A stretch of 64,000 nt of DNA from Stenotrophomonas sp. 704A1 (GTDB lineage Bacteria > Pseudomonadota > Gammaproteobacteria > Xanthomonadales > Xanthomonadaceae). The DNA lies in the NCBI RefSeq assembly GCF_030549525.1, contig NZ_CP130831.1, forward strand, positions 2,257,501-2,321,500, read 5' to 3'. The first letter of the stretch is position 1. Each line of letters starts with the position of its first letter. The notes under the pieces were generated by a model. That model saw only the letters and a program-made list of their open reading frames with translations. It was not told the DNA's origin and ran no database searches. Shown one piece after another: positions 1-64,000 of the stretch. Position numbers and translations under genes: made by a program.

Positions 1-430
1 AATCGGTGATGGGGGTTTCCAGCCGGTACAGCTCGCGGCGCTGCAGATGCACCAGTTCCTCGGGCAGCGCCGCACGGAAGGCAACGTGGCCATCGTTGTC
101 GATCCGCTGCAGGCCGTGCAGGCGGAAGCGCACCAGCACCCGTTCCAGCTGGGCAAAGCAGAGCAGGTGGTCGGCCTGTTCGGCGGCACGGTTGGCCGCT
201 TCCTGCGGGCTGCCATCGAGCAGCAGCACGTCGTCGTCTTCGTCCAGGTCGAGCAGGGCGGTCGGGAACGAGCGGTCGCGTCCGTCGATGTGTGCGTTGA
301 TCAGCGAACGCTGGTCGATCAATGAACGCAGCAGCTGGCGCAGCTGGCGAGGATTGCGGACCAGGAAGCGTTCGTCGGCGGCGTCGGCCGCATGGGCATC
401 GGGCTGTGCTGTGTCGTGGCCGTCGGACAT
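1..430 (-). CDS. ycgR: Flagellar brake protein YcgR, N-terminal part (cut by window edge)
   Basis: Reading leftward from an ATG at 430, the frame stays open to base 1 (about 143 residues). The product begins [13 protein letters not shown] and contains [19 protein letters not shown], typical of the YcgR-type N-terminal domain. It then reaches RRELYR, which fits the RxxxR c-di-GMP-binding start of a PilZ domain; the rest of PilZ lies outside the window. In enterobacteria YcgR bound to c-di-GMP slows the flagellar motor, and the same role is inferred here. A possible sigma-28 -10 box lies at 487-494. Identification rests on domain pattern only and the C-terminus is unseen. Confidence 0.8.
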
Positions 431-486
431 GGAATCTGGGGTCAGGGGCGGGCGCCGGTGCGCGTGGGCGCATGGCTCGAAAGAGG

Positions 487-513
487 TATCGGCGGCTGTG
501 CCGGATTATGAAG
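487..513 (-). promoter_or_regulatory. Possible sigma-28 promoter for ycgR
   Basis: The minus strand reads TTCA-N15-GCCGATAC. The -10 box is identical to those before motC and cheV, but the -35 box is weak. It would give a leader of about 50 nt before the ATG at 430. Control of ycgR by FliA is known in enterobacteria, so the position makes sense. Confidence 0.4.
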
Positions 514-563
514 TGTGAGTTTGGTCACTTTCCATTGTGGGTGTCCAGTCGGCGCCGGTGCGC

Positions 564-2756
564 TCAGCGCTCGATGCCGGCGATCTGCCGGACCCGCTGC
601 ATCACCGCCGGATCGCCCTCGCCGGGATGCAGGTGGAAGCGGGCCACCGCCGCCGCCAGCAGCGTGGCCTGTTCGGCCATGTCCGCCGTGGCGTGCGTGG
701 ACGCCTCCACCAGTGCCGCGTTCTGGCGGGTGCTGCTGTCCATCTGGGTGATGCTCTGGTTGACCTGCTCGATGCCGCTGCTCTGTTCCTGCGAGGCGGC
801 TGCGATGTCCGCCATGATCTGGTTGACCTGCTGCACGGCCTGCACGATCTGCGCCATTGTGGTGCCGGCCTGCTGCACCAGTGCCGATCCACCGCTCACC
901 TTGCCGACCGAGTCGTCGATCAGGCCCTTGATCTCCTTGGCCGCTGCGGCCGAGCGTTGTGCCAGGGTGCGCACCTCGCTGGCGACCACGGCGAAGCCGC
1001 GGCCCTGTTCGCCGGCACGCGCGGCTTCCACCGCAGCGTTCAATGCCAGGATGTTGGTCTGGAAGGCGATGCCGTCGATGACCGAGATGATCTCGGCGAT
1101 CTTCTTCGACGAGGCTTCGATGGCCGACATGGTGGTGACCACCCGTCCGACCACCTCGCCCCCGCGACCGGCGATGCCTGCCGCGCTGCTGGCCAGCTGG
1201 TTGGCCTGGTGCGCGTGCCCGGCGTTCTGGCGCACGGTGGCGGTCAGCTCTTCCATCGTGGCGGCGGTTTCTTCCAGGCTGGCGGCCTGCTGTTCGGTGC
1301 GCTCGGCCAGATGGCCATTGCCCTGCGCCAGGCCGGCGGCGGTGGCGGTCAGGCGGTCCGAGGCGGCCTGGATGCTGCCGACGATGCCGGTGAGCTGCGC
1401 GACAGTGGCATTGGCATCGTCGCGGATGCGCGCATACACCCCGTGGAAGCTGCCCTGCATGTGCACGGTCAGATCACCGCGCGACAGCGCCGACAGCAGC
1501 TGCGAGATCTGTTCGATGCTGCTGGCGTTGGCGTCGAGCAGGCCGTTCAGGCGTTCGGCCAGCTGCAGGAAGAAGCCCTCCTTGCCGGCGGTGTCCACGC
1601 GCCCGCTGAAGTCGCCCAGTGCCGCGGCTTCGACAATGCGGCGCAGTTCCTCTTCGACCTGGATCTCGGTGGTGCGGTCGGCCCATTCCACGACAAAGCC
1701 CTGGCGCTGGCCGTCGTCACCGATGATCGGGTTGACGATCAGCCGCATGCTGCGCCCGCCGATGCGGATCTGCGCACGGTAGGTGCCGGTCAACCCGTCC
1801 AGCAGCGCGGCCTGGTGCGCCGGGTTGCGATGGAAGATGTCGATGTTGCGGCCGATCAGGTCGGCGGCATCGAACTGCGGCAGGTCGTGGCGCAGGTCGG
1901 CTTCGGCGGCGGCCAGCATGCGCTGCAGCGGTCGGTTGACGAACACGATGTTGCGCTCACGGTCGGCGATCATCACGTGGGTCGTGACATCGTCCAGCGC
2001 GGTGCGGATGCGCAGCGACTCACGGTTGCCGGCCTGTTCGCGTTCGCGCCGCCGCAGCAGCTGGCTACTGGTCTGCACCAGTGCGGCGGCGAGCGAGTCG
2101 CGCGGAAACTGTGCCGCCTGCAGCGAAGCCGGCAGCGGGCGGTCTTCGGCCAGGCCGTGTGCCAGCTGCGCCAGGTGTTGCGGGTCGTGGCCGAGCAGCA
2201 GCAGCTGCCGCCGCATCTGCACGGCCATCACCGACAGCAGACCGGCTTCCACCGCGACATACAGCGCGTGCAGCGCCAGTACCCCCAGGCCACTGCCCGC
2301 GGCAAACACCGGGTAGGGCAGGCCGCGCGCCTGCAGCGCATAGAACACGACGTGATGCACCGCGATGGCCGCTGCGGCGACCACGATCGGCAACCAGTCG
2401 CGGTAGTACAGCAGCAGGGCGATCAACACGATCACCGTGAAGTGGGTTTCCAGCTGGCCGTGGGTCTGGTGGATCAGCGTGGCCGACAGCACCATCCACG
2501 CCAGTGCCAGCGTGCAGCGGCTGAGCCGGCTGCCGGGCAGCCAGTGCACCTGCAGCGCGCTGACCAGCACTGCCGGCAGGGCGACGGCCAGCCACGGGGT
2601 CCACTGGCCATTACGTGCCGCCAGCGCCAGTGACACCAGCACCAGGGCAACGGTCACGCCCAGGAACAGGCGGTCGGCGGCGGCGCCCAGCGTGCGCAGG
2701 TAGGGAAGGGTGGGGTGACCGGCCGATGCCGTGGTGGAACGGGTCGAAGCATGCAT
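564..2756 (-). CDS. Methyl-accepting chemotaxis protein with multi-pass N-terminus and PAS domain
   Basis: 730 residues. Residues about 25-200 hold several hydrophobic segments with almost no periplasmic loop, so sensing is probably in the membrane or cytoplasm. A PAS-like domain follows (about 250-365; [15 protein letters not shown]), then a HAMP-like stretch ([16 protein letters not shown]) and a full signalling domain with the hairpin tip [19 protein letters not shown]. The C-terminus (QIAGIER) has no CheR/CheB tether. The start is supported by AAGGAG six bases upstream. The gene begins 3 nt after the stop of the small protein at 2760-3233, so the two are surely cotranscribed. The signalling domain is almost identical to that of the receptor at 3400-5649. 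The ligand cannot be told from sequence. Confidence 0.92.
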
Positions 2757-2759
2757 GCG

Positions 2760-3233
2760 CTACTCCTTCTGGCATGGGCAATGCGGGGAAAGCAGCAGGG
2801 ACGCCTGCGGCTCACGCAGCAGGTGGGTGACCAGCGCGGTGGCGGCGACGGGGGTACTGCCGCAGCTGCGATCGAGCAGCGCCGGCCCGGCATAGATCAG
2901 CCGCCGGTCGGCCAGCACCAGCCATTCGAAGGGCAGGGCCGAGGTGCCGGCTTGCCGCTGCAGCGCACCGGGCGGCAGGGCCTGGGCGCAGGGGCACAGC
3001 GAGGGGTTGTGCAACAGCAGCGGCTGCACGGTACTGGCGAGCATGACGTCGGCCGGCAACTGCGCCAGCAGCTGTGCGGCGGTCCAGTCGCTGGCATGCC
3101 GCACGGGGGCGGGGCGCGCCTGCGCCCACAGGGCCGGCAGGGTCCAGCCGATCCAGGCGGCAAGCAGCAATGCGCCGGCGATCGCGCGGGTGCGCGACAC
3201 CGGTGTCAGATTGTCGGCGGTGCTGGCGGGCAT
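2760..3233 (-). CDS. Small membrane-anchored cysteine-rich protein cotranscribed with a receptor
   Basis: 157 residues. After a short cytoplasmic start there is one hydrophobic segment (residues about 17-35, GALLLAAWIGWTLPALWA), either a signal anchor or a signal peptide. The remainder is probably periplasmic and carries paired cysteines: LCPCA near residue 78, a lone Cys in DRSCGS, and HCPCQ close to the end. The two CPC motifs suggest disulfide chemistry or metal binding. It recalls small thioredoxin-like proteins of unknown function, but I cannot assign a family. Its stop is 3 nt from the ATG of the following receptor, hinting at a functional partnership. Function unknown. Confidence 0.7.
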   Translation of the reverse strand: MPASTADNLTPVSRTRAIAGALLLAAWIGWTLPALWAQARPAPVRHASDWTAAQLLAQLPADVMLASTVQPLLLHNPSLCPCAQALPPGALQRQAGTSALPFEWLVLADRRLIYAGPALLDRSCGSTPVAATALVTHLLREPQASLLLSPHCPCQKE

Positions 3234-3368
3234 CGGCAGGTTGGCGTTGGACCGTGGATCGGTTAGCGGCCGCCGATGGGTGAAGCTGAAGCTGGATTAA
3301 ATGAATTTTTCAGTCGGGATGAATAACTGTGACGGGGTGCAGGGCGCGACGGCGCGGGCACCGCGGGT

Positions 3369-3392
3369 CCGGGGTGGCCTGGGCCACCCCGG
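3369..3392 (-). terminator. GC-rich hairpin after the tethered receptor gene
   Basis: A perfect 11-bp stem (CCGGGGTGGCC / GGCCACCCCGG) with a 2-nt loop begins 8 nt after the stop of the receptor gene at 3400. There is no T-tract, so it may act as an RNA-stabilising or weak termination structure rather than a strong intrinsic terminator. Confidence 0.5.
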
Positions 3393-3399
3393 CGGTACG

Positions 3400-5649
3400 T
3401 CAGAACTCCTGCCAGTCACCGTCGCCGGCCAGTACCGGCTGGGCCACCGGCTTGCGTGCGCGTGCCGGTGCCGGGGCGGCGGCTACCGCGGCCGGCTTGC
3501 GCGCAGCGCCGGCGGTGACGGCGACCGCGCTGCGCGGTTCGGCACTGCCGTGGCTGTGCGCGGCCAGGCGGAAGCGTGCAACCGCTTCACCCAGCTGTGC
3601 GGCCTGGTCTTCCATCGCACGTGCGGCGGCGGTGGCTTCTTCCACCAGCGCGGCGTTCTGCTGGGTGGTTTCGTCCATCTGCACCACGGTCTGGTTGACC
3701 TGCTCGATGCCGGCCGACTGCTCCTGCGAGGCAGCGGAGATCTCGGCCATGATGTCGGTCACGCGCTGCACCGAGGCGACGATCTCGCCCATGGTGCTGC
3801 CGGCCTGGTGGACCAGGCTGGAGCCTTCGGCGACCTTGCCGACCGAATCATCGATCAGGCCCTTGATCTCCTTGGCGGCGGCGGCCGAACGCTGGGCGAG
3901 GGTACGCACTTCGCTGGCGACCACGGCGAACCCGCGGCCCTGTTCGCCGGCACGCGCGGCTTCCACCGCGGCGTTCAGTGCCAGGATGTTGGTCTGGAAG
4001 GCGATGCCATCGATGACCGAGATGATCTCGGCGATCTTCTTCGACGAGGCTTCGATGGCCGACATGGTGGTGACCACCTGGCCCACCACCTCACCGCCCT
4101 GCGAGGCCACGCCGTGCGCGCCGATCGCCAGCTGGTTGGCCTGGCGCGCGTGCTCGGCGTTCTGGCGCACGGTGGAGGTCAGTTCCTCCATCGAGGCGGC
4201 GGTTTCTTCCAGGTTGGCGGCCTGCTGCTCGGTACGGCGCGACAGGTCGCTGTTGCCCGAGGCGATCTCGCCGGCGGCCAGGGTGATGCTGGACGCGCTG
4301 GCCTGGATCTGGCTGACGATCTGGGTCAGCTGGGCAACGGTGGTGTTGGCATCGTCACGCATGCGTGCGAACACGCCGTGGAACTGGCCATCCATGCGCG
4401 CGGTCAGGTCGCCTGCGGCAATGGCCTGCAGCAGTTGCGAGAGCTGGCCGAGGTTGCCGTCGGCGACCTGCATCATGCTGTTGAGCTGTTCGATCATCAC
4501 GCGGAAATCGTGATCGAACCGCTGCGCGTCGCCACGCTGGCTGAAATCGCCGGCTGCCGCGGCCGAGGCCAGCTGCTGGATCTGCGTATTGATGGCCAGC
4601 AGGCTGGCCTTGGCCGCATCCATCGACTCGTGCAGGATGGCGCGGCTGCCCGGCAGGCGGCGTGCGTCGGGGGTCAGGTTGCCGGTGGCGTACTGGTTGA
4701 GCACGTCGATGGCATCGCGGATCGAATCAAGGTGTTCGAAGATGACCGTGTTGATGCCGCCGGCCAGCTGCCCGTACACGCCGGGGAAGTCTTCGGGGAT
4801 GCGGTGGCTGATATCCGGGCCGGCATGCATCTGCGCCATCAGCTGGGTCTGCTCGGAGAAGCGCCGCAGCATCGCGGTCATCTCGCCGGTGGCGGCGAGC
4901 ATGCGGCCGGCTTCATCCTTGCCGGTGGCCTGGGTGGTGACGCTGAGGTCGCCGCGGGCCACCGCCTGGATGGCGTGCACGGCCTTGCCGAGCGGGCCGA
5001 CCACCGCGCGCGAGATCACCACGGCCAGCGTTGCCGCCACCACCACCAGCAGCACGATCGCGGCGATGATCGCCAGCATGCTGTTGCGATGGGTGGCATT
5101 GGCCGTCTCGATCTTGCCCTGCATCAGCGAGCTGCTGTACGCGCCGAGTGTCTTCAGATCCTCGAAGGCCTTGCGCCGCAGCGGACGCGACTGCTCGTCG
5201 GAGATCTGCTGGGCCAGCACGCCATCGCCGCTGGAGGCGGCCGCGCGCAGCTTGTCGTTGGCCGCGAAGTAGGCGTCCACATCGGTCTGCACGGCCTGGT
5301 ACAGGGTGCGTTCCTTGGCCCCGGCCGGCAGCCTGGCATAGGCCGCCAGCTGCTCGCGCACCACGGCGGCGGTGTCGTTCATGCGCTTGTTGTAGTCGGC
5401 CACCTTGTCCGGCTGGTCGAGCATGGTCAGCTGGGCCAGTTCGTAGGTACGGAACTCACCCAGCTGCGAACGCACTTCGCCGAGGTACTGCACCGACGGA
5501 ATATCGTTGGAGGCCATCGCGCTCAGCTGTGCGTTGGCTTCGGACAGGCGGACCAGGGCGAACGCGCCCAGTACGACGGTCATCAGGGTGGTCAGGGTGA
5601 ATCCCACAGCCAGCTTGCGGGCGATGGGCAGATCGTGGAACCACTTCAT
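3400..5649 (-). CDS. Methyl-accepting chemotaxis protein with C-terminal CheR/CheB tether
   Basis: 749 residues from the ATG at 5649, chosen because the protein then starts [17 protein letters not shown] with a first membrane segment and because GGAG lies 8 nt upstream; the open frame continues upstream but has no receptor-like sequence. Order: TM1 (about 11-31), a four-helix-bundle-type periplasmic domain, TM2 (about 190-210), HAMP followed by a further HAMP-like region ([23 protein letters not shown]), then the signalling domain with [19 protein letters not shown]. The chain ends GDWQEF, matching the xWxxF pentapeptide that binds CheR and CheB, after a flexible Ala/Pro-rich linker. A sigma-28 promoter stands at 5762-5788. 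Confidence 0.95.
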
Positions 5650-5761
5650 GCAGGGTGCTCCAAGGTGGGCAGAATGCCGGCGGCAAGGGCGCAGGCAAAA
5701 AGGTCGTTGCAGGAGGGAACGGTGGTGCCGGGTGGGGCTTCGGTGACTGCCGTCAACCGGG

Positions 5762-5788
5762 ATAACGGCGCCGCTGCGTCGTACTTTA
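5762..5788 (-). promoter_or_regulatory. Sigma-28 promoter for the tethered receptor gene
   Basis: The minus strand reads TAAA-N15-GCCGTTAT, the same layout as the flgM, fliC and STAS-cheY-cheA promoters in this window. Predicted start is near 5755, about 105 nt before the ATG at 5649. The rest of the 365-nt gap (5650-6014) holds the cheA terminator and nothing else recognisable. Confidence 0.75.
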
Positions 5789-5960
5789 TGGACGGATGTC
5801 ACATTCGGTGGCGTAGGGCGAAGTGCTCGAAAGCCTTGCCGGGCGAGGGCTTTCGGATGCATCGACGGTTGCGGACGAAACTACGCCTGCGATGAAGATC
5901 ACAGTTGGTGCCGGGACGCGGGCAACGCGTTGCCGCGCCTGCGCCAGCGGCGTGACCGCA

Positions 5961-5990
5961 AACGAAAACCGCCGCCCCGGAGGGCGGCGG
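5961..5990 (-). terminator. Intrinsic terminator of the STAS-cheY-cheA operon
   Basis: Perfect 9-bp GC stem (5969-5977 with 5982-5990, 4-nt loop) followed on the minus strand by TTTTCGTT. It lies 24 nt after the cheA stop and separates cheA from the receptor gene, which has its own promoter. Confidence 0.9.
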
Positions 5991-6014
5991 TGTGGGTCGG
6001 CGCGGCGGCGCGGA

Positions 6015-7997
6015 TCAGGCGGCCTGCGGCATCCTCAGCGAGCGCACCAGGCCACCGATGTCGACGATGAGCGCCACACGGCCGTCGCCGAGAATGGTGG
6101 CACCGGACACCCCGCCGATGCGGCGGTAGTTGTTCTCGATGTTCTTCACCACCACCTGCTGCTGGCCGACCAGTTCGTCCACTTCCAGGGCGATCTTCTG
6201 GCCGTCGCCTTCAACCACCACCACCAGCGATTCACTGCCCGGTGCGCGCTGGCCGTAACCGTAGTATTCGCTGAGCGACAGGATCGGCAGGTACTCACCG
6301 CGTACGCGCAGCACGCGGCCTTCGCCGGCCATGCTGCGGATGTCTTCGGCCTGCGGCTGCAGGGCCTCCAGCACATAGGCCAGCGGCAGGATCAGCGTTT
6401 CTCCGGCCACCGCCACGGTCATGCCGTCGAGAATGGCCAGGGTGAGCGGCAGGCGGATCAGCGTGCGGGTGCCGCTGCCCAGGCTGCTTTCGATCTGCAC
6501 CTCGCCCCCCAGTGCCTGGATGTTGCGGCGGACCACGTCCATGCCGACGCCGCGGCCGGAGAGATCGGTGACCGCATCGGCGGTGGAGAAGCCGGGCTGG
6601 AAGATCAGGTCCCAGACCTGCGAATCGGTCGGGTTGTCCGGCACCGCCAGGCCGCGTTCGTGGGCCTTGGCCAGGATCTTCTCGCGGTTCAGGCCGCGGC
6701 CGTCATCGCTGACTTCAATGACGATGTGACCGCCCTGGTGCGACGCGGCCAGGGTGATCGTGCCGGTCTCGTCCTTGCCGGCGTCGCGACGCACGTCCGG
6801 CATTTCCAGGCCATGGTCGATCGAGTTGCGCACCAGGTGGACCAGCGGGTCGGCGATCTTTTCGATCAGGCCCTTGTCCAGTTCGGTGCCTTCGCCGATG
6901 GTGCGCAGGCGCACCTGCTTGCCGAGGCGGCCGGACAGGTCGCGGACCAGGCGCGGGAAGCGGCGGAACACCGCGTCCACCGGCAGCATGCGCACGCCGA
7001 TCACCGCTTCCTGCAGGTCGCGGGTATTGCGTTCCAGCTGGTCCAGGCCGGCGAACAGGCTTTCGGCATGGACCGGGTCCAGCGCGTGCGAGACCTGCTT
7101 GAGCATGGCCTGGGTGATGACCAGTTCGCCGACCAGGTTGATCAGCGCATCGACCTTGTCGACGCTGACGCGGATGGAGGTTTCTGCTTCGGCGCTGGCG
7201 CCGCTGCCAGGGGCCGGCGCGGCTGCCGGCGCGGCTGTGATCGGGGCGGGCGCGGCGGCAACCGGGGCCTGGGTGGCCAGGCTCGGCGGCGCCGCCGGAC
7301 GGATGTCCAGTTCGCAATCGTCCAGCACCCAGGCAAAGGTGTCTTCGATCTTGCTGCGCGGGACCTTGCCGACCAGGCCAAGGTCCCATGCCAGGTGTGC
7401 TTCGAGCGGGTCGAGCTGGGCGAAGCCCGGCAGGCGTTCCATGCGTGCGGCCACCTGCAGCGAACCCAGGTGTTCCAGTTCACGGATGATGCGCAGCGGA
7501 TCGTTGCCGCTCATGAACAGCGACGGCGCCGGGGTGAAGCCGATCTGCCACGCTTCCGGGGTGTCGTCCACCTTGATGGCGGCCGCCGCCGGCGCGCTGC
7601 TGGCGGCCTGGCCGGACAGCACCGCTTCCAGCCGTGCCTTCACTGCTGCGACGGCGGCGGGGTCGGCGGCCTGGCCGTGCTCGGCCTCGCGCAGCAGGGC
7701 GCGCAGCACGTCCACCGAGGACAGCATCGCGTCCACCGCCGCGCTCTCCAGCGCACGCTTGCCGGCGCGCAGCTCATCCAGCAGCGTTTCCAGCACGTGG
7801 GTCAGGCCGGCGATGGCATCGAAGCCGAAGGTGCCGGCGCCGCCCTTGATGGAGTGGGCGGCACGGAACACCGAATTGATGATCTCCGCGTCCTGCTGCC
7901 CCGATTCCAGGGCCAGCAGGCCAGCCTCCATGGCGTCGAGGCCTTCGCGGCTCTCCTCGAAGAAAGTGGCGTGGAAGCGTTGCAGGTCCATGCTCAT
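6015..7997 (-). CDS. cheA: Chemotaxis histidine kinase CheA (STAS/receptor cluster)
   Basis: 660 residues. P1 Hpt domain with the phospho-accepting His in AAHSIKGGAG (H48); a P2-like CheY-binding region around residues 145-240; an Ala/Pro-rich linker; dimerisation domain P3; the P4 kinase with N box LVHLVRNSIDHG, G1 box DDGRGLN and G2 box DLSGRGVGMDVV; and a C-terminal P5 coupling domain. All catalytic boxes are intact. It follows cheY by 45 nt and shares the sigma-28 promoter at 8744-8770. With the STAS protein and two receptors it forms a second chemosensory set beside the flagellar cheA at 12797; resemblance to the Pseudomonas Che2/F7 type is inference from layout and from the receptor tether. 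Confidence 0.97.
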   Translation of the reverse strand: MSMDLQRFHATFFEESREGLDAMEAGLLALESGQQDAEIINSVFRAAHSIKGGAGTFGFDAIAGLTHVLETLLDELRAGKRALESAAVDAMLSSVDVLRALLREAEHGQAADPAAVAAVKARLEAVLSGQAASSAPAAAAIKVDDTPEAWQIGFTPAPSLFMSGNDPLRIIRELEHLGSLQVAARMERLPGFAQLDPLEAHLAWDLGLVGKVPRSKIEDTFAWVLDDCELDIRPAAPPSLATQAPVAAAPAPITAAPAAAPAPGSGASAEAETSIRVSVDKVDALINLVGELVITQAMLKQVSHALDPVHAESLFAGLDQLERNTRDLQEAVIGVRMLPVDAVFRRFPRLVRDLSGRLGKQVRLRTIGEGTELDKGLIEKIADPLVHLVRNSIDHGLEMPDVRRDAGKDETGTITLAASHQGGHIVIEVSDDGRGLNREKILAKAHERGLAVPDNPTDSQVWDLIFQPGFSTADAVTDLSGRGVGMDVVRRNIQALGGEVQIESSLGSGTRTLIRLPLTLAILDGMTVAVAGETLILPLAYVLEALQPQAEDIRSMAGEGRVLRVRGEYLPILSLSEYYGYGQRAPGSESLVVVVEGDGQKIALEVDELVGQQQVVVKNIENNYRRIGGVSGATILGDGRVALIVDIGGLVRSLRMPQAA

Positions 7998-8042
7998 GGC
8001 AGTGGCGATCCGGAAGCGAAGAGGGGGAACAGTGCGAGGCGA

Positions 8043-8408
8043 TCAGCCCAGCACTTTCTGCACGGTGGCGACCAGCTGTTCGGGATTGAACGGCTTGACC
8101 AGCCAGCCGGTGGCGCCGGCGGCCTTGCCTTCGGACTTCTTGTCCGCTGCCGACTCGGTGGTCAGCATCAGCATCGGCGTGAACTTGTAGTCCGGCAGCT
8201 GGCGCAGTTCGCGGATCAGCGCGATGCCGTCCATGTTCGGCATGTTGACGTCGGTGACCACCGCATTGAAGCGCTGGCCCTTGGCACGACCGAGCGCGAC
8301 CGCGCCGTCTTCAGCTTCTTCGACGGCAAAACCGGCCGAGGTGAGGGCGAAGGAAACCATCTGGCGCATCGACGCCGAATCGTCCACCACCAAGATACGT
8401 GCGCTCAT
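8043..8408 (-). CDS. cheY: CheY-type single-domain response regulator
   Basis: 121 residues, one receiver domain: acidic pair DD at 8-9, phospho-acceptor Asp in VTDVNMPNMDG, conserved Thr in LTTES and Lys in LVKPFN. No output domain. The start codon overlaps the STAS gene stop (ATGA), and cheA lies 45 nt downstream, so it is the probable phosphorylation partner of the adjacent CheA rather than the motor-binding CheY, which sits next to cheZ at 15234. Whether it reaches the motor or is a phosphate sink cannot be told from sequence. Confidence 0.95.
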   Translation of the reverse strand: MSARILVVDDSASMRQMVSFALTSAGFAVEEAEDGAVALGRAKGQRFNAVVTDVNMPNMDGIALIRELRQLPDYKFTPMLMLTTESAADKKSEGKAAGATGWLVKPFNPEQLVATVQKVLG

Positions 8409-8713
8409 GCAGCGTTCTCCACAGATTTCAGGTTGTCATGGGGTACGTCCAGGCCCAGGGCCTGGGTGACGCCCAACAGGCGTGCAGCGTCACGGAAGGT
8501 TGCAGTGCAACCGTGGAAGCCGGTGCCCAGGCCTGCCTCGCGGCGGGCCTGTACGAAGGCACACAGCACCTGCACGCTGGCGGTGTGGATGCGACCGACC
8601 TGGCTTGCATCCAGGGTCAGCTCGCCTGCTTCCGCCACCAGGGGCGAAAGGCGGTTCTTGAGCTCGGTGCTGCTCTCGATGCCGAGATCCTCACCCAGTT
8701 CGACAGTGCTCAT
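8405..8713 (-). CDS. STAS-domain protein (anti-sigma antagonist type) in chemotaxis operon
   Basis: 102 residues from the ATG at 8713 (MSTVELGEDL). This start is preferred over the in-frame ATG at 8728 because GGAG stands 5 nt before it and because the sigma-28 promoter predicts transcription from about 8737. The fold pattern is that of a single STAS domain, with LDASQVGRIHTASVQVLCAF around the usual phosphorylatable-Ser region. Single STAS proteins accompany cheY-cheA-receptor clusters in many proteobacteria, but their role there is not settled. First gene of the operon, overlapping cheY by 4 bases. Confidence 0.85.
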   Translation of the reverse strand: MSTVELGEDLGIESSTELKNRLSPLVAEAGELTLDASQVGRIHTASVQVLCAFVQARREAGLGTGFHGCTATFRDAARLLGVTQALGLDVPHDNLKSVENAA

Positions 8714-8743
8714 CGTTGCTCCGGACAAACGGTTCCGACATTC

Positions 8744-8770
8744 ATAACGGCAGCGGGGGCGGGTTCTTTA
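8744..8770 (-). promoter_or_regulatory. Sigma-28 promoter of the STAS-cheY-cheA operon
   Basis: Minus strand TAAA-N15-GCCGTTAT. The predicted start near 8737 leaves a 24-nt leader with GGAG before the ATG at 8713. It lies in the 122-nt gap (8714-8835) after parP, the only other content of which is unremarkable GC-rich sequence. Confidence 0.85.
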
Positions 8771-8835
8771 GGGCTGTATCGGTCGCCGGGCGGGGGAGCC
8801 CATCGTGGCCAGGCGTGGAAGAGCGGTCGGCGGCC

Positions 8836-10131
8836 TCAGCCCAGCAGCTGGGTGGCATCGAGCAGGATCATGGGGCGCTGGCTGATCCGGGCGACGCCGC
8901 GGAACAGTTCATTGGAGATCTGGCAGATGCGCGCGGTATCGGGCGGTTCGATCTGCGAGTCGGTGAGGTTGGCGACATCCTCCACGGCCGACACGCGCAG
9001 GCCGAGGGTCTCGCCGTCCTCTTCCAGCACCACGATGCGGGTCTGCGCGTCGTCGGCGGCCGAGGCGGCGCCCAGATGCAAGCCCAGGTCCATCACCGGC
9101 ACCACCTGGCCACGCAGGTTCATGATGCCGAGCATGGCTGGCGCGGTACCGCGCAGCGGCAGCAGCGGTACCGGCAGCACGACTTCCTGCACCTTCAGCA
9201 GTTCCAGTGCATAGGCCTGGCTGCCGCAGCGCAGGCGCAGCCAACGCGAGGTGCGCTCGCTGGCACGGCGGCTCTGCGGGTGCGGGCTGCTGGCCGGTTG
9301 ATGCGCCTGGGCCTGCAGTTCCTGCCAGGTGCCAGGGCGGTTTGCCGCCGGTGCATCCACGGCCACCCGCGGCGGCGGCGCCACCGCGGCGCGTGCCGCA
9401 GGCGCCGGAGCGGCTGCGGCGACCCGGGCGATCGGTGCCGCCGGCGGAGGGACCACATCGCCGACGGCGGCGGCCTCGAACGCCGCCTGCAGCCCGGGGC
9501 TGTCGGTGTGCGCGAGGCTTTCGGCGGCGTCGGTCTCGTAGATCACCTCGTCCGGCAGGTCATCCCAGGTGGGTTCGGGTGCGGGCGCGGTTGCGGTTGG
9601 GGTTGCGTCCGCCGGGCATGGCCCGGCGCCACCGGCGGTGTCGAAGGCGGCATCGGCGGAGACGGTGCCGGTCTCGTAGATGACGTCGGCGGGCAGGTCG
9701 TCCCAGGTCGGTTCGCGTTCGGCGGTTGCGGTTGCGGTTGCGTCCGCCGGGCATGGCCCGGCGCTACCGGCGGTGTCGAAGGCGGCATCGAGTTCGGGGG
9801 CGACGGTGCCGGTCTCGTAGATGACGTCGGCCGGCAGGTCGTCCCAGGTGGGTTCGGGTGCGGCGGCGGTTGCGGTTGCGGTTGCGTCCGCCGGGCATGG
9901 CCCGGCGCTACCGGCGGTGTCGAAGGCCGCATCGGCGGCGACGGTGCCGGTCTCGTAGATGACCTCGGCGGGGAGGTCGTCCCAGGTCGGTTCGCGTTCT
10001 GCGGCGGTCGCGTCTGCGTCCGCCGGGCGGGGCGCGGTGGCGGCGGGCGCGGCGTCGCTGCGGGGCGCCGACGCGATCGCGTCGCCGAGCAGTTCGTCGA
10101 GGTAATCGTCGAGCAGGCCGGTGCTGTTCAT
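8836..10131 (-). CDS. parP: CheW-domain protein with long repeat-bearing N-terminus (ParP-like)
   Basis: 431 residues, against about 160 for a plain CheW. The C-terminal 140 residues are a CheW/AIF-type domain (WLRLRCGSQAYALELLKVQEV; LGIMNLRGQVVPVMDLG). The N-terminal 290 residues are Ala/Pro/Thr-rich and hold four copies of (E/P)EPTWDDLPAEVIYET near residues 48, 93, 140 and 187, separated by segments with AGPCPADAT. The gene overlaps the preceding ParA-type gene by 4 bases. In Vibrio the ParC ATPase and the CheW-like ParP (proline-rich N-terminus) sit together and hold chemotaxis arrays at the pole; that role is inferred here. The AGPCPADAT segments are encoded by REP/SMAG palindromes. Confidence 0.85.
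   Translation of the reverse strand: MNSTGLLDDYLDELLGDAIASAPRSDAAPAATAPRPADADATAAEREPTWDDLPAEVIYETGTVAADAAFDTAGSAGPCPADATATATAAAPEPTWDDLPADVIYETGTVAPELDAAFDTAGSAGPCPADATATATAEREPTWDDLPADVIYETGTVSADAAFDTAGGAGPCPADATPTATAPAPEPTWDDLPDEVIYETDAAESLAHTDSPGLQAAFEAAAVGDVVPPPAAPIARVAAAAPAPAARAAVAPPPRVAVDAPAANRPGTWQELQAQAHQPASSPHPQSRRASERTSRWLRLRCGSQAYALELLKVQEVVLPVPLLPLRGTAPAMLGIMNLRGQVVPVMDLGLHLGAASAADDAQTRIVVLEEDGETLGLRVSAVEDVANLTDSQIEPPDTARICQISNELFRGVARISQRPMILLDATQLLG
9611..9912 (-). repeat. Three REP/SMAG palindromes inside the parP reading frame
   Basis: Copies at 9611-9633, 9746-9768 and 9890-9912 match the intergenic repeat (GTAGCGCCGGGCCATGCCCG on the minus strand; the first copy begins GTGGCG). 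Each is read in the same frame as Ala-Gly-Pro-Cys-Pro-Ala-Asp. They recur every 135-144 bp within a larger duplicated unit. A decayed fourth copy may lie near 10016-10040. Confidence 0.9.
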
Positions 10132-10910
10132 GCGGCCTGCTCCAGCACGCGCGCGTCTTCGCCGAGGATCCAGTTCAGCGCACGCCGGTAGGCCGCGAGG
10201 CCGCGGCCGGGATAGTCCTCGCCGAGGCTGGGCAGGGTCAGGCCGGCAGCATTGCTGATGCGGGTGTCGATCGGGATCGCGTCTTCCCAGACGCGGCTGC
10301 CGTGCCGGTCCTGCATCGCGCGCAGCGATTCGTTGCCGGTACGGGTGCGGCGGTCGAACAGGGTGGGCAGGATCGAGATCGGCAGCGGACGGCGGCGCGA
10401 ACGCTCGACCATTTCACCGGTGCGCACCATGCCATCCAGGCCATGCAGGGCCAGCGGCTCGGCCTGGGTCGGGATGATCAGGCGGTCGGCAGCGGCCAGC
10501 GCGTTGATCATCAACAGGCCCAGGGTCGGTGCACAGTCCAGCAGGATGTAGTCGTGCCGGTCCTGGTGGCGGGTCAGGGCGTTCTGCAGGGCCAGGCCGA
10601 GACCCGGCTGGTTGGCGCTGCGCCGTTCCAGCGTGGCCAGCGCGGACTGCGCGCACACGTAGTCCAGCCCGCCGATGCGGCTGGCGTGGCTGAGCGTGGA
10701 GAGATCGGCCGGCGGCGCGCCGAACAGCTCCAGCACGCCGCTGGGCGGCGGCTCGATCGGCACGCCGAAGGCGCGGGTCAGCGAGGCGTGCGGGTCGAGG
10801 TCGATCAGCAGCACGCGGTGGCCGAGCGCGGCCAAGCCGCGACCGAGGGCGAGGGTGGTGGTGGTCTTGCCGACTCCGCCCTTCTGGTTGGCGACTGCCC
10901 AGATGCGCAT
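10128..10910 (-). CDS. parC: ParA-family ATPase for polar placement of chemotaxis arrays (ParC-like)
   Basis: 260 residues. Deviant Walker A KGGVGKTT at residues 10-17, Walker A' region LLIDLDPHAS, Walker B LLDCAPTLG. There is no DNA-binding or helix-turn-helix extension, which fits ParA-like proteins devoted to protein positioning rather than chromosome partition. It lies between motD (4 nt away) and parP (4-base overlap), the arrangement of polar chemotaxis clusters. The symbol follows the Vibrio chemotaxis ParC and must not be confused with topoisomerase IV subunit ParC. Function inferred from family and context. Confidence 0.85.
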   Translation of the reverse strand: MRIWAVANQKGGVGKTTTTLALGRGLAALGHRVLLIDLDPHASLTRAFGVPIEPPPSGVLELFGAPPADLSTLSHASRIGGLDYVCAQSALATLERRSANQPGLGLALQNALTRHQDRHDYILLDCAPTLGLLMINALAAADRLIIPTQAEPLALHGLDGMVRTGEMVERSRRRPLPISILPTLFDRRTRTGNESLRAMQDRHGSRVWEDAIPIDTRISNAAGLTLPSLGEDYPGRGLAAYRRALNWILGEDARVLEQAA

Positions 10911-10914
10911 CGGA

Positions 10915-11928
10915 TTACTCCTTCATTGCAGGGGGAACGGCGGCGCCGACGCGGCTGCCAGCCGGCACCGGCGGCAACTGCACCGGTGCGATGGGGGAAG
11001 CGGGACCGGCAGCCGGCGTTGCGGCCGGCTGTGCGGGGGCGGAGCCGGCAGCGCCGGTGGCGGCGTTCAGGCGCTCGCCCAGGGGATCGACTGCGTGGCT
11101 GGTGTCGGCCAGGATGATCACCATCACCCGCCGGTTGCGGTTGCGGCCCTGCGCGCTGTCGTTCTCTTCGCGCGGGCGGAACTGGCCGTAGCCGACCATC
11201 GCCAGCCGTGACGGCTGCAGGCCCTGGTCGGCGAACAGGTGCACCACGCTGGCGGCGCGCCCGGCCGACAGTTCCCAGTTGGACGGGAACGTCGCGGTGG
11301 CGATCGGGACGTTGTCGGTGTGGCCTTCCACGCGCACGCTGTTGGGCACGTCGCGCAGCACCCCGGCCAGGCTGGCCAGGGTCTGCCGCGCGTGTACGTC
11401 CAGCGCGGCCGAACCGGTCGGGAACAGGATGTCGCTGTTGATCTCCACCTCGATCCACAGCTCGGTGCGGCGCACGCTGATCATGCCGCGATCGATCAGC
11501 GGTGCCAGCGCGGCGGTCAGGCGGTCGGCGATGCTGTTGAGCTGGCGCTCGGCACGCGCGATCTGTTCCTGGTTGTGCACCGACACCGGCATGCGCATCT
11601 GCGAGGCCATCGACGGCAGCAGCGTGGGATCGTGCGATGGCGCCGGTGCCGAGGGGCCAATCTTGGTGCCGGACTTGATCACCGACGGGCTGTCCCATCC
11701 GCCGCCCTGCACCTGCTTGTTGCCCACCTGCACCGGGTTGATGGTGCGCGGTGCCCCCCCGAAGGCATCGGTGAGGGCGTCGGCCATGATCCGGTACTTG
11801 CCTTCGTTGACCGAGGAAATCGCGTACATGACCACGAAGAAGGCGAGCAGCAACGTCATCAGGTCGGCATAGGGGATGGCCCATGCCTCGTGATTGGCGT
11901 GCTCTTCGTGGTGCTTGCGGCGGGCCAT
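10915..11928 (-). CDS. motD: Flagellar stator protein MotD (MotB family)
   Basis: 337 residues. A short cytoplasmic N-terminus is followed by one membrane helix (about 18-38) beginning WAIPYADLMTLLLAFF; D22 is in the place of the proton-binding aspartate of MotB. A plug/linker region and an OmpA-like peptidoglycan-binding domain follow (about 150-270; NWELSAGRA, VGYGQFRP, NRNRRV), then a Pro/Ala-rich tail. It starts 1 nt after the motC stop. MotC and MotD form a second stator type in pseudomonads and xanthomonads; no motA/motB pair is in the window. Confidence 0.96.
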   Translation of the reverse strand: MARRKHHEEHANHEAWAIPYADLMTLLLAFFVVMYAISSVNEGKYRIMADALTDAFGGAPRTINPVQVGNKQVQGGGWDSPSVIKSGTKIGPSAPAPSHDPTLLPSMASQMRMPVSVHNQEQIARAERQLNSIADRLTAALAPLIDRGMISVRRTELWIEVEINSDILFPTGSAALDVHARQTLASLAGVLRDVPNSVRVEGHTDNVPIATATFPSNWELSAGRAASVVHLFADQGLQPSRLAMVGYGQFRPREENDSAQGRNRNRRVMVIILADTSHAVDPLGERLNAATGAAGSAPAQPAATPAAGPASPIAPVQLPPVPAGSRVGAAVPPAMKE

Positions 11929-11929
11929 G

Positions 11930-12670
11930 TCAGTGCAGGAAACCGGAGAGGTTGGTTTCGATGTTGCGCGGGTTCTCGCCCTGGGCGATCGAGATCAGGC
12001 CTTCGATGACCATCTCGCGGTCGCGGCTGTTGTGCGAGATCACGCTCTTGAGCTTTGCCGAGATCGGCAGGAACAGCAGATTGGCCGAGGCGATGCCATA
12101 GATGGTGGCGGTGAACGCCGCGGCGATGCCGTGGCCGAGCTTGCTCGGGTCGGCCAGGTTCTTCATCACCGCGATCAGGCCGAGCACGGCGCCGATGATG
12201 CCCAGCGTGGGCGCGTAGATGCCCATCGCCTCGAACACCTTGGCCCCGGCCTGGTCCTGGTGTTCCTGGCTGCTCAGCTCGATTTCCAGCATGTGCCGGA
12301 TCGATTCGGGCTCCACGCCATCGACCAGCAGCTGCAGCCCCTTGCGCAGGAACGGGTCCTGCTGCGCCTCCACCTGTGCTTCCAGGCCCAGCAGGCCCTG
12401 GCGGCGGGCGATGTTGCTCCATTCCACGATCTGCTGGATCAGCTCGCGGCGGTCGCTGTGCGGCGGGCGCACGACCCAGCGCACGATCCTGAAGGCATGC
12501 TTGAACACCGCCGGGGCCGTGTGCAGCAGGATGGCGGCGATGGTGCCGACGATGACGATCACGAACGCAGCAGGCGACCACAGCGAGGCCAGGCCGGCGC
12601 CCTTGAGGATGCTGCCACCGACCAGCGAGGCCAGGGCGAGGAAAAGTCCAATGAGGCTGAGTCTATCCAT
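11930..12670 (-). CDS. motC: Flagellar stator protein MotC (MotA family)
   Basis: 246 residues from the ATG at 12670 (MDRLSLIGLFLALASL). An in-frame ATG at 12709 exists but would fall within the predicted promoter. Four hydrophobic segments (about 5-25, 32-50, 145-165, 180-200) flank a large cytoplasmic loop rich in Arg and Glu, as in MotA proteins that push on FliG. The second pair contains TLGIIGAVLGLIAVM. Forms the ion channel with MotD. A sigma-28-like promoter whose -10 ends 7 nt before the ATG predicts a leaderless or almost leaderless mRNA. Confidence 0.95.
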   Translation of the reverse strand: MDRLSLIGLFLALASLVGGSILKGAGLASLWSPAAFVIVIVGTIAAILLHTAPAVFKHAFRIVRWVVRPPHSDRRELIQQIVEWSNIARRQGLLGLEAQVEAQQDPFLRKGLQLLVDGVEPESIRHMLEIELSSQEHQDQAGAKVFEAMGIYAPTLGIIGAVLGLIAVMKNLADPSKLGHGIAAAFTATIYGIASANLLFLPISAKLKSVISHNSRDREMVIEGLISIAQGENPRNIETNLSGFLH

Positions 12671-12677
12671 GGGTCCG

Positions 12678-12704
12678 GTATCGGCGTGTATGAATGGGAC
12701 TTGA
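12678..12704 (-). promoter_or_regulatory. Sigma-28-type promoter abutting the motC start codon
   Basis: Minus strand TCAA-N15-GCCGATAC, with only 7 nt between the -10 box and the ATG. Transcription should begin at or next to the A of the start codon. The same arrangement is found at cheV. Confidence 0.65.
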
Positions 12705-12773
12705 GACACCGGTAGATCGCGTACAGACGGTGGTCACAGTTTTCGGGTCGCCGGCAAGGGCAACGCCAGGCAG

Positions 12774-12792
12774 CGCCGGGCCATGCCCGGCG
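12774..12792 (-). repeat. REP/SMAG palindrome after the flagellar cheA
   Basis: Core GCCGGGC-CAT-GCCCGGC (stem 12775-12781 with 12785-12791), five nt past the cheA stop at 12797. It may protect the upstream mRNA end or lower read-through into motC. Confidence 0.85.
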
Positions 12793-12796
12793 GGAT

Positions 12797-14626
12797 TCAT
12801 CTCAGCCCGTCCACATCGAGGATCAGCGCCATGCGGCCGTCGCCGATCAGGGTGGCGCCGGCGTAGCCGCGCAGGCCGCGCAGCGCCTTCGGCAGCGGCT
12901 TGATGACCACTTCCTCGCGGCCGCGCACCTGGTCCACGACCAGGCCGAAACGCGCTTCACCGGCCTGCAGCACCACGATGGTCAGCAGCGACGAGGCGGC
13001 GGGCGTCACATCCAGCCATTGCCGCAGGTCCACCAGCGGCAGGGTGTGCGAGCGGCGGTCCAGCACGGCACGGCCGTCGAACCAGCCCAGCGAGGTGCGC
13101 GGCGCGTGCAGCACTTCCATCACGCGCGCCAGCGGCAGCGCGTAGACATCCTCGCCGGCCTGCACCAGCAGGGTGGGCAGGATCGCCAGGGTCAGCGGCA
13201 CGCGGATCAGGAAGCGGCTGCCGCGGCCCAGTTCGGACTGGATCTGGATCTGGCCGCTCAGCTCGCGGATGCGCGACTGCACCACGTCCATGCCGACGCC
13301 ACGGCCGGAGATGTCGGTGACCTGCGCCTTGGTCGAGAAGCCCGGCAGGAACACCAGGTGCAGGCATTCCTCGCTGCTCAGGCGGGCGGCCGCTTCCGGA
13401 TCGATCAGGCCCTTCTCGCGCGCCTTCGCGCGCAGCTTTTCCGGATCGATGCCGGCGCCGTCATCCTGTACTTCGATGCTGACATAGTCGCCTTCCTGCT
13501 GCGCCGACAGGCGCACGTGGCCCATCCGCGGCTTGCCCTGCGCCTCGCGCAGGTCGGGCATTTCCACGCCATGGTCGATCGCGTTGCGTACCAGGTGCAC
13601 CAGCGGGTCGGCCAGCGCTTCGACCAGATTGCGGTCGAGCTCGGTCTCGGCACCGATCAGCTCCAGGTCCACTTCCTTCTTGAGCGACCGCGCAACGTCG
13701 CGGGCCACCTTCGGGAACCGCGAGAACACCTTGCCGACCGGTTGCATGCGGGTCCGCATCACCGCCGACTGCAGCCGTGCGGTGGCGATGTCCAGGGTGG
13801 ACACCGCACGATCCAGCTCTTCGTCGCGCAGGCGCGTGCGCAGGGTCTTCAGGCGGTTGCGGGACAGCACCAGCTCGCCGATCAGGTTGACGATGGCATC
13901 CAGGCGCTTGGTGTCCACGCGCACGGTGTGCTCGGCTTCGGCAACCGGCTTGTTGGCCGCCGGCCGCGCGGCCGCTGCCGCCGGCGCTGCAGGTCGCGGC
14001 GCCGCTGCGACCGGCGCCGGCGCAGGAACCGCGCTGGCGCCCGGGGCGGCGCCGCCGTGAAGCTGGTCGAGCAGGGCTTCGAACTCGTCCTCGCTGATCA
14101 TGTCGTCGGCCTTCTTCGCCGCCGGCGCCACCGTGGTCGGCGCCTTGCCGCCATGCAACTGGTCGAGCAGGGCCTCGAATTCGTCGTCGGTGATCAGGTC
14201 GCCGGTGCCGGCCGCTGCCGGCGCCACCGCTGGCGCCGCCGCGGCGCCGCCCTGCACGTCGAACTGGGCGACCAGTTCCGGCGGGGCGTAGCCCGGTTCG
14301 CTGCCGGAGGACACCGCATCGAGCATCGACTGCAGGTAATCCAGCGATTGCTGGGCCGCATCGAAATGATGGGCCTGCAGCACGGCCTGGCCGGCGCGCG
14401 CGGCGCCCAGCGCCTCTTCGGCGGCGTGGCACAGTTCGACCATCGCGGTGATGCCGAGGAAGCCCGCGCCGCCCTTCAGCGTGTGGTATCCGCGGAAGAC
14501 CGCGTTGAGCTGTTCGTTGTCCTGCGGTGCCTGTTCCAGCGACACCAGCTGTTCGCCGAGGCGATCCAGGATTTCCTGTGCCTCGATGATGAAATCGGCA
14601 GTGATGTCGTCGGCTACCGCGCCCAT
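12797..14626 (-). CDS. cheA: Chemotaxis histidine kinase CheA (flagellar system)
   Basis: 609 residues. P1 Hpt domain with the phospho-accepting His in GYHTLKGGAG (H48); no compact P2, but a low-complexity Ala/Pro segment with two copies of DEFEALLDQLHGG (about 148-160 and 180-192); P3; P4 with N box LVHLVRNAIDHG, G1 DDGAGID and G2 DISGRGVGMDVV; P5 at the end. All kinase boxes are intact. It lies 2 nt after cheZ, in the fliA-cheY-cheZ-cheA order, so this is the kinase for the motor-binding CheY. The repeated acidic-hydrophobic motif is a good candidate for CheY binding in place of a folded P2; that is inference. Confidence 0.97.
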   Translation of the reverse strand: MGAVADDITADFIIEAQEILDRLGEQLVSLEQAPQDNEQLNAVFRGYHTLKGGAGFLGITAMVELCHAAEEALGAARAGQAVLQAHHFDAAQQSLDYLQSMLDAVSSGSEPGYAPPELVAQFDVQGGAAAAPAVAPAAAGTGDLITDDEFEALLDQLHGGKAPTTVAPAAKKADDMISEDEFEALLDQLHGGAAPGASAVPAPAPVAAAPRPAAPAAAAARPAANKPVAEAEHTVRVDTKRLDAIVNLIGELVLSRNRLKTLRTRLRDEELDRAVSTLDIATARLQSAVMRTRMQPVGKVFSRFPKVARDVARSLKKEVDLELIGAETELDRNLVEALADPLVHLVRNAIDHGVEMPDLREAQGKPRMGHVRLSAQQEGDYVSIEVQDDGAGIDPEKLRAKAREKGLIDPEAAARLSSEECLHLVFLPGFSTKAQVTDISGRGVGMDVVQSRIRELSGQIQIQSELGRGSRFLIRVPLTLAILPTLLVQAGEDVYALPLARVMEVLHAPRTSLGWFDGRAVLDRRSHTLPLVDLRQWLDVTPAASSLLTIVVLQAGEARFGLVVDQVRGREEVVIKPLPKALRGLRGYAGATLIGDGRMALILDVDGLR

Positions 14627-14628
14627 GG

Positions 14629-15234
14629 TTACAGCCCCAGATCCGACAACAGGTCGTCGGCGTCGTTCTGCGAGACCGCGTGGCGGTCCAGTCCCTTCAG
14701 TGCCGGCCCGGCCAGTTCCGGGGCGGTGCGATGCTGTTCCGGCGGCAGCCCGAGCGCGCCGAAACCTTCGTGCACGCGGCGGACAATGCCCACCACGCGG
14801 CGGATGATCTGCCCGGTCAGGTCCTGGTAGCTCTGGGTCAGGGCGATCTCGGTGAGGTTGTGGCGGATGCGCTCAAGCTGTGCATCCTGGCCCGGCTGCA
14901 GGCCATCGGCGCGCAGCTGCTCGGTCAGGCTGCGGCATTCCTCGGCCAGGTCCAGGGTGCGATGGGTGGCCTGTTCGGTCATTGCCACCACGTGATCCAG
15001 CCGTGCGCAGGCGTCGTCCAGTTCGCCGGCTTCGTCGGGCACGGTCGGCAGCTCGCCCAGGGCCTGGCCCAGTTCGCGCGCCAGCCGCGAAAGGCCGCTC
15101 ATCATCGGCTGGGTGCGTGCCGCCACCAGACCGTCGATGCGCTGGCGCCAGGCCGCTTCGTCGCCGGATTCCAGCGCGTCCAGGGCTTCCTGCAGGCGCT
15201 GGGCGAGGGCATTCTTGTCGACCGTGGTATCCAT
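14629..15234 (-). CDS. cheZ: CheY-P phosphatase CheZ
   Basis: 201 residues, mostly helical, as expected for the CheZ four-helix-bundle dimer. The catalytic-site region SYQDLTGQIIRR (about residues 138-149) includes the Asp-Gln pair family members use to dephosphorylate CheY. The extreme C-terminus DADDLLSDLGL is the usual CheY-tethering peptide after a flexible linker. The start ATG overlaps the cheY stop by one base (TGATG) and cheA follows 2 nt downstream. Confidence 0.96.
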   Translation of the reverse strand: MDTTVDKNALAQRLQEALDALESGDEAAWRQRIDGLVAARTQPMMSGLSRLARELGQALGELPTVPDEAGELDDACARLDHVVAMTEQATHRTLDLAEECRSLTEQLRADGLQPGQDAQLERIRHNLTEIALTQSYQDLTGQIIRRVVGIVRRVHEGFGALGLPPEQHRTAPELAGPALKGLDRHAVSQNDADDLLSDLGL

Positions 15235-15626
15235 CAGGCGCTGGCCGCCAGGCGTTCGAAGATCTTGCCCAGCTTTTCTTCCAGGGTCTGCGCGGTGAAC
15301 GGCTTGATGATGTAGCCGTTCACGCCGTTCTGCGCGGCTTCGATGATCTGCTCGCGCTTGGCTTCGGCGGTGACCATCAGCACCGGCAGGGTCTTCAGCT
15401 TGGCATCGGCACGGATCGCCTTGAGCAGTTCGATGCCGGTCATCACCGGCATGTTCCAGTCGGTGACCACGAAGTCGAACGGCTGGCTCTGCAGCAACGA
15501 CAGCGCGGCATGCCCGTCCTCGGCTTCGGCGGTGTTGGTGAAGCCCAGATCGCCCAGCAGGTTCTTGACGATACGACGCATGGTCGAGAAATCGTCGACG
15601 ATCAGGATGCGCATGTTCTTGTTCAA
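15234..15626 (-). CDS. cheY: Motor-binding response regulator CheY
   Basis: 130 residues, single receiver: [16 protein letters not shown], phospho-acceptor Asp in [17 protein letters not shown] with the switch Thr, and Lys in IIKPFT. The FSTMRRIV region matches flagellar CheY proteins closely. The chosen start is a TTG at 15626 because AAAGGA lies 8 nt before it; the ATG at 15614 (MRILIVDD) has no ribosome site at the right distance but is a possible alternative. Next to cheZ and cheA; when phosphorylated it should bind FliM and FliN. Confidence 0.96.
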
Positions 15627-15683
15627 AGCAGAGTTCCTTTGTTGTTCAGCTCTCGAGCCCGGCGTCGGCCATCTCGAGCATGT

Positions 15684-16427
15684 TCATTGTTCAAGGCCGG
15701 CATCGGCGGCCTCGAAAATCTTCAACCGGCCACGCAGGCGCAGCACTGCCTGGCCGTGGATCTGGCAGACCCGCGATTCGCTCACCCCGAGCACGGCACC
15801 GATCTCCTTCAGGTTCAGTTCCTGCTCGTAATAGAGCGACAGCACCAGCTGCTCGCGCTCGGGCAGGTGGCCGATGGCCTTGCCCAGCTCGCGACCGAAC
15901 TCGCCGCGCTCCAGCACCTGCTGCGGGGTCGGGCCGCCCTGGGCGACGGTATCCAGCTCGCCCTGGTCTTCGATGCGCGATTCCAGGCTCAGTACCTGGC
16001 CGCGCGAGGCATCCTCCATCAGCCGCAGGTACTCCGGCAGCGGCATGTCCATGGCTGCGGCCACCTCGGTCGCGCTGGCGGCGCGCCCGGTGCTCTGCTC
16101 CAGCCGGCGGATGGTCGCTGCCGCATCGCGGGCGCGACGGTGCACCGAACGCGGCACCCAGTCGCCACGGCGGATCTCGTCGATCATCGAACCGCGGATG
16201 CGGATCGACGCATAGGTCTCGAACGAGGCGCCCTGGTCGGCGTCGTAACTGCGCGAGGCTTCGATCAGGCCCATCATGCCGGCCTGGATCAGATCGTCCA
16301 CCTCGACACTGGCCGGCAGTCGTGCGGCCAGGTGGTGGGCGATGCGCCGCACCAGGTCCGAATGCTGGGCGATGACCTCGTTCGCCGCCGAGCGCTGGAC
16401 TTCCCTGTACTGGGCGGCGCCTTTCAT
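15684..16427 (-). CDS. fliA: Flagellar sigma factor FliA (sigma-28)
   Basis: 247 residues. Region 2 (DLVRRIAHHLAARLP, VDDLIQAGMMGLIEA, FETYASIRIRGSMIDEIR), region 3 (WVPRSVHRRARD) and region 4 with a helix-turn-helix (LNLKEIGAVLGVSESRVCQIH) are all present. It directs late flagellar and chemotaxis promoters; candidates in this window include those of flgM, fliC, the STAS operon, motC and cheV. Its start overlaps flhG by 4 bases, so it is transcribed with the flh genes and is probably under the sigma-54 promoter at flhB. FlgM, encoded at 61233, is the expected anti-sigma factor. Confidence 0.98.
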   Translation of the reverse strand: MKGAAQYREVQRSAANEVIAQHSDLVRRIAHHLAARLPASVEVDDLIQAGMMGLIEASRSYDADQGASFETYASIRIRGSMIDEIRRGDWVPRSVHRRARDAAATIRRLEQSTGRAASATEVAAAMDMPLPEYLRLMEDASRGQVLSLESRIEDQGELDTVAQGGPTPQQVLERGEFGRELGKAIGHLPEREQLVLSLYYEQELNLKEIGAVLGVSESRVCQIHGQAVLRLRGRLKIFEAADAGLEQ

Positions 16428-17311
16428 GCGGCCACCCCACGCTGCTTGAGAATGCGTTCGAGGAAGAACTCGACGCCACCACGGGGTTCGGTCGGGGCCT
16501 GCCAGCGGGCGGTGCGGCGGGCGATCTCGGTGATCGCCAGCGCGGCCGGGCTGGACGGGTAGGCCTTCACCACCGGCTGCTGGCGCTGCACCGACAGGCG
16601 CAGCCAGTCATCCTGCGGCACGCAGCCCAGGTAGTTCAGCGAGACATCGGCCAGGAACTTCTCGCAGACGCGGGTCAGCTTCTCATACAGCACGCGCCCT
16701 TCGTTGGGGTCGCGCACCATGTTGGCCACCACCTGGATGCGGTCCACGCCGCGTTCGCGCGACAGCACCTTGATCAGCGCGTAGGCGTCGGTGATCGAGG
16801 CCGGCTCGTCGCAGACCACCACCACGGTGTCCTGCGCGGCCTGGCAGAAGGTCAGCACGCCGTCATTGATGCCGGCGGCGGTGTCCACCACCATGATGTC
16901 CAGCTCGCGTTCCAGTTCGGAGAACACGTTGACCAGGCCGACGTGCTCGGCCGGGGCCAGTTCGGCCATGTGCCGGCGACCGGACGCGGCCGGCACCACC
17001 AGCACGCCGTTGGGGCCCTCGATGATCACATCGTCCAGGCTGCAGCGTCCGGCGACCAGGTCGGCCAGGGTGTTGGTGGGGTTCAGGCCCAGGATCACAT
17101 CGATGTTGGCCAGGCCCAGGTCGGCGTCGAGCAGCAGCGTGCGCTTGCCCATGCCGGCCAGCGCCACGGCCAGGTTGGCCGACACGTTGGTCTTGCCCAC
17201 GCCGCCCTTGCCGCCGGTCACGGCGATCGTGCGCACAGGGCCCAGCGGCTCGCTGCGGGTGGCCGACAGCGGGAAGGTGGTGGTCAGCTTGGCGTACTCA
17301 CGCGACGGCAT
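16424..17311 (-). CDS. flhG: Flagellar number regulator FlhG (FleN)
   Basis: 295 residues of the MinD/ParA ATPase family: Walker A KGGVGKTN at about 34-41, Walker A' LLLDADLGLANID, Walker B IMVVDTAAG. A C-terminal amphipathic stretch (VEFFLERILKQR) could serve for membrane contact, as in MinD-like proteins. In polar flagellates FlhG limits flagellum number by restraining FlhF and, as FleN, the activator FleQ, which is encoded at 36787. The start overlaps the end of flhF by 14 bases and the stop overlaps fliA by 4. Confidence 0.97.
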   Translation of the reverse strand: MPSREYAKLTTTFPLSATRSEPLGPVRTIAVTGGKGGVGKTNVSANLAVALAGMGKRTLLLDADLGLANIDVILGLNPTNTLADLVAGRCSLDDVIIEGPNGVLVVPAASGRRHMAELAPAEHVGLVNVFSELERELDIMVVDTAAGINDGVLTFCQAAQDTVVVVCDEPASITDAYALIKVLSRERGVDRIQVVANMVRDPNEGRVLYEKLTRVCEKFLADVSLNYLGCVPQDDWLRLSVQRQQPVVKAYPSSPAALAITEIARRTARWQAPTEPRGGVEFFLERILKQRGVAA

Positions 17312-18947
17312 GGTTCAACTCCGGGTTGCAGGGCATATCGGCCGCGCGGCGCAAATCTTCAAGGCGAAGTACAAGATTGGCTGCACTGGCGCGGTGCAGG
17401 TCGTCCGGGACGTCCTGGCCGTCGGTCACCCAGGTGATCGGCAGCTTGTGGTCCACCGCCACCGACAGGGCGTTGCCGAAGCGGCCGGTCTCGTCCAGCT
17501 TGCTCAGCACCAGGCCCTGCAGGTTGGCCGCGCCGAAGCGGCGCACCACCTCGTCCATGTCGCCGAAGCTGGTGTTGGCCGGCAGTACCAGCAGGGTGCG
17601 GACCTGGCGGGCCGCGCGCAGCCACTGCAGCTGGGCAGCCAGCGCGCGGTCGCGCGGGCCGAGGCCGGCGGTGTCGATCAGCACCAGCTTGTAGTCCTTC
17701 AGGCGTTCCAGCAGCTGGTCCAGGTCGGTGCCGCTGTTGGCCTCGTGCACCGCGATGCCGAGCTGGCGGCCGTAACCGTACAGCTGTTCGCGGGCGCCGA
17801 TGCGCAGGGTATCGGTGGTGACCAGCGCGACATCGCGGGCGGCATGGGCTTCGGCGAAGCGCGAGGCCAGCTTGGCGATGGTGGTGGTCTTGCCGGCACC
17901 GGTGGGGCCGACCAGGGCGATGACGCCGCCTTCTTCCATCGGATCGACCGGCGCGATCGGCAGCTTGCGCGAGATCAGCCCCAGCATCAGGCCGCGGCCA
18001 CGGTGGGCCTCGGTCTCCGGCGGAATCTGCATGGCCACGTCGCGGGCGATGCCGGCGTCGAAGCCGTACTCGTCCATCAGGTCCAGCGCGGTGGCGCGCA
18101 CCGGGCAGCCACGCAGGCGCTCGTCGGTGAAGCGGTTCATCTCGCGCTCGATCACCTGGCGCATGCCGGCCACTTCCTGGCGCAGGTGGCGGATCTCGGC
18201 GTCATCCGGCGCGACCAGGGTCAATGCGGGGGCCACGGCCAGGGCCGGCAGCGGCGCCGGCGCGGCCTCGACCGCAGCGGCGGCGACCGTGGCGGCAGCG
18301 ACCGGCACCGTCTCCAGGTCCGGCGCCGGCGCAGCAGCGGCTGCCATGGCCATCGGCAACGGCGGCGGTGCAGCGGCGATCGGTGCGGCGGTGTCTTCCA
18401 GCGGCGGATCGATCTGGAAACGGGCGCGGTTGATAGCGGCCGGCGCGACCGTCGCAGCGGCGGCCGGCGGGGCCACGATGGCCTCGGCGAACGGCGCGAA
18501 GATCTGTTCGGGCAGCGTCGATTCATTGACGGCGGCGCGGGCCAGGGTGGCGGCAAAGCCGGTGCTGCCGCGGGTCGGCACGATCTCGTCGGCGCTGTCC
18601 AGGGTGCGGCCGGTGGCGCCCACCGCGGCGCGGGCGAGGGCGGCGACCGCCGACGTGGTCGCGGCGACCGGCTCGGCGGCGGGGGTGCTGCTGCGGCGGC
18701 GGGTGACGGCAGCGATCACGGCATCGGCAGCGGTGCGCGGCTTCGGCGGCGGCGGCGGGGCCACCTCGCGGCGCGAGGCTTCCAGGGCGCGCTGCACGGC
18801 GCTCTCATCGTAGTTGGCGGCAGCGACGATCTCGATGCCTTCCTCGATCCGGCGGTTGGACAGGATCACGGCGTCGGGGCCGTGCTCCTTGCGCACCAGG
18901 TTCATGGCCGAACGCATGTCGGCGGCGACGAATCGTTTGATTTTCAT
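17298..18947 (-). CDS. flhF: Flagellar placement GTPase FlhF
   Basis: 549 residues from the ATG at 18947 (MKIKRFVAADMRSAMNLV), the standard FlhF N-terminus; open frame upstream has no family match. A long Ala/Pro/Val-rich middle region (about 65-245) is followed by the SRP-type NG domains, with P-loop GPTGAGKTTTIAKLA, VTTDTLRIGAREQL, and DTAGLGPRD. FlhF marks the pole where the flagellum is built and recruits early basal-body parts. Lies 145 nt after flhA; that gap shows no clear promoter or terminator. Confidence 0.97.
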   Translation of the reverse strand: MKIKRFVAADMRSAMNLVRKEHGPDAVILSNRRIEEGIEIVAAANYDESAVQRALEASRREVAPPPPPKPRTAADAVIAAVTRRRSSTPAAEPVAATTSAVAALARAAVGATGRTLDSADEIVPTRGSTGFAATLARAAVNESTLPEQIFAPFAEAIVAPPAAAATVAPAAINRARFQIDPPLEDTAAPIAAAPPPLPMAMAAAAAPAPDLETVPVAAATVAAAAVEAAPAPLPALAVAPALTLVAPDDAEIRHLRQEVAGMRQVIEREMNRFTDERLRGCPVRATALDLMDEYGFDAGIARDVAMQIPPETEAHRGRGLMLGLISRKLPIAPVDPMEEGGVIALVGPTGAGKTTTIAKLASRFAEAHAARDVALVTTDTLRIGAREQLYGYGRQLGIAVHEANSGTDLDQLLERLKDYKLVLIDTAGLGPRDRALAAQLQWLRAARQVRTLLVLPANTSFGDMDEVVRRFGAANLQGLVLSKLDETGRFGNALSVAVDHKLPITWVTDGQDVPDDLHRASAANLVLRLEDLRRAADMPCNPELNHAVA

Positions 18948-19092
18948 GCTGTGGTCACGGGACGAAGTCGGCGGAGTGGCGGTCGGAGAACGCGGGTGGT
19001 CGGTGGTCTGCACGGTTCGGGTTCCCCTTGGAATCTGTCGGTTGCTGCGTTGTGGAGGTGGTGTCTGTTTTCTGGCGCGTCGGGAGGCGGCG

Positions 19093-21192
19093 TCAGCTGA
19101 TCGTTCCGACCAGCTTCAGGCGCTTGTCTTCCGGCACCTCGCTGTAGGCCAGGACCGACAGCGACGGGACGCTGTGGCGGACCAGGCGGGCCAGCGCGGA
19201 ACGCACCGGGCCCGGCACCAGCACCACCGCCGGCTCGTTCCTGGCTTCCTGCTTGCTGACACATTCGGCCAGGCTCTGGTGCAGTCGCTCAGCGAGTCCG
19301 GGTTCCAGCGCGGCGCCGTTGCCCTGCGTGGACTCCTGCAAGACACGTTCCAATTGCGGGTTGAGGGTGAACACCGGCAGCTCCGCCGACATTCCGGCGA
19401 TCTCCTGCACGATGAAGCGGCCCAGCGCGGTGCGCACCGCCGCGGTCAGCGTGGCCGGGTCCTGGCTGTGCGCGGCGTGTTCGACCAGCGCCTCGGCGAT
19501 CTTGCGCAGCTGGCGGATCGGAATGCGCTCGATCAGCAGGTTCTGCAGGACGCGCACCACCGCCGACAGCGGCAGCGCCTTGGGCGTCAGATCTTCGACG
19601 AGCTTGGGGGCACTCTTGGCCAGGTTGGCCAGCAGGTGCTGCACTTCCTCGTGGCCCAGCAGTTCCGGGGCATGCTCGCGGATCAGGTGCGACAGATGGG
19701 TGGCAACCACCGTGGCCGGGTCGACCACGGTGTAGCCCATGGTTTCCGCCTGGGCACGCTGGTGCGGCTGGATCCAGGTGGCGTCCAGGCCGAAGGCCGG
19801 GTCCTTGCCGGCGATGCCTTCCAGCGGGCCGAGCGCGCTGCCCGGGTCCAGCGCCAGTTCGCGGTCCGGATGGATGTCGGCGGTGGCCACCGGCACGCCA
19901 TGCACCAGCACCCGGTAGCCATTGGCCGGCAGTTCCAGGTTGTCGCGGATGTGCACAGAAGGAATCAGGAAGCCTACGTCCTGGGTCAGCTTGCGGCGCA
20001 CGCCCTTGATGCGTGCCATCAGCTCGCCGCCCTGGTTGCTGTCCACCAGCGGAATCAGCCGATAGCCCACTTCCAGGCCCAGCGGGTCGACCGGGCGCAG
20101 TTCGTCCCAGCTCAGTTCGGCGGTGGCCGCCGGCGCGGCGGGGCGGCCCAGCGCATTCAATGCAGCGGCGTCATTGGCGGCTGCATCGGCAGCCGGCGCC
20201 TGGCCCTTGCGGTACAGCTTCCAGGCGATGAAACCGAGGATCGCCGCCAGCGTCAGGAAAGCGACGTTGGGCATGCCCGGCACCAGGCCGACCAGGCCCA
20301 GGATGCCGGCGGTGATGGCCAGCGCGCGGTACTGGCCGAACACCTGGCCGGTCATGGCCTGGGCCATGTCCTGCGAGCGCGAGGCGCGGGTGACCAGCAT
20401 CGCCACGGCGCTGGACACCAGCAGGGCAGGCAGCTGCGCCACCAGGCCGTCACCGATGGACAGCAGGGTATAGGTGGCGGCGGCATCGCCGAACGGCATG
20501 CCATGCTGCAGCACGCCCACGGCCAGGCCGCCGAGCATGTTGATGAACAGGATCAGGATGCCGGCGATGGCGTCGCCGCGGATGAACTTGCTGGCGCCGT
20601 CCATCGCGCCGTAGAAGTCGGCTTCCTCGCGGACTTCCTCGCGGCGAAGCTTGGCTTCCTCACGCGTCAGCAGGCCGGCGTTGAGATCGGCGTCGATCGC
20701 CATCTGCTTGCCGGGCATGGCGTCCAGGATGAAGCGCGCGGTCACTTCCGAGACGCGGCCGGCGCCCTTGGTGATGACCACGAAGTTGATGATGGTGAGG
20801 ATCGCGAACACCACGATGCCGACCGCGTAGTTGCCGCCGATCACGAACTCGCCGAAGGCGGCGATGACCTTGCCGGCCGCGTCGTGGCCGTTCTGGCCAT
20901 TGAGCAGGATGACGCGGGTCGAGGCCACGTTCAGCGCCAGCCGCAGCATCGTGGTGATCAGCAGCACGATCGGGAAGATGGTGAAGTCCAGCGGCCGTTT
21001 CACGTACACCACCGCCAGCAGCACCATCAGCGAGATGGCGATGTTGAAGGTGAACAGCGCATCCAGCACCGGTGCGGCCAGCGGCACCACGACCATCGCC
21101 AGCAGCGCCAGCACGATCAGCGGGGCGCCAAGACCCTGGCGGATCATCTCCAGCGCACGGCGGGTGTTGAACGCGGGGGCCTGCGCGCTCAT
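19093..21192 (-). CDS. flhA: Flagellar type III export protein FlhA
   Basis: 699 residues, full length. Eight hydrophobic segments fill about residues 20-325, including the FHIPEP-family region (RLALNVASTRVILL, GRVSEVTARFILDAMPGKQMAID). The large cytoplasmic domain (about 355-699) forms the nonameric ring that docks chaperone-substrate complexes. The start overlaps the end of flhB by 4 bases. Core of the proton-driven export gate with FlhB, FliP, FliQ and FliR. Confidence 0.98.
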   Translation of the reverse strand: MSAQAPAFNTRRALEMIRQGLGAPLIVLALLAMVVVPLAAPVLDALFTFNIAISLMVLLAVVYVKRPLDFTIFPIVLLITTMLRLALNVASTRVILLNGQNGHDAAGKVIAAFGEFVIGGNYAVGIVVFAILTIINFVVITKGAGRVSEVTARFILDAMPGKQMAIDADLNAGLLTREEAKLRREEVREEADFYGAMDGASKFIRGDAIAGILILFINMLGGLAVGVLQHGMPFGDAAATYTLLSIGDGLVAQLPALLVSSAVAMLVTRASRSQDMAQAMTGQVFGQYRALAITAGILGLVGLVPGMPNVAFLTLAAILGFIAWKLYRKGQAPAADAAANDAAALNALGRPAAPAATAELSWDELRPVDPLGLEVGYRLIPLVDSNQGGELMARIKGVRRKLTQDVGFLIPSVHIRDNLELPANGYRVLVHGVPVATADIHPDRELALDPGSALGPLEGIAGKDPAFGLDATWIQPHQRAQAETMGYTVVDPATVVATHLSHLIREHAPELLGHEEVQHLLANLAKSAPKLVEDLTPKALPLSAVVRVLQNLLIERIPIRQLRKIAEALVEHAAHSQDPATLTAAVRTALGRFIVQEIAGMSAELPVFTLNPQLERVLQESTQGNGAALEPGLAERLHQSLAECVSKQEARNEPAVVLVPGPVRSALARLVRHSVPSLSVLAYSEVPEDKRLKLVGTIS

Positions 21193-22319
21193 GGGCGGCC
21201 CCCATTGCCGAATTCATCCACGGCGATCTGCGGTGCGGACGGCATCGGGCCGCTCCGCCAGCTGCGCAGCTGGTAGACGTAGGACAGGACCTGGGCGACG
21301 GCTGAATACAGTCTCACGGGGATTTCCTTGCCGAGTTGGCCTTCCCGATACAAGGCGCGTGCCAAAGGCGGGGCGGAGACGATGGCGACCTTGTTGCCGT
21401 CGGCCACTTCACGGATGCGCAGCGCGGTTTCATCCACCCCCAGCGCCACCACGGTCGGGGCGTTCATGGCCCCGCCCTCGTACTTCAGGGCCACCGCGTA
21501 GTGGGTGGGGTTGACCACCACCACGTCGGCGCTGGGCACCGCCTCCATCATCCGGCGGTTGGCCATCTGCTGCTGCAGCTGGCGGATGCGGCCCTTCACC
21601 TCGGGGCTGCCTTCACTTTCCTTCATTTCCCGGCGCAGCTCTTCACGGGTCATCTTCAGCTTGCGCATCCAGTTCCAGCGCTGGTAAGGCGCATCGATGG
21701 CCGCCAGCACCAGCATGGCGCCGGCGGTGGCCAGCAGCAGCTTCAGGGTGAAGCCCAGGCCATCGGCGATGGCCGTTTCCAGTGGCTGGTGGATCAGCCC
21801 GCGCAGCGTGTTGAACCCGGTCCAGACCACCAGGCCGGCGGCCACGCCGACAAACGCGATGCGCAGCAGCGACTTGGCGAACTCGGCCACCGCCTCGGCG
21901 CCGTACAGGCGCTTGAGGCCGGACATCGGGTTCAGGCGGTTGATGTCGGGCAGCAATGCCTTCTGCGACCAGCGCAGGCCGCCCATCAGCAGCGGCGCGA
22001 CGAAGCTGGCCAGCAGGCAGACCAGCACCAGCGGGGCGATCGCCCAGGTCAGCTGCAGCAGCAGGTCGCCGAAGTGGCCGAACAGTTCCTTCGGGTTCTG
22101 GCGCAGGCTCTGCGGCGGGCTCAGGGCCTGCTTCATCCAGGCCGTGGCACCGCTGGTCATCGAAGCGCTGGTGGCCATCACCGCGATCACCCCGGCGCCG
22201 AACACGGCGGCCGTGCCCAGTTCACGCGAGCGCGGCAGGTTGCCCTGTTCACGGGCGTCGCGCAGGCGCTTTTCGGTTGGCTGTTCGGTCTTTTCGCCTG
22301 CGTCTTCGTTCTCGGACAT
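21189..22319 (-). CDS. flhB: Flagellar type III export protein FlhB (substrate-specificity switch)
   Basis: 376 residues from the ATG at 22319 (MSENEDAGEKTEQPTEKRL), the usual FlhB start, which is also the first ATG after the predicted sigma-54 start site. Four membrane helices, then the cytoplasmic domain with the self-cleavage motif NPTH in VVVNPTHYAVALKY (near residue 270). Cleavage after Asn lets the export gate change from hook to filament substrates. First gene of the flhB-flhA-flhF-flhG-fliA run. Confidence 0.98.
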   Translation of the reverse strand: MSENEDAGEKTEQPTEKRLRDAREQGNLPRSRELGTAAVFGAGVIAVMATSASMTSGATAWMKQALSPPQSLRQNPKELFGHFGDLLLQLTWAIAPLVLVCLLASFVAPLLMGGLRWSQKALLPDINRLNPMSGLKRLYGAEAVAEFAKSLLRIAFVGVAAGLVVWTGFNTLRGLIHQPLETAIADGLGFTLKLLLATAGAMLVLAAIDAPYQRWNWMRKLKMTREELRREMKESEGSPEVKGRIRQLQQQMANRRMMEAVPSADVVVVNPTHYAVALKYEGGAMNAPTVVALGVDETALRIREVADGNKVAIVSAPPLARALYREGQLGKEIPVRLYSAVAQVLSYVYQLRSWRSGPMPSAPQIAVDEFGNGGRP

Positions 22320-22353
22320 CACGGGCACTGCGGCTGGGGTTGCCGGGGTGCAT

Positions 22354-22367
22354 GCAAGAAGTGTTCC
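22354..22367 (-). promoter_or_regulatory. Sigma-54 promoter of flhB
   Basis: The minus strand reads CGGAACACTTCTTGCA, with GG and GC exactly 10 bases apart and a full TTGCA -12 box. Predicted start near 22342 gives a short leader of about 23 nt to the flhB ATG. Confidence 0.75.
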
Positions 22368-22423
22368 GTGATGCGGCCCATTGCAGGCCGCGCCGGCCGG
22401 CCGCCGCACGTGGCCCGGCGGCG

Positions 22424-24556
22424 TTACCGGGCGGGATCGTCCGTCGGCGGGTTCTGTGCCAGCTCCACCCGCGGCCGCGGCAGGTCGTGCAGCTGCATGA
22501 AACGGGCGGCGTCGACCGGGCGGCCCAGCAGGTAGCCCTGCAGGTAGTCGCAGCCCAGCCGCTCCAGGTACGCGCGCTGGGCAGCGGTTTCCACGCCCTC
22601 GGCCACGATGTCCATGTCCAGCGCATGGCCCAGCGCCACGATCGCCGACACGATCACCACGTCCTCGGCGCTGTGCTCCAGGTCGCGGACGAAGGCGTGA
22701 TCGATCTTGATCTCGGTGGCCGGCAGGCGCTTCAGGTACAGCAGGCTGGAGTAGCCGGTGCCGAAGTCGTCGATGGAGATACCCACGCCCAGCGCCGAGA
22801 AACTCTGCAGCAGCCGCAGGCTGGTATCGGTATCGCGCATCACCGCGCTTTCCGTGATTTCCAGCACCAGGTTGCGGGGCGCGATGCCGTGCCGTTCGAT
22901 CACCTCGCGCACGTCCTGCAGCAGGTGCGGGGAACTGAACTGCACCGGCGACAGGTTCACCGACATCGACCAGCCGTCATGGCCGGCGTCATGCCAGCGC
23001 CGCAGCTGCTGGCAGGCCTGGTCCAGCGCCCAGCGTCCGATCTCGTTGATGGCGCCGCTGCGCTCGGCCAGGCGGATGAAGCGGTCCGGCGGGATCAGGC
23101 CATGTTCGGGGTGGCGCCAGCGGATCAGCGCTTCGGCACCGGCAACCTTCTGCGTGGCCACGCGGATCTTCGGCTGGTAGTGCAGGAACAGCTGCTCGCC
23201 ACCGATCGCGCGGCGCAGGTCGGCCAGCAGCCGGAACTGCTGCTCGGCGCTGTCGTTCATCCAGTCGGCGAACATCACGAAGGCGTTGCGGCCCGATTCC
23301 TTGGCCTGGTACATCGCCGCATCGGCGAAGGCCATCAGCTGGCGTTCGCTGGCGGCGTGGTCCGGGCAGATCGCCACGCCAATGCTGGCGGTCACCTGCA
23401 GTTCGTTGTCCGGCAGCAGCGGGCCGCTGCCGACCGCCTGCAGGATGCGCCGTGCCAGGGTCGGCAGGTCCTCGTCGTTCTCGATGCGCACCACCATCAC
23501 GAATTCGTCGCCGCCCAGGCGGGCCAGCAGGTCATGGGGGCGCAGCAGCTGGCGGGTGCGCTCGGCCACGGCGACCAGCAGCGCATCGCCGGCCTGGTGG
23601 CCGTAGGCATCATTGACCTGCTTGAAGCCGTCCAGGTCCATGAACATCACCGCGAAGCGGCTGCCGCCCTGTTCGGCCTCGGCCAGCGCCTGCACGATGC
23701 GCCGCTGCAGCAGCAGGCGGTTCGGCAGGCGGGTGAGCGGGTCGTGCAGCGCGGCCTGGGTCAGTTCCTGCTGGGCGTCGGTCAGCGAGGTGCTCAGCAT
23801 CGAATTGCGCAGGCGCAGCAGCTGCGACTCCACCCGCTGGTCCAGCCAGGACACCACCAGGACCACGGCCAGGATGGCCACCGTCAGCAGCACCACCAGG
23901 ATCGCCAGCCAGTCGTTCTGCAGGCCATCGCCCACCGCCGCGCCGCAGACGCTGCCTTCGGGAAAGCGCGCGGCGGCCATGCCGGTGTAGTGCATGCCGA
24001 CGATGGCCAGGCCGAGCAGGCCGGCTGCCGCCAGCCGGTCGCCGCTGCGGGTGTGCTGGGCGCGCAGGCGGAACGCTACGTACAGTGCGGTCCACGACGC
24101 CGCCACCGCGACCAGCAGCGACAGCAACAGCCAGCCCAGGTGGTAATCGATGCCCGGCTGCATGCGCATCGCCGCCATGCCCACGTAGTGCATGGCGGCG
24201 ATGCCGCTGCCCATCAACAGGGCGCCGCCGGCCAGCCGCGGGTGGGGCAGGGTGCGCAGCGATACCAGCCACAGCGCGAACACCGATGAAGCGATGGCCA
24301 GGGCCAGCGACAGCAGGGTGATCGGCAGGTCGTAGCCCAGCGCGATGGGAAGGTCGAAGGCGAGCATGCCGATGAAGTGCATCGACCAGATGCCCAGGCC
24401 TATCGCGAAGCCGCCCCCCAGGCGCCACCACCAGGTGGCCCCTTTGCCGGGTGCGGTGACCGTGCGCCCGGCCATGGCCAGCGCGGTATACGAGGCCAGT
24501 ACCGCAACCAGCAGCGAGGTGGCCACCAACCACGGGTTGTACGTGCCTACCAGCAT
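22424..24556 (-). CDS. Membrane c-di-GMP enzyme with MHYT, GGDEF and EAL domains
   Basis: 710 residues. The N-terminal 240 residues have about seven membrane helices with three MHYT-type signatures (SMHFIGM, AMHYVGM, GMHYTGM), a proposed metal- or gas-sensing module. The GGDEF domain has an intact active site (ARLGGDEFVMV) and the EAL domain keeps EALIRW, the DDFGTGYSS loop and QGYLLG, so both synthesis and hydrolysis are possible. It sits between flhB and fliR on the same strand but separated by gaps of 104 and 164 nt, so it may be an independent unit. With ycgR and the PilZ protein it brings c-di-GMP control into this locus. Confidence 0.95.
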   Translation of the reverse strand: MLVGTYNPWLVATSLLVAVLASYTALAMAGRTVTAPGKGATWWWRLGGGFAIGLGIWSMHFIGMLAFDLPIALGYDLPITLLSLALAIASSVFALWLVSLRTLPHPRLAGGALLMGSGIAAMHYVGMAAMRMQPGIDYHLGWLLLSLLVAVAASWTALYVAFRLRAQHTRSGDRLAAAGLLGLAIVGMHYTGMAAARFPEGSVCGAAVGDGLQNDWLAILVVLLTVAILAVVLVVSWLDQRVESQLLRLRNSMLSTSLTDAQQELTQAALHDPLTRLPNRLLLQRRIVQALAEAEQGGSRFAVMFMDLDGFKQVNDAYGHQAGDALLVAVAERTRQLLRPHDLLARLGGDEFVMVVRIENDEDLPTLARRILQAVGSGPLLPDNELQVTASIGVAICPDHAASERQLMAFADAAMYQAKESGRNAFVMFADWMNDSAEQQFRLLADLRRAIGGEQLFLHYQPKIRVATQKVAGAEALIRWRHPEHGLIPPDRFIRLAERSGAINEIGRWALDQACQQLRRWHDAGHDGWSMSVNLSPVQFSSPHLLQDVREVIERHGIAPRNLVLEITESAVMRDTDTSLRLLQSFSALGVGISIDDFGTGYSSLLYLKRLPATEIKIDHAFVRDLEHSAEDVVIVSAIVALGHALDMDIVAEGVETAAQRAYLERLGCDYLQGYLLGRPVDAARFMQLHDLPRPRVELAQNPPTDDPAR

Positions 24557-24720
24557 TCGTCAGTCTCCCGGACCTGCCTGTCAACGGAAAAACCACGGTG
24601 GGGCATGCATAAGGCGGGCGGCCAGCACGGCCGCCGGGTGCAGCGTCCCCCCGGTCGCTGCGCATTCACTCTAACGCGCGCCCGGGGGGGGACGGCAAGC
24701 AGCAGGGCGTGATGACCGCG

Positions 24721-25512
24721 TCAGCGGGTCACCGCATCGGATGCCTGGAAGGCCGCGTCGAACAGGCGCTGCACCGGCGGCCCCATTTCGCCCGCCAGCA
24801 GGGTGAGCAGGAACAGGCCCAGCAGCAGCGAGACCGGCAGGCCCAGCTGGATCGGATTGAGCGCCGGCGCCGCGCGCGCAAGCACGCCGAAGGCCAGGTT
24901 CACCGCCAGCATCGCCACGGTGAGCGGGATGGCCAGGGTCAGGGCGCCGCGCAACACGGTCAGCAGGAACGTGGGCGCAATGCTGAAGAAGGCGTGCGGA
25001 TCGGGCAGCGGCGCCCCGATCGGCAGTGCCCGGTAGCTGTCCACCACCAGCGAGATCAGTGCCAGGTGGCCATTGGCGGTGAAGAACAGCAGCCCGAACA
25101 GCAGGTAGAACCACTGCCCGATGACACCGGACGTGCCGCCACGCAACGGGTCGCTCATCTGCGCGAAGGCCAGGCCGGTACCCTGCGCGACCAGTTCGCC
25201 GGCCATGGCGCCGGCCTCGAACACCAGCCGCAGCATGAAACCGATGGCCACGCCGATGGCCAGTTCGCGGGCGATGGTCAGCACGGTGGCGGCGTCGAAC
25301 CCGGTCCAGTCCGGTACCGGCGGCAGCAGCGGGGCCAGCGCGATGGCCAGCGTGCCGGCCAGCACCACGCGGACCCGGCCGGGCACCGCGCGGGTGCCGA
25401 TCATCGGCATTGCCATGGCCACCGCGCCGATGCGCAGCATGGTCCACAGCACGGTGCCGATCATGCCGAAGGCCTGCAGGCCGTCGGCGGCCATCTGGGT
25501 GGCGGCGTCCAT
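24721..25512 (-). CDS. fliR: Flagellar type III export gate protein FliR
   Basis: 263 residues with about six hydrophobic segments and family sequence such as RVRVVLAGTLAIALAP, ELAIGVAIGFMLRLVFEAG and GQWFYLLFGLLFF. One FliR joins five FliP and four FliQ in the export pore. It is the last gene of the fli export run, 13 nt after fliQ. The 164-nt stretch after it (24557-24720) contains GC-rich partial hairpins but no clear terminator. Confidence 0.96.
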   Translation of the reverse strand: MDAATQMAADGLQAFGMIGTVLWTMLRIGAVAMAMPMIGTRAVPGRVRVVLAGTLAIALAPLLPPVPDWTGFDAATVLTIARELAIGVAIGFMLRLVFEAGAMAGELVAQGTGLAFAQMSDPLRGGTSGVIGQWFYLLFGLLFFTANGHLALISLVVDSYRALPIGAPLPDPHAFFSIAPTFLLTVLRGALTLAIPLTVAMLAVNLAFGVLARAAPALNPIQLGLPVSLLLGLFLLTLLAGEMGPPVQRLFDAAFQASDAVTR

Positions 25513-25525
25513 CGAAGCGCGCGTC

Positions 25526-25795
25526 CTAGCCGATCAGGTGGGGAATGCGCTGGAACAGCAGCGTGGTGAATTCCACCAGGTGGCCGATCAGCAGGCTGCC
25601 CAGCGCGAACAGCACGGCGGTCAGCGCGGCGGCCTTGGCGACGAAGGCGATGGTGGGTTCGTTCAGCTGGGTGGCTGCCTGCACCACGCCGACCACCACG
25701 CCAACCACCAGCACGGTGAGCAGCAGCGGGCCGGCCACCCACAACACGGTGATCAGGCCACCACGCAGTTCGGTCAGGGCAAGTTCGGGAGTCAT
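25526..25795 (-). CDS. fliQ: Flagellar type III export gate protein FliQ
   Basis: 89 residues, the family size, with two long membrane helices (about 13-38 and 50-75) and the signature GVVQAATQLNEPTIAFVAK. Part of the FliP-FliQ-FliR pore. It is separated from fliP by a 107-nt spacer holding two REP palindromes, unusual for an otherwise overlapping operon. Confidence 0.97.
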   Translation of the reverse strand: MTPELALTELRGGLITVLWVAGPLLLTVLVVGVVVGVVQAATQLNEPTIAFVAKAAALTAVLFALGSLLIGHLVEFTTLLFQRIPHLIG

Positions 25796-25808
25796 CGTTG
25801 TTCCATGG

Positions 25809-25865
25809 GTAGCGCCGGGTCACACCCGGCAACAAGTGTTCGGTAGTGCCGGGCCCTGCCCGGCG
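25809..25865 (-). repeat. REP/SMAG pair between fliP and fliQ
   Basis: Two direct GTAG-headed palindromes at 25809-25830 and 25843-25865 (GTAGCGCCGGGTCACACCCG and GTAGTGCCGGGCCCTGCCCG). They fill the intercistronic gap and could tune relative levels of fliP and fliQ mRNA. Confidence 0.85.
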
Positions 25866-25902
25866 ACTGGACCCGCCTGCCTCTCGATCACGCCGGATTG
25901 AT

Positions 25903-26682
25903 TCAAGCCGGATTGAAGCTGGCCGCCAGCGTGCCGACGGTCAGCACCCAGCCGTCCACCAGCACGAACAGCAGGATCTTGAACGGGGCCGAGACCAGCA
26001 TCGGCGACAGCATCATCATGCCCATCGACATCAGCACGCTGGCCACCACCAGATCGATGATCACGAACGGGATGAAGATCAGGAAGCCGATCTCGAAGGC
26101 GGTCTTCAGTTCGCTGGTGACGAAGGAGGCGACCAGCACCGGGAACGGGATCGCGTCGGGGTTGGCGTAGGTGCCATGGCCGGCGATGCCGGCGAAGGTC
26201 ATCAGGTCGGTCTCGCGGATCTGCGCCAGCATGAAGCCGCGCAGCGGCGTGGTGGTCAGCGTCCAGGCCGTCTGGAAGTCGATCTCGCCGTTGAGGTAGG
26301 GCGCCATGCCGGTGCTCCAGGCCTTGTCCCAGGTCGGCAGCATGATCATCGCGGTGAGGAACAGGGCCAGGCCCAGCAGGACCTGGTTGGACGGCGTCTG
26401 CCCGGTGCCCAGTGCCTGCCGCAGCAGGCCCAGCACGATGATGATGCGGGTGAACGAGGTCAGCACCAGCAGCATCGACGGGATCAGGGTGATCGCCGTC
26501 ATCAGCAGCAGGGTCTGCAGCGGCAGGCTGACCGGTGCACCGCCGATCTTGCCGACGTTGATGTCCGGCAGCGGCGTGCCGCCAGCGCCTGGTGCGGCGA
26601 AGGCCAGCTCGGGCAGCAGGCACAGGGCGATCAGCAGCAGCCACGACAGCAGGGTGGCCGGACGGGAACGGGAAACGCGCAT
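25903..26682 (-). CDS. fliP: Flagellar type III export gate protein FliP
   Basis: 259 residues. An N-terminal signal peptide (LLSWLLLIALCLLPELAFA, cut near residue 29) is followed by four membrane helices and the FliP signatures LTSFTRIIIVLGLLRQALG and FIPFVIIDLVVASVLMSMGM. FliP pentamers seed export gate assembly. One nt after fliO. Confidence 0.97.
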   Translation of the reverse strand: MRVSRSRPATLLSWLLLIALCLLPELAFAAPGAGGTPLPDINVGKIGGAPVSLPLQTLLLMTAITLIPSMLLVLTSFTRIIIVLGLLRQALGTGQTPSNQVLLGLALFLTAMIMLPTWDKAWSTGMAPYLNGEIDFQTAWTLTTTPLRGFMLAQIRETDLMTFAGIAGHGTYANPDAIPFPVLVASFVTSELKTAFEIGFLIFIPFVIIDLVVASVLMSMGMMMLSPMLVSAPFKILLFVLVDGWVLTVGTLAASFNPA

Positions 26683-26683
26683 G

Positions 26684-27091
26684 TCAGGGGTCCTTGCGCA
26701 GCCGCTGTTGCAGCAGCTGGGCGAAATTCGGCAGGTTCTTCAGGTCCGGCACGCGCACCGGCGCCGGAGGCGGCAGCGGTTCGGCCAGGGTATGCAGGGC
26801 GTTGATGCCGCCGGCGGTCACGCCCAGCAGCAGCTGCTGGCCGTTGACCTCGATCACGACCACCCGTTCCTTGGCGCCGACATTCAGGCTGGCCACCAGC
26901 TTCATGCCTTCGGCAGGGCGGAAACCGCTGCCGGGCAGGCGCTTGAGCAGCCAGCCCAGGCCGACCACCAGGGCCAGTACCGCCAGCAGCGCGAACACGG
27001 CACCGAACAGGCCCGGTGCCGCCGGCGCATGCTGGCCGACCTGCGGGGCCGTCTTGGCGACGGCCAGCAGCGTGGAGGCGATCGCGCTCAA
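26684..27091 (-). CDS. fliO: Flagellar export gate assembly protein FliO
   Basis: 135 residues. One membrane helix (about 27-48, LFGAVFALLAVLALVVGLGW) and a cytoplasmic domain with GAKERVVVIEVNGQQLLLGVT, the usual FliO signature. The start is a TTG at 27091 overlapping the fliN stop (TTGA), with GGAG eight nt upstream; there is no suitable ATG before the conserved domain. FliO stabilises FliP during gate assembly. Confidence 0.93.
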   Translation of the reverse strand: MSAIASTLLAVAKTAPQVGQHAPAAPGLFGAVFALLAVLALVVGLGWLLKRLPGSGFRPAEGMKLVASLNVGAKERVVVIEVNGQQLLLGVTAGGINALHTLAEPLPPPAPVRVPDLKNLPNFAQLLQQRLRKDP

Positions 27092-27423
27092 CGCAGTCTC
27101 CGGATCCGCTCGCTGGGGCTGACCACGTCGGTCAGGCGCACGCCGAAGCGGTCGTTGATCACCACCACCTCGCCGTGGGCGATCAGGGTGCCGTTGACGA
27201 ACACGTCCAGCGATTCGCCGGCACCGCGTTCCAGCTCCACCACCGAGCCCTGGTTGAGCTGCAGCAGGTTGCGGATCGGCAGGCGGGCGCGGCCGACTTC
27301 CAGCGACAGCGTGACCGGCACATCCAGGATCACGTCCAGGTTCAGGTCCGGGCCGGTGGCCTCGTCGGCCTGCAGGCTGCCGAACTGGGCCGGGGTCGGT
27401 TCGAGGGCGTCGATGTCGTTCAT
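27088..27423 (-). CDS. fliN: Flagellar switch protein FliN
   Basis: 111 residues. The C-terminal SpoA domain (LDVILDVPVTLSLEVG to FGVRLTDVVSPSERIRRLR) is complete. Builds the lower part of the C-ring with FliM and FliG and can bind CheY-P. Its start overlaps fliM by 4 bases. Confidence 0.97.
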   Translation of the reverse strand: MNDIDALEPTPAQFGSLQADEATGPDLNLDVILDVPVTLSLEVGRARLPIRNLLQLNQGSVVELERGAGESLDVFVNGTLIAHGEVVVINDRFGVRLTDVVSPSERIRRLR

Positions 27424-28424
27424 TGCGGGTCTTCCTGGATGACGGGTACGCGCGGACGGGTGCCCGGCGGATGGGTAGCGGTGATCTTCACGGCGTTCAT
27501 GCCGTTGGCGATGCCGAACTCACCGGTGAAAACCGGGATGTTCTCCACGCACAGCGGTACCTGCGGGCTGAGGTCGATCGGCAGGATGTCGCCGACCTTC
27601 AGCTGGGTCAGGTCGCGCAGGGTCATGCGCTTGCTGGCCAGCACGCTGGACAGGGTCACTTCGGCCACGTTGAGCTGTTCGCGCAGGGTGCGGCCCCAGC
27701 TTTCATCGCGGTCGTTGCGGTCGCTCTGGATGCCGGCGTCGAGCAGTTCGCGGATCGGTTCGAGCATCGAGTACGGCAGGGTGACGTGGATGTCGCCGCC
27801 ACCGCCGTCGAGTTCGACGTGCAGCCGGCACACCACCACGTACTCGCGCGGCGTCACGATGTTGGCGAAGTGCGGGTTGATCTCCGAGTTGATGTACTCG
27901 AAATCCACCTCCATCACCGGTGCCCACGCTTCGCGCAGGTCGGCGAAGGTCTGCTTCAGCAGCAGGTGGATCACCCGCATTTCGGTGGCGGTGAACTCGC
28001 GGCCTTCGATGCGGGTCGGGTAGCGCCCGTCGCCGCCGAAGAAGTTGTCGACGATGGCGAACACCAGGGTCGGCTCGAACACGATCAGGCCGGTGCCACG
28101 CAGCGGCTTGAAGCGGATCAGGTTCAGGTTGGTCGGCACATACAGCGAGTGCATGTAGTCGTTGAACTTGATCAGTTCGATGCCGCGCACCGAGAGCTCG
28201 GCCGAGCGGCGGATCAGGTTGAACAGGCCGATCCGCCACAGGCGCGCGAAGCGCTCGTGGACCATCTCCAGGGTCGGCATGCGACCGCGGATGATCCGGT
28301 CCTGGCTGGCGAAATCGTACGAGCGCGCTTCGCCGCTGGGGGCGTCCGGCTCGGTTTCGACCGCGCCGCTGTCCACGCCATGCAGCAGGGCATCGATCTC
28401 ATCCTGGGACAGCAGGTCATTCAT
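27420..28424 (-). CDS. fliM: Flagellar switch protein FliM
   Basis: 334 residues. The N-terminus MNDLLSQDEIDALLHG is the CheY-P-binding peptide; then a CheC-like middle domain (about 50-225, with PTNLNLIRFKPLRGTGLIVF) and a C-terminal SpoA domain that pairs with FliN. It lies 10 nt after fliL and overlaps fliN. Receives the CheY signal to reverse the motor. Confidence 0.98.
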   Translation of the reverse strand: MNDLLSQDEIDALLHGVDSGAVETEPDAPSGEARSYDFASQDRIIRGRMPTLEMVHERFARLWRIGLFNLIRRSAELSVRGIELIKFNDYMHSLYVPTNLNLIRFKPLRGTGLIVFEPTLVFAIVDNFFGGDGRYPTRIEGREFTATEMRVIHLLLKQTFADLREAWAPVMEVDFEYINSEINPHFANIVTPREYVVVCRLHVELDGGGGDIHVTLPYSMLEPIRELLDAGIQSDRNDRDESWGRTLREQLNVAEVTLSSVLASKRMTLRDLTQLKVGDILPIDLSPQVPLCVENIPVFTGEFGIANGMNAVKITATHPPGTRPRVPVIQEDPQ

Positions 28425-28434
28425 CTGGAGGCCC

Positions 28435-28950
28435 TTACTGGGTCACGAAGCTGGTGAACAGCAGATCGTCGGCACCCTTGCTGCCGGTTTCCGCCTTCAG
28501 CACCTTCTGCACTTCGGCCAGCGCATCGGCCTGCAGCTTCTGCTTGCCGGCGATGTCGGCGATCTGCTCCGGGCTGACCTGCGAGAACAGCATCAGCAGG
28601 CGTGCGCGGAGGGCCGGGGCGTGGGTCTTGATCGCCTCCAGCGCGGCCGGATCGCGGGTCATCAGCTGCACTTCCACCTGCAGGTAACGCGGCCCGTCGA
28701 GGGAACCGTTGAGGTTGACCACGAAGGCCGGTTCCAGTGCGAAGTACTGTGCCGGCGCCGGCGTGGCGGCCTGCTTCGGGGCCTGCGCGGGGGCGTCTTC
28801 GTGCTTGGACTGGTTGAAGAACCAGACGCCGCCACCGGCGGCACCGGCGGCGAGCACGGCGACCAGGGCGGTGATCAGGAGGGGACTGCGCGGCTTGGCG
28901 GTCTTGTCCTTTTCGGCGGTCTTCTTGGTTTTGTCAGCGGCTGCGGCCAC
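28435..28950 (-). CDS. fliL: Flagellar basal body protein FliL
   Basis: 171 residues. A Lys-rich cytoplasmic start, one membrane helix (about 24-43) and a periplasmic domain (YFALEPAFVVNLNG, RYLQVEVQLMT) typical of FliL, which rings and stabilises the stator. The start is a GTG at 28950 with AGGAG nine nt upstream. First gene after a sigma-54 promoter at 28987-29000 and before fliM. Confidence 0.95.
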   Translation of the reverse strand: MAAAADKTKKTAEKDKTAKPRSPLLITALVAVLAAGAAGGGVWFFNQSKHEDAPAQAPKQAATPAPAQYFALEPAFVVNLNGSLDGPRYLQVEVQLMTRDPAALEAIKTHAPALRARLLMLFSQVSPEQIADIAGKQKLQADALAEVQKVLKAETGSKGADDLLFTSFVTQ

Positions 28951-28986
28951 GGGGTGAAGCTCCTGAGGGTTGCTTCACCGGGATAT

Positions 28987-29000
28987 GCAAGGGGTGTGCC
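28987..29000 (-). promoter_or_regulatory. Sigma-54 promoter of fliL
   Basis: Minus strand CGGCACACCCCTTGCATA, with GG-N10-GC spacing and near-consensus -24 and -12 boxes. The core GGCACACCCCTTGC is identical to that of the flgB promoter. A perfect 16-bp palindrome (29021-29036) lies about 40 bp upstream. Predicted start near 28975. Confidence 0.85.
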
Positions 29001-29020
29001 GGAACGGCGGGGAGGTGTTG

Positions 29021-29036
29021 CGACGGAATTCCGTCG
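29021..29036. promoter_or_regulatory. 16-bp palindrome upstream of the fliL promoter
   Basis: CGACGGAATTCCGTCG is a perfect palindrome placed where an activator of a sigma-54 promoter could bind. A shorter copy of its centre (CGGAATTCCG) lies at almost the same distance upstream of the flgG promoter. Confidence 0.4.
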
Positions 29037-29064
29037 GTAGTGCCGGGCCAGGCCCGGCGCTACC
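29036..29064 (-). repeat. REP/SMAG palindrome between fliK and fliL
   Basis: GTAG-headed copy (GTAGTGCCGGGCCAGGCCCG, closing with CGCTACC) ending 2 nt before the fliK stop codon. Placed between the fliK 3' end and the fliL promoter. Confidence 0.85.
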
Positions 29065-29066
29065 GG

Positions 29067-30239
29067 TTACGCGTAGGCGTCCAGCAGGCCGCGCTGGCGG
29101 ATCAGCTGCGCGGCCGACACGGTGGTGTCGCCCGGTGACGGTTCTCCGTCACGGCCGGAGCCGCCACGGCCGGCGGACGCGCCTGACGGATTGCCGTCGC
29201 CGCCCGGGGCCTGGTGGCCGACGTCGGCATGGGCCAGCTGGAAGCCCTGTTCGCCGAGCAGTTCGCGCAGCCGGGGCAGGCTGCTTTCCAGTGCCTGGCG
29301 CACATCCACATGCGGGCTGCTGAAACTGGCGTGGACCTTGTCGCCGTTCATCTGCAGGCGCACATCGACCGGCCCCAGGTCTTCCGGGTTGAGACGGATA
29401 TGCGCATGGCCGATCTTCTGTTCGGCCAACCAGCCGATGCGTGCACCGATGGCCTGGTCGAACCCATCGTCGCCGAGCACCGGCTTGGGCGTGGGTTCGC
29501 CGCTGAAGATGCTGTTGTTGACCAGCGCAGCCTTCAGATCCTGCAGGGCCGCGGGAAGCGGCGGTTGCAGCGGCGCCGGTGGCGTGCGATCGCCGATCTG
29601 CAGACCGTCGGCGTCGTCGGCGCGATCCAGGCCGGTCGCGGCCGTGATCAGCTCGGGCAGCGGCAGGCCGCTGGCTTCGGCGTCGCCGGCAGCGGACGTT
29701 GCCGCATCCGCCGCCATCGGCGTGGCGGTGGATGCGGTGCCTGCCAGTGCCGTCGCCGGCAACGTTGCGCCTGCGGCGGGCAATCCAGCGCTGCCGGCAG
29801 CCGCGGCCGCACCCTGCGGCGCCACCGGCACCGGTTCCACGCCGCTGGGCACGGCCAGCACCAGCCCGGCCAGTCCCAGTGGCGGCCACGGCGCATCCTC
29901 CACGTCGGCGGCGCTGTCCTTGTCGGTCGCTGCGGGCGGCGCTGCCGGCGCAGCAGGGGCGGGCGCGGTGGCCTCGGCCGCAGCCGGCTCACTGCCGGCG
30001 GGGTCCCGTGGCGGCCTGTTGGCGTCGCCATCGCTGCCCGCCGCCGGCGTGCCCGGGGCGGGTGACGTGCCGGCGCCGGGTTTTGGCGGCGCGGGCGCCG
30101 TGCCGGCCGCGCCGGTACCGTCCTGCAGCATCTGGCCGAACGCCTTGCCGGAGCTGCTGCGTGGCGCGCCCGTGGCGCTGCCGGTGGCGCTGCCGCCCGG
30201 GGTGGGGGCAGCGCCGTTGCTGCCCAGAGGCGAGGGCAT
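29067..30239 (-). CDS. fliK: Flagellar hook-length control protein FliK
   Basis: 390 residues from the ATG at 30239, which overlaps the fliJ stop (TGATG) and has GGGAGG just upstream; a GTG one codon earlier is less likely. The N-terminal two thirds is Ala/Pro/Gly-rich, as expected for the flexible ruler. The conserved C-terminal domain (about 265-345) contains IRLNPEDLGPVDVRLQMNG, the FliK signature that acts on FlhB to stop hook growth. Confidence 0.96.
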   Translation of the reverse strand: MPSPLGSNGAAPTPGGSATGSATGAPRSSSGKAFGQMLQDGTGAAGTAPAPPKPGAGTSPAPGTPAAGSDGDANRPPRDPAGSEPAAAEATAPAPAAPAAPPAATDKDSAADVEDAPWPPLGLAGLVLAVPSGVEPVPVAPQGAAAAAGSAGLPAAGATLPATALAGTASTATPMAADAATSAAGDAEASGLPLPELITAATGLDRADDADGLQIGDRTPPAPLQPPLPAALQDLKAALVNNSIFSGEPTPKPVLGDDGFDQAIGARIGWLAEQKIGHAHIRLNPEDLGPVDVRLQMNGDKVHASFSSPHVDVRQALESSLPRLRELLGEQGFQLAHADVGHQAPGGDGNPSGASAGRGGSGRDGEPSPGDTTVSAAQLIRQRGLLDAYA

Positions 30240-30706
30240 CACGGCCGGCCTCCCTGCTCGCCATCATCCTGGTCTCCGGACTGCGCCAGGCGTGCGCGGC
30301 GTGCGCCGATATCGTCCATCTCGCGCTGGTCGCGGCGGTCGGTCACCACCTTTTCCTGCGCGCGGTAGCTGGCCGCCAACTGCTCAAGCACGGCCTTGTC
30401 ACGGCTGGCCAGGATCAGGCGCGCGCGCTCGGCTTCCACCTTCTCGCGGTTGCCGTTGACGGTCTGCTGCTGCTGCTCCACTGCGCTGTCCAGGCGGTCC
30501 AGGAAGGCACGGCGGTTCAACAGCTGCGCCGGGCTGGTCGCGGCCATCTGTGCGTTCGCATACTCCTCGGCATAGCGCCGGAGTTCGTCCAGGCGCGACA
30601 GATGGGTGTCGAGCACGGTCTGGCGTTCGGCCAGATCGCGGGCGACGGCATCCTCGTGCTCCTGGGCGCGCTTCAGCAACGGGTCGATGCGCTTGGACTG
30701 GATCAT
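30239..30706 (-). CDS. fliJ: Flagellar export protein FliJ
   Basis: 155 residues from the ATG at 30706 (MIQSKRIDPLLKRAQEHED), which overlaps the fliI stop (ATGA). The sequence is almost entirely charged, heptad-rich helix, the coiled coil that inserts in the FliI hexamer and contacts FlhA. Open frame upstream of this ATG is out-of-frame fliI sequence. Confidence 0.95.
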   Translation of the reverse strand: MIQSKRIDPLLKRAQEHEDAVARDLAERQTVLDTHLSRLDELRRYAEEYANAQMAATSPAQLLNRRAFLDRLDSAVEQQQQTVNGNREKVEAERARLILASRDKAVLEQLAASYRAQEKVVTDRRDQREMDDIGARRARLAQSGDQDDGEQGGRP

Positions 30707-32100
30707 GACAGCCTCTCGTTCTCGTGTTCCACCAGGCGCTGCAGGGCGGCCTGGCTGTGCGGTAGATCTGCGGCCTTGGCGACGTCCTGGCCAAGGAATT
30801 CCGTGATTTCCGGCCAGCGCTCCAGGGCTTCGTCGGTGGCCGCATCGTTGCCGCGCTGGTAGGCGCCGATGGCGATCAGGTCGCGGTTGGCCGAATAGGC
30901 CGAGACCAGGCGCTTGAGCTTGCGGATGCGCAGGCGCCACGGTTCGTCGGCGATTTCCGTGACCACACGGCTGACCGACGATTCGACGTCGATCGCCGGG
31001 TACAGGCCACTGTCGGCCACCCGGCGCGAGAGCAGGATGTGGCCATCGAGGATGGCGCGTGCGGCGTCGGCAATCGGATCCTGCGGATCGTCGCCTTCGG
31101 TCAGCACGGTGTAGAACGCGGTGATCGAGCCGCGGCCCTTGGCACCGTTGCCGGCGCGCTCCACCAGTGCCGGCAGTTTGGCGAACACCGACGGTGGGTA
31201 GCCACGGGTGGTGGGCGGCTCACCGACCGACAGGCCGATCTCGCGCTGCGCCTGGGCGAAGCGGGTCAGCGAATCCATCAGCAGCAGGACGTTCAGGCCC
31301 TGGTCGCGGAACCATTCGGCGATGGCGGTCGCGCGGTAGGCGCCGTGCAGGCGGGCCAGCGGCGGGCGGTCGGCCGGGCTGGCCACCACCACCGCACGGC
31401 GCAGGCCTTCCTCGCCCAGGGTGCTTTCGACGAAATCGCGCACTTCGCGGCCACGCTCGCCGATCAGGCCGACCACGATCACGTCGGCGGCGGTGTAGCG
31501 GGTCATCATGCCCAGCAGTGTCGATTTGCCGACGCCGGAACCGGCGAACAGGCCGACACGCTGGCCGCGGCCGATCGGCAGCAGTGCGTTGATCGCGCGC
31601 ACGCCCACGTCCAGCGGCTGGGTGATCGGTTCGCGCGCCAGCGGGTTGATCGACACGCCCGCCATGCCGACATGGCCTTCGGCGCGGATCGGGCCCTTGC
31701 CGTCCAGCGGCACGCCATCGCTGTCGATGACGCGGCCGAGCAGGCCTTCGCCCACCTCCACGCCGCCACGCCGGGCCGACGGCACCACCCGCGCGTTGGG
31801 CAGCAGGCCGTGCAGTTCAGCGCTGGGCATCAGGTAAGTGCGTTCACCGGCGAAGCCGACCACCTCGGCATCGACCCAGCCGCCGTCGACCACTTCCACC
31901 TTGCAGCTGGCACCCAGCGGCGCTTCGCAGCCGACCGCTTCCAGGGTCAGGCCGACGGCACGGCGCAGCACGCCTTCGCGGATCAGGCCGCGGCCGTGCG
32001 CGGTGTCCACTTTCAGGCCGTCCAGGCGGTTGGCCAGGCGCAGGTTGCGGGCAACGGCCCAGTCGGCCGGGGCGGCGCCGGGTTGCGGTGCGGTGTTCAT
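30703..32100 (-). CDS. fliI: Flagellum-specific export ATPase FliI
   Basis: 465 residues, F1-beta-like ATPase. Walker A GSGVGKST near residue 180, catalytic Glu in GERGREVRDF, Walker B NVLLLMDSLTRFAQAQREI, and the C-terminal helical domain. Forms the hexamer that prepares substrates for export with FliH and FliJ. Overlaps fliH and fliJ by 4 bases each. Confidence 0.98.
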   Translation of the reverse strand: MNTAPQPGAAPADWAVARNLRLANRLDGLKVDTAHGRGLIREGVLRRAVGLTLEAVGCEAPLGASCKVEVVDGGWVDAEVVGFAGERTYLMPSAELHGLLPNARVVPSARRGGVEVGEGLLGRVIDSDGVPLDGKGPIRAEGHVGMAGVSINPLAREPITQPLDVGVRAINALLPIGRGQRVGLFAGSGVGKSTLLGMMTRYTAADVIVVGLIGERGREVRDFVESTLGEEGLRRAVVVASPADRPPLARLHGAYRATAIAEWFRDQGLNVLLLMDSLTRFAQAQREIGLSVGEPPTTRGYPPSVFAKLPALVERAGNGAKGRGSITAFYTVLTEGDDPQDPIADAARAILDGHILLSRRVADSGLYPAIDVESSVSRVVTEIADEPWRLRIRKLKRLVSAYSANRDLIAIGAYQRGNDAATDEALERWPEITEFLGQDVAKAADLPHSQAALQRLVEHENERLS

Positions 32101-32738
32101 GCGCTGGCTCCGGTCTGGCGGATCACCGCATCCAGTGCGCCGCGCAGGCGCGCTTCCAGCGTGCCATCGATGCGCACGGCCTCGGCATGCACGCGCAGGT
32201 CGCCGCGGCTCAGGCTGGTATCGGGCACCAGGCGCTGCTGCGGCGACAGGGTCAACAGCGGAGCGAGCGCGGTGATGTCATCAGGGTGCAGGCGGACTTC
32301 CACTTCGCGGCTGCTGCCGCCGACGGCGTCGATCGCTTCGCCGACCAGCTGCGACAGCAGCGCCGGCTCGGCCTCGTAGGCACGGCCGACCAGGGCGCCG
32401 GCGATGCGCACGGCCAGTTCGCCGAGCGCGCCCACCACTTCGTTCTCCAGGCGCGACAGCGGGCGGCCGAAGTTGTCCAGGATGCCTTCGATCTGCGCCA
32501 CCAGGCGGCGCACTTCGGCCTGGCCCTGGCTGAAGCCTTCGGCGTGGCCGTGGTCGAAGCCTTCCTTCTCGGCGCTGTCCTGGATCGCCTGGATCTCTTC
32601 AAGCGTGGGCAGCTGCAGCGGCGGCTCCGGCGCATGTTCCGGGTCCGGCTCGGTGAGTTCGAAGGCATCGTCCTGCTCCAGCACCGGTTCGGGCTGGGCC
32701 AGCAGGTCCGGGGCAAGCCAGCGCACGACGTTGCTCAC
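32097..32738 (-). CDS. fliH: Flagellar export ATPase regulator FliH
   Basis: 213 residues. Pro/Glu-rich N-terminus, glycine-spaced helix (EEIQAIQDSAEKEGFDHGHAE), and a C-terminal peripheral-stalk-like domain (ALVGRAYEAEPALLSQLVG). Start is a GTG at 32738 overlapping the fliG stop (GTGA). Binds FliI and the C-ring. Confidence 0.95.
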   Translation of the reverse strand: MSNVVRWLAPDLLAQPEPVLEQDDAFELTEPDPEHAPEPPLQLPTLEEIQAIQDSAEKEGFDHGHAEGFSQGQAEVRRLVAQIEGILDNFGRPLSRLENEVVGALGELAVRIAGALVGRAYEAEPALLSQLVGEAIDAVGGSSREVEVRLHPDDITALAPLLTLSPQQRLVPDTSLSRGDLRVHAEAVRIDGTLEARLRGALDAVIRQTGASA

Positions 32739-33739
32739 AGCATCGCCTCCGCGCTGCCGCCGATGGTGACGGTGCCCTCATCGGCCATGCGCTTGACGAT
32801 GGCCAGGATCTCGCGCTGCGCGCCTTCCACGTCGGACAGGCGCACCGGGCCACGCGCTTCCATGTCTTCCAGCAGGATCTCGGCCGCACGCTGGGACATG
32901 TTGCGGGTGATCTTGTCGCGCACCTTGATGTCGGCGCCGCGCAGGGCCAGGCCCAGCCGTTCGCCGCTGACTTCGCGCAGCACCAGCTGCATTTCGCGGT
33001 CGTCCAGGTCCACCAGGTCGTCGAACACGAACATCAGGTCCTGGATGCGGCCGCTCAGCGGTGCGTCGATGCGGGCGATCTCGCCGAGGATGGCCTGGTC
33101 CTGGCCGCTGTCCATGAAGTTGAGGATGTTGGCCGCGCACTGCACGCCGCCGATGTTGGACGACTTCAGGTTCTGGTTGCCGGCGAACTGGCGTTCCATG
33201 ATCTCGTTGAGTTCGTTCAGCGCGTTCGGCGGAATGCCGTCCAGGGTGGCGATGCGCAGCAGCACGTCGACACGGGTGCGTTCGGGCAGCAGCTTCAGTG
33301 CATCGGCGGCCTGGTCGGTTTCCAGGTGCGCCATCACGATCGCGATGATCTGCGGATGCTCGTTGCGCACCAGGTCGGCCACCGCACGCGGGTCCATCCA
33401 CTTCAGCGCATCCAGGCCGGTGGTGTTGCGCCCCAGCAGGATGCGGTCGATCAGGTTGCCGGCCTTCTCGCTGCCCAGCGCCTGCACCAGCATGTTGCGG
33501 ATGTAGTCGTCCGAGCCCACGCCGAGCGAGGTCTTCGAACCCAGTTCCTGGCTGAACTGGTCCATGACCCGTTCCACCTGCTCGCGGGTGATGTCGGACA
33601 TGGTGGCCATGGCGATGCCGATCTTCTGCACCTCCTTGGGCTCCATGTGGCGCAGCACTTCGGCCGCGTCCAGTTCACCCAGCGACAGCAGCAGGACCGC
33701 GGCGCGCTGCACGCCGGTCAGTTGCGCGACCTCAGTCAT
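32735..33739 (-). CDS. fliG: Flagellar switch protein FliG
   Basis: 334 residues. N-terminal domain for FliF binding, middle domain with the EHPQ motif (VRNEHPQIIAIVMAHL), and the C-terminal charged torque helix (DLMFVFDDLVDLDDREMQLVLREV) facing the stators. Overlaps fliF by 8 bases and fliH by 4. Confidence 0.98.
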   Translation of the reverse strand: MTEVAQLTGVQRAAVLLLSLGELDAAEVLRHMEPKEVQKIGIAMATMSDITREQVERVMDQFSQELGSKTSLGVGSDDYIRNMLVQALGSEKAGNLIDRILLGRNTTGLDALKWMDPRAVADLVRNEHPQIIAIVMAHLETDQAADALKLLPERTRVDVLLRIATLDGIPPNALNELNEIMERQFAGNQNLKSSNIGGVQCAANILNFMDSGQDQAILGEIARIDAPLSGRIQDLMFVFDDLVDLDDREMQLVLREVSGERLGLALRGADIKVRDKITRNMSQRAAEILLEDMEARGPVRLSDVEGAQREILAIVKRMADEGTVTIGGSAEAML

Positions 33740-35378
33740 TGGCCACCCAGCCCTTGACCACCTGGGCCACGCGCTTGGAGTCGGTCTTCACGGCTTCACG
33801 CGCCATCCGCAGTCGTTCCTCATAAGAATCCACCGGCAGGGCCAATGCATCCGGCCCGGCCAGGCTGACCCGGTCGGCGCCCAGCGCCGGCAGCGGGAGC
33901 CCATCGTCATCCACCAGCTGCACGTCCGCGCTATGCGGCTCCAGTGCAAGTTCGTCGTTCTTCCGGGTCTGGCCGGTGATCCCGCGCAGCGCCGGGCGCA
34001 GCACGCCGAACAGCAGGGCCAGCACCACCACCGCCCCCAGCAGCATGCGGCCGGCATCGTGTACCCACGGCAGCTCCCACCAGGCCGGGCCTTCGACCGG
34101 CGTGGTATCGCGCACGAACGGGGCATTCATCACCGACACGGTGTCGCCGCGTTCGGCGTTGAAGCCCACCGCCTGCTTGACCAGGGCTTCGACGCGGGTC
34201 AGCTCGGCCGCCGACAGCGGCTGCGGTGCGACCTTGCCGTTGGCACCGGCGCGCGGCACGTTGTCCACCAGCACCGCCACCGACACGCGCTTGATGCGGC
34301 CGGCCGGCTGACGGGTGTGCTGCAGGGTACGGTCCAGCTCGTAGTTACGGGTGGCGTTCTTGCTGCTCTCGGTCGGTGCCTGCGCGGTGGCCGGTGCGGC
34401 GGCCTGGCCCGGCGGACTGTTGCTGGCCGCACCCGGTACGCCCTGCGGGCCCGGGGTGCTGGTGGTGTTCTCGCTCATCTGCTCGCTGCGCAGCTTCTGC
34501 GGTTCACCGTTGTACAGTTCGCGGGCTTCCTCGGTCACCGAGAAATCCATGTCCACGCTCACTTCCGGATTGACCCGGCCGGGGCCGGTCATCGGTTCCA
34601 GCAGCTCGCGGATGCGCTGGTTGAACGAGGTTTCCTGGCGGCGCACCTGTTCGAACTGGGCCGCGTTGACCGCCGCTTCGCTGTTCGGGTCGCTGACGCT
34701 GAGCATGCGCCCGCTCTGGTCAACCACGGTCACCCGTTCCGGCGCCAGGTCCGGGATGGCAGCGGCCACCATGTGCACGATGGCGTCGACCTGGCTGCGT
34801 TCCAGCTGCTGGCCGCCGCGCAGTTCCAGGGTGACCGAGGCACTGGCCACGTCACGCTGGCGGGTGAACGCGCTGGGCTTGGGAATGGCCAGGTGCACGC
34901 GCGAATCGCGCACCGGGCGCAGCGTATTGATGGTGCGCGACAGCTCGGTTTCCAGCGCATGCTGGTAGCGCGCGCTTTCGACGAACTGGCTGACGCCGAA
35001 GCCGGGATCGCGTTCCATCAGCTCGAAGCCCAGCTTGCCGCTGTCGGTCAGGCCCGAGCCGGCCAGCTTCAGGCGGGCGTCATGCAGGTTCTTCTCCGGC
35101 ACGGTGATGCCGCCGGTGGCCGGATCCAGCTGGAACGGGATCTGTGCGGCGCGCAGCAGGTCGGTCGCTTCAGCGGTGGCCTTCTGGTCCAGGCCGGTGT
35201 ACAGCGGCACCATGCCCGGCTTCTGCGACCAGAAGAACACGAACAGCCCGGCCGCTACGGCCACGGCAATCATTGCCATCAGTCCGAGCCGACGGGTGAT
35301 CTGCAGGCTTTGCAGCCGATCGAACCACTGGCCCGCCTTTTCGGCGTTCAGGGATTCCTTGGAGAGCGACAGGGCCAT
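33732..35378 (-). CDS. fliF: Flagellar MS-ring protein FliF
   Basis: 548 residues. Two membrane helices (about 32-52 and 440-460) flank a periplasmic domain with ring-building motifs (VPLYTGLDQKATAEATDLL, ARLKLAGSGL, RTINTLRPVRDSRVHLAIP). The C-terminal cytoplasmic peptide binds FliG. Twelve nt after fliE. Confidence 0.97.
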   Translation of the reverse strand: MALSLSKESLNAEKAGQWFDRLQSLQITRRLGLMAMIAVAVAAGLFVFFWSQKPGMVPLYTGLDQKATAEATDLLRAAQIPFQLDPATGGITVPEKNLHDARLKLAGSGLTDSGKLGFELMERDPGFGVSQFVESARYQHALETELSRTINTLRPVRDSRVHLAIPKPSAFTRQRDVASASVTLELRGGQQLERSQVDAIVHMVAAAIPDLAPERVTVVDQSGRMLSVSDPNSEAAVNAAQFEQVRRQETSFNQRIRELLEPMTGPGRVNPEVSVDMDFSVTEEARELYNGEPQKLRSEQMSENTTSTPGPQGVPGAASNSPPGQAAAPATAQAPTESSKNATRNYELDRTLQHTRQPAGRIKRVSVAVLVDNVPRAGANGKVAPQPLSAAELTRVEALVKQAVGFNAERGDTVSVMNAPFVRDTTPVEGPAWWELPWVHDAGRMLLGAVVVLALLFGVLRPALRGITGQTRKNDELALEPHSADVQLVDDDGLPLPALGADRVSLAGPDALALPVDSYEERLRMAREAVKTDSKRVAQVVKGWVAND

Positions 35379-35390
35379 GCGGTTCTATCC

Positions 35391-35756
35391 TTACAGCGGC
35401 ATGTTCATCACGTCCTGGTAGGCCTGGACGAGACGGTTGCGGACTTCCACGGTGGCGCGGAAGGCGATCTGGGACTGCTGCGAGGCGACCATCACCTTGG
35501 CCAGGTCGGCACCGGGCTCGCCCAGTTCGAAGGCCTTGGCCAGCGCGCCGGATTTCTGCTGTGCGTCGTTGACGCCGGCGATGGCGCCGCGCAGGGTTTC
35601 GGTGAAGCTGGCAGGCTGGACCTGCGGCGCATCCAGCACCGTGCCCGGCAGGGCATTGCTACGCGGCGCTTCGGCCAGCGGGTTGAGCGCTGGCTGTCCC
35701 ATCTGGGTCTGATAGGAGCGGATCTGGGAAAGGATCGAAGTGACGGAGTGGGACAT
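35391..35756 (-). CDS. fliE: Flagellar hook-basal body protein FliE
   Basis: 121 residues from the ATG at 35756 (MSHSVTSILSQIRSYQTQMG). The C-terminal half holds the family signature (VMVASQQSQIAFRATVEVRNRLVQAYQDVMNMPL region, 88-121). Connects the MS ring and export gate to the rod. First gene of the fliE-F-G-H-I-J-K run, with a sigma-54 promoter about 50 nt upstream. Confidence 0.95.
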   Translation of the reverse strand: MSHSVTSILSQIRSYQTQMGQPALNPLAEAPRSNALPGTVLDAPQVQPASFTETLRGAIAGVNDAQQKSGALAKAFELGEPGADLAKVMVASQQSQIAFRATVEVRNRLVQAYQDVMNMPL

Positions 35757-35803
35757 CTGCAACGGTTCCAGAAACAGGGATGGGGGTGTCTGCTGGAGCA
35801 GGT

Positions 35804-35817
35804 GCAAGTGCCGTGCC
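35804..35817 (-). promoter_or_regulatory. Sigma-54 promoter of fliE
   Basis: Minus strand CGGCACGGCACTTGCACC, with GG and GC 10 bases apart and -24/-12 boxes near consensus. Predicted start near 35792, giving a leader of about 36 nt. A palindrome AAACCGGTTT (35819-35828) borders the -24 box. Confidence 0.88.
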
Positions 35818-35892
35818 GAAACCGGTTTTCGATTCAGTGAGGTGAGGGTGTGGGGGGGCTGGCAGGGCGGCGCCCTGCACCCGCCGACGCCA

Positions 35893-35916
35893 CGTCAACG
35901 TCAACGTCAACGTCAA
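35893..35916. repeat. Four tandem CGTCAA hexamers
   Basis: The hexamer CGTCAA is repeated four times without error in the fliE upstream gap. It is a possible site of slipped-strand copy-number change; it encodes nothing supported. Confidence 0.9.
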
Positions 35917-35938
35917 AAGCGGGCTGCCCGTGGGTTGG

Positions 35939-36036
35939 CGGGGTGGGTCCGGTTGCGGGGGACGCTGCAAGTACGTCCATGTAAGCTCGGTCGCCGCATC
36001 CATGCGGCTCACGCCCCCGCAACCGGACCCACCCCG
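35939..36036. repeat. 98-bp element with perfect 23-bp inverted ends
   Basis: The arm at 35939-35961 (starting CGGGGTGGGTCCGG) is the exact reverse complement of 36014-36036. The 52-nt interior contains a second small hairpin (GCCGCAT-CC-ATGCGGC). It lies in the 442-nt gap between fliE and the small secreted protein gene, which otherwise holds the fliE promoter, the hexamer repeat and another palindrome. It may be a miniature mobile repeat or a structured RNA element. Confidence 0.9.
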
Positions 36037-36087
36037 CCTTCGACAGTTTCCCGCTGCGGCCGGAAGGGCATGAACTGCTCTTGGTGA

Positions 36088-36107
36088 GTGTCGACCTGGG
36101 TCGACAC
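36088..36107. repeat. Palindrome GTGTCGACC-TG-GGTCGACAC
   Basis: Perfect 9-bp arms around a 2-nt centre, followed by a further imperfect hairpin (CACCGGG near 36119 with CCCGGTG near 36132). I believe similar GTCGAC palindromes recur in Stenotrophomonas intergenic DNA, but this was not checked. Confidence 0.7.
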
Positions 36108-36198
36108 GTTCTGGTCGGCACCGGGGCGGGTCCCGGTGCGACGCAACGGGCGCTGACCGCCATTGGCGGCGCCATTTAACCGGCGTCGGATTTCTGGC

Positions 36199-36615
36199 CT
36201 AGGGCTGCAGGGTCCAGTGGCCGGAATTCTGGCGCTGGCGCGGTGCGATGGGGCCGTCGTGCTGGGTGTAGATGAAACGGCCCTGGCGGTTGCTCAGGCA
36301 GGTCAGCAGCAGGGTGTAGTGGGCGGGGCCGGCCGGGTGGGCTTCGGTCATCCGGATTTCGGCGATATGCGGGGCCAGGCGCTGGTAGCGGTAGCTGCCG
36401 CCGATGCGCAGCTCGGTGCCGAGAACGTCCAGCACGTACTGGCTGGCGGCGAAGCTGACCTGCACCATGCGCCCGGCGTTGGGGTTGTCCGGTGCGTACA
36501 GCGGGTCGCTGAGGTTGGTGAACTGGCGCTGCTCCAGCGTCGTGGGCAGGGTGCAGTCGGCGGCGGTGGCCACGGCCGGGCAGAGCAGGGCGGCAAGCAG
36601 GGTCAGGCGATGCAT
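36199..36615 (-). CDS. Small secreted protein of unknown function
   Basis: 138 residues from the ATG at 36615, with GAGG nine nt upstream. The N-terminus MHRLTLLAALLCPAVATAADC is a signal peptide with predicted cleavage after ATA or TAA. The mature part has two Cys (ADCTLP and LLTCLSNRQG) that could form a disulfide, and a motif RFIYTQHDGPIA near the end. I do not recognise the family. It stands alone between fleQ and the repeat-rich gap upstream of fliE, on the same strand, 171 nt after fleQ. A link to motility is not shown by the sequence. Confidence 0.75.
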   Translation of the reverse strand: MHRLTLLAALLCPAVATAADCTLPTTLEQRQFTNLSDPLYAPDNPNAGRMVQVSFAASQYVLDVLGTELRIGGSYRYQRLAPHIAEIRMTEAHPAGPAHYTLLLTCLSNRQGRFIYTQHDGPIAPRQRQNSGHWTLQP

Positions 36616-36786
36616 GGCGGAACCTCGTTGGGGTGTCCTTGCCATGCTGCGCACTGCGATTGCGTTGTCTCTAGGAAAACATGCAAATGCAGGGGCAAGC
36701 AGGCCGCGGGTGAAACCACCGCGCCACAAACACCAACGCCCGGGCAAGCCCAGGCGTTCGTGCCCCCTTCATGCTGGCGACGCGCG

Positions 36787-38291
<1,505 letters not shown>

Positions 38292-38295
<4 letters not shown>

Positions 38296-38669
38296 GACCG
38301 TTCCTCCTTGAGGCCTTCCAGGATCGGCATGACTTCCTGGATGTAGGACAGCTTGCTGACGAAGTTGTCGGCACCGGCGCGCAGCGCGTGCTCGCGGTGC
38401 TCGACGTCGTCGAAGTGGCTGGCAATCACGATGTACGGTGCATCGTCCTGCGACTTGATCAGGCGGGTGGCCTGCAGGCCGCCCATCTCCGGCATCGCCA
38501 GGTCCATCAGCACCACCTGCGGGCGCAGGCTCTCGGAGCGCTCGATCGCTTCCAGGCCGTTGCCGGCGCTGCCGACGATCTGCAGCCAGTCGATCTTGCG
38601 GAAATGGCGCATGGCGGCATTGATGAAGCCCTCGTGGTCATCGACCAGCAGGACTGTGAGCTTGTTCAT
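38292..38669 (-). CDS. Single-domain response regulator between rpoN and fleQ
   Basis: 125 residues from the ATG at 38669 (MNKLTVLLVDDHEGFI), chosen because AAAAGG lies about 8 nt upstream; the ATG at 38678 overlaps that ribosome site. The receiver has the DDH acidic cluster, phospho-acceptor Asp in VLMDLAMPEMGG, and Lys in FVSKLS. It resembles the receiver half of NarL/FixJ regulators without the DNA-binding half. Being fused by overlap to fleQ and 14 nt from rpoN, it may modulate FleQ or sigma-54 activity; that is inference. Confidence 0.85.
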
Positions 38670-38683
38670 GTCCAACATCCTTT

Positions 38684-40093
38684 TCAGCCCACCCGGGCCA
38701 GCTGCGGTTGCCTGGCGCTGAGCCGGCGCCGTTCGCGGGCCGGGGCGATATCCAGTTGTTCGCGGTATTTTGCGACGGTTCGACGGGCAATGTTCACTCC
38801 CTGCCGCGACAGCAGCCCGGCGATGGCTTCGTCGGCCAGCGGCCGGCCGGCCGGTTCGGCATCGATCAGGCGCCGCACCATGGCCTTGACCGCCTGCCCG
38901 GAGACGCTGGCGCCTTCCAGGCGCACGGCGAAGAAGTGTTTCAGTTCAAAGGTGCCGCGCGGGGTCTGCAGGTACTTGCCGGTGGTGATGCGCGAGACGG
39001 TGGACTCGTGCATGCCGATTTCCTCGGCCACCTCCTTCAGGGTCAGCGGGGCCATGGCTTCCTCGCCACGCACCAGGAAGGCGGCCTGGCGCTCGACGAT
39101 CACCCGCGCGGTGCGCAGCAGGGTGTCATAGCGCATCGACAGGCCGCGGCTGAACCAGCGCGCTTCCTGCAGCATCTCGCGCAGTGCCGGGGCGGTCTCG
39201 CTGCTGTCGGCCAGCGCCTGTTCGTACTGGCTGTTGATCGACACGCGGCGGCTGGTGGCCGGGTTCAGCGCTACCTTCCACTGCTCGTCGGCGTGCCAGG
39301 CGACCACATCGGGCACCACCGCGGCGTTGCGCTCGGGCAGCAGGCTGTCGCCGGGGCGCGGCTGCAGCGACAGGATCAGGCGCACCGCTTCGCGTACGTC
39401 GTCGAGCTCGGCGTCGTGCTGGCGGGCGAGGGCGGGGTAGTCGTGCGCGGCCAGTGCATCCAGCGCGCCGTCCAGGATGCGTGCGGCCAGGTGCCGCGCA
39501 GGCACCACGCCGTGCAGGCTGCACAGCTGCGCGAGCAGGCATTCGCGCAGGTCCTGCGCGGCCATGCCGGCCGGGTCGCCCTGCAGCAGGCACTGGCGGA
39601 TGGCTTCGACGCCGTCGGCATCGATGTCGAACTGGGCGCTGGCCAGCAGCTGCAGCTGTGCCAGCGGCGCCTGCAGGTAACCGGCATCGTCGCAGTGCTC
39701 CAGCCAGAATGCGGCCACCGCCAGTTCGCGATCGTCCAGGTCCAGCGCCAGGCGCTGCAGCACGCGCAGCTGGGGGTCGCTGGATTCGCCGGCGGCGATG
39801 CGCGCCATGCGGTCGTCGTCGCCGTCCTGCCAGCTGGTGCCGGCCACGTCCCACATCGACGACTCGGGCAGCTCGTCGAATGCGGCCGTTTCCAGCGTGG
39901 TGGCCGCGGCCTCGGTGGCCTCGGCCGCTGGGGCCTCGGCGTCCTCGATCTCAAGCAGCGGGTTGGAGTCCAGCAGGCGCTGGATTTCCTGTTCCAGGTG
40001 CAGACCGTCCAGCTGCAACAGCCGGATCGACTGCAGCAGCTGCGGCGTCAGGTGGAGGTGTTGGCCCAGTTGGGTGGAAAGTGCAGCCTTCAT
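38684..40093 (-). CDS. rpoN: RNA polymerase sigma-54 factor RpoN (flagellar copy)
   Basis: 469 residues. Gln/Leu-rich region I (MKAALSTQLGQHLHLTPQLLQSIRLLQL) for activator response, acidic region II, core-binding domain, and the C-terminal RpoN box ARRTVAKYRE, which reads the -24 element. Xanthomonads often carry two rpoN genes, the one beside fleQ being called rpoN2; the location here fits that copy. It serves the sigma-54 promoters at flhB, fliL, fliE, fliD, flgG, flgB and flgA. A palindrome at 40206-40222 stands about 110 nt upstream of its start. Confidence 0.97.
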   Translation of the reverse strand: MKAALSTQLGQHLHLTPQLLQSIRLLQLDGLHLEQEIQRLLDSNPLLEIEDAEAPAAEATEAAATTLETAAFDELPESSMWDVAGTSWQDGDDDRMARIAAGESSDPQLRVLQRLALDLDDRELAVAAFWLEHCDDAGYLQAPLAQLQLLASAQFDIDADGVEAIRQCLLQGDPAGMAAQDLRECLLAQLCSLHGVVPARHLAARILDGALDALAAHDYPALARQHDAELDDVREAVRLILSLQPRPGDSLLPERNAAVVPDVVAWHADEQWKVALNPATSRRVSINSQYEQALADSSETAPALREMLQEARWFSRGLSMRYDTLLRTARVIVERQAAFLVRGEEAMAPLTLKEVAEEIGMHESTVSRITTGKYLQTPRGTFELKHFFAVRLEGASVSGQAVKAMVRRLIDAEPAGRPLADEAIAGLLSRQGVNIARRTVAKYREQLDIAPARERRRLSARQPQLARVG

Positions 40094-40205
40094 CGTGGTT
40101 CCCCGGCGCCGCTCCCCGACGCCTTGTGGAACACATCTTGCTTTTGATCCGGCGGGCGCGGAATCGGGGGGTTCCTGAGGCCTTTGGTGGTGTTCCCGAC
40201 AGGGT

Positions 40206-40222
40206 GTAGGGAAATTCCCTAC
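40206..40222. promoter_or_regulatory. Perfect 17-bp palindrome upstream of rpoN
   Basis: GTAGGGAA-A-TTCCCTAC. The inverted TTCCCTA heptads resemble sites for NarL/FixJ-family dimers (for example BvgA- or RcsB-like boxes), and the gene just upstream (40355-40993) encodes such a regulator. The rest of the 261-nt gap (40094-40354) shows no terminator or clear -10/-35 boxes. Confidence 0.5.
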
Positions 40223-40354
40223 TCCGGTGCGGGTTCTTGACGATTGGCCCGGCTAACCCGTTGATTCGTGGTGGAAGCGCCGTGTCAGCGGCGGTACGCC
40301 GTGTACGTATTTCCGTCAGGTGCTGTCAGGGTGACGGCTTTTCGGCGCCAGCGG

Positions 40355-40993
40355 TCATTCCAGCTCGTGCTGGTGGCGCGCGGCCAGCAACAGCAGATCG
40401 TTGGCGCGGCGGCAGCCGAGCGATTCCATCATGCGCGCGCGGTGGGTCTCCACCGTCTTGACGCTGATGCCGAGATCGGCGGCGATTTCCTTGTTGCTCT
40501 CTCCCTTGCCGATGCGTCGCAGGATCTCGCGCTGGCGCGGCGACAGTGCCGCAATGCCGGTCGGCTTCTCGCGGCCGAGCATCGGCGCCAGCATCTTGGC
40601 CGAGATCTGCGGGCTCAGGAACACCTGGCCGGCGTGCGCGGCGCGCAGCGCCAGTTCCAGCTCCTGCGGGGCGGCATCCTTGACCACGAAACCGACCGCG
40701 CCGCGATCCAGCGCATCGCGCACATGCGCCGCATCGTCATGCATGGTCATCATCACCACGCGGGTTCCCGGCGCACGCAGGCGGATGTCGCTCAGTGCTT
40801 CCAGGCCGGTACGACCGGGCAGTGACAGGTCCATCAGCACCACATCCGGGGCGTGCTGCAGGGCCATCTGCAGGGCCTGTTCGGCATTGCTGGCCTCGGC
40901 CACCAGCTGCACGTCGGCAAACCCCTGCAGCAGCCGCGCCAGGCCGGCGCGAACCAGGGTGTGATCGTCGACGATGAGAACTCGCACAGGCAC
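40355..40993 (-). CDS. NarL/FixJ-family response regulator
   Basis: 212 residues. Receiver with DDHTLVRAGL, phospho-acceptor Asp in VLMDLSLPGRTG, Thr in MMTMHD and Lys in FVVKDA; then a LuxR-type helix-turn-helix (LSPRQREILRRIGKGESNKEIAADL, ISVKTVETHRARMM, near 145-195). The start is a GTG at 40993 or at 40987; neither has a strong ribosome site. No kinase gene lies next to it. It sits between the PilZ gene and rpoN, and the palindrome at 40206 suggests it may control rpoN. Confidence 0.92.
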   Translation of the reverse strand: MPVRVLIVDDHTLVRAGLARLLQGFADVQLVAEASNAEQALQMALQHAPDVVLMDLSLPGRTGLEALSDIRLRAPGTRVVMMTMHDDAAHVRDALDRGAVGFVVKDAAPQELELALRAAHAGQVFLSPQISAKMLAPMLGREKPTGIAALSPRQREILRRIGKGESNKEIAADLGISVKTVETHRARMMESLGCRRANDLLLLAARHQHELE

Positions 40994-41078
40994 GCTGGAG
41001 GTTGGGGAGGGGGGTCCACCTTAACTTAGCTGAACGGACCCGCCAAGGGCCGCCGGTCCGCCGTCAGGATGGCAGGTT

Positions 41079-41657
41079 TCAACGCGCGCGGCGCGCTTCG
41101 GCCACCTGGCGCCGGTGCAGCCGGAACAGGTGCCGCTCCATCGCCATCTCCAGGCCATCGCCGAGGCGATGGAAGCGCAGCCACAGGTAATGGCCGCCAC
41201 CGCCGTCGGCGGCTTCGGCGATGACTTCCACCGGCAGGTCGATATGGTCCGGCAGCCAGTCGCTGGGCTGCAGCCGGACCACGCCGGCCTGGCCGGCGCT
41301 GGCGCCGCTGCGCGGCCCCAGCTGCAGACGGATGCCGCGACGCGACCAGCGCACCGGGCGCAGGGTCAGCTCCTGGCCCTGCTGGCGGACCAGGCGGCCC
41401 AGCAGCACCATGGTCAGGTCCATCTTCGCTTCCAGTCGCTGCAGCTGCAGGCTGGCTTCGGTGCGTTCGTCATGCTCGTCGACACGGCTGTCCTCGACCA
41501 GCGCCAGGCTGCGCAGCAGGCCTTCGGCGCTGCTGGTGCGGCCCATCGCGCTGCCGGCCTGGAACTCGGCCGGCAGGGCCAGTTCGCAGCTGAGCGTTTC
41601 GTCGAACAGCTCGCTCTCGGCGGGATGGTGCAGGGAGGTGGTCGGCAGCACGGTCAT
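41079..41657 (-). CDS. PilZ-like domain protein in the fliD operon
   Basis: 192 residues. The pattern of beta strands (LTLRPVRWSRRGIRLQLG, HYLWLRFHRL) is that of an atypical PilZ domain with an N-terminal helical extension; a clear RxxxR plus D/NxSxxG pair is not evident, so c-di-GMP binding is doubtful. Its start overlaps the fliT-like gene (ATGA), placing it at the end of the fliD-fliS-fliT operon. Perhaps an adaptor linking c-di-GMP to filament assembly or motor function; inference only. Confidence 0.75.
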   Translation of the reverse strand: MTVLPTTSLHHPAESELFDETLSCELALPAEFQAGSAMGRTSSAEGLLRSLALVEDSRVDEHDERTEASLQLQRLEAKMDLTMVLLGRLVRQQGQELTLRPVRWSRRGIRLQLGPRSGASAGQAGVVRLQPSDWLPDHIDLPVEVIAEAADGGGGHYLWLRFHRLGDGLEMAMERHLFRLHRRQVAEARRAR

Positions 41658-41947
41658 GCCAGCGATTCTGCCTGCAGGTAGGCATGCGCGGCGCGAAGCG
41701 AGCGACGGCCATCCTGCATCTGCACCGACACCGCGTCGCGGCGCTGGCGCAGCAGGCCCAGCAGGCTCTGCTGGCGTTCCAGCAGGGCCGAGAGCGGGGC
41801 GTGGTCGGCGGCGGTCAGCGGCTGGCTCAGCAGCGCATGCAGGGTGCTGTCATGGCCATCGAGCAGGCTGTCTGCGTGCTCGAAGGCTTCTTCGCCCAGG
41901 GCCTTCTCGAAGGCATCCAGCTGCGCGTTGAGTTCCAGCAGGCTCAT
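41654..41947 (-). CDS. FliT-like flagellar chaperone
   Basis: 97 residues, all helical and Leu/Gln-rich (LLELNAQLDAFEKAL, SALLERQQSLLGLLRQRRDAV). It overlaps fliS upstream and the PilZ gene downstream by 4 bases each. Position and size fit FliT, which holds FliD before export, though sequence similarity of FliT proteins is always weak. Assignment is mainly from context. Confidence 0.7.
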   Translation of the reverse strand: MSLLELNAQLDAFEKALGEEAFEHADSLLDGHDSTLHALLSQPLTAADHAPLSALLERQQSLLGLLRQRRDAVSVQMQDGRRSLRAAHAYLQAESLA

Positions 41948-42360
41948 GGTGCCACCGCGGCCGCGCGGCGCTGCTCGTGCGGGATGGCATTCCAGGCGCC
42001 GTCGATCTCACCCAGCAGCTGCAGCGACTCGTCCAGCGCGGCACGGTCGTTGTGCAGGTTGGCTTCGGTCAGGCGTTGCAGCAGGTAGTCGTACAGCGCC
42101 GACAGGTTGCCGGCGATCTCGCCGCCGGCTTCATGGTCCAGCGAGCCGTTCAGGTGGGCGACGATCGCACAGGCCTCGCCGATCGCCTTGCCCTTGCCGG
42201 CCTGGTCGCCACGCTCCAGGGTGGCCTGCGCACGACGCACGCGCTCCAGTGCGCCCGACAGCAGCAGCGCCACCAGTTTGTGCGGGTCGGCATCGGCGAC
42301 CGCGCTGGTCACACCCACCTGGCGGTATTGCTCGGCGTACTGACGGCTGGAACCGTACAT
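41944..42360 (-). CDS. fliS: Flagellin chaperone FliS
   Basis: 138 residues. N-terminal YAEQYRQVGVTSAVADADPHKLVALLLSGAL and the helix KGKAIGEACAIVAHLNGSLD are typical of FliS, which binds the flagellin C-terminus and prevents early polymerisation. It lies 130 nt after fliD; that gap has no obvious terminator. Confidence 0.96.
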   Translation of the reverse strand: MYGSSRQYAEQYRQVGVTSAVADADPHKLVALLLSGALERVRRAQATLERGDQAGKGKAIGEACAIVAHLNGSLDHEAGGEIAGNLSALYDYLLQRLTEANLHNDRAALDESLQLLGEIDGAWNAIPHEQRRAAAVAP

Positions 42361-42490
42361 TCGTGATTCTCCCTATGCGCTGGGTGCCGGCGACGGATCG
42401 GGAAGACCGTTGGCACCGGCACTGCGATGATTGCTGTTGCGTCCGTTATCGGTGCGTACGGCGCCAAACTTGAGCGCCGCGCGCGATTCC

Positions 42491-43909
42491 TCAGCGGTTC
42501 AACTGGGCCAGCTGCTGCTGCAGCGCGGTGTTGCTCTGCTGCAGCTTGCCCATCAGGCTGTCCAGCGCCACGAACTGCTTCTTGTAGCGGGCCTCGACGC
42601 CGACCATGCGCGCGTCCAGGTCCTTGCGCCGCTTGTCGATGTTGTCCAGGGTGCTGTTCAGGCCCTTGGTGCGGGCAACGAAGGCGCCTTCCTTGCCGAC
42701 CGTGGTGCTCACATAGCCGTCCACCAGCGAGTACAGGCGGCCGGCGCCACCGGTATCGCCGGTGACCGCCTGGCGGATCTTCTCCGGCTGCGCGGCGAGG
42801 GCGGCTGCGAACTTGGTGCTGTCCAGCACCAGGGTGCCATCGGCATTGGGGTAGCCGCGCGTCTGCAGGCCCAGCGCCTTGGCATCCAGCTGGTCACCGG
42901 CCAGGTCCTTGAGCACGCCGGACATCGTCGAACGCAGCTGGGCGATCGCACCGCGCATCTGCGCGTCGCCGGTCAGCGCCGCCGCTTCCTTGGTCTTCTG
43001 GTCGTACTTGGTTTCGGTGTTGATCGCCGCGATGGCCGCGTTGTAGGCGGTGACGAACTCCTGCATCACCTTGGTCGCGGCGGTGGTGTCGGTGCTGATG
43101 GTGACGGTGCTGAGCCCCGGCGTCTTCAGGTTCAGGGTCAGGCCCGGCACCGCATCGGCCACGGTGTTGCTGGCGCTCACCACTTCCACGCCGTCGATGG
43201 TCAGCCGCGCGTCGGTGGCGGGGCTGTTTTCCTTCAGGCTGCCGACCAGGGCGCCCAGCTTCGGATCGCTGCCGCCATACTCCAGCTTGATCGCGCTGGC
43301 CGCGCCGGTCTTCTCCTGGGCGATCGACAGGTACTGGTTGTCGCCGGAGCTGATCAGCGTGGCCTGCACGCCTTCCTTGCGGCCGGCGGCATCGATCTTG
43401 TTGCGTACCGTGGTCAGGGTGTCGCCTGCCTCGACCTCGATGTTCATGGTCTTGGCCTTGTCACCCACGCCCACCGTCAGCGTCAAGGTTCCGGCACCGA
43501 AGGTATCGGTCTTGGGCACCGAGGTGTCGGCGATCAGCTTGTGCGCCGATGCCAGGTTCTTCACCTCGATCTTGTGGGTGCCGTTGGACGCGGCGGCCTT
43601 GCTGGTGCCGAGGTCGTACAGCGCCACCGACGCGGTCAGCACGTCGTCGGCGTTGTTGGGGCCGGCCTTGCCGGTTGCAGTGACGGTGCGGGTGTCGAAG
43701 GCGGTGGTGGCCTTCAGCGCGGTCAGCGCGGTCTTCAGCTTGTCGAAGGCCGCGGTGACGGTGCCGAGCGACGACAGCTGCATCTTGGTCTTGGACTGCT
43801 GCAGGTTCAGCGCGTTGTCGGCTGGCTTGCGGTCGGCCGCGACCAGCTGGTTGACGATGCTGGAGATATCCAGCCCTGAGCCGATGCCACCGTATCCAAA
43901 GTCTGCCAC
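42491..43909 (-). CDS. fliD: Flagellar filament cap protein FliD
   Basis: 472 residues. N-terminal D0 region (GSGLDISSIVNQLVAADRKP) and C-terminal coiled coil (KKQFVALDSLMGKLQQSNTALQQQLAQL) are both conserved; the centre is Thr/Ala/Gly-rich as in other caps. The pentameric cap folds flagellin onto the growing filament. Preceded by a sigma-54 promoter with a leader of about 85 nt; followed by fliS, the fliT-like gene and the PilZ gene. Confidence 0.97.
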   Translation of the reverse strand: MADFGYGGIGSGLDISSIVNQLVAADRKPADNALNLQQSKTKMQLSSLGTVTAAFDKLKTALTALKATTAFDTRTVTATGKAGPNNADDVLTASVALYDLGTSKAAASNGTHKIEVKNLASAHKLIADTSVPKTDTFGAGTLTLTVGVGDKAKTMNIEVEAGDTLTTVRNKIDAAGRKEGVQATLISSGDNQYLSIAQEKTGAASAIKLEYGGSDPKLGALVGSLKENSPATDARLTIDGVEVVSASNTVADAVPGLTLNLKTPGLSTVTISTDTTAATKVMQEFVTAYNAAIAAINTETKYDQKTKEAAALTGDAQMRGAIAQLRSTMSGVLKDLAGDQLDAKALGLQTRGYPNADGTLVLDSTKFAAALAAQPEKIRQAVTGDTGGAGRLYSLVDGYVSTTVGKEGAFVARTKGLNSTLDNIDKRRKDLDARMVGVEARYKKQFVALDSLMGKLQQSNTALQQQLAQLNR

Positions 43910-44006
43910 GTCGTTTCTCCTGGTATCCGGGCCCGGCCGTCATGCGGCGGCCCGTCGTCAACGAAAATAGCGGCCTGCGCCGCCGGGTCTTGAGGACTTC
44001 GTTGAT

Positions 44007-44020
44007 GCATGCGCCGTGCC
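44007..44020 (-). promoter_or_regulatory. Sigma-54 promoter of fliD
   Basis: Minus strand TGGCACGGCGCATGCA, a full TGGCAC -24 box with GC 10 bases after GG and only one mismatch in TTGC. Predicted start near 43995. A second sigma-54 site faces the other way 21 nt upstream. Confidence 0.85.
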
Positions 44021-44040
44021 ACGGATTCAGTGGACGGTTC

Positions 44041-44056
44041 TGGCACGCCGGTTGCA
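44041..44056 (+). promoter_or_regulatory. Consensus sigma-54 promoter on the plus strand, no gene visible downstream
   Basis: TGGCACGCCGGTTGCA matches TGGCAC-N5-TTGCA at every conserved base. Predicted start is near 44067. Downstream plus-strand sequence to 44353 has no supported reading frame and then runs antisense to fliC. Confidence 0.7.
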
Positions 44057-44109
44057 GGAGGTCTGGGGCAGGGTGCGGGTGGGTTCACCGCAGGCTGCCG
44101 GGAGTCTGC

Positions 44110-44139
44110 AAAAAACCCTCCCCCAAACGCAGGGGAGGG
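44110..44139 (-). terminator. Intrinsic terminator downstream of the fliC cluster
   Basis: Perfect 8-bp stem (CCCTCCCC at 44116-44123 with GGGGAGGG at 44132-44139) followed on the minus strand by six T. It lies about 215 nt after the stop of the last fliC, so the transcript carries a long 3' tail or a separate small RNA. Confidence 0.85.
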
Positions 44140-44303
44140 ATCAGGCTACTGAACAATCGGGGGGAGACGAAGCCGCCCGGTGCGTACAGTCAAAAGTACA
44201 GCGCTGAAAGAGAGGTCCGCAGGGGCGGGCGATGCCAAGCCGGTTCGGGAAACGTCCCGGGCCGGGCATGGCCCGCGCCTGTGAGCGCCGCGGCATTCCG
44301 GTT

Positions 44304-44337
44304 GCCGCGGCCGTCGAAGTGATCCGACGGCCGCGGC
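44304..44337 (-). terminator. 13-bp hairpin directly after the last fliC
   Basis: GCCGCGGCCGTCG (44304-44316) pairs perfectly with 44325-44337 across an 8-nt loop, starting 16 nt after the fliC stop. No T-tract on the minus strand; it may stabilise the mRNA end or be bidirectional. Confidence 0.65.
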
Positions 44338-44353
44338 GCCTTGTTGCCGTGGA

Positions 44354-45523
44354 TCAGCGCAGCAGGCTGAGCACGCCCTGCGGCACCTGGTTGGCCTGGG
44401 CCAGCATGGCCGTACCGGCCTGCTGCAGGATCTGGGTGCGGGTCAGCTCAGCGGTTTCCTTGGCGAAGTCGGTGTCCTTGATGCGGCTGCGCGACGCCGA
44501 CAGGTTCTCCGAGGAGGTCTGCAGGTTGGCCACCACCGAGGTGAAGCGGTTCTGGATCGCACCGAGGTCGGCGCGGGTGCTGTTGATCGCACCCAGGGCC
44601 TTGTCGACCACTTCCATCGCCTGCTGTGCACCCTTCACGGTGGACACGTCGATCTTGTCGGCGTACTGGTTGGTCGCAGCAGCACCGGCGGCGAAACCGG
44701 CGATGGTGGAGGTGAACGCGGTGGCGACGCCGGCGCTGTTGACGCTGTCCTTGACCGAGGTCAGGGTGAGGGCACCGGCCGCGTCCGTTTCTGCATAGAC
44801 GCCGGTTTCGCCGATCTTGGCGTTGATGGCGGTGGCAACGGCCTTGCCAGCGGCGATCGCGTTGGCTGCTGCGTCACCGACGCTCTTCACGGTCATCGCG
44901 TCAAAATTGACGACCGTGCCCTTGCTGTCGGTGATGGTGAAGGCCGCGACAGCGGTATCGACGTCGTCGGCGCCGCCGACATCGGCCGTTGCCGTTGCGA
45001 ACTGCGCGCCACCCAGGGCATTGGCCTTGGCGTCGATAGTCTTGTCGATGGCGATGGCCTGGCCGGCGTTGGCACCGACCTGGAACAGCTGGCTGGAGAA
45101 CGAACCGTCCAGCAGCTTGGTGCCGTTGAAGTCCGACTGCTTGGCGACGCGGTCGATTTCGCTGACCAGCTGGGTCACTTCGGCCTGCAGCGCCTTGCGG
45201 TCGCTGGCGGAGTTGGTGGCGTTGGCGGCCTGCACCGACAGTTCACGGACGCGCTGCAGGTTGTTGCCGATTTCGGTCAGCGAACCTTCGGCGACCTGGG
45301 CCAGCGAGATGCCGTCGTTGGCATTGCGGATGGCCACGTCGGTACCGCGGATCTGGGTGCCGAAGCGCTCGGAGATGGCCAGGCCGGCCGCATCGTCCTT
45401 GGCGCTGTTGATGCGCGAACCGGAGGACAGGCGCTGGATGGTGGTTGCCAGCGAGCTGCCGCTGGTGCTCAGGTTGCGCTGAGCATTCAACGACATCGTG
45501 TTGGTGTTGATGACTTGTGCCAT
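44354..45523 (-). CDS. fliC: Flagellin FliC, third of three tandem copies
   Basis: 389 residues. Complete D0/D1 ends: MAQVINTNTMSLNAQRNLS at the N-terminus and QILQQAGTAMLAQANQVP before a final LLR. The first 175 residues are identical, as far as can be read, to the middle copy, and so is most of the last 100 (from the KIDVSTVKGAQQAM region); only the central part (about 180-285) differs. AAAGGA lies 8 nt upstream. No promoter is evident in the 84-nt spacer before it, so it is likely read from the first fliC. Confidence 0.97.
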   Translation of the reverse strand: MAQVINTNTMSLNAQRNLSTSGSSLATTIQRLSSGSRINSAKDDAAGLAISERFGTQIRGTDVAIRNANDGISLAQVAEGSLTEIGNNLQRVRELSVQAANATNSASDRKALQAEVTQLVSEIDRVAKQSDFNGTKLLDGSFSSQLFQVGANAGQAIAIDKTIDAKANALGGAQFATATADVGGADDVDTAVAAFTITDSKGTVVNFDAMTVKSVGDAAANAIAAGKAVATAINAKIGETGVYAETDAAGALTLTSVKDSVNSAGVATAFTSTIAGFAAGAAATNQYADKIDVSTVKGAQQAMEVVDKALGAINSTRADLGAIQNRFTSVVANLQTSSENLSASRSRIKDTDFAKETAELTRTQILQQAGTAMLAQANQVPQGVLSLLR

Positions 45524-45563
45524 GGTGCTTTTCCTTTGGCGAAGGTGAAACGTGTATCAGGAG

Positions 45564-45590
45564 CCGGGCGCCGCCTGCGGCGACGCCCGG
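45564..45590 (-). terminator. Hairpin between second and third fliC
   Basis: CCGGGCG (45564-45570) pairs with CGCCCGG (45584-45590), with an inner CGCC/GGCG extension and a 3-nt loop. No T-tract. Probably attenuates read-through or stabilises the upstream message. Confidence 0.55.
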
Positions 45591-45607
45591 TGGTGGAACG
45601 GAAGCGC

Positions 45608-46804
45608 TTAGCGCAGCAGGCTCAGCACGCCCTGCGGCACCTGGTTGGCCTGGGCCAGCATGGCCGTACCGGCCTGCTGCAGGATCTGGGTGCGGGTCAG
45701 CTCAGCGGTTTCCTTGGCGAAATCGGTGTCCTTGATGCGGCTGCGCGATGCCGACAGGTTCTCCGAGGAGGTCTGCAGGTTGGCCACCACCGAGGTGAAG
45801 CGGTTCTGCACCGCACCCAGGTCGGCGCGGGTGCTGTTGATCGCGCCCAGGGCCTTGTCGACCACTTCCATCGCCTGCTGTGCACCCTTCACGGTGGACA
45901 CGTCGATCTTGTCGGCGAACTGCTTGGGAGCCACCGCCGGAGCGGTCTGGCCAGCGGTGAAGGTGCCACCGGTGACGGCCACGGCGAAGCCCTTGAAGGC
46001 GCCGTCCTTGTCCACGCTGTCCTTGACCGAGGTCAGGTCCACGCCGGTGCCGGCCGCGTTGACTTCGGCATAGACGCCGGTTTCACCGATCTTGGCATTG
46101 ATCGCCGCCGACAGCGCGGTGGCCGTCGCCTTCTGGGTGCCAGCGGCGGTGCCGGTGGCTTCGACCTTCAGGTCGGCGAAGCTGACGGCGTTGCCCTTGC
46201 TGTCGGTGATCGACAGGCCGGTGATGGTGCCGGCGGTGGTGCCGTCGGCCGGCGCGGTGACGGCCAGGGCGCCGGTGGCGAACTGCGCGCCACCCAGGGC
46301 GTTGGCCTTGGCGTCGATGGTCTTGTCGATGGCGATGGCCTGGCCGGCGTTGGCACCGACCTGGAACAGCTGGCTGGAGAACGAACCGTCCAGCAGCTTG
46401 GTGCCGTTGAAGTCCGACTGCTTGGCGACGCGGTCGATTTCGCTGACCAGCTGGGTCACTTCGGCCTGCAGCGCCTTGCGGTCGCTGGCGGAGTTGGTGG
46501 CGTTGGCGGCCTGCACCGACAGTTCGCGGACGCGCTGCAGGTTGTTGCCGATTTCGGTCAGCGAACCTTCGGCGACCTGGGCCAGCGAGATGCCGTCGTT
46601 GGCATTGCGGATGGCCACGTCGGTACCGCGGATCTGGGTGCCGAAGCGCTCGGAGATGGCCAGGCCGGCCGCATCGTCCTTGGCGCTGTTGATGCGCGAA
46701 CCGGAGGACAGGCGCTGGATGGTGGTTGCCAGCGAGCTGCCGCTGGTGCTCAGGTTACGCTGAGCATTCAACGACATCGTGTTGGTGTTGATGACTTGTG
46801 CCAT
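45608..46804 (-). CDS. fliC: Flagellin FliC, second of three tandem copies
   Basis: 398 residues, with the same ends as the third copy and a different central segment (about 178-295; includes VTAPADGTTAGTITGLSITD). The upstream spacer is 72 nt with a weak ribosome site and no sigma-28 boxes. Polymerises into the filament through the conserved end domains; the variable centre forms the outer surface. Confidence 0.97.
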   Translation of the reverse strand: MAQVINTNTMSLNAQRNLSTSGSSLATTIQRLSSGSRINSAKDDAAGLAISERFGTQIRGTDVAIRNANDGISLAQVAEGSLTEIGNNLQRVRELSVQAANATNSASDRKALQAEVTQLVSEIDRVAKQSDFNGTKLLDGSFSSQLFQVGANAGQAIAIDKTIDAKANALGGAQFATGALAVTAPADGTTAGTITGLSITDSKGNAVSFADLKVEATGTAAGTQKATATALSAAINAKIGETGVYAEVNAAGTGVDLTSVKDSVDKDGAFKGFAVAVTGGTFTAGQTAPAVAPKQFADKIDVSTVKGAQQAMEVVDKALGAINSTRADLGAVQNRFTSVVANLQTSSENLSASRSRIKDTDFAKETAELTRTQILQQAGTAMLAQANQVPQGVLSLLR

Positions 46805-46847
46805 GAGGAGAGGTCCTTGAGCGGTTGCACGTGAGTTGGGTTAGACA

Positions 46848-46867
46848 CCCCCGACGTGCTCCGGGGG
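46848..46867 (-). terminator. Short hairpin between first and second fliC
   Basis: CCCCCG (46848-46853) pairs with CGGGGG (46862-46867) across an 8-nt loop. No T-tract, so a weak structure only. Confidence 0.4.
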
Positions 46868-46876
46868 CGGCTCATG

Positions 46877-48097
46877 TCAGCGCTGCAACAGGCTGAGCAC
46901 GTTCTGCGGTACCTGGTTGGCCTGGGCCAGCATGGCCGTACCGGCCTGCTGCAGGATCTGGGTGCGGGTCAGCTCGGCGGTTTCCTTGGCGAAGTCGGTA
47001 TCGCGGATGCGGCTGCGCGATGCGGACAGGTTCTCCGAGGAGGTCTGCAGGTTGGCGACCACCGAGGTGAAGCGGTTCTGGATCGCGCCGAGGTCGGCGC
47101 GCACGCTGTTGACCGATTCCAGCGCCTTGTCGACGATCGACAGCGCCTTCTGCGCGCCTTCGGCGGTGGTGACGTTCAGGTCCTTGACGAAGGTGCTGGT
47201 CGCACCGGTCAGCAGGCCGCCATCGGTGCTGGTCTGGGTCAGGCCCAGGCCGGCGATGGTCGCGGCGGTGACGCCGGCCGGCGGGGTCGCGGCGCTGACG
47301 CCCAGGGCGAAGGTCTGGCCGTCCTTGACCGAAGACAGGCTGATGACGCCGGCGTTGACCGAGGCCATGACGCCGGTTTCGCCCAGCTTGTTGTTGATCG
47401 CGGCCGAGGTGGCCGAGGTGATCGATTCACCTGCCTTCACGGTGAAGTCGTTGACGGTGACCGTGGTGGCGGCGCCGCCCGGCGGGGTCACCGTGATCTG
47501 CAGGCCGGAATAGGTGGTGTCGGCGGTCGCCTTGTCGGCCGCGGCCAGGCTGGTGCCGGTGTAGGCGTTGGCGAAGGTGGCTGCGCCCAGCGAGTCGGCC
47601 TTGGCGTTGACCACGCTGTTGATGGCGATCGCCTGGCCGGCGTTGGCGCCGACCTGGAACAGCTGGCTGGTGAAGCTGCCGTCCAGCAGCTTGGTGCCGT
47701 TGAAGTCGGCCTGCTTGGCCACGCGGTCCACTTCCGAGACCAGCTGGGTCACTTCGGCCTGCAGCGCCTTGCGGTCGCTGGCCGAGTTGGTGGCATTGGA
47801 GGACTGCACGGCCAGTTCACGGATGCGCTGCAGGTTGTTGCCCACTTCGCTCAGCGAGCCCTCGGCGACCTGGGCCAGCGAGATGCCGTCGTTGGCGTTG
47901 CGGATGGCCACGTCCAGACCACGGATCTGGGTGGTGAAGCGCTCGCTGATGGCCAGGCCGGCGGCGTCGTCCTTCGCGCTGTTGATGCGCAGGCCGGAGG
48001 ACAGGCGCTGGATGGTGGTGGCGAGCGAATTGCCGCTGGTGCTCAGGTTGCGCTGAGCGTTGAGCGACATCGTATTGGTGTTGATTACCTGTGCCAT
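46877..48097 (-). CDS. fliC: Flagellin FliC, first of three tandem copies
   Basis: 406 residues from the ATG at 48097, with GAGGAG nine nt upstream; the open frame continues upstream but lies past the promoter. It is the most divergent of the three: GNSLATT instead of GSSLATT, ERFTTQIRGLDV instead of ERFGTQIRGTDV, and it ends NVLSLLQR instead of GVLSLLR. A sigma-28 promoter at 48192-48218 gives a leader of about 87 nt; it probably drives all three genes. Confidence 0.97.
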   Translation of the reverse strand: MAQVINTNTMSLNAQRNLSTSGNSLATTIQRLSSGLRINSAKDDAAGLAISERFTTQIRGLDVAIRNANDGISLAQVAEGSLSEVGNNLQRIRELAVQSSNATNSASDRKALQAEVTQLVSEVDRVAKQADFNGTKLLDGSFTSQLFQVGANAGQAIAINSVVNAKADSLGAATFANAYTGTSLAAADKATADTTYSGLQITVTPPGGAATTVTVNDFTVKAGESITSATSAAINNKLGETGVMASVNAGVISLSSVKDGQTFALGVSAATPPAGVTAATIAGLGLTQTSTDGGLLTGATSTFVKDLNVTTAEGAQKALSIVDKALESVNSVRADLGAIQNRFTSVVANLQTSSENLSASRSRIRDTDFAKETAELTRTQILQQAGTAMLAQANQVPQNVLSLLQR

Positions 48098-48191
48098 GGG
48101 GTCGTCTCCTCTTATATGGAACCCGTTGGTGAATGGAACGAAGCGCCGCCTGGTTTTTTGTTTGGCTGTGTGCTTCGCCGTTGCCAAATGA

Positions 48192-48218
48192 ATAACGGCG
48201 CTTTGTCAACAACCTTTA
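48192..48218 (-). promoter_or_regulatory. Sigma-28 promoter of the fliC cluster
   Basis: Minus strand TAAA-N15-GCCGTTAT, a match to the flgM and STAS operon promoters. A GGAATTCC palindrome (48223-48230) touches the -35 box. Confidence 0.88.
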
Positions 48219-48325
48219 GCCGGGAATTCCGTGGAAGCCGTAATTCGTGGCGGAAGGCTGTTTTTCCGGGGTTTGTGCGACCCCCGGAAGGGCGGCCGGG
48301 CAGGGCCCGGCCGGCGCTGGAAGAG

Positions 48326-48352
48326 GTATCGGCGGGGGCCGGCCGCGCTTGA
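48326..48352 (-). promoter_or_regulatory. Possible second, distal sigma-28 promoter of the fliC cluster
   Basis: Minus strand TCAA-N15-GCCGATAC, the same boxes and spacing as the motC promoter, 134 bp upstream of the proximal site. It would add a leader of about 220 nt with no supported gene in it. Confidence 0.4.
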
Positions 48353-48370
48353 TGGGCGATCCCGCAACCT

Positions 48371-48563
48371 CCGCCGGGCATGGCCCGGCGCTACCAGAGC
48401 CAAGCCTTCGGTAGCGCCGGGCCATGCGCGGCGTTACCAGAGCCAAGCCTTCCGTAGCGCAGGGCCATGCCCGTCGTTACCAGAGCCAAGCCTTCCGTAG
48501 CGCCGGGCCATGCCCGGCGTTGGCAGAGCCAAGCCTTCGGTAGCGCCGGGCCATGCCCGGCGA
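48371..48563. repeat. REP/SMAG array between flgL and fliC
   Basis: Four direct copies start at 48411, 48454, 48497 and 48540, an exact 43-bp period in which the palindrome is joined by ACCAGAGCCAAGCCTTC; one inverted copy stands at 48371-48395. The 549-nt gap between fliC and flgL holds this array, the fliC promoters and the flgL terminator. Confidence 0.92.
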
Positions 48564-48590
48564 GCGCAGCGGTACATGGCCGCAGAAACG

Positions 48591-48622
48591 AAAAAGGCCG
48601 CGATGCAGGGCATCGCGGCCTT
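48591..48622 (-). terminator. Intrinsic terminator of the flg operon
   Basis: Perfect 13-bp stem (48594-48606 with 48610-48622, 3-nt loop) followed on the minus strand by TTTTT and CGTTTC. It begins 25 nt after the flgL stop. Confidence 0.93.
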
Positions 48623-48646
48623 CGGGTGCAGCAGTGGCGCGGTGAA

Positions 48647-49849
48647 TCAGCCGATCTTGTTGAACAGCGACATCGACTGCATCTGCGAGAACAGCGTCTG
48701 CGCCGCCTGCAGCGCGGTGCTTTCCAGCTGGTACTGGCTCAGTGCATCGGCGTAGTCCAGATCGCGCATCTGCGACAACGTGGTCTTCAGCGTGACCGAG
48801 TTGGATTCGCGCATCTCCGCGGCATTGTCCAGCGCCTTCAACTGCGAACCGCCGGCGGCACGCGAATCGATCATGCGTTCGGCGGCGCGGGCCACGTCAC
48901 GCAGCGCGCTCTGCAGTTCGTTCTGCTGCGCGGCCATCTGTGCCGGCGTGCCGGTGTCGGCATCCAGCGCAGCGATCAGCTTGTCCATGGTGGCGAAGAT
49001 GTCGCGGCTGCTGGCGGCCTGCACATTGAAGCTGTCGCCGGCGGCGGGCGCACCGGCGATCTGCAGGCGCACACCGTTCACCTCCAGCTCGTCGCCGGCC
49101 TTGTAGGTGCCGGTGCTGGTCACGTTGCCGCCCGCATCGAGCACTTCGTACTGGTTGGCGGCGGTGAAGCGCACGCTGAAGGATTGCCCGTTCCAGCTGT
49201 CGCTGCCATCGCGGGTGATGTTGGTCAGCACGCCGTTGCCGGTATTGCCTGCTGCCGCGCTTCCGTCGACGAAGCCATCGCCGGTGGGAATGCGCAGGAA
49301 GATCTCGCTGCCCGGCAATGCATCGCGCACATAGGTGTCCGGGCCCACCTCGACCTGGCGCTGGGTCTGGTCACCGCGGTAGACGATCTTGCCGTCGATC
49401 CGGGCGAACGGCGGATCGCTGTCGTTGGTGCCGCCGAACACGTAGCGGCCCGTGCCATCGCTGCTGTTGGCCAGCGACAGCAGGCCCTCGCGGATCTGGT
49501 TCAGTTCGGTGATCAGGGTCTTCTTGTCCGGCGCGCTGAGCGCCGGGTTGCTGGCCTGGATGGTCAGGTCGTTGACGCGCGCCATCAGGTCGTTGACCTG
49601 GGCCAGGGTGTTTTCCTGCACGCCCAGGCGGTTCTGCACGTTGTTGCCGTTGAGCTTCATGCGCTCCAGCGCCGCCAGGCTGCGGTCCAGGCCGACCGCG
49701 GTGCCGGCGGCCACCGGGTCGTCCTTGGCGCTGACGATCTTGCTGCCGGTGGCGATCTGCTGTTCCAGATGGCTCAGCTTGGCCTGCTTGGCCATCATCA
49801 GCGCCACCGACTGGCTGTACATCATTCCAGTGGAAATGCGGTTGCTCAT
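48647..49849 (-). CDS. flgL: Hook-filament junction protein FlgL (HAP3)
   Basis: 400 residues. Flagellin-like ends (NRISTGMMYSQSVALMMAKQ; LESTALQAAQTLFSQMQSMSLF) and the GRYVFGGTNDSDPPF motif typical of FlgL. Links FlgK to the filament. Start overlaps flgK by 4 bases; last gene of the flg run. Confidence 0.96.
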   Translation of the reverse strand: MSNRISTGMMYSQSVALMMAKQAKLSHLEQQIATGSKIVSAKDDPVAAGTAVGLDRSLAALERMKLNGNNVQNRLGVQENTLAQVNDLMARVNDLTIQASNPALSAPDKKTLITELNQIREGLLSLANSSDGTGRYVFGGTNDSDPPFARIDGKIVYRGDQTQRQVEVGPDTYVRDALPGSEIFLRIPTGDGFVDGSAAAGNTGNGVLTNITRDGSDSWNGQSFSVRFTAANQYEVLDAGGNVTSTGTYKAGDELEVNGVRLQIAGAPAAGDSFNVQAASSRDIFATMDKLIAALDADTGTPAQMAAQQNELQSALRDVARAAERMIDSRAAGGSQLKALDNAAEMRESNSVTLKTTLSQMRDLDYADALSQYQLESTALQAAQTLFSQMQSMSLFNKIG

Positions 49850-51726
49850 CGGCGCACGGCTCCCAGGATGGTCTGGAACATGGAATCGGCGGTGGAGATC
49901 AGCTGCGATGCGGCCTGGTAGGCCTGCTGCAGGCGCAGCATGTCGGCCGCCTCTTCATCCAGGTTGACCCCGGACACCTCGTCGCGGGCGCGCTGCGCCT
50001 GGTCGGTGATGACCTGCTGTGCCCCCAGCGAGTATTCGGCCGAGCGTGCGGCGGCACCGACCTGGGTGGTCAGGCCGCCCAGGGCGCCGCCCAGGGTCAC
50101 GGTGCCGGCATTGAAGGCCTTGGCCGATTCGACCTTGGACAGCCGGGTGGCATTGCTGTTGTCGGACGAGCCGGCCGGGGTCGGGGTGATGTTGAAGGTG
50201 TCGCCGGTCTTCGGCGCGCCATCCAGCACGAAGCTCCAGCCGTTGGCGCTGATGGTCTGGCCGGGCGTATAGGTCTGCGGCGGGCCGCCGTCGATGGTGT
50301 AGGTGGTGGCCGAGGTGAACACGATGGCAGCCGGGTTGCGCAGGTTGGCATTGGCCGCGTCGGTCACGCTGACCCCGCTGAGCTTGCCGGTGCCGGTGTT
50401 GGCCAGCGCTGCGGCGCCCTTGATCGCCGCAGCGGCGGCGATCCGCGACGGATCGGTGATCGCCATCTCCAGGCTGCCGGCCACGCCGGCGGTGGGCTGC
50501 AGCAGGAAGCGGTCGTTGGCGGCCGGCGTGCCGCCGATGACCAGTTCCACACCGTTGATCCGCAGCGGATCGGCGGCGGTGCCGGTACCGGTCAGCGGTA
50601 CGCTGGCGCCGGTGTCGGCACGGCTGGCGGCCCAGTTGCTGCCATCGAACTTGAGCACGATGTTCTGCGACTCCAGCTTGCCCAGGTCACCGTAGCTGGC
50701 GCTGATCGAGCCGGTGCCGGTGTTGCTGGAATGCCCGGTCACGCGCGGGGTTCCGATGTTGAAGAAGTCGCCGCCCATCTGCCCGTACAGGTCCACGCCC
50801 TGGCGGTGGGTGCTGTTGAAGGTCTCGGCCAGGCCCACGGCCAGCTTGCCCAGTTCGGCCTGGGCCGGGGTCAGCACGGTGTCGCGGAACTCCAGCATGC
50901 CGCCGATCTGGCCACCGACCGCCTTCGGGTCCAGGGTGATCGTGCCGCCCTGGGTCTGCAGCGCCAGCTGCAGGCGCTCGGGCTGGTAGGGATCGGCAAT
51001 GGTGGTGACCTTGGACGGCGTCGTGCCCACCACCAGCGCCTGGCCGCCGGCGGTGTAGACATTCATGATGCCGCCGTCCTGGATGACCGCGCTGCCACCG
51101 GTGTAACCGATCAGCTGCGAGATCAGCTGGTCGCGGCGGTCCAGCAGGTCCGGCGCGGCATTGGCGATGTTGGTACCGATCGCACCGTTGATCTGCGCGA
51201 TCTCCGATGCCAGCCGGTTGATCTCGGTGGCGCCGGCCAGCAGGCCGTTGTTGACCTCGCCGTTGAGATTGTTCAGGTGGGTATTGAGCTGGCCGAAGCG
51301 GCTGGCCAATGCCTTGGCGCCATCCAGCATGTTCTGCCGGTCGGCGGTGCCGGCGGCATTGGACGACAGGCCACTGACGGTGTCGAAGAAGTTCGACCAG
51401 ACACCGGACACATTGGTGGCGGCATCGGAGAACAGCGCATCGACGCGGTCGGCCATGCCCGAAAGCTGCTTCAGGCGGGCCAGTTCGCCGCTGCTGTCGA
51501 GCAGGCGCGAGATCGCCAACTGGTCGGCTGCGCGGCGGATGTCGACGATGCGGGTGCCGTTGCCAACGTCGCCGTATCCATAGTTCTGCGGATCGGCGGT
51601 GGCGAAGTCGACCTTCTGCCGGCTGTAGCCGGGCGTGTTGAGGTTGGCCACGTTATGGCTGGTGGTGGCCAACGCACGCTGGAAGGCGAGCAGGGCACTG
51701 GTACCGGTGGAAAGGACGCTGGACAT
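49846..51726 (-). CDS. flgK: Hook-filament junction protein FlgK (HAP1)
   Basis: 626 residues from the ATG at 51726 (MSSVLSTGTSALLAFQRAL), with GAGGAA upstream; an ATG four codons earlier is less well placed. The rod/hook signature SHNVANLNTPGYSRQ is near residue 30 and the C-terminal helix VNLDEEAADMLRLQQAYQAASQLI is intact. Joins the hook to FlgL. Nine nt after flgJ. Confidence 0.96.
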   Translation of the reverse strand: MSSVLSTGTSALLAFQRALATTSHNVANLNTPGYSRQKVDFATADPQNYGYGDVGNGTRIVDIRRAADQLAISRLLDSSGELARLKQLSGMADRVDALFSDAATNVSGVWSNFFDTVSGLSSNAAGTADRQNMLDGAKALASRFGQLNTHLNNLNGEVNNGLLAGATEINRLASEIAQINGAIGTNIANAAPDLLDRRDQLISQLIGYTGGSAVIQDGGIMNVYTAGGQALVVGTTPSKVTTIADPYQPERLQLALQTQGGTITLDPKAVGGQIGGMLEFRDTVLTPAQAELGKLAVGLAETFNSTHRQGVDLYGQMGGDFFNIGTPRVTGHSSNTGTGSISASYGDLGKLESQNIVLKFDGSNWAASRADTGASVPLTGTGTAADPLRINGVELVIGGTPAANDRFLLQPTAGVAGSLEMAITDPSRIAAAAAIKGAAALANTGTGKLSGVSVTDAANANLRNPAAIVFTSATTYTIDGGPPQTYTPGQTISANGWSFVLDGAPKTGDTFNITPTPAGSSDNSNATRLSKVESAKAFNAGTVTLGGALGGLTTQVGAAARSAEYSLGAQQVITDQAQRARDEVSGVNLDEEAADMLRLQQAYQAASQLISTADSMFQTILGAVRR

Positions 51727-51734
51727 GGGGTTCC

Positions 51735-52940
51735 TCAACGACGGGTGATACCCAGCGCCGCGGTTGCGGTGCTGGCGAAGGTCTGGCCAAGGCGCGTGCC
51801 GGCATCGGCCACGGCGGCCACGGCGCGCTCGATGGTCGGGCCACCGGCGATGGCGGCGATCTTGGCCGCGTAGCGCGGATCGGTGGCATAGCCGGCCCGC
51901 TGCAGGCCGCGGGCGAAGCCCTGCACGTCGGTGCCGGCCTGCAGCGCCTGCTGGTAGCGCGGGCTGGTCTTCAGCAGGCGCACGTAGTCGGCGAAGCTCT
52001 CTGCCGGCGAGCTGTAGGCGCGGAAACTGGCGGTTTCGTTGCGGCGCACGCCATCGACATACTCATGGGTGCCGGCGGTCGCGCTCTGGCCCTTCCAGCC
52101 GGTGGCCTTGATGCCGAACAGGTTGTGCGAGGTGCTGCCGTCGGCGTGCTTGATCTGGCGCTTGCCCCAGCCGGTTTCCAGTGCGGCCTGGGCGACCAGC
52201 GCGCGGGCGTCCACGCCCAGCTCCTTCGCCGCGCTCTGCGCGTGCTGCCAGATGCTGGCCACGAAGCCCTCGGGGGTATGCGCGCCCAGCTGGGCGACGG
52301 CGCTGCGGGTGGCCAGTGCATCGGTGCTGGTGCCGGTGCCGCGGTTGCTGGCGGTGGGCGCCCACTGGTCGCTGCCGGCGGCCCAGTCGGCGCCGCCGAT
52401 GGCGCCGGCATACGGGTCATCGGTGCCCATCGCGCGATGCATGCTGCTGCTCTCGCGGCCGGCGATCAGGTCCAGGGCCTGTTCCATCGGCGCGATCTGC
52501 GGATCGATCGACGCCTGCGCGCCGTCCTGGCTGCCGGCCGCCATCTGCTGCAGCATGCGCACCGCCTGGCTGGCATCCTGCAACGGCAACGACGGTGCCT
52601 GCGCCGGTGCATTGAGCTGGTAGGCGCGGCTGGCCTTGGCCGGGTCCACCCGGGTATCCAGCGCCGGGCCATCGGCCTGCGCGCCGGACAGCTGGCGGGT
52701 GATCATGCTGGACAGGCCCAGCCCCTTGCCGCGGGTCATCGCCTCGGCGATCTTCTGGTCATACATGTCCCGGAACATCTTGTTCTCGCCCGGGAACAGC
52801 GAATCGCCGAAGCTGGCATCGCGCATGCTCTTGACCAGCATCTGCGCGAACTGGCCTTCCAGCTGGCGCGCGACCTTGTCGATCTTTGCCGGATCGTTCT
52901 GCTGGGCCGGCGTCAGCTCAAATGCTGGCGTAATGCGCAT
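51735..52940 (-). CDS. flgJ: Rod assembly protein and muramidase FlgJ
   Basis: 401 residues, the two-domain form. The N-terminal rod-capping domain (KIDKVARQLEGQFAQMLVKSM) is followed by a linker with an insert, and a C-terminal glucosaminidase-type domain (about 255-385; AALETGWGKRQIK with the catalytic Glu, SHNLFGIKATGWKG). It opens peptidoglycan so the rod can pass. One nt after flgI. Confidence 0.96.
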   Translation of the reverse strand: MRITPAFELTPAQQNDPAKIDKVARQLEGQFAQMLVKSMRDASFGDSLFPGENKMFRDMYDQKIAEAMTRGKGLGLSSMITRQLSGAQADGPALDTRVDPAKASRAYQLNAPAQAPSLPLQDASQAVRMLQQMAAGSQDGAQASIDPQIAPMEQALDLIAGRESSSMHRAMGTDDPYAGAIGGADWAAGSDQWAPTASNRGTGTSTDALATRSAVAQLGAHTPEGFVASIWQHAQSAAKELGVDARALVAQAALETGWGKRQIKHADGSTSHNLFGIKATGWKGQSATAGTHEYVDGVRRNETASFRAYSSPAESFADYVRLLKTSPRYQQALQAGTDVQGFARGLQRAGYATDPRYAAKIAAIAGGPTIERAVAAVADAGTRLGQTFASTATAALGITRR

Positions 52941-52941
52941 G

Positions 52942-54084
52942 TCAGATCACCTCGAGTTCGGCGCTCAGGGCGCCGGCCTGCTTCAGTGCTTCCAGGATCG
53001 CGATCAGGTCGCCCGGCGCCGCGCCCACGGCATTCACCGCGTGCACGATTTCATCCAGGGTGGTGCCGCCGTTGAACTTGAACATGCGGCTGCCATCGTT
53101 GGTGGCGGTGATGGTCGACTGCGGGGTGGCGACGGTCTGGCCGCCGGCGAACGCGTTGGGCTGGCTGACGTTGGTGTTCTCCTGGATGGTGACCGTCAGC
53201 GAGCCGTGCGAGATCGCCGCCGGGCCCACGCGCACCTGCTGGCCGATGACCACGGTGCCGGTGCGCGAATTGACCACGACCTTGGCCGGGGCCGCGCCGG
53301 GCGTCAGTTCCAGGTTCTCGATGCGCGCCAGCAGGCCGATGCGGGCGCCGGCATCGGTCGGTGCGCGCACGGCGACGGTGCCGCCATCCACAGCACGGGC
53401 CGAGCCTTCGCCGAAGGCATTGTTGAGTGCGCCCACCATCCGCGAGACGGTGGTGAAATCGCTGTTGTGCAGGTTCAGGGTGATCTCGCCGCTGGCGCCG
53501 AACACGTCCGGCAGCGCACGTTCGACGGTGGCGCCGTTGGGAATGCGGCCCACGCTGGGCACATTCACCGAGACCCGCGAACCATCCTTGCCCTGGGCAC
53601 CGAAGCCGCCGACGATCAGGTTGCCCTGCGCGATCGCATAGATCTGGCCATCGGCACCGCGCAGCGGCGCCATCAGCAGCGAACCGCCGCGCAGCGATAC
53701 GGCGTTGCCGATCGAGGACACGGTGATGTCGATCGGCTGGCCCGGCTTGGCGAAGGGCGGCAGCTCGGCATGGATCGCCACGGCCGCCACGTTCTTCAGC
53801 TGCGGGTTGACGTTGGGCGGCACGTTCACGCCCAGCTCGCCCAGCAGGTTCTTCAGGCTCTGCACGGTGAAGGGCGCCTGGCTGGTGCGGTCGCCGCTGC
53901 CATCCAGGCCGACCACCAGGCCGTAGCCCACCAGCGCATTGCCACGCACGCCCCCCACCTGCGCCAGATCCTTGATGCGCTCGGCGCTGGCCGGCGCGAC
54001 CGCTGCCACCATCAGGAAGAGTGATCCGCAGAGCGCCGCCGCGCGTCGCTGCCAGGCAGAAGAGAAGAGAGGTTTCATGGCCAT
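52942..54084 (-). CDS. flgI: Flagellar P-ring protein FlgI
   Basis: 380 residues. Signal peptide about 1-34 ([17 protein letters not shown]), then the P-ring domain ([31 protein letters not shown]). Start at 54084 or at the second Met two codons later. Forms the periplasmic bushing around the rod. Two nt after flgH. Confidence 0.97.
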
Positions 54085-54086
54085 GC

Positions 54087-54779
54087 TCAGAACGGGGTCA
54101 GCCCGGAATTGAAGAAGCGGCTCAGCCAGCCCATCGCGTTGGACTGCGCGACCGGACCGCGGCCGCCGTACACGATGCGGGCCTCGGCCACACGGCTGGA
54201 CGGAATGGTGTTGTCGGCACTGATGTCGCCCGGGCGCACCACGCCCTGCACCTGCACCAGTTCATCGCCCTGGTTCAGCCGCAGGTTCTTCTGGCCCTGC
54301 ACCACCAGGTTGCCGTTGGGCAGGCGCTGCACCACGGTCACGGTCACATTGCCCTGCAGGCGGTTGCTCTGCGCGCTGTTGCCCTTGCCGGTGAAGTCCC
54401 GCGAGCCCTTCGCCGTCGCGCTCAGGATGTCCTTGCCGCCCAGGGTGACCGGTGCGCCGAAGATCGACGGCGTGCCGATGCTGAGGTCCGACTCCTTGGC
54501 GGTGGCGGTGTTGGCGCTGGTCTGCGCGGTGGTGTTTTCCAGAAGGGTGATGGTCAGCAGATCGCCGACATCGCGTGCGCGCCGGTCCGAGTACAGCTGC
54601 AGGGTCGGGCCGGCGGCGTAGATCGCGCCAGCGGTCGGTTCAGCCTGCGGCGGCACGATCGGCTGCAGCGGTGCCATGGTGGGGTAGGGACGCACGTCGC
54701 CGGCGATCACGCAGCCGCCGAGCAGGGCAGCCACGGCGCAGGCGAGGGCGGTGCGGGCGAGGGAAGAGATGGGCGACAT
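54087..54779 (-). CDS. flgH: Flagellar L-ring lipoprotein FlgH
   Basis: 230 residues. Lipoprotein signal with lipobox LLGGC (Cys at about 22), then the L-ring domain ([37 protein letters not shown]). Outer-membrane ring. 22 nt after flgG. Confidence 0.97.
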
Positions 54780-54801
54780 GGCGGTATCCGGGTTGGGCCG
54801 G

Positions 54802-55587
54802 TCAGAGCTTGTTGCTGAGGTAGCCGAGCATCGAGTCGGTGGTGGAGATCGCCTTGGCGTTCATTTCGTAGGCGCGCTGGGTTTCGATCATCGACACCAG
54901 CTCTTCCACCACGTTGACGTTGCTGCCTTCCAGGGCGCCCTGCACCACGGTGCCAAGGCCGTTCAGGCCGGGGTTGCCGTTCTGTGCCGGGCCCGATGCG
55001 GTGGTTTCCAGGAACAGGTTCTCGCCGCGGGCCTGCAGGCCGGCGGGATTGACGAAGTCGGTGAGGGTCAGCGCGCCCACTTCCACCGATGCGGCGTCGT
55101 CGGCCATCTTCACGCTGATGGTGCCGTCGGTACCGATGGTGACCGACTGCGCGCCTTCGGGGATCTGGATGCCCGGCTGCACCGGATACCCGCTGTTGGT
55201 GACCAGCTCGCTGTCCTGGTTGATCTTGAACGAGCCATCACGGGTGTAGGCCGAGCTGCCGTCGGGCATCTGCACTTCGAAGAAGCCGCGGCCGTTCACC
55301 ATCACGTCCAGGGCGCGGCCGGTCTGCTGCTGGCTGCCCTGTTCGAAGTTCTTGGCGGTGGCCACCACGCGCACGCCGGTGCCGATCTGCAGGCCGGTGG
55401 GCAGCTGCGTCTGCGCCGAAGAGGAACCGCCAGGCTGGCGCACCTGCTGGTACAGCAGGTCCTCGAAGCTGGCGCGGTCCTGCTTGAAGCCGGTGGTGTT
55501 GGTGTTGGCGAGGTTGTTGGAAACCACCGACATGCGCATCTGCTGCGCATCCAGTCCGGTTTTCGCGATCCACAATGCCTGGTTCAT
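54802..55587 (-). CDS. flgG: Distal rod protein FlgG
   Basis: 261 residues, standard length. Rod signature VSNNLANTNTTGFKQDRA near residue 22 and C-terminal EGSNVNVVEELVSMIETQRAYE region. Preceded by its own sigma-54 promoter at 55646-55659, so it heads a second transcript flgG-H-I-J-K-L. Confidence 0.97.
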   Translation of the reverse strand: MNQALWIAKTGLDAQQMRMSVVSNNLANTNTTGFKQDRASFEDLLYQQVRQPGGSSSAQTQLPTGLQIGTGVRVVATAKNFEQGSQQQTGRALDVMVNGRGFFEVQMPDGSSAYTRDGSFKINQDSELVTNSGYPVQPGIQIPEGAQSVTIGTDGTISVKMADDAASVEVGALTLTDFVNPAGLQARGENLFLETTASGPAQNGNPGLNGLGTVVQGALEGSNVNVVEELVSMIETQRAYEMNAKAISTTDSMLGYLSNKL

Positions 55588-55645
55588 CTTCGGAGTCCTG
55601 TCTGGGTGAAGCCGGCCGCGCGATGCGGCCCATGGGGGAGGTGGT

Positions 55646-55659
55646 GCAAGCGGCGTGCC
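55646..55659 (-). promoter_or_regulatory. Sigma-54 promoter of flgG
   Basis: Minus strand TGGCACGCCGCTTGCA, a full consensus at -24 and -12. Predicted start near 55634, about 47 nt before the ATG. It lies in the 103-nt spacer between flgF and flgG. A CGGAATTCCG palindrome lies 40 bp upstream of the -12 box (55681-55690), overlapping the last codons of flgF territory. Confidence 0.88.
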
Positions 55660-55690
55660 AGCAGCGGCGACGGCCGGTGCCGGAATTCCG

Positions 55691-56440
55691 TCAGCTGCCC
55701 AGGCGCAACAGGCTGTTGGCGCTGCGCGCGTTGTCGTCGCCGTGCTTGATCACCTGCACCTGCATTTCGTACTGGCGCTGCAGCTGGATCATCTGCACCA
55801 GTGCGCCGGCCGCATCCACGTTGCTGCCTTCCAGCTGGCCGCTGTGCACCGCCGTGCCCTGCGCCTGGGCGAAGGGCTGCAGCGGGTCGGTGTTGCGGAA
55901 CAGGCCGTCCAGCCCGCGTTGCAGGCGCTCGTCGGGCGCCTGCACGACCTTGATCCGGCCGATCATCGCCATCGTCTGCGGGCCTTCGCCCTGCGGGATG
56001 ATCGAGATCGTGCCGTCGTTGCCGATCTCCATCGCCTGGTAGGGCGGGATCGCGATCGGGTTGTTGTTGTCATCCAGCACCGGCCGGCCGCTGGAGGTCA
56101 CCAGCTGGCCGTTCGGGGTGACCGACAATGCGGCCCCCCGGGTGTAGGCCTCGCTGCCATCGGTGGCCTGCACGGCCAGCCAGGTGCCGGTCTGCAGCGA
56201 CAGGTCCAGTGGCTTGCCGGTGATCTGCTGCGCGCCGGGCACGCGGTTGAAGCCGGCATCGACGTGCAGTGCATCCACCCGCGAGGCAAAGCCCGGCCCA
56301 CGGATCGGGAAGGCCTCGGTGTTGGCCAGCGCTTCCTTGAAGCCGGGGGTGTCGGAGTTGGCGAGATTGTGGCTGAGCGTACCCTGCGCCTGCAGGGAGG
56401 CGCGGGCACCGGTCATCGCCACGTAAAGGGCTTTATCCAT
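55691..56440 (-). CDS. flgF: Proximal rod protein FlgF
   Basis: 249 residues. N-terminal MDKALYVAMTGARASLQAQ and the rod motif LSHNLANSDTPGFKEALA; C-terminal EGSNVDAAGALVQMIQLQRQYE region. 32 nt after flgE. Confidence 0.96.
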   Translation of the reverse strand: MDKALYVAMTGARASLQAQGTLSHNLANSDTPGFKEALANTEAFPIRGPGFASRVDALHVDAGFNRVPGAQQITGKPLDLSLQTGTWLAVQATDGSEAYTRGAALSVTPNGQLVTSSGRPVLDDNNNPIAIPPYQAMEIGNDGTISIIPQGEGPQTMAMIGRIKVVQAPDERLQRGLDGLFRNTDPLQPFAQAQGTAVHSGQLEGSNVDAAGALVQMIQLQRQYEMQVQVIKHGDDNARSANSLLRLGS

Positions 56441-56472
56441 GCGGGGAGTTCCGTGACAGGGTCAGCGCGTCA

Positions 56473-57696
56473 TCAACGGATGTTGATGACGGTCTGGGTG
56501 ATCTGGTCCTGGGTGGTGATCATCTGCGCGTTGGCCTGGAAGTTGCGCTGCGCGGTGATCATGTTGACCAGCTGCTCGGTGAGGTCGACGGTGGACGATT
56601 CCAGCGAACCGGCCTGGATCTTGCCCAGGTTGGAGGTATCGGCCGCACCGGTACGCGGGGTGCCCGAATCGAAGGTCTCCACCCACAGGTTGTTGCCCTT
56701 CTGTTCCAGCCCCTGCGGATTGTTGAAGCTGGTCAGTGCCACCTGGCCCAGCGCCTTGTCGTCGCCGTTGGAGTAACGGGCAAACACCACGCCGGTTTCC
56801 GACACGGTGATCTCGTTGAGCTTGCCGGCGGCGTAGCCGTCCTGCTGGGTGTTGCGCAGCGCGAACTTCTCGCCGTACTGGGTCGAGCCACTCACGTCCA
56901 GGGTCATGTTCAGCACGCCGGCGCCGGTGGTCGGGGTGAAGGTGCCGAGGCTGATCTTGCCGTTGGCCGGGGCGGTCAGCTTGCCGGCGTTGTCGAAGGT
57001 GACCGGGGTCGGGGTGCCGGCCGGCTGGCCGTCGACGTAGTTGTGCACGGTCCAGGCGTTGGTGGCGGCTTCCTTGACGAAGTAGGACACCTGGGTGTGG
57101 CTCACGCCCAGCGAGTCGTACACGGTGATGCCGCCGCTGGAATGGCTGTAGCTGTTGGAATCGGTCGGGTCGAAGGTACCCACCGTCGGCTGCTTGGCGT
57201 TGCCGGGCAGGGTGAAGCCGACCTTGACTTCGCTGGTCTGCTTGGGCGGGCTGTCGGTGGTCAGCAGCTGCAGGTCGACCAGGCGCCCGGCATCGAAGTT
57301 GGTGCCATCGGCGTTGGGGGCGAACACCTGCAGGCGTGCACCCTGCGGGTTGGTCACATAGCCGGCGGCATCGGTCTGGAAGTTGCCGGCGCGCGAATAC
57401 ACCCGTGCGCCGTTCATGTTCATGGTGAAGAAGCCTTCACCGGAGATCGCCATGTCCAGGCTGCGGCCGGTCTGCTCGTTGTTGCCCTGGATGAACTGCT
57501 GGGCGACGTTGGACACGCGCACGCCCGAACCGATCGCGTTCTTGGACAGGCCGTAGCTGGTGGCGGCGAACAGGTCGGCGAACTCGGCACGCGACTGCTT
57601 GAAGCCGGTGGTGTTGACGTTGGCGACGTTGTTGGCGGTGACGCTCAGGTCCGAGTTGGCGGCATTGATGCCGGACAGGGAAATGTTGAAGCCCAT
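56473..57696 (-). CDS. flgE: Flagellar hook protein FlgE
   Basis: 407 residues. Rod/hook signature VTANNVANVNTTGFKQSRAE at about 20-39, a Thr/Gly-rich middle with the hook D1/D2 domains, and a C-terminal helix (STVDLTEQLVNMITAQRNFQ). About 120 copies form the hook. 32 nt after flgD. Confidence 0.97.
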   Translation of the reverse strand: MGFNISLSGINAANSDLSVTANNVANVNTTGFKQSRAEFADLFAATSYGLSKNAIGSGVRVSNVAQQFIQGNNEQTGRSLDMAISGEGFFTMNMNGARVYSRAGNFQTDAAGYVTNPQGARLQVFAPNADGTNFDAGRLVDLQLLTTDSPPKQTSEVKVGFTLPGNAKQPTVGTFDPTDSNSYSHSSGGITVYDSLGVSHTQVSYFVKEAATNAWTVHNYVDGQPAGTPTPVTFDNAGKLTAPANGKISLGTFTPTTGAGVLNMTLDVSGSTQYGEKFALRNTQQDGYAAGKLNEITVSETGVVFARYSNGDDKALGQVALTSFNNPQGLEQKGNNLWVETFDSGTPRTGAADTSNLGKIQAGSLESSTVDLTEQLVNMITAQRNFQANAQMITTQDQITQTVINIR

Positions 57697-57728
57697 GGGA
57701 TGCTCCTTGTGGATGCGGGGTGTGCGGC

Positions 57729-58412
57729 TCAGCTGACGCGGAGCACGTAGTCGAGAGGGGCCGTGCCCAGGCCCTTGAGGTTCAGGTACAGGCCGTCGGA
57801 GCCGACCGTCACGCTTTCCACCGGTGCCTGTACGAAGGTGGACAGCTTGGTGCTCTTGCCGGTGGTATCCACGTGGTTGGCGACGATGCTGTACTTGCCC
57901 GGCTCCATGCGCTTGCCGTTGGCATCCTTGCCGTCCCAGGTGAACGCGGTTTCGCCGGCGGCCTTGGCTTCCACGCTGATCGAGGTGACCTTGGCGCCGT
58001 TGGCATCGGTGACGTCGACGGTGACGATGCCCGCGGCCGGGGCGGCCACGGTGCCTTCCACCGAACCCTCCTTTTCCAGCACCAGCTTTTCCGAGGGCAC
58101 CAGCACCTGGTGGCCGACCAGCGCGGCACCACGCAGCACCTGGTCGCTGGCCATCGATTCCTGGAAGCCCTTGACCGACTTGTTCAGATCGGTGATGCCC
58201 TGCACGGTCGACATCTGCGCCATCTGCGAGACCATCTGCGTGTTGTCCATCGGCTTCAGCGGGTCCTGGTGCTGCAGCTGCTCGGTCATCAGGCGCAGGA
58301 AATCGGCCTGGTCCAGCGTGTTCTTCTTCTTGGTGGCGTTGCTGTTGGGGGCGTTCAGGCCGAGCGCGGCGTAGACGTCCTGGTTGGTCTGGTTGTTGAC
58401 GGCGGTGGTCAT
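57729..58412 (-). CDS. flgD: Hook assembly scaffold FlgD
   Basis: 227 residues. The N-terminal part has the FlgD signature (LDQADFLRLMTEQLQHQDP, KPMDNTQMVSQMAQMSTVQG); the C-terminal half contains the FlgD Ig-like/tudor region (AFTWDGKDANGKRMEPGKY). Caps the growing hook and is later replaced by FlgK. Confidence 0.97.
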   Translation of the reverse strand: MTTAVNNQTNQDVYAALGLNAPNSNATKKKNTLDQADFLRLMTEQLQHQDPLKPMDNTQMVSQMAQMSTVQGITDLNKSVKGFQESMASDQVLRGAALVGHQVLVPSEKLVLEKEGSVEGTVAAPAAGIVTVDVTDANGAKVTSISVEAKAAGETAFTWDGKDANGKRMEPGKYSIVANHVDTTGKSTKLSTFVQAPVESVTVGSDGLYLNLKGLGTAPLDYVLRVS

Positions 58413-58435
58413 GGCGGTGTCCGGTGCAGCGGGCC

Positions 58436-58843
58436 TCAGCGGCCCATGGTCAGGGTGGCCAGGGCCAGTTCCTTGGCGGTGGTCAGCATCTCCACGCCCG
58501 CCTGGTAATTGCGCGAGGTCGAGATCAGGTTGACCATCTGCGCCACCGGATCGACGTCGGGCTGGTAGATGTAGCCGTCGCCGTCGGCCAGCGGGTGGCC
58601 CGGCTCGTAGCGCTTGATCGGCGCCGCATCGCTCTGGGTGATTTCCTTGACCTTCACCGAGGTGATGTTCGGGTCGGATTTGCTGGTCACCGCCTGGAAG
58701 ATCGGTTCCAGCGGCTTGTACACCGCGTCGGCGGAGCCGGCGATGCTGTCGGCGTTGGACAGGTTGGAGGCGATGGTGCTCATGCGCACGGACTGCGCCT
58801 GCAGCGCGGAGCCGGCGATGTCGAAGATCGGCAGGTTGCTCAT
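58436..58843 (-). CDS. flgC: Proximal rod protein FlgC
   Basis: 135 residues. Begins MSNLPIFDIAGSALQAQSVRM, with the motif ASNLSNADS, and ends with VNLISTSRNYQAGVEMLTTAKEL. Standard length. Three nt after flgB. Confidence 0.97.
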   Translation of the reverse strand: MSNLPIFDIAGSALQAQSVRMSTIASNLSNADSIAGSADAVYKPLEPIFQAVTSKSDPNITSVKVKEITQSDAAPIKRYEPGHPLADGDGYIYQPDVDPVAQMVNLISTSRNYQAGVEMLTTAKELALATLTMGR

Positions 58844-58846
58844 GGC

Positions 58847-59242
58847 TTATTGCCCCGTGATCGCGGTGAGCATGGAACGCACCTTGCTTTCGACGAAGCT
58901 CAGCGATGCACGGTATTCCAGCGCCGCGCGGCCGTAGGCTGCGCGTTCGGCGTCAGGATCGACGGTATTGCCGTCCAGGCTGGGCTGCACGCCCTCGCGC
59001 GCCACCTGGAACGGATTCAGGCCACCACCGATCTCGTAGTGCTGCTCGTTGGTGGTGGTCATCAGGCCGTTGGCATCCAGCCCCTGGGCGTGGCGCAGGG
59101 CCGAATCGAAGTCCAGGTCCTGGGCCTTGTAGCCGGGGGTGTCGGCATTGCCGAGGTTGCTGGCGATCAGCTTCATCCGCTGTTCGCGCAACGGCATGGC
59201 CTGGGCATGGACGCCCAGGTAGTCGGTAATCAGGTTGCGCAC
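58847..59242 (-). CDS. flgB: Proximal rod protein FlgB
   Basis: 131 residues from a GTG at 59242 (MRNLITDYLGVHAQAMPLRE). This start is chosen because GGGAG lies 6 nt upstream and the sigma-54 promoter at 59277-59290 predicts transcription from about 59265, which rules out the in-frame ATG at 59332. Rod motif LIASNLGNADTPGYKAQDLD at about 24. First gene of the flgB-C-D-E-F transcript. Confidence 0.96.
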   Translation of the reverse strand: MRNLITDYLGVHAQAMPLREQRMKLIASNLGNADTPGYKAQDLDFDSALRHAQGLDANGLMTTTNEQHYEIGGGLNPFQVAREGVQPSLDGNTVDPDAERAAYGRAALEYRASLSFVESKVRSMLTAITGQ

Positions 59243-59276
59243 GGTGCACTCCCACGGGAACGTTGCCCGGGAAGCT

Positions 59277-59290
59277 GCAAGGGGTGTGCC
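59277..59290 (-). promoter_or_regulatory. Sigma-54 promoter of flgB
   Basis: Minus strand TGGCACACCCCTTGCA, a full consensus. Predicted start near 59265 gives a leader of about 23 nt with GGGAG before the GTG. Confidence 0.9.
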
Positions 59291-59322
59291 AAAAGGGAAG
59301 GGCGGACGTGTGCCGCTGCGCT

Positions 59323-59390
59323 CGCCGGGCATGGCCCGGCGCTACCCTGGGGTGCTGCCAGAATCCGGTAGCGCCGGGCCATGCCCGGCG
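59323..59390. repeat. Head-to-head REP/SMAG pair between flgB and cheV
   Basis: A minus-oriented copy (59323-59346) and a plus-oriented copy (59367-59390) face each other across 20 nt, a BIME-like layout. They separate the end of cheV from the flgB promoter. Confidence 0.88.
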
Positions 59391-59403
59391 GAAGACCCCG
59401 GCG

Positions 59404-60348
59404 TTACGCCGCCATCGCGACCTTGCGCAGGCGGTCCAGCACGAAATCGGCCAGTTCGTGGGGGGAATACTTGGCGACGAAGGCATTGGCGCCGACGCGC
59501 TCCACCATCGCATTGTTGAACACGCCCGACAGGGACGTGTGCAGCAGCACATACAGGCCGGACAGCCCCGCGTGGCGCCGGATTTCCGTCGTCAGCGTGT
59601 AGCCGTCCATGGCCGGCATCTCGATGTCCGAGATCACCATCGCATAGCGCTCGGCCGGGTTTTCACCCGAGGCGTGGATCTGCAGCAGGTGGTCCAGCGC
59701 CTGCTTGCCATCGGACAGCAGGGTCGCGCCGACCCCCAGCTGGTCCAGCACGCTGCGGATCTGCTGGCGTGCCACCCGCGAGTCGTCCACCACCAGCACC
59801 TGCAGCTGCGGTGCGTCGGCGGGCATCGCCATGGCCGGGTCCAGCACCGCCTCGCCGCGCACCTGGGCGATGTCGGCGAGCACGCTTTCCACGTCGATCA
59901 CCTGGATCAGTTCGCCCTGAAAGCGGGTCACCGCGGTCAGGTAGCTCGACTCGGCGCCCAGCTCCGGGGGCGGATGGATGTCTTCCACCGCGATGTTGAC
60001 GATGCGTTCCACGCCGCTGACCAGGAAGCCCTGGATCGAACGGTTGAACTCGGTCACCACCAGGTAGCCCGGCGCGGTGTCCGCATCCGGCTCGCGTTCG
60101 GGGTGGCCGATGGCCAGGCCCAGGTCCAGCACCGGCACCGAGCGGCCACGCACGTCGGCTACGCCGGCGAACTGGGCGGGCAGCCCGGGTACCTGGAACA
60201 GCTCCGGGCGGCGCAGCACTTCCTGCACCTTGAAGACATTGACGCCAAAAAGCTGACGTCCGCCGAGACGGAACAGCAGCAGCGCCAGGCGGTTGTGGCC
60301 GGCCAGTCGGGTTCGCTGGTCGATCCGGTTGAGCAGGTCATGGGACAT
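59404..60348 (-). CDS. cheV: Chemotaxis coupling protein CheV
   Basis: 314 residues from the ATG at 60348 (MSHDLLNRIDQRTRLAGHNR). An N-terminal CheW-like domain (RLGGRQLFGVNVFKVQEVL, DVRGRSVPVLDLGLAIG) joined to a C-terminal receiver (LVVDDSRVARQQIRSVL; phospho-acceptor Asp in VISDIEMPAMDG; Lys in FVAKYSPHEL). It couples receptors to CheA and may buffer signalling by phosphorylation. A sigma-28-like -10 box ends 7 nt before the ATG. Confidence 0.96.
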   Translation of the reverse strand: MSHDLLNRIDQRTRLAGHNRLALLLFRLGGRQLFGVNVFKVQEVLRRPELFQVPGLPAQFAGVADVRGRSVPVLDLGLAIGHPEREPDADTAPGYLVVTEFNRSIQGFLVSGVERIVNIAVEDIHPPPELGAESSYLTAVTRFQGELIQVIDVESVLADIAQVRGEAVLDPAMAMPADAPQLQVLVVDDSRVARQQIRSVLDQLGVGATLLSDGKQALDHLLQIHASGENPAERYAMVISDIEMPAMDGYTLTTEIRRHAGLSGLYVLLHTSLSGVFNNAMVERVGANAFVAKYSPHELADFVLDRLRKVAMAA

Positions 60349-60355
60349 GGCTGCT

Positions 60356-60383
60356 GTATCGGCGGCGCAGCGGCGGAACTTGA
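60356..60383 (-). promoter_or_regulatory. Sigma-28-type promoter abutting the cheV start codon
   Basis: Minus strand TCAAG followed by GCCGATAC, with 16 nt between TCAA and the -10 box and 7 nt from the -10 box to the ATG. It predicts a leaderless mRNA, as at motC. Confidence 0.6.
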
Positions 60384-60449
60384 GGGCGGTGTGCCGAGCT
60401 GCATGTGGCTCGGCGCGGCAGGGCAGGGCCGTTGCCCGGTTCGCCGGTG

Positions 60450-60465
60450 TGGCATGCGCCTTGCA
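60450..60465 (+). promoter_or_regulatory. Sigma-54 promoter of flgA
   Basis: TGGCATGCGCCTTGCA with GG-N10-GC spacing. Predicted start near 60476, a leader of about 25 nt including AGGAGG before the ATG at 60501. Confidence 0.88.
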
Positions 60466-60500
60466 CGCATCCGGGCCAGATCCCATCGACAGGAGGCGCC

Positions 60501-61157
60501 ATGCGCCGGGTCACATGTCTGATTGCCCTCGCGCTGGCCACGGCGGCGCCGTGGGCGGCCGCCGCCGACTGGCAGCCGGTGGCGAGCATCCGTGCCGCCG
60601 CCCTCTCCACCCTGCCGGCAGGCACTAATGGCGAGGCGGTCGTGGCCGATGCGCTGCGCCTGCCGCGCTGTGGCAGCGGGTTGCAGGTGCAGCCCACCGC
60701 CACCACCACGGTGGAGGTCAACTGTCCCGATGCCGGCGGCTGGCGCCTGTTCGTACCGGTAAAGGTGCGGCGCAACCAGACGGTACTGGTGCTGACCCGG
60801 GGCATCGGCACTGGAGAAACCATTGCCGCCGCCGATATCAGTACTGCCCAGCGCGATGCAGCGCGGATTGCCGGCGCGGTGCTGGCCGATCCGGCCGCAG
60901 CGGTCGGGCGGATCGCCCGCCGGCCGTTGTCGGCGGGGACCCTGCTGTCGAGCAACGATCTGGTGGCGCAACGTCTCATCAAGCGTGGAGACAATGTGGC
61001 GCTGGTCTCGCGCCGCGGCGCGGTCGAGGTCCGTATCGCCGGGCGGGCGCTGGGCGATGCCGGCCAGGACGAACGGGTCTCGGTCGAGAACCTGTCCTCG
61101 CGGCGGATCGTGCAGGGCACGGTGAACGCGGCCGGTGACGTAATCGTGGCGCGTTGA
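60501..61157 (+). CDS. flgA: P-ring assembly chaperone FlgA
   Basis: 218 residues from the ATG at 60501, with AGGAGG 4 nt upstream. Signal peptide about 1-22 (LIALALATAAPWAAAA), then the FlgA domains including a SAF-type region (VLTRGIGTGETIAAADIS; GRIARRPLSAGTLLSSNDL). Helps FlgI polymerise in the periplasm. Transcribed away from cheV. Confidence 0.95.
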   Translation: MRRVTCLIALALATAAPWAAAADWQPVASIRAAALSTLPAGTNGEAVVADALRLPRCGSGLQVQPTATTTVEVNCPDAGGWRLFVPVKVRRNQTVLVLTRGIGTGETIAAADISTAQRDAARIAGAVLADPAAAVGRIARRPLSAGTLLSSNDLVAQRLIKRGDNVALVSRRGAVEVRIAGRALGDAGQDERVSVENLSSRRIVQGTVNAAGDVIVAR

Positions 61158-61175
61158 AATATTGCAGAATTCCCC

Positions 61176-61202
61176 TAAAGATCACGGCCCTGTGGCCGTT
61201 AT
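61176..61202 (+). promoter_or_regulatory. Sigma-28 promoter of flgM
   Basis: TAAA-N15-GCCGTTAT in the 75-nt gap between flgA and flgM. Predicted start near 61209, about 24 nt before the ATG. FlgM can thus be made both from the early flgA promoter and from a FliA promoter, a common feedback arrangement. Confidence 0.9.
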
Positions 61203-61232
61203 CCCTTGTGAACGGCAACTCCAGGACACCCC

Positions 61233-61538
61233 ATGAGCCAGAAAATCGACGGCAACCTGCAGGTCCCCCAGGCACTGCGCAGCGTGACGACCCCGGCCGC
61301 CAAGCCTGGCGTCAGCAGCGATTCGGCGGCCCGCCCGGTCGAGGCGGCCGACAGCCTGCGCCTGACCGGCGAAGCCACCAACCTGCAGGCGCTCGAGCGT
61401 GAACTGAGCACCGCCCCGGCCATCGACGCCCAGCGCGTGGCGGCCGTGCGCGAATCGCTGCAGAACGGCACCTACAAGATCAATCCGGACGCGATCGCTT
61501 CGCGCATGCTTGAGCTGGACCAGCAGCTGCAAGGATGA
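61233..61538 (+). CDS. flgM: Anti-sigma-28 factor FlgM
   Basis: 101 residues. Disordered, Ala/Ser-rich N-terminal half with DSLRLTG, and the conserved FliA-binding helices at the C-terminus (DAQRVAAVRESLQNGTYKIN, RMLELDQQL). Holds FliA inactive until exported through the finished hook. Stop overlaps flgN by 4 bases. Confidence 0.96.
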   Translation: MSQKIDGNLQVPQALRSVTTPAAKPGVSSDSAARPVEAADSLRLTGEATNLQALERELSTAPAIDAQRVAAVRESLQNGTYKINPDAIASRMLELDQQLQG

Positions 61539-61873
61539 TCGCGGCGATGAGCGAGCCGCTGCAGCGACTGGCCGAGGCCCTGGACGTTGAACGCCAGGCC
61601 CTGGTCGAGCACGACGTGCATGCCCTGATCCGTGCCACCGGCGCCAAGCTCGAAGCGCTGCGTGCGCTGGAAGGCACGCCGCCGGTGGGCGAGGGCGAAC
61701 AGCTGCAGGCACTGGCCGAGCGCAACCGGGCCAACGGCGTGCTGCTGTCGCGGCGGCGGCGCGAGGTCAACTGGGCGCTGCGGCAGATGGGCCGCACCGA
61801 AGATGCCTCGGCCTACGACGCCAAGGGCCAATCGCACACCGTCACCGCGCGCCGGCCGCTGGCCGTCGCCTGA
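61535..61873 (+). CDS. flgN: FlgK/FlgL chaperone FlgN
   Basis: 112 residues, helical (LQRLAEALDVERQALVEHD; RRRREVNWALRQMG). Start ATG overlaps the flgM stop (ATGA); an ATG four codons later is possible. FlgN carries FlgK and FlgL to the export gate. Confidence 0.92.
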   Translation: MIAAMSEPLQRLAEALDVERQALVEHDVHALIRATGAKLEALRALEGTPPVGEGEQLQALAERNRANGVLLSRRRREVNWALRQMGRTEDASAYDAKGQSHTVTARRPLAVA

Positions 61874-61964
61874 CAGACCGGCGGTCGCCTGACCGCCTCC
61901 AGCGGGCTGTGACCGATCGCACGAGCGCGTATATTGGGCGCCTGTTTGATCGCTCCGAGCTGCC

Positions 61965-63182
61965 GTGTCCGCTGCCAACGCCCTGGTTACCGCCCCCCTT
62001 CCACCGCAGCCGGTGCTGCAGGCGCTGCTCGAGCGCCTGCGCGAAGGGCTGCTGCTGTTCACCGAGGACGGGCAGGTCGCCCTGGCCAATCCCGCCGCGC
62101 AGAACCTGCTGGGCAGCGAAGAGGGCGCGCTGCCGCCCCCGCAGCGCCTGCGCCAGCTGCTGCCGCCGGATGCGCTGGAACACGCGCGCCAGCATGGCCA
62201 CTGGAACGGCAGCCTGCCGCTGGGCGAAGGCGTGGTCATCGCCCATCTGTACTTCCACGGCGAGCCGGGCTCGGGGCACTACCTGGCCCTGTTCCGCCAC
62301 ATCGAAGGGCAGGAAGACTACGAACGCGAGCTGCAGCAGCGCCATGCCGAGCTGCGCCAGGCCTACCTGCGCCTGAACGGCACCCAGGAAAAACTGCTGC
62401 AGTCGGAAAAGATGGCCTCCATCGGCCAGCTGGCCGCCGGCGTGGCGCACGAGATCAACAACCCGATCGGCTACGTGCACTCCAACCTGGGCAGCCTGCA
62501 GGAATACCTGCGCAGCCTGTTCACCGTGATCGAAGCCTACGAGCGCGCCCTGCGTGCGCCCGACCCGAAGGCGCTGATCCCGGAGATCGACGACATCCGT
62601 GACCGTCTGGACATCGATTTCATCAGCCGTGACCTGCCGCAGCTGATGGCTGAATCGCGCGAGGGCATCGAGCGCGTCACCCGCATCGTGCGCGACCTGA
62701 AGGACTTCTCCTATTCCGGCCGCGACGAGTCGTGGAAGCTGGTCGACCTGCATTCCGGGCTGGAGTCGACCATCAACATCATCTGGAACGAACTGAAGTA
62801 CAAGGTGCACCTGGTACGCGAGTTCGGCCAGCTGCCGCTGGTGGAGTGCCTGCCCTCGGAGTTGAACCAGGTCTACATGAACCTGCTGCTCAACGCCGGC
62901 CACGCCATTGCCGAGCGTGGCACCATCACCGTGCGCACCGGCGTGGACGGCGAGACGGTGTGGGTGGAATTCGAGGACACCGGCGGCGGCATCTCGCCGG
63001 ACCTGCGCCAGCGCATCTTCGATCCGTTCTTCACCACCAAGCCGGTGGGCAGCGGCACCGGGCTGGGCCTGTCGATCTCCTACAGCATCATCAACAAGCA
63101 TCACGGCCGCATCGACCTGGACAGCACGCCCGGCGTCGGCTCGCGCTTCCGCCTGGTACTGCCGATCAAGCAGCCGCGCTGA
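61965..63182 (+). CDS. Soluble PAS-domain sensor histidine kinase
   Basis: 405 residues from a GTG at 61965. No membrane segment. A PAS-like N-terminal domain ([21 protein letters not shown]) is followed by a coiled coil and a HisKA-type dimerisation helix ([19 protein letters not shown]; phospho-accepting His), an N box ([14 protein letters not shown]), G1 (DTGGGIS), F box (FDPFFTTK) and G2 ([10 protein letters not shown]). All kinase motifs are intact. It faces the EAL-receiver gene at 63243, a likely partner. No SD sequence is obvious, so the exact start is uncertain. A weak -10-like TATATT lies near 61931. Confidence 0.88.
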
Positions 63183-63211
63183 GAGCGGGGCGCCGGCGAA
63201 GCCCGACACCC

Positions 63212-63236
63212 GGTAGCGCCGGGCCATGCCCGGCGG
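63212..63236 (+). repeat. REP/SMAG palindrome between convergent genes
   Basis: GGTAGCGCCGGGCCATGCCC and onward to CGGCGG, in the 60-nt space between the ends of the kinase and EAL-receiver genes. May serve as a two-way transcript end. Confidence 0.88.
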
Positions 63237-63242
63237 CCGCCA

Positions 63243-64000
63243 TCAACGCGGCGGCGTACGATCCTCGCCGGCGTCGGCCGGTTCCGCGGCCACCAGCCCG
63301 CCATTGCTGCGGCGCTGCTCCTCGTAGGTACGGAATGCCTGGTGGATGTGCTTGCGCAGCTCGTCGTCGTTCCAGGGCTTGGTCAGGAACCGGTAGATCG
63401 CCCCCCGGTTAATGGCGTCGGTCACCGTGTTGAGATCGGTGTAGCCGGACAGCACCAGCCGGATCGTATCCGGGTACAGCATCTTCACCCGGCCCAGGAA
63501 CTCGGTACCGCTCATGTCACTCATGCGCTGGTCGGACAGGATCACCTGCACGTCGTTGATCGCCAGCAGGTCGAAGGCATCGCGCACATTGCCTGCGGCC
63601 AGGATCCGGTAGCCGTCGCGGCGGAACAACCGCACCAGCGAACGCAGCACGTTCTCCTCATCGTCCAGCAGCAGCAGCGTGCGGTCCGGCCGGGTCTCGG
63701 CGAAGGCTTCCGGACGCAGGTAGCGGCGGCGCAGGGTCATGCCGGCAGCGTCGGCCGACATCGGCTCACCGAACAGGTAGCCCTGGAACACATCGCAGTC
63801 GTTGCGGCGCAGGAAGCCGAGCTGCGCCTGCGATTCCACGCCATTGGCGATCACGGTCATGCCCAGCTGGTGGCCCATCGCGATGATCGCGCGGGCAATG
63901 GCCGCTTCGCGGTTGCCGGCCGGCGCACTCTTGATGAAGCTGCGGTCGATCTTCAGCTTGTCCACCGGGTAGCGCACCAGCGCGCTCAGGCTGGAATCGC
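63243..64000 (-). CDS. EAL-receiver regulator, C-terminal part (cut by window edge)
   Basis: The frame is open to base 64000 and reads DSSLSALVRYPVDKLKIDRSFIK, the last third of an EAL domain, so the true start lies outside the window. The usual AEGVE motif is ANGVES here, replacing a Glu that active phosphodiesterases keep; the QGYLFG motif is present. A receiver domain follows (LLLLDDEENVLRSLVRLF; phospho-acceptor Asp in ILSDQRMSDMSG; Lys in FLTKPWND). Receiver after EAL is the reverse of the common order. It is convergent with the histidine kinase at 61965. Possibly a c-di-GMP sensor rather than an enzyme. Confidence 0.85.
   Translation of the reverse strand, partial: DSSLSALVRYPVDKLKIDRSFIKSAPAGNREAAIARAIIAMGHQLGMTVIANGVESQAQLGFLRRNDCDVFQGYLFGEPMSADAAGMTLRRRYLRPEAFAETRPDRTLLLLDDEENVLRSLVRLFRRDGYRILAAGNVRDAFDLLAINDVQVILSDQRMSDMSGTEFLGRVKMLYPDTIRLVLSGYTDLNTVTDAINRGAIYRFLTKPWNDDELRKHIHQAFRTYEEQRRSNGGLVAAEPADAGEDRTPPR

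Follow-up and report, generated by a model that had tools for sequence, protein, structure and literature searches.

Three palindromes of the GTAG REP (SMAG) family lie in frame in the N-terminal half of a parP-like chemotaxis gene of Stenotrophomonas sp. 704A1, where they occupy the linkers between WDDLP units and are translated as part of the protein. REP/SMAG elements are short mobile DNA palindromes that are usually located in intergenic DNA. The explanation favoured here joins an in-frame capture, duplication with the WDDLP unit, tolerated decay and renewal in REP-rich genomes, and was given a probability of roughly two-thirds. The features are listed in Table 1 by their position in the window, which is the whole 64,000-nt stretch of DNA that was analysed.

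Table 1. Features in and beside the parP-like gene, with positions in the window.
Feature	Position	Strand	Basis
parP-like gene, 431 aa, ATG at 10131	8836..10131	-	open frame, CheW domain, conserved N-terminus
CheW-like domain of ParP (aa 298-430)	8842..9240	-	Pfam CheW 2.6e-30
REP copy 3, 26/27 to consensus (GTGG for GTAG), GGAGPCPAD (aa 167-175)	9608..9634	-	consensus comparison
REP copy 2, 27/27 to consensus, GSAGPCPAD (aa 122-130)	9743..9769	-	consensus comparison
REP copy 1, 27/27 to consensus, GSAGPCPAD (aa 74-82)	9887..9913	-	consensus comparison
Possible REP fossil before first WDDLP, AATAPRPAD (aa 30-38), 8/27 mismatches	10018..10044	-	consensus comparison
WDDLP unit 4 (aa 184-200)	9532..9582	-	sequence
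WDDLP unit 3 (aa 138-154)	9670..9720	-	sequence
WDDLP unit 2 (aa 91-107)	9811..9861	-	sequence
WDDLP unit 1, EREPTWDDLPAEVIYET (aa 45-61)	9949..9999	-	sequence
parC-like ParA-family ATPase gene, 4-nt overlap with parP	10128..10910	-	AAA_31 1.3e-38

On the forward strand the core palindrome GCCGGGCATGGCCCGGC begins at 9611, 9746 and 9890, and on the coding strand of parP the copies read CGGTAGCGCCGGGCCATGCCCGGCGGA. An earlier note on this DNA had claimed three in-frame REPs read as AGPCPAD with a period of 45-48 residues, and this was confirmed by start-to-start spacings of 135 and 144 nt (45 and 48 codons), with the correction that the GTAG tag at one end is intact in two of the three copies only (aa 74 and aa 122), the copy at aa 167 carrying GTGG. 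A hairpin with an 8-bp stem and a 3-nt loop is formed by all three, as befits the perfect stem of 5-13 bp that is tabulated for GTAG REPs in PMC3733652 and the short loop of that family. Within parP, one 204-nt stretch recurs at 92% and an 88-nt stretch occurs three times at 85-100%, which, together with the spacing of the palindromes, indicates that the REP was duplicated together with its unit. The same three copies, all read as GSAGPCPAD, occur in a 95% identical homologue (P0001), in which the ends of the units differ. Codon shuffles of the N-terminal half of parP gave a mean of 0.05 REP matches, compared to the three observed.

The pattern GTAGNGCCGGGCNNNGCCCGGC has 441 matches in the 4.69-Mb genome (221 and 220 on the two strands, with a site that has GTAG at both ends counted twice), and its reversed control has none. 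The consensus CG-GTAGCGCCGGGCCATGCCCGGCG-RR was derived from 57 distinct REP contexts, which include both intact parP copies, and the match with parP exceeds the hairpin. A RAYT-like gene, identified by a Y1_Tnp match at G000:C1:4044644 (L112, ~4044644-4044964), is flanked by the same REP, with seven main-family REPs at 0-1 mismatch in its 3.3-kb locus, and its product is a candidate for the mover of these elements. A second Y1_Tnp match (L113) had no REP in its locus. Elsewhere in the genome, a tandem REP array at G000:C1:1562219-1562784 contains seven matches, all oriented alike and spaced 80-96 nt apart.

REPs in coding DNA were found to be rare in this genome, in line with the remark of the earlier note that REPs normally avoid such DNA. 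The sample comprised 131 REPs of both subfamilies from the window and selected genome stretches, without the GTGG copy of parP. While 103 of these fell inside some open frame of at least 80 aa, as expected for GC-rich DNA, coding-like flanks on both sides (codon score above -0.05, the 5th percentile of true coding windows) occurred in 3/131, namely both intact parP copies and one doubtful case, and no further coding REPs were found in the sample. The weaker-side codon scores were 0.28 and 0.20 for the parP copies and 0.10 for the third case, in a test that is crude, as the parP scores lie near the 95th percentile of wrong-frame windows (0.28). The coding status of the parP copies therefore rests on conservation and not on codon scores. 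The doubtful case is a REP at 5102 in L170 (3809-5197, minus strand), within the initial 32 codons of an ORF that encodes sigma-factor domains from aa 87 onward, and the true start of this ORF may lie downstream of the REP.

The gene at 8836-10131 is taken by us to be parP from its layout, rather than from an alignment with the Vibrio sequence. It stands beside the gene of a ParA-family ATPase among chemotaxis genes, with two CheA-like genes near the pair in the 64-kb window. The C-terminal CheW-like region is the sole Pfam match in the protein and is matched by solved CheW chains, and the N-terminal half consists of four WDDLP units with their linkers. The earlier note would have been undone by a protein that starts downstream of the repeats. 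The start lies upstream of the REPs, since the ATG falls within the 4-nt overlap with the ParA-family gene and codons 1-18 are strongly conserved, with a pN/pS of 0.04 in 25 genes; a wrong start codon or an over-extended ORF was ruled out on these grounds. As a separate observation, a CheA-like protein encoded at 12797-14626 on the minus strand has a duplicated linker segment, with DEFEALLDQLHGG present twice.

The search was extended to 91 genomes, all with some match, and a readable parP-like gene was obtained in 81 of them, this one included; contig-edge, partial or weak matches accounted for the other ten (G001, G014, G021, G028, G030, G048, G055, G068, G078, and G080). The gene L033 has no N-terminus and was excluded from state counts. 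At no more than 7/27 mismatches to the main consensus, 37 REP-like segments were identified in 22 of the 81 Stenotrophomonas genes, so the event is not peculiar to this genome. Every segment has the sense orientation, 36 of the 37 share the frame that reads GSAGPCPAD or variants, and codon shuffles across the 81 genes gave 0 to 0.1 REP-like segments per gene. With any of three REP consensus strings at up to 5 mismatches, 28 matches fell in the N-terminal coding DNA of parP (58.6 kb), 0 in the rest of the gene (34.1 kb) and 12 outside, all past its 3' end; the match in L072 was here counted as N-terminal by reading, where the automatic domain border gave 27 and 1. A consensus-free scan for a GTAG or GTGG tag with a perfect stem of at least 7, which covered the N-terminal parts of the 81 genes and of four more from other genera or MAGs (85 in total), returned 20 hairpins versus 2.55 in codon shuffles. 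Sense REPs made up 18 of these, in 12 genes, and the other two are antisense and look like chance.

Named loci gave an ORF in 40 of 42 cases (not L133 and L155), and 7 of the 40 hold a REP at up to 5 mismatches; several apparently belong to duplicate genomes already counted and add no extra evidence. In S. cyclobalanopsidis TPQG1-4, parP contains REP copies at 0, 0, and 1 mismatches. Among the best 120 of 1097 protein homologues, 43 had at least one intact REP-coded 9-mer and 77 had none. One homologue (P0037), a ParP of the Stenotrophomonas type, comes from a 4.6-Mb contig that bears the name Isoptericola jiangsuensis and is probably mislabelled. The parP N-terminal region is repeat-prone without REPs too; a distant parP (L081, G016) contains several copies of another tandem repeat, GDALLAELDAAFDQARGQYEQAQASAPAADS.

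A resemblance to the REP was found in the 27 nt beginning 18 codons ahead of the first W of WDDLP, with a mean of 10.3 mismatches in 33 genes of L001-L041, eight of the 41 (L003, L008, L019, L020, L022, L027, L028, and L033) having been left out for an N-terminal segment of different length or layout, an exclusion chosen by the analyst that favours genes where the anchored place is comparable. At 13 other offsets in the 33 genes 15.4-20.2 mismatches were found, and 0/300 codon-shuffled REPs at the anchored place were as low as 10.3, the lowest being 12.9. The resemblance is graded in 27 of the 33 genes, from 0 (L030) via 3-6 to 14 mismatches. The other six (L001, the group of its four nearest sister genes L002, L004, L023, and L024, and also L014) have 18-20 mismatches at the exact 18-codon place, and in L001, L004, and L024 the closest N-terminal match, at 7-8 mismatches, is displaced by one or two codons. 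The possible fossil of the present genome is positioned 20 codons before the W, compared to 18 in most relatives.

The internal linkers follow the same spacing in part, as 12 of 63 hold a REP (up to 6 mismatches) 18 codons before the W and three hold one at 21-22 codons, a spacing in agreement with the three copies in L001, a gene with expanded ACC GCA codons. The position of the REP within the unit varies; it follows YETxDT in L003, L008, L019, and L022 and AAFEAA in L007, L009, L014, and others. Clean empty sites marking the ends of an insertion were not found by eye in the unit sequences of 22 loci, because the linkers differ too much between species. The relatives show REP codons that are still discernible and decayed to varying degrees, and not the same residues in unrelated codons. 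Judged from these sequences, the decayed REPs in most parP genes of the S. maltophilia complex probably derive from one old in-frame capture that was multiplied with the WDDLP unit.

Substitution in the nine REP codons resembled that of the linker around them, with a pN/pS of 0.78 versus 0.68 and 0.82 on either side (25 genes). Both EREPTWDDLPxEVIYET (25 genes) and CheW gave 0.02, and AALEAAFEAA gave 0.10 (23 genes). All are raw proportions with no multiple-hit correction, and 16 of the 41 genes were left out of this test, namely the eight of the fossil test and, by the same choice on N-terminal length or layout, L001, L002, L004, L014, L018, L021, L023, and L024. Compared with the REP consensus itself, the REP codons gave 0.55, which points to a possible constraint on them. 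A conserved cysteine was rejected, as its place in 79 intact 9-mers (from the best 120 of 1097 homologues) was occupied by C in 29, R in 27, G in 18, L in 3, W in 1, and S in 1. The REP-coded stretch is best read as a tolerated spacer and not as a gained function. Of what the earlier note proposed, capture and multiplication with WDDLP thus largely stood and extends over much of the S. maltophilia complex, and a gained role for the REP peptide or its cysteine is not supported.

REPs of other kinds have also reached parP. The genes L068 and L069 contain a perfect hairpin of a second REP subfamily, GTAGAGCCGAGCC, and L050 a decayed one at 4-5 mismatches; the consensus of this subfamily was derived from L068 and L069 themselves in most scans, and the test of REP presence used the loop CCATG instead. 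Among the 91 genomes, the second subfamily is most numerous in the hosts of L068, L069, and L050 (G075, G027, and G073), with counts of 144, 210, and 145 and ranks 3, 1, and 2. All three genes belong to one clade of six, which reduces the second subfamily to one to three events. It keeps the frame of the first subfamily and nearly its spacing, and may possibly have replaced the first at one old site. In L072, GTAGAGCCGGGCCTTGCCCGGCT is read in a different frame as VEPGLARL, in a genome with 23 matches to that pattern, the parP copy included. This entry looks independent, unless frameshifts cancelled out. In L050, L068, L069, and L072 alike, the REP lies upstream of a WDDLP-like motif. In L068 (G075) the parP N-terminal repeats are also read through upstream in a shifted frame with no start, a frameshift or an assembly error. 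On a tree of the 81 genes, built from the CheW part and the parC end, REP presence changed 12 times at 5 mismatches and 13 times at 7, a count in which gains and losses are not distinguished.

The state of the parP copies was related to the number of REPs in the genome. Mismatches of the best parP REP fell as genomic REPs rose (Spearman -0.41, p 0.008, 40 genomes of the clade), and the 10 genomes with a copy at 0-2 mismatches all have 95-470 REPs, where the median of the 40 is 90. No fresh parP copy occurred in the REP-rich genomes G019, G042, G043, and G022 (350, 315, 244, and 194 REPs). REP presence was associated with REP number at 5 mismatches (one-sided p 0.010) and not at 7 (p 0.22). Tree-controlled independent pairs numbered 3.8 for and 0.0 against, with a median p of 0.125 from too few pairs, and 3.1 versus 0.6 at 5 mismatches, which leaves the link with REP number uncertain once the tree is taken into account. 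Fresh copies were probably renewed from the genomic pool, by new insertion or by REP-to-REP conversion.

According to the favoured explanation, an ancestor of the S. maltophilia complex would have captured a GTAG-type REP of the SMAG family in frame, in the ParP linker that immediately precedes a WDDLP motif. The REP-plus-WDDLP unit would then have been duplicated and reshuffled within parP. The REP, carried along, would be translated into a spacer of ~9-11 codons (GSAGPCPASAA or a variant of it), which the protein tolerates but for which there is no selection. The REP would decay almost like neutral linker with the adjacent WDDLP held constant, and in REP-rich genomes the palindrome would look fresh again through new insertion or conversion from the pool. 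The insertion may well be neutral for the cell, and the WDDLP motifs, not the REP, would do the work of the N-terminal half of ParP.

The reading in which there was no single old capture, REPs having entered an insertion-tolerant linker separately in many lineages with only the unit duplication being local, is considered unlikely. It draws on the 12 or 13 changes of REP state on the tree, on the varying position of the REP within the unit, on the second subfamily in precisely those genomes that lead in its count, and on the other frame in L072. Against it, however, stand the graded fossils found at the anchored place (27 of 33 genes), the recurrence of this spacing in internal linkers, the single orientation of all segments and the single frame of 36 of 37. 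If the palindrome were instead kept for a DNA or RNA hairpin acting in mRNA stability, translational pausing or protein binding, the peptide would be a by-product. About 23 of 38 codon-aligned REP-like segments (up to 7 mismatches) do keep all seven stem pairs with G-T allowed, and stems survive where loops vary (CCATG, CCACG, and CCGGG). However, the segments were picked by REP similarity, which biases them toward intact stems, the hairpin has gone from about half of the clade genes (segments in 20/41 genomes only), and in L007 and L032 substitutions like GGG CCA to GGC CCC disrupt it without altering the peptide. This makes retention for the hairpin improbable.

Selection for the REP-coded peptide, its cysteine or its length as a function of ParP would agree with the in-frame position in every gene that holds a REP, yet a linker-like pN/pS, a variable cysteine place and the 77 of the best 120 homologues without an intact REP-coded 9-mer leave this reading with very little probability. 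Chance palindromes in GC-rich Ala/Pro codons, or extension of an ORF from a wrong start, can be set aside almost entirely. The region is indeed GC-rich and Ala/Pro-rich, but the chance origin was excluded by the codon shuffles and genome counts, given 27-nt identity to a family of 441 matches, and the wrong start by the overlap with the ParA-family gene and the conserved N-terminus. Capture with duplication, decay and renewal thus remains the preferred reading. A further and more tentative idea, which we rate as somewhat doubtful, is that the linker before WDDLP is a standing landing place for REPs, where the active subfamily enters, is copied with the repeat, decays and is replaced. If this is true, a selfish element keeps supplying raw coding sequence to the tandem-repeat region of a chemotaxis scaffold over the history of the genus.

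Rocco et al. 2010 is said to be the SMAG paper, and Rickettsia palindromic elements were reportedly treated by Ogata et al. Intragenic REPs are already known, S. maltophilia included: GTAG and CGTC REPs wholly within ORFs, among them pseudouridine synthase genes of S. maltophilia, were described by Di Nocera et al. 2013 (PMC3733652), and the GTAG REPs of parP likewise lie entirely inside an ORF. In the view of those authors, insertion into flexible linkers or loops may be neutral, and most N-terminal intragenic REPs of S. maltophilia may reflect wrong starts, a caution that does not apply to parP. A REP multiplied in a protein tandem repeat, or a genus-wide fossil series, is not described in the sections of PMC3733652 covered here, and the words "chemotaxis" and "CheW" have 0 occurrences in its main text (as distinct from Additional file 3, with its full list of intragenic REPs). 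Rickettsia palindromic elements of 105-146 bp (PMC2229807) are mobile palindromes in frame in protein genes, portrayed in passages of PMC2229807 and PMC3733652 as apparently neutral or slightly harmful. In-frame insertion in protein genes is common to both systems and the parP element works alike, but it is a REP of ~27-34 nt copied with a protein repeat and, with this shorter length, not a member.

Variable numbers of SMAG-containing units at a locus, as in parP, are also known from the SMAG arrays used for genotyping (PMC2613905); the relevant passages are not about a coding array, and "ORF", "coding", and "chemotaxis" have 0 occurrences in the main text. In Vibrio, ParP binds ParC through an N-terminal domain, which is connected by a long, proline-rich linker to the AIF domain, in which L196, L209, L212, and W305 are conserved, as stated in parts of PMC5706961. 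The Vibrio and Stenotrophomonas proteins share a C-terminal CheW-like (SH3-like) domain, an N-terminal part on a long linker and an adjacent ParA-like partner gene, while the WDDLP units and REPs belong to the Stenotrophomonas one, a distinction made by description of Vibrio ParP and not by sequence alignment. No published account of REPs in parP or chemotaxis genes, or of REPs multiplied with a protein repeat, was present among the matches listed or in the main-text sections of PMC3733652 covered here. What seems to be new is the multiplication inside a protein repeat, the recurrence at a single linker and the series of fossils.

A REP inside a gene need not imply a wrong start codon. In ParP, one protein across a genus offers a series of fresh, decaying and fossil palindromes, with a sharply conserved neighbouring motif as a yardstick. 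Two questions thereby become testable: whether REP renewal proceeds by RAYT insertion or by conversion, and whether protein repeats can be seeded or lengthened by mobile palindromes.
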